From assembly GCA_015494845.1 (NCBI GenBank), contig WGAL01000262.1, positions 1-10,735 on the forward strand: a stretch of DNA of 10,735 nucleotides, given 5' to 3'. Position 1 is the stretch's first letter. Each line of letters starts with the position of its first letter. This DNA is from Melioribacteraceae bacterium (GTDB lineage Bacteria > Bacteroidota > Ignavibacteria > Ignavibacteriales > Melioribacteraceae). Positions 1-10,735 of the stretch are shown here, in pieces. A program made the translations under genes and the position numbers. A model generated the notes under the pieces. The model did not search any database. It saw only the letters and a list, made by a program, of their open reading frames with translations, and was not told the origin of the DNA.

Positions 1-2
1 AA

Positions 3-869
3 ACGAATCCGAACGTGCAAGTCGCAGGTTGCACCGTAGGCGCTTTTATTAACAACGATTGGACGATAGCCGCCGGTCGCGCTTTTAACGAACGCGAAAT
101 AAAACGCCGCGAAAGGAAAGTTATTCTCGGCGCGGACGTGGCGAAAAAATTGTTTAAGAATATTAATCCTGTAGGACTTTACGTTAAAGTTGATGGACAC
201 AAGTTAAAAGTAATCGGCGTGCTTGAAGCAAAAGGCGCTGTTTTCGGAAGAAGTCAAGACAATCTTGTCGTAATGCCGATTACGACTTTCGGCTCGTTTT
301 ACGGAAAGCGGCGCTCTATAAGTATTACAGTTTCATCTTGGTCGAAAGAGGATTATGACGAACTACTCGAAAAAGCGCGAGGAATTATGCGCGCGATAAG
401 AAAAGTTCCGCCAGGCGAGGAGGACAATTTCGGAATTTTCTCGAACGAATCGATAATGGCGCAAATTAACGATATTACAAGCGGCGCGAGAATCGGCTCG
501 ATTGCAATCGCTTTAATTGCGCTACTCGCCGCCGGAATAGGAATTATGAACATAATGTTGGTTTCCGTTACGGAACGCACAAAAGAGATCGGAATTCGCA
601 AAGCCGTCGGAGCGAAAAGAAGAAACATTTTAACGCAGTTCCTTGCCGAAGCGGTTACGCTTTCGCTTGCAGGCGGAATTTTGGGAATAATTTTAGGCGT
701 CGCCGTCGGAAATATTGCAGGCTCGTTTTTGAACGCATCCGCGACAATTCCGATTTTGTGGGTATTGATTGGAATATTTCTCTGCGTCTTGGTCGGAATC
801 GGTTTCGGGACTTACCCTGCCTACAAAGCCGCAAATCTCGATCCGATTGACGCTTTGCGATATGAATAA
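3..869 (+). CDS. MacB/FtsX-type ABC transporter permease, C-terminal part (5' truncated by window edge)
   Basis: The reading frame is open to the left edge, so the true start and first membrane helix lie outside. A GTG at 15 is in frame but the upstream codons continue the domain, so it is not taken as the start. Numbering from that GTG, residues 1 to about 155 are the end of the extracytoplasmic MacB-type domain (for example GRAF and VIGVLEAKG). Three hydrophobic helices follow at about 160-184, 209-236 and 245-268. Between the first two is ERTKEIGIRKAVGAKRRNI (187-205), the hallmark cytoplasmic coupling segment of FtsX-domain permeases. The C-terminus PAYKAANLDPIDALRYE is the usual family ending. 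Known members work with a LolD/MacB-type ATPase, and often a periplasmic adaptor, to export or mechanically move substrates at the cell envelope. The substrate cannot be read from this fragment. It ends with TAA and is convergent with the M16 peptidase gene. Confidence 0.9.
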   Translation, partial: TNPNVQVAGCTVGAFINNDWTIAAGRAFNEREIKRRERKVILGADVAKKLFKNINPVGLYVKVDGHKLKVIGVLEAKGAVFGRSQDNLVVMPITTFGSFYGKRRSISITVSSWSKEDYDELLEKARGIMRAIRKVPPGEEDNFGIFSNESIMAQINDITSGARIGSIAIALIALLAAGIGIMNIMLVSVTERTKEIGIRKAVGAKRRNILTQFLAEAVTLSLAGGILGIILGVAVGNIAGSFLNASATIPILWVLIGIFLCVLVGIGFGTYPAYKAANLDPIDALRYE

Positions 870-887
870 TTTTTATCAATAATATGA

Positions 888-911
888 AGAGACGCGATTA
901 ATCGCGTCTCT
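888..911. repeat. Perfect 24-nt palindrome between convergent genes
   Basis: The two halves AGAGACGCGATT and AATCGCGTCTCT are exact reverse complements. As RNA they give a 10-bp GC-rich stem with a TTAA loop. The site lies 19 nt past the permease stop and 33 nt past the 3' end of the convergent peptidase gene. Neither strand has a run of Ts directly after the stem, so it is not a textbook intrinsic terminator. It could stop or protect both transcripts, or be one copy of a dispersed palindromic repeat. Only one copy was noticed in this window. Confidence 0.75.
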
Positions 912-944
912 ACAAAAGCGAAAAAAACGATAAATACGAACTGT

Positions 945-2180
945 CTAATTTAATTCGCTACTTAAAATTTCAACTTGGGTAAATGTTTCAGGATTAAATA
1001 TTTCCGCGCTTAATTCGTTAATTTCGGAAAGAGTTGTTTCATTCAGTTCGTTTTTAACTTCTTCAATCGATTTGATTCTGCCGGCGTAAATATATGAATT
1101 TGCAATTCGCGACATTCTTCCGCTTAAATCTTCGGTTCCCAAAACAATATTGCTGAGCAAAATTTTCTTCGCTTTTTCCAATTCGCTTTTCTTCACGTTG
1201 CCGCGCGATAATTTATTCAACTCGCTAAAAATTTGGTCTGTAGCTTTTTTTCTGTTTTCAGGATTTGTGGAAAAATAAATTCCCAAAGTCGAGGCGTCGG
1301 AATATCCGTTGACGAAAGAATTGATTTGATACGCAATGCCCTTGTTTTCGCGCAAGTTAATAAAAAGTCTCGATGCGCTTCCTTCGCCGAGAATAATTGA
1401 AAGCAATCTTATTTTCAAATACAAATCGCTTGTAAATCCGGATACGGCTTTCCCGATTACCGAATAATATTGATTTACCGGACGATAAATCGAAGCAAAA
1501 CTTTTCGAATTATCAAGCACAAGTTTTTTGCGCTTTTTTTTATTGCATTTGGGAACCGTTAAATATTTTTCCGCTAAGCTCACTATTTTATCGTGATTAA
1601 CATTTCCTACGGCGACAATATACAGTTCTTTGTTTCCGTAATGTTTTGTGAAATATTCCAACAAATCACCGCGGTTAAATGCAAGAATGTTTTCACGCGT
1701 TCCGATAACCGGAAAACCAAGCGAAGTATCTCCTAAAATTTGTTTTTCAAATTCATCGAAAATAAATTCTTCCGGCGTATCCAAAATATCGTTCAATTCG
1801 TCGGCAATTACATTCGCTTCTTTTTCGATTTCCTTTTGCTCGAACAATGAATTGCGAATCATATCGCTTAAAATTTCGAACGATTTTTCGAGCGAATTAT
1901 TCAATCCTCGCGCGTAATAACAAGTGTTTTCTTTCGACGTGAAAGCGTTCAAATACGCACCGTTTTTTTCAACGGCAAGGGAAATTTGTTTTGCGCTTCT
2001 CTTTCTCGTTCCCTTAAACATCATATGCTCGATGAAATGCGAAATACCGTTGTTTTTTAAATTCTCGTCGCGGGAACCGGTATTAAACCAAAATCCGAGA
2101 ACGTAAGATTCGGCAAAATCAAGTTTTTCGGTAATAACGTAAACGCACTTATTTAACGAAGTTATATTTATTATATTCAT
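945..2180 (-). CDS. M16 family zinc metallopeptidase (processing-peptidase-like)
   Basis: The 411-residue protein has the inverted zinc motif HFIEH (residues 48-52) of M16 peptidases. A distal glutamate, E128 in ANVIADELN, lies 75 residues beyond H52, giving the family's HxxEH-x75-E pattern, and E121 sits one helix turn pair earlier. The C-terminal half carries SRLFINLRENKGIAY (270-284), the conserved Arg/Tyr substrate-binding segment. The protein therefore keeps both halves of a short, single-unit M16B enzyme. Family members cleave peptides, or signal or presequences, inside a clamshell chamber. No signal peptide is visible, so a cytoplasmic location is likely. The ATG at 2180 is preceded by AAAGGA with 8 nt spacing, and the stop is TAG. 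It lies downstream of pcrA on the same strand, separated by a terminator. The physiological substrate is unknown. Confidence 0.93.
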   Translation of the reverse strand: MNIINITSLNKCVYVITEKLDFAESYVLGFWFNTGSRDENLKNNGISHFIEHMMFKGTRKRSAKQISLAVEKNGAYLNAFTSKENTCYYARGLNNSLEKSFEILSDMIRNSLFEQKEIEKEANVIADELNDILDTPEEFIFDEFEKQILGDTSLGFPVIGTRENILAFNRGDLLEYFTKHYGNKELYIVAVGNVNHDKIVSLAEKYLTVPKCNKKKRKKLVLDNSKSFASIYRPVNQYYSVIGKAVSGFTSDLYLKIRLLSIILGEGSASRLFINLRENKGIAYQINSFVNGYSDASTLGIYFSTNPENRKKATDQIFSELNKLSRGNVKKSELEKAKKILLSNIVLGTEDLSGRMSRIANSYIYAGRIKSIEEVKNELNETTLSEINELSAEIFNPETFTQVEILSSELN

Positions 2181-2204
2181 TGTTCCTATCCTTTACCTAT
2201 TAAT

Positions 2205-2236
2205 AAAAAAGGCTGCCCGAAAGAACAGCCCTTTTT
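2205..2236 (-). terminator. Intrinsic terminator after pcrA
   Basis: On the minus strand the arms GGCTG (2230-2226) and CAGCC (2215-2211) form the core. It can be extended inward by U-G and C-G pairs around a UUUC loop. Six Ts follow (2210-2205), and an A-run on the 5' side can pair with them. The hairpin starts 42 nt past the pcrA stop and ends only 24 nt before the M16 start codon. Confidence 0.8.
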
Positions 2237-2278
2237 ATCATTCATCATCAACAAACAAAGGAGGTTCATTTATTGAAA

Positions 2279-4441
2279 TTAAATAATAGTCAAATTAGCA
2301 AATTTTGCAATTAATCTTTTTGTTCCGTGGTCTTCAAAATTAATCGTAATTTTTGCAGTGTCGCCGGAACCGTCGATTGCCATAATTTTTCCTTCGCCGA
2401 AAATCTCGTGACGGACGCGGCTTCCTACGCGATACGAGCGTCTTTCCTGTCCGTCGCCCTCGCCGTAAAGCCCGTCGTAATAAGCTTTTCTTTTTCTTCC
2501 CGAACGCACGCCGGTTTGTCTTTCTTCAACAATTGTTTCCGGGTCCATTTCATCAATAAAACGGGAGCGATCTTGATAGGCAACCTCACCAAAACGATAA
2601 CGCGAACGCGCGTAAGTTAAATACAATTTGTCCTTGGCGCGAGTGCAAGCCACGTAAAACAATCTTCTTTCTTCTTCGATATCCGCGTCGCTGTCAAAAC
2701 GTTGGTTTATCGGGAACAAATCTTCTTCGAGCCCGGTTACGAACACAACCGGAAATTCCAAACCTTTCGCGCTGTGAACCGTCATTAAAGTTACCATATT
2801 CGATTTGTCGTCCATTTGATCAACACCGCTTACAAGGGAAACTTCCGCGAGAAAATCATCGATTGTCGCGCCTTTGTTCGCTCTGGTAAATTCGCGTATT
2901 GCGTTTAACAATTCCTGAACATTGTAATAACGGTTCATATCGTCTTTGTTTTTGCTTTCCTTGTAGAGTTGCAAAATTCCGAGTTCATCGACAAGCGCGG
3001 AAGTAAGTTCGTACAAGGAAAGTTTATCCTTCAAATCGATGTATTTATCGAGAAGAAGTTTAAATTGCTTTACGTTTTTCTGGATTCTCTCTTTAACTTC
3101 AATTACCTCGAAAATTCTTCCCATCGTTGTCAAAAAACTGATATTCAACCGACGGGAAAAAGCGAGCATTTTTTCAATTGAAGTGTTTCCGATACCGCGT
3201 TGCGGAAAATTCATAATTCTCAGTAAACTTTCCTCGTCTTCGGGATTTGCAAGAACGCGCAAATACGCGATTATATCTTTTACTTCCTTTCTTCTGTAAA
3301 ACTCAACGCCGCCGATTATTTGATACGGAATTTTCTCGCGGCGCAAAGCGTCTTCCAGCGCGCGCGATTGCGAGTTTGTGCGGTATAAAATAGCAATGTC
3401 GCTAAGACTTAATTTTCTTTTCTGAACTTCTTGCTTAATCCGTTTCGAAATTTGATACGCTTCGTCTTTTTCGTCCGAACAACGAATAACGGAAACTTTA
3501 TCGCCCTCTTCCCTTTCCGTCCAAAGATTTTTTTGTATTTGGTTTTTATTATTCGCAATTACCGAATTTGCGGCTCTCAAAATATTTTGAGTGGAACGGT
3601 AATTTTGTTCAAGCTTGAAAATCTTGGCGTTCGGAAAATCTTTCTCAAAATCCAAAATGTTGGAAATATCCGCTCCGCGCCAAGCGTAAATACTTTGCGC
3701 GTCGTCGCCGACAACGGTAACTTTAATGCGCGAGGAAGTCATCATCTTAATTAAATTGTACTGCGCCCGGTTTGTGTCTTGATATTCGTCAACCAAGATA
3801 TATCTTGTTCTTCCGCGGTATCTCGACGCGACTTTCGGGTACCTTTCAAACAATTCCAGCGGTTTTAGCAACAAATCGTCAAAATCCATCGCGTTATTTT
3901 CAAACAAGCGTTTATCGTAATGTTCGTAAATATCGGCGAATTTTTCATCGGCAACAGTGTCCATAAAATTTTGTCTGAAATCTTCCACCGTAACCATATG
4001 ATTTTTCATATTGCTGATTCTGTGCTGAACGGAATTAGGCGAAAACATATCGCCGGGGATATTCAGTTCTTCTATTACGTGGGAAACCAACTGAACCGAA
4101 TCGTCTCGGTCGTAAATTGAAAAATTTGCCTTGTATCCCAATTTTTCGGAATTTTCTCTTAAAATACGCGCAAAAACGGAATGAAATGTTCCCATTAAAA
4201 TTTCGGAAGCTTGTTTGCCAACCAATTTTTTGATGCGGTCTTTCATTTCGTTGGCAGCTTTGTTAGTAAATGTCAAAGCCAAAATTGATGAGGGTTCGTA
4301 ACCGTTTTCAATCAAATACGCAATTTTATGCGTTAAAACCTTGGTTTTCCCCGAGCCGGCGCCCGCAATGATTAGTTGCGGCCCTTTTGTGTATTCGACC
4401 GCTTCCTGTTGCGCGGCGTTAAGACTTTTTAATATTTTCAT
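2279..4441 (-). CDS. pcrA: ATP-dependent DNA helicase PcrA/UvrD (superfamily 1A)
   Basis: The 720-residue protein has the complete set of SF1A helicase motifs in order. These are the Q-motif LNAAQQEAV (7-15), Walker A AGAGSGKT (26-33, catalytic K32), LTFTNKAANEM, Walker B VDEYQDTN (D218, E219), GDDAQSIYAWRGAD (motif III), LEQNYRST (motif IV), TVHSAKGLEF (motif V) and EERRLFYVACTRAKD (motif VI). The length is normal for PcrA/UvrD. The C-terminal tail (VGSRVRHEIFGEGKI onward) is the Tudor-like domain that in known PcrA/UvrD proteins contacts RNA polymerase. Its known roles are 3'-5' unwinding in nucleotide excision repair, removing RecA or stalled polymerase, and plasmid replication in some hosts. 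The ATG at 4441 follows AGGAG with about 5 nt spacing. A Bacteroidota-like promoter lies just upstream, and a terminator follows the gene, so it appears monocistronic. Assignment to PcrA rather than Rep rests on the tail and overall sequence character. Confidence 0.97.
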   Translation of the reverse strand: MKILKSLNAAQQEAVEYTKGPQLIIAGAGSGKTKVLTHKIAYLIENGYEPSSILALTFTNKAANEMKDRIKKLVGKQASEILMGTFHSVFARILRENSEKLGYKANFSIYDRDDSVQLVSHVIEELNIPGDMFSPNSVQHRISNMKNHMVTVEDFRQNFMDTVADEKFADIYEHYDKRLFENNAMDFDDLLLKPLELFERYPKVASRYRGRTRYILVDEYQDTNRAQYNLIKMMTSSRIKVTVVGDDAQSIYAWRGADISNILDFEKDFPNAKIFKLEQNYRSTQNILRAANSVIANNKNQIQKNLWTEREEGDKVSVIRCSDEKDEAYQISKRIKQEVQKRKLSLSDIAILYRTNSQSRALEDALRREKIPYQIIGGVEFYRRKEVKDIIAYLRVLANPEDEESLLRIMNFPQRGIGNTSIEKMLAFSRRLNISFLTTMGRIFEVIEVKERIQKNVKQFKLLLDKYIDLKDKLSLYELTSALVDELGILQLYKESKNKDDMNRYYNVQELLNAIREFTRANKGATIDDFLAEVSLVSGVDQMDDKSNMVTLMTVHSAKGLEFPVVFVTGLEEDLFPINQRFDSDADIEEERRLFYVACTRAKDKLYLTYARSRYRFGEVAYQDRSRFIDEMDPETIVEERQTGVRSGRKRKAYYDGLYGEGDGQERRSYRVGSRVRHEIFGEGKIMAIDGSGDTAKITINFEDHGTKRLIAKFANLTII

Positions 4442-4463
4442 AACTCCTCAAAATTTTGAAGTG

Positions 4464-4495
4464 CAAATATAATGAAATATTACCGATTCATGAAA
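4464..4495 (-). promoter_or_regulatory. Probable pcrA promoter, Bacteroidota-like
   Basis: On the minus strand TATATTTG (4471-4464) is a perfect match to the TAnnTTTG -7 element of the Bacteroidota primary sigma factor. TTTC (4495-4492), one mismatch from the TTTG -33 element, lies 20 nt upstream of it. Transcription would start around 4459, giving an untranslated leader of roughly 18 nt that contains the AGGAG ribosome site. Confidence 0.5.
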
Positions 4496-4547
4496 TTTTT
4501 CTTGTTTTTAGCCTATAAATCAATTTTCTAAAATAAAAGCTAAACTA

Positions 4548-4576
4548 TTTTAATACCTTGCACGATAATATATTTT
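4548..4576 (+). promoter_or_regulatory. Possible promoter of the tonB-like/MCP unit
   Basis: TATATTTT (4569-4576) matches TAnnTTTG at five of six fixed positions, and a TTT (4548-4550) lies 18 nt upstream. It sits about 37 nt before the ATG at 4613, in the divergent gap with pcrA. The AT-richness of the gap makes chance matches likely. No other start signal stood out on this strand. Confidence 0.3.
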
Positions 4577-4612
4577 AGAAATTTCAATCAAAATAACAAA
4601 AGGATACGTACA

Positions 4613-4998
4613 ATGAAAACGTCAAGCATGTTTTTTTTGACGTTCATTTTGTTCGTTATAACTTCTCCACAAGTTATTTTTCCACAACCGGAAGGTGACG
4701 GATATCTTCCTGCTGCAGAAGTAATGCCTACTCCCATTGGAGGATTAAAAGGAATATATAAGAAAATCGAATATCCTGAAATCGCCAGGAAATCAGGAAT
4801 TGAAGGCAAGTATATGTAATTGCATATGTAAATGAAAATGGCGGAGTTGATGAAGTAAAAGTTCTTAAAGGCATAGGCGGAGGTTGTGACGAAGCCGCTG
4901 CAAGGGCGGTAAAAGCGACTAAATTCATTCCCGGAAAAGCAAAAGGAACAAACGTTAAAGTCAAAGTAGCATTACCAATTGTTTTTAAGCTAAAATAA
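4613..4998 (+). pseudogene. Small exported TonB C-terminal-domain protein, frameshifted
   Basis: An ATG preceded by AAAAGGA begins a protein with a hydrophobic N-terminus (about residues 6-20), a likely signal peptide or membrane anchor. The start of a TonB_C fold follows (YKKIEYPEIARKSGIEGK, ending at residue 66), then the frame stops at 4817-4819. From 4813 the next frame continues the same domain without a gap (VIAYVNENGGVDEVKVLKGI, then FIPGKAKG) to TAA at 4996-4998. Restoring one G after the AAG codon at 4808-4810 gives a continuous 128-residue protein reading GKVYVIAYVNENG, the normal TonB_C consensus. No start codon lies near the break in the second frame, and no slippery heptamer was seen. 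TonB_C domains contact outer-membrane receptors or act as small periplasmic proteins. Either the gene is freshly inactivated or the base is a read or assembly error. It ends 27 nt before the MCP gene, so the two probably share a transcript. Confidence 0.85.
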
Positions 4999-5025
4999 AA
5001 AAACATACCAAGAAAGAAGGTAACC

Positions 5026-7107
5026 ATGAGTAGGGTAAGTCAAAGATTTGCTGATTTAAATATAACAACAAAGATTCGCGGCGGTTTTCTGTTAATTGCA
5101 ATTATCTCAACCTTGATTGCAATTAACGATTATTTCCAATTTAAAAATTTTGAGACAACGATAAATACAATTTTTACCGACTTCGTTGAGCCATCAGGAA
5201 CAATTTACTCACTATTGGAAGACATTCAAAATATCGAGAAAAAAACACTCGAATTGGCAAATCCTCAATTCGCTGAAAGAAAAGATTTAATACTTAACGA
5301 TATAAACAGTTTGCGAAAAGCGATAAATTCCAAGTTTGCAGAAATTGAGAAAAAATTCGAAGCCACACAATATTCCGAAACTGTAAAGAACCTTAAAGAA
5401 AAATGGCTTTCATACAGTAATAATGTTATTGACGGAATAATAAGCGCCGTAAATATGGGACTATATGATATGGCCGGAGAAATTTCAACATCTCTCGGTG
5501 TAACTGAAGGGAATAAACTTTCAGACCAATTTAGAGTATTTGATAAACAACTTAAAATATCAGCCACAAAATTAAGAGAGAATACAAATAACCTTGTTTC
5601 CTACGCAGTTACTGTTTTATTCATTGGAATGGGCTTAGGCGCGTTTATTTTCTTATTTGCATTTTTTGTTCTCGGTCCGTCAATAACAAAACCGCTAATA
5701 CGTCTGAAAAATATTATTACGGAATACGCTATCGGCAAATTCGATAAATCTCTTAATGTTAACCAGAAAGATGAAATAGGAGAACTTGCCGATGCAATGC
5801 GTAAATTACGCGCCGCGCAGGAAGAGAAAATTCGAGCTGCAACTGATATTGCGAACGGTAAATTTACGAAAGTAAAACCGGCTTCGGAATATGACGAACT
5901 GGCTATTGCATTTAACAGACAAGTGGAAATAATAAGCGACATAATTACCGAAATTGAACATATTTCAAAAAAGAATACAGAAGAAGGTGACTTATTTGTA
6001 AGAATTCAATACGAAAAATTCTCCGGTGAATGGAAAAAACTTGCCGAATCTATTAATAAAATGCTCGATATCGTAATCGAACCTATTGAAGAAGCAAGCT
6101 CAATTCTTGCAAAAATGGGCAATGGAGATTTTACAGATAGAGTTCGCGGCGAGTATAAAGGATTTTACAAAAAATTGAAAGACGACGTAAACCACGTTGC
6201 AGAATCAATGAACAACGCCATTTTCAACGTTATAGAAACAATCAACAAATTAGCCGATTCGGCGAATGAAATTCTGCAAAAAACAAGTGAAATGGCGGCA
6301 GGGGCAAATGAGCAAAACGAACAATCTTCCGAAGTTGCAAGCGCAATAGAGGAAATGACAAAAACAATCGTAAATAACTCGCAAAACGTTGTAATGATTG
6401 AAAAGCAAAGTCGCGCTGCAAGTGAAAAAGCAACAGAGGGAGGCGAAGTAGTAAATAAAACAGTGGAAGGCATAGACAGGATTGCCGATATTGTAATAGG
6501 TACTGCTTCAACAATGCGTGAATTAGGAACAAGCAGCGAACGAATTAATGAAGTTGTTGAAGTTATTAACGAAATTGCCGATCAAACAAACTTGCTTGCT
6601 CTTAATGCTGCAATTGAAGCCGCTCGCGCAGGCGAGCACGGAAGAGGATTTGCCGTAGTTGCCGATGAAGTAAGAAAACTTGCCGAAAGAACCCAACACG
6701 CTACAAAAGAAATTGCCGAAATGATTGCCGAAATTCAGACGAAAACAAGAGACGCGATTGTTGCTATTAATTCAAGCGCCGATGAGGTGGAAAAAGATAA
6801 AGGACTTGCTCAAAATGCAAAACAGGCTCTTGAAGAAATAATTAACAATGCAAATGAAATTTCCGAATTAATTTCTCAACTTGCAGCTGCTTTGGAAGAA
6901 GAATCAAGAACGAGCGAAGAAATAAGTAAAAGCATCGAGGCAATCAGCTATGTTGCGGAAAACACTGCGGCAAATACCGGATATATTACAAATACCGCGG
7001 AAATTATGTACGATAACACTGCCCGCTTACAAGAATTAGTAAAACAATTTAAGATTTCATCCTCCTCCCTACCTGAAAATGTTCCACAACATTTATTGAC
7101 AAATTAA
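5026..7107 (+). CDS. Methyl-accepting chemotaxis protein with a poly-HAMP array
   Basis: The 693-residue transducer has TM1 at about 20-34, a mostly helical periplasmic region (35-190, 4-helix-bundle-like) and TM2 at about 191-217. A canonical HAMP domain follows (218-266, ending in [13 protein letters not shown]). Three further HAMP-like units can be read before the signalling hairpin: about 267-303, 304-352 (EEGDLFVRI, then [12 protein letters not shown]) and 351-400 ([16 protein letters not shown]). The hairpin tip, [19 protein letters not shown] onward (515-555), is the highly conserved CheA/CheW-binding region. The arms are about 19-20 heptads each by eye, compatible with a 40H-type receptor. 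EE pairs in the arms are candidate methylation sites. No CheR-binding pentapeptide is present at the C-terminus. The periplasmic ligand is unknown. The ATG follows GAAGG with 5 nt spacing. The gene is followed by a strong terminator. No che genes are in the window. Confidence 0.95.
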
Positions 7108-7130
7108 GACCGTTCATGTAATGCGAATAA

Positions 7131-7162
7131 AAAAGGCGAATAAATTTCTTTATTCGCCTTTT
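7131..7162. terminator. Bidirectional terminator between the MCP gene and trpB
   Basis: The arms at 7131-7144 and 7149-7162 are perfectly complementary over 14 bp (core GGCGAATAAA/TTTATTCGCC) around a TTTC loop. The A/T-flanked stem reads into six or more Ts on the minus strand and into CTTTCTTTC-like sequence on the plus strand. It therefore serves trpB strongly and the MCP gene plausibly. It starts 23 nt past the MCP stop and ends 10 nt from the trpB stop. Confidence 0.9.
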
Positions 7163-7172
7163 CTTTCTTCAA

Positions 7173-8534
7173 TTACTGAATATCCGGCAAATCCGCCAAA
7201 TAGTGCAATATGGTTTCTTCCGGCAATTGGTAATCTTCAAGTTTATTGTTAATGTAAGATTCGTATGCGCCCAAATCGAGGAAGCCGTGCCCTGAAAGGT
7301 TAAACAAAATCGTTTTCGCTTCGCCGGTTTCTTTACACTTCAACGCTTCCGAAATTGCGCCTTTTATTGCGTGCGCGCTTTCCGGTGCCGGCAAAATTCC
7401 TTCCGCTTTGAGGAAATCCCTCGCCGCATCAAATACTTCGATTTGGTGGAAGCTCTGAGCTTCAATTACTTTTTCGTCGTATAGTTTAGAAACGGTCGGC
7501 GCCATTCCGTGGTATCTCAAGCCGCCTGCGTGAATTGAAGGCGGAACAAAAGAGTGCCCGAGCGTAAACATCTTAATTAACGGCGTGTAACCGGCGACGT
7601 CGCCCAAATCATATAAATATTTGCCTTTGGTTAAAGTAGGACAAGACGCTGGTTCTATTGCGATTACGCGCAAATCTTTTTTATCTCCTCTGAGTTTATC
7701 ATAAATAAACGGGAAACTCAGTCCTGCAAAATTGCTTCCGCCTCCGGCGCTTGCGATAATAATATCCGGATAATCGCCAACCTTCTCCAATTGCTTTTTC
7801 GCTTCTTGTCCGATAATTGTTTGGTGCAACATTACGTGATTTAGAACGCTTCCTAACGAATAATTTGTTTCTCTGTCTTGAACCGCAAGCTCAATCGCTT
7901 CGCTAATTGCAATTCCGAGAGAACCAGGAGAATCCGGTTCTTGTTCGAGAATCGCCCTTCCCGATTGCGTAAGATTTGAAGGACTCGGAACAACTTCCGC
8001 TCCGTGCATTTGCATCAACGTTTTGCGATACGGTTTTTGGTGAAAACTAACTTTTACCATAAACACTTGTAATTTCAATCCAAAATGTTGTGTCGCAATG
8101 GAAAGCGCACTTCCCCACTGTCCTGCTCCGGTTTCCGTTGTTATTCTTTTTATTCCTGCACGTTTGTTGTAATACGCCTGCGCAATCGCCGTATTTGTTT
8201 TATGGCTCCCGGCAGGATTTACGCCTTCGTATTTATAATAAATTTTTGCAGGCGTTCCGAGCAATTCTTCAAGTCTGTAAGCACGATAAAGCGGCGTCGG
8301 GCGGCTCAACGAATAAATTTCAAGAATTTCTTCCGGTATGTCGATAAATCTTTGCGGACTCATCTCCTGCTCGATTAATTCCATCGGAAAAATAGCCAAA
8401 AGGTCTTCCGGCGAAACCGGTTCTTTTGTTTGCGGATTTAACGGCGGTTGCAACGGCGAAGGTAAATCCGGCAAAATATTATAATATTGTCTCGGCATTT
8501 CTTTGGTCGAAAGATGAATTACATTTTCTCGCAT
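7173..8534 (-). CDS. trpB: TrpB2-type tryptophan synthase beta-like enzyme (PLP-dependent)
   Basis: The 453 residues match the long TrpB2 (TrpB-like) group rather than the shorter TrpB1 that partners TrpA. The N-terminal extension rich in proline (about 20-45) and SRPTPLYRA (77-85) are typical of it. The PLP lysine is K112 in [11 protein letters not shown], the catalytic glutamate is E134 in ETGAGQWG, the phosphate-binding loop is GGGSN (264-268), and the serine near the pyridine nitrogen is in SGHG (414-417). All key residues are present, so an active enzyme is expected. Its likely reaction is beta-replacement of L-serine with indole to give L-tryptophan in the cytosol. No trpA or other trp gene is in the window, so the indole source is unclear. 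The ATG follows AAGGAG with 7 nt spacing. The gene is monocistronic, bounded by a terminator and by an attenuator whose leader peptide has four Trp codons. Confidence 0.95.
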
Positions 8535-8589
8535 TTTATAACTCCTTATTTTGTTAATGAATATTATTCAATCTTTAATTTTTACAAAT

Positions 8590-8616
8590 AAAAAAGCCGC
8601 AAATAAATGCGGCTTT
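8590..8616 (-). terminator. Second terminator hairpin of the trp leader
   Basis: On the minus strand AAAGCCGCA (8616-8608) pairs perfectly with TGCGGCTTT (8601-8593) around a 6-nt loop and runs into six Ts (8595-8590). It lies 55 nt upstream of the trpB start, inside the same leader. It would block trpB constitutively unless opened. Its 5' arm is complementary to the 3' arm of the first terminator, which offers a way to open it. Confidence 0.85.
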
Positions 8617-8622
8617 AAAATG

Positions 8623-8657
8623 AAAAAGCCGCGAACAGTCTCCGACTATCCGCGGCT
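8623..8657 (-). terminator. First (attenuator) terminator hairpin of the trp leader
   Basis: On the minus strand AGCCGCG (8657-8651) pairs with CGCGGCT (8633-8627). An internal AGTC/GACT helix (8647-8644 with 8640-8637) closes on a 3-nt loop, and five Ts follow (8627-8623). The internal helix and the base of the outer helix overlap the stretch that pairs with segment 2, so terminator and antiterminator exclude each other. It probably also ends transcripts arriving from the upstream sensor-kinase gene. Confidence 0.85.
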
Positions 8658-8673
8658 CAAAATTTATGTAAGC

Positions 8674-8745
8674 TTAGGATAGCGGAATAAAATTATTCCA
8701 CCACCACCAAGTCCCGTTTACATTATTTAAATTTTCAATCTTCAT
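8674..8745 (-). CDS. trpL: trp leader peptide with four consecutive Trp codons
   Basis: This is a 23-codon open frame starting with ATG (8745-8743) and ending with TAA (8676-8674). It begins MKIENLNNVNGT, continues with WWWW encoded by four TGG codons in a row (8709-8698), and ends NNFIPLS. An in-frame TGA two codons upstream of the ATG rules out a longer product. The peptide is not expected to have a function of its own; its translation would sense charged tRNA-Trp for the downstream trpB2. There is no strong ribosome site: only GAAG lies immediately before the ATG. A candidate promoter would start transcription at or next to the ATG, so the leader may be translated as a leaderless message. 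Trp is the rarest amino acid in most proteins, so four in a row in a 23-residue frame directly ahead of a Trp-biosynthetic gene is very unlikely by chance. Confidence 0.9.
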   Translation of the reverse strand: MKIENLNNVNGTWWWWNNFIPLS

Positions 8746-8749
8746 ACTT

Positions 8750-8781
8750 CAATGATAATAAAGTTTTTTCTAATCACAAAA
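8750..8781 (-). promoter_or_regulatory. Candidate promoter of the trpL-trpB2 transcript
   Basis: On the minus strand TATCATTG (8757-8750) matches TAnnTTTG at five of six fixed positions, and TTTTG (8781-8777) lies 19 nt upstream, the Bacteroidota spacing. Read as a sigma70-like site, the same region gives TTGTGA, 16 nt, TATCAT. Both readings place the start near 8745, at the leader ATG. The -33 box overlaps the last codons and stop of the upstream sensor gene. Confidence 0.45.
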
Positions 8782-10735
8782 TTTTTTTCAAACTCTCAAT
8801 CAATTTACTTTTCATTATCGGTTTCGGAATAAAATCGTCAAAACCGGCTTCGATGTATCTGTCTTGGTCGCCAGGCATCATATAAGCGGTTGAAGCAATT
8901 ACCGGAACATTCCGATACTGCGGAATATTTTTTATTTCACGCAACGCTTCCAATCCATTGTAATCGCCGAGCAAGTTAATGTCCATAACGATAAAATCAA
9001 ATTTCTTTTTTCTCAGAACCGGCAACGCATCCTCAAAGCGCGCAAAAACTTCAATCTCTTTCAATTCTTTTAATTGTTGTTTGAAAAGCAACTGCGAATC
9101 AATTTGGTCTTCCAACAGCAAACAACTAAGCTTGCTTAAATCTATTGTTTTATCAATTGTTTTTGAAACTTGCTTTTGAGCCGGTTTTGAAACAATATTA
9201 ACATCGCTAACTTTCGGAGGAACATTTTTCGGTTCAACCTTCTTTTGACTTTCCCTAAAACTTTCCGCACTCACGGTCGGGGAATATTCGCGTTGCCGCG
9301 TTTGAACTTCTTTGTTCGATTGTTTCATTTCTCCGGAATAACGGGAAGACAAAACCGCGGCAAACGCGACAACAGAACCGTTCTTCTCCACCTCGGTAAA
9401 TTCCACGCCAAGCAAATTCGCCAATCTTCTGAAAAGTCTTACGGCAAAACGGGAAACATTGTAATTACGGCGAACGAGCGTTTCGTCTTCCGTCAAAAAT
9501 TCGTTTAACGCTTTTAACAACTCCGATGAAATTTCGTTTTTACCGTCCTTAAACATTAATTGAACCTTACCGCTCAGAGGTTGAGCCGAAAAATAAACTT
9601 GTCTTTGCTTTGTTCCGCGCACGGCAAATTCCCAGAGCAATGAAAGAAACATAATCGTCAAATGTTTGTCATGGTTTAAAACAATAGACGATGAAATTTT
9701 ACCGTATTTCAATTCGACATTATGAGCCGCGGCAATTTTCTTCACATTCTCTTCAATTTTATCGAGTATTTCCACAATGTTAAATTCTTCCGGCGTAACG
9801 CGGGTTTGATTTTGCTCGATTGCCGCGTATTCGGAAGCCGCGTCAATTAACTGCATAAGCGAACGTTGATTTTCCATTATTATCTGCGCGGATTCCTTTT
9901 GCTCTGGCGTCGGATTATCAATGCTTTCAAGCAACTCTTGAGTAAAACCGATAATTACGTTTATCGGCGTCAGCAACTCGTGAAACAAATGCGACAAAAA
10001 CGAAACGTCAATCGATGCGGATTGAGAAACATTTGAAATTTGCGGAACTTCCTTCTTGCCAGTTTCCACATTACTTAATTCTTTAGGGATTAAAATCAAT
10101 GCGTAGCCGCTGATGTCCTCAAAAACATCAAAAAGCGGAACAGCCACCAATTTAGCGTTTTTAGAGGCACCGTGTTTTGTTTTAACGGCAACGTCAAACT
10201 CTTGTTGGTTCTTTGCTTTGTTGAGAAAGATCTTTTTATTTACAGTTGAACGGTCATTTTCGGAAAGCAATGAAATAAACGTCTTGCCTAATATTTCATC
10301 GGAGGAGTAAGCGAGTAACTTTGTCACGCTTCTGTTCACGTTAATTATAAAACCGTCTGCGTCGGTTTCTATCAACGCTTCAAACGCGACATCGGAAAGC
10401 GCTTTAAATTCGCGGTGAACTTTGGTTACTTCGTTGTTTTTCGTAACGTCTTTTACAATTGTTAAAAACGCTTTTCTATCTTTGTAATTTATTTCCCTGC
10501 GAGTTAGTCTCACTACGGCAATTTTACCGTTTGCAAGTTTGTGTTTGACAGGCTTTTCAAGCGTCTTTTTGTCCGAATTATTGAACTCGATAAGCGTTTG
10601 AATATCTTCCGGCGTGTACAAATCTGTTAAATCCATATTCAAAAATTCATCTTTTGAATAACCGTAAAATTCAACGGTCGCGTCATTTACATTCAGAAAT
10701 TTCAAATTTTCCGCATCATAAATAAATGTAGGTTC
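8774..10735 (-). CDS. PAS-PAS-HisKA hybrid sensor protein with C-terminal receiver and degenerate ATPase domain (N-terminus outside window)
   Basis: The frame is open to the right edge, and the codons there (EPTFIYDAENLKFLNVN) start a PAS domain, so the gene begins outside. An in-frame TTG at 10705 is not the start; residues below are numbered from it. PAS1 spans about 1-95 and PAS2 about 100-210. A HisKA dimerisation helix carries the phospho-acceptor H242 in FHELLTPINVIIGF. The following ATPase-like region (305-455) lacks a recognisable N-box (LSLLWEFAVRG instead of a NLLxNAxK pattern) and has KDGKNEI where DxGxG is expected. It also has no glycine-rich lid before RLANLLGVEF, although its end VVAFAAVL fits the fold. 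A polar linker (456-520) precedes a receiver (527-643) with an intact acidic pair (E532, D533), phospho-acceptor D575, T606 and K628. It may act as a phosphorelay partner rather than an autokinase. The signal is unknown. It ends with TGA 28 nt before trpL. Confidence 0.9.
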   Translation of the reverse strand, partial: EPTFIYDAENLKFLNVNDATVEFYGYSKDEFLNMDLTDLYTPEDIQTLIEFNNSDKKTLEKPVKHKLANGKIAVVRLTRREINYKDRKAFLTIVKDVTKNNEVTKVHREFKALSDVAFEALIETDADGFIINVNRSVTKLLAYSSDEILGKTFISLLSENDRSTVNKKIFLNKAKNQQEFDVAVKTKHGASKNAKLVAVPLFDVFEDISGYALILIPKELSNVETGKKEVPQISNVSQSASIDVSFLSHLFHELLTPINVIIGFTQELLESIDNPTPEQKESAQIIMENQRSLMQLIDAASEYAAIEQNQTRVTPEEFNIVEILDKIEENVKKIAAAHNVELKYGKISSSIVLNHDKHLTIMFLSLLWEFAVRGTKQRQVYFSAQPLSGKVQLMFKDGKNEISSELLKALNEFLTEDETLVRRNYNVSRFAVRLFRRLANLLGVEFTEVEKNGSVVAFAAVLSSRYSGEMKQSNKEVQTRQREYSPTVSAESFRESQKKVEPKNVPPKVSDVNIVSKPAQKQVSKTIDKTIDLSKLSCLLLEDQIDSQLLFKQQLKELKEIEVFARFEDALPVLRKKKFDFIVMDINLLGDYNGLEALREIKNIPQYRNVPVIASTAYMMPGDQDRYIEAGFDDFIPKPIMKSKLIESLKKIL

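Follow-up and report, generated by a model that had tools for sequence, protein, structure and literature searches.

In the E. coli trp leader (trpL) a short peptide carries tandem Trp codons, its stop codon lies beside segment 2 of the RNA, and the transcript can form helices 1:2, 2:3 and 3:4 and contains a U-tract. The stretch of DNA analysed here (10,735 nt, hereafter the window) resembles E. coli trpL and the Rfam family RF00513 (Trp_leader) in having a tandem-Trp peptide, a stop beside segment 2, three helices and a U-tract, whereas it departs from the enterobacterial trp attenuator in preceding a lone trpB2, in its probably leaderless ORF, in a possible second gate and in its origin within the Ignavibacteria. 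The RF00513 model scored 18.6 bits (E 7.6) against a gathering threshold of 41, and the trpB motif RF04312 scored 26.5 bits (8699-8617) and 27.4 bits (7197-7124) against a threshold of 59. Each of the 15 Rfam matches in the window up to E 10 fell below its own gathering threshold, none was adopted, and no T-box was among them.

Other described systems share parts of this organisation. In the accessible portion of PMC7298713, the trpL leader RNA of Sinorhizobium meliloti (peTrpL/rnTrpL) begins at the ATG of the leader ORF, and roles in trans are reported for both the peptide and the RNA; the start at the leader ATG is shared with the prediction for the window, but this Trp attenuator controls trpE(G) in an alphaproteobacterium. 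The available part of PMC1262725 deals with trp attenuators of Corynebacterium and Streptomyces, among them that of C. diphtheriae trpB2A, a predicted classical attenuator before a gene named 'trpB2'; this parallel is drawn by gene name alone, the C. diphtheriae gene lies in an operon with trpA in a different phylum, and no second gate is described in that part of the source, unlike the possible one in the window. The Bacillus subtilis vmlR leader, as presented in the accessible part of PMC9226507, is similar to the relay proposed below, in that a stalled-ribosome signal is followed by an anti-antiterminator, an antiterminator, a terminator and then a hairpin that sequesters the Shine-Dalgarno (SD) sequence. 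It differs from the window in sensing antibiotics, in having its SD hairpin as a separate stem-loop (SL-4), and in gene and phylum.

The initial annotation had placed a 23-codon minus-strand frame with four consecutive TGG codons ahead of trpB2, together with a 1:2 hairpin over the Trp codons, a 2:3 antiterminator of about 11 pairs and a 3:4 terminator with a U-tract. All of these elements were recovered (Table 1), the antiterminator being larger than first described, and two features that had gone unmentioned, a promoter-like site and a second terminator-like hairpin, were added. The suggested FCB lineage also held, since the nearest named record by TrpB2 is from Melioribacteraceae (Ignavibacteria, FCB group; 81% identical).

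Table 1. Features of the trpB2 leader region in the window.
Feature	Positions	Strand	Remarks
Promoter-like site TTGTGA-N16-TATCAT	8752..8779	-	9/12 consensus matches
Leader peptide ORF	8674..8745	-	23 codons + stop TAA 8676-8674; MKIENLNNVNGTWWWWNNFIPLS; probably leaderless
Four tandem Trp codons (TGG)	8698..8709	-	predicted stall site
1:2 protector hairpin, including the Trp codons	8678..8705	-	core 12 pairs, 8705-8694 with 8689-8678
2:3 antiterminator	8641..8686	-	15 pairs, -18.0 kcal/mol; 8686-8669 with 8659-8641
Terminator 1 (3:4), predicted	8622..8658	-	stem 8658-8626, 15 pairs, -24.3 kcal/mol, + U-tract
Alternative 4:5 hairpin	8609..8632	-	GCGGCTTT/AAAGCCGC; -13.3 vs -13.8 kcal/mol for 5:6; p = 0.030
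Terminator 2 (5:6), predicted	8589..8616	-	stem 8616-8593, -13.8 kcal/mol, + U-tract
Shine-Dalgarno AGGAG of trpB2	8542..8546	-
trpB2, TrpB-like PLP enzyme (TIGR01415/NF009057)	7173..8534	-	673.7 and 732.9 bits, above both cut-offs
Terminator-like hairpin after trpB2	7131..7162	-	scan reported plus strand; almost symmetrical, with T-rich flanks

The gene downstream of the leader, trpB2, belongs to Trp metabolism. The TIGR01415 score of its product lies above the curated cut-off of 518.85 bits, and the TrpB1 model TIGR00263 gave 161.2 bits, below its cut-off of 392.45; the nearest solved structures are 6hul_B, 4qys_B and 6hte_B. No other trp gene was recognised in the window, and no trpA in genome G000 (78% complete). 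Behind trpB2 there is no close neighbour on the same strand, and because a further terminator-like hairpin lies 3′ of it, the gene looks like a single-gene unit; lone trpB2 genes outside operons are termed TrpB2_o in the accessible part of PMC1854888. On the upstream side, a hybrid sensor kinase gene ends at 8774, leaving 28 nt to the leader ATG. A long plus-strand ORF (5026-7107), chemoreceptor-like by eye, converges on trpB2 and has no visible link to the switch.

We folded the window leader both as a whole and as a growing chain. For the 161-nt RNA the folding energy is -64.4 kcal/mol (z = -8.2; none of 200 shuffles was as good), and the energy of the 2:3 duplex is better than that of shuffles (p = 0.013). 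In the growing chain, with the ribosome assumed to cover 13 nt counted from the first base of the A-site codon, 1:2 formed with P = 1.00 when no ribosome was present; 2:3 formed with P = 1.00 when a ribosome stood at the Trp codons and segment 4 was not yet made; and neither 1:2 nor 2:3 formed when the ribosome stood at the stop codon. The energy model thus gave the three states expected. A ribosome at the Trp codons frees segment 2 and one at the stop covers it, a geometry that fits the enterobacterial placement of stop and Trp codons which the initial annotation had pointed out. Antiterminator and terminator are mutually exclusive, and an intrinsic terminator between the leader ORF and the gene is predicted from sequence and covariation. 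Once terminator 1 was fully transcribed, equilibrium favoured 3:4 despite a stalled ribosome, so that the switch would depend on timing.

To place this leader among its relatives, we read the regions upstream of trpB2 across the class. TrpB2 was found in 122 of 391 class genomes (124 matches), and 119 of the 124 upstreams were read, those left out being G362 and G292 (contig ends), G356, G181 and the second fragment of G281. Sorted by hand, the 119 comprised 44 with a Trp-run leader (set A), 10 with a different short Trp leader (type B) and 65 with none recognised, two of which are truncated at contig ends (G053, 78 nt; G275, 115 nt). G141, which starts with GTG, was added to set A by hand, W-containing ORFs near trpB2 in G129, G124 and G325 were judged spurious, and the last nine upstreams read contributed one set-A leader (G264, outside the structure statistics) and one type B leader (G337). 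A fixed detector applied to the first 110 upstreams found 39 leaders, compared with none in 1100 shuffles and none on 110 reverse strands, while missing four set-A leaders (G096, G208, G246 and G141); in addition, an ATG-started short ORF with WWW appeared in none of 200 dinucleotide shuffles of the window. These shuffles rule out a chance Trp run. Among the 42 set-A peptides with an ATG-type start, WW is present in 39 and WWW in 37.

Set-A leaders were most frequent in the window's own family, f1 (18 of 24 upstreams), and in f3 (4/4), f5 (11/17) and f14 (5/10), with smaller shares in f24 (1/1), f20 (1/3) and f19 (1/12). Family f2 combined set-A leaders (3 of 18) with seven of type B, and all three f13 upstreams had a type B leader. 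No set-A leader was seen in f10 (0/13), f18 (0/6), f21 (0/2), f22 (0/2), f27 (0/3) or f29 (0/1). Even within f1, 6 of 24 upstreams had no recognised Trp leader; the TrpB2 proteins of these genomes (G058, G066, G334, G358, G277 and G340) are 60-64% identical to that of the window, and G058, G066 and G358 have a leader at trpE. The same leader as in the window occurs in the named records L002 (Melioribacteraceae; probably the same genome as G263), L003 (Chlorobiota) and L004 (Bacteroidetes). When a model of the leader was run against 382 class genomes, it gave 27 strong matches (E<1e-8), 26 of which were its own training set at trpB2; the single new one was a WWWW..PLS leader at a contig end (G361), and no strong match lay ahead of another gene. 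Weak matches (E about 1e-6 to 1e-2) in G230 and G379 lie ahead of trpE, and inspection of the weak matches L218-L220 revealed no convincing leader.

Covariation was assessed in 27 leaders of the same stem type, with 500 shuffles per helix. The proportion of paired cells was 93.7% for 2:3, 95.9% for 3:4 and 86.3% for 1:2, and the cells changed on both sides numbered 14 (shuffle mean 2.9), 12 (4.9) and 25 (9.3), respectively. For all three helices, none of the 500 shuffles reached the observed number of paired cells, of cells changed on both sides, or the covariation score. Further pair types were less clear, being reached by 480 (2:3), 104 (3:4) and 80 (1:2) of the 500 shuffles, and for 1:2 as many pairs changed on both sides were seen in 97 of 500 shuffles, while one slid control had more (6 vs 5). 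The best sign is three-way: column 86, in segment 3, varies together with the base it meets in the antiterminator and with the one it meets in the terminator. Of the 12 leaders with A at this position, all 12 have U in segment 2 and 9 have U in segment 4; of the 15 with G, 10 have C in segment 2 and 13 have C in segment 4. Across the wider set, the energy of the 2:3 duplex was better than that of shuffles (p<=0.05) in 39 of 42 leaders, including 12 of 14 from f5 and f14, which have a wholly different stem (GGTGG..CCACC type) with the same logic. The terminator limits of G096 were set by hand, and G013 was tested alone, outside the stem-type comparison and the 42-leader duplex and anti-SD statistics.

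The position of the promoter-like sites suggests how these leaders are translated. Of 43 leaders, 40 had a -10 box that could be scored, and in 34 of the 43 it ends 5-11 nt upstream of the chosen start codon; 31 of the 40 also matched TTGACA in at least 5 of 6 positions at spacing 17. Transcription usually starts about 7 nt after the -10 box, which would leave a 5′ UTR of 0-4 nt. Because the box lies so close to the start of the ORF, the leader mRNA is probably leaderless, or nearly so. In the window the -10 hexamer ends 6 nt from the leader ATG and the predicted start is at ~8745; its site is weaker than is typical of the relatives (TTGTGA, spacing 16), and the promoter scan is weak on its own, with 28 such sites in the window vs 24.5 expected.

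The ORF, its conservation, the covariation, the mutually exclusive helices and the position of the promoter-like site were all computed; beyond these we infer stalling, Trp-dependent read-through, leaderless initiation, the relay described below and the role of the enzyme. The leader is very probably a transcription attenuator of the ribosome-mediated kind, responding to charged tRNA-Trp and controlling trpB2, and membership in this mechanistic class is well supported by sequence. Conservation of the tandem-Trp frame, compensatory changes in the helices of relatives and the three folding states all speak for the Trp attenuator that the initial annotation had proposed; with the first two, the proposal survives the comparison of orthologous leaders that the annotation had named as able to refute it. 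Transcription would start at or within a few nucleotides of the leader AUG. When Trp-tRNA is short, the ribosome would stall on the UGG run, leaving segment 2 free to capture segment 3; terminator 1 would then be blocked and RNA polymerase would read on into trpB2. The freed segment 4 may in turn capture segment 5, so that a second gate, which would be terminator 2 in the window and an SD hairpin in some relatives, stays open. With plentiful Trp, the ribosome would reach the stop and cover segment 2, 3:4 would terminate transcription, and 5:6 could form too. If the leader is not translated, 1:2 would hold segment 2 and 3:4 would form.

The second gate leads us to propose, tentatively and at slightly less than an even chance, a two-stage relay attenuator: a single leader-peptide decision would set two serial gates, the strand displaced from terminator 1 opening the second, and the second gate would be swapped among lineages (second terminator, SD hairpin, both, or none) with the key between segments 4 and 5 kept in most. 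The arrangement would be class-wide and would control a possible salvage enzyme in genomes without Trp synthesis. Segment 4 is complementary to a downstream segment 5 at p<=0.05 in 28 of 42 leaders where about 2 would be expected, a count of related leaders and so not a basis for a combined probability. By group, this applied to 8 of the 11 two-terminator leaders (including the window), all 10 leaders in the SD group, whose stem type is the same, 8 of 14 in f5 and f14, none of the four T1-only leaders, and G096 and G141 but not G069. In the growing chain of the two-terminator group, 4:5 had P = 1.00 in all 11 leaders as long as segment 6 was missing and kept a majority in 7 of 11 once it appeared (0.75 in the window). 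Equilibrium folding failed as support for the relay in the window, where P(4:5) in the full read-through RNA was 0.04, and growing-chain folding alone favours 4:5 there. The pairing data from relatives support the relay, which in the window itself is only plausible.

In the SD group the candidate second gate would act on translation. An anti-SD duplex better than shuffles was found in 14 of 42 leaders, namely every SD-group leader (10; -10.9 to -17.1 kcal/mol), G141, G246, G174 and G371, the last with a duplex that does not overlap segment 5; it was significant in only 3 of 14 f5 and f14 leaders and not in the window (p = 0.106). With segment 4 locked, 9 of the 10 minimum-energy folds of the SD group had segment 5 paired to the SD. 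Predicted exposure of the SD core was 0.04-0.46 with segment 4 free vs 0.02-0.47 with it locked, being higher in 7 of 10, by little, and lower in 3. Because exposure rises inconsistently when segment 4 is freed, we lowered our estimate for the relay from an even chance to its present level.

A simpler account is that terminator 1 is the sole switch, terminator 2 a leaky backup copy and the 4:5 pairing of the window a by-product of duplication; we regard it as a serious contender whose probability approaches, without reaching, one half. The two terminators share a stem core, 5:6 is favoured at equilibrium in the full read-through RNA of most of the 11 two-terminator leaders and in 4 of them wins immediately on synthesis of segment 6, 3 of the 11 have a 4:5 duplex that does not beat shuffles at p 0.05, and G230, G153, G379 and G241 manage with T1 only and no significant segment 5. 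Duplication of a terminator accounts less readily for the 10 leaders in which segment 5 faces the SD, with no second terminator (5) or a weak one (5), since there 4:5 is significant at p<=0.017 in 10 of 10 and has P(4:5) of 0.99-1.00 when segment 4 is free; the same holds for the 4:5 complementarity in 8 of 14 leaders of f5 and f14, where the stem letters are altogether different. G013 bears on the same question: its hairpin 1 lacks a U-tract, its hairpin 2 has one, and 4:5 is significant (p = 0.004; 2:3 p = 0.098), yet 5:6 wins at full length. This leader can be read as a natural experiment in which hairpin 2 is the only predicted terminator and 4:5 the visible route for the signal.

Two further explanations would dispense with codon starvation. 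In one, the peptide would sense free tryptophan inside the ribosome, as in TnaC-like arrest, rather than uncharged tRNA-Trp. A Trp-rich peptide and the ten relatives with type B leaders, short ORFs that end in WPWRR*, RNWRGWHR* or WWP.. and have no recognised U-tract terminator, would suit such a sensor, but the Trp codons lie 15 nt before the CTATCC of segment 2 with the stop adjoining, the geometry of codon starvation, and an arrest peptide would need conserved residues, whereas the peptide around the Trp run varies between families. We consider arrest of this kind highly improbable. It is harder still to credit that the hairpins do no more than end transcription of the sensor gene upstream, the Trp run being a coincidence: that gene does end close to the leader ATG and both hairpins resemble ordinary terminators, but Trp codons and covarying helices recur ahead of trpB2 in several families, none of the shuffled upstreams gives a leader, and the leaders have their own promoter-like site.

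Returning to the Trp attenuator, control of a lone trpB2 was upheld, but not the implication that the device is peculiar to one orphan gene. Every f1 trpE upstream read had a Trp leader and terminator (24/24; 20 + 4), and several other families of the phylum have Trp leaders of their own at trpE, so that a switch confined to trpB2 was rejected. In a phylum survey of 40 trpE regions, hand-chosen from the listed matches, a leader was present in 24 (two weak: L290 and L296), with 10 of 17 in the window's own class and 14 of 23 outside it, the latter from 12 of 18 families. This survey left out low-scoring TrpE families (f33, f36, f38, f41, f48 and others); f37, the most sampled family, had no trpE leader in 2 of 2. 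On the trpE upstreams L221-L240 and L271-L310 the detector found 44 of 60, compared with 4 of 600 shuffles and none of 60 reverse strands.

No trpA, trpB1 or trpE above the family cut-offs was found in the window's genus, represented by G000 (78% complete), G009 (100%) and G263 (96%); the matches below cut-off there are TrpB2 itself and other enzymes, which for trpE are probably of the MenF/PabB kind. The same check covered 13 leader-bearing f1 genomes, five others lying outside the draw, and divided them into 6 without trpA, trpB1 and trpE and 7 with all three. The most likely reaction of TrpB2 is the synthesis of Trp from indole and serine, and because the window's genus has no trpA, trpB1 or trpE matches, the enzyme may serve indole salvage. 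Indole salvage is reported for Thermococcus TrpB1/TrpB2 (cited in PMC11085991, accessible in part).

As far as our searches reach, a Trp attenuator for this gene and lineage is new; literature searches, whose reach excluded most subscription papers, found no earlier report of Trp attenuation in Ignavibacteria. If correct, our reading would extend leader-peptide Trp attenuation to Ignavibacteria and, judging by the trpE survey, to some other families within the wider Bacteroidota group. It would also mean that such attenuation acts on a lone trpB2, a counter-example to the argument, made in the available part of PMC2395257, that attenuation is superfluous for detached trp genes. The interchangeable second gate would offer a natural series, with two-terminator, SD-hairpin and T1-only leaders and G013 with the second terminator only, suited to testing how one ribosome stall drives transcription and translation control together.

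Individual leaders vary around this scheme. Type B leaders, which were found in G119, G309, G346, G306, G237, G385 and G337 (f2) and in G051, G021 and G060 (f13), are perhaps Rho-dependent or translational. In L083 (G332) the Trp run is broken (NNWRQWQN) and the hairpins are kept. To the eye, the leader of L097 (G379), MKFKNINIANNWWWRSFSLPS, is similar to the Agrobacterium peptide MNIVSKNIANWWWSSFLRP given in the accessible part of PMC7298713.
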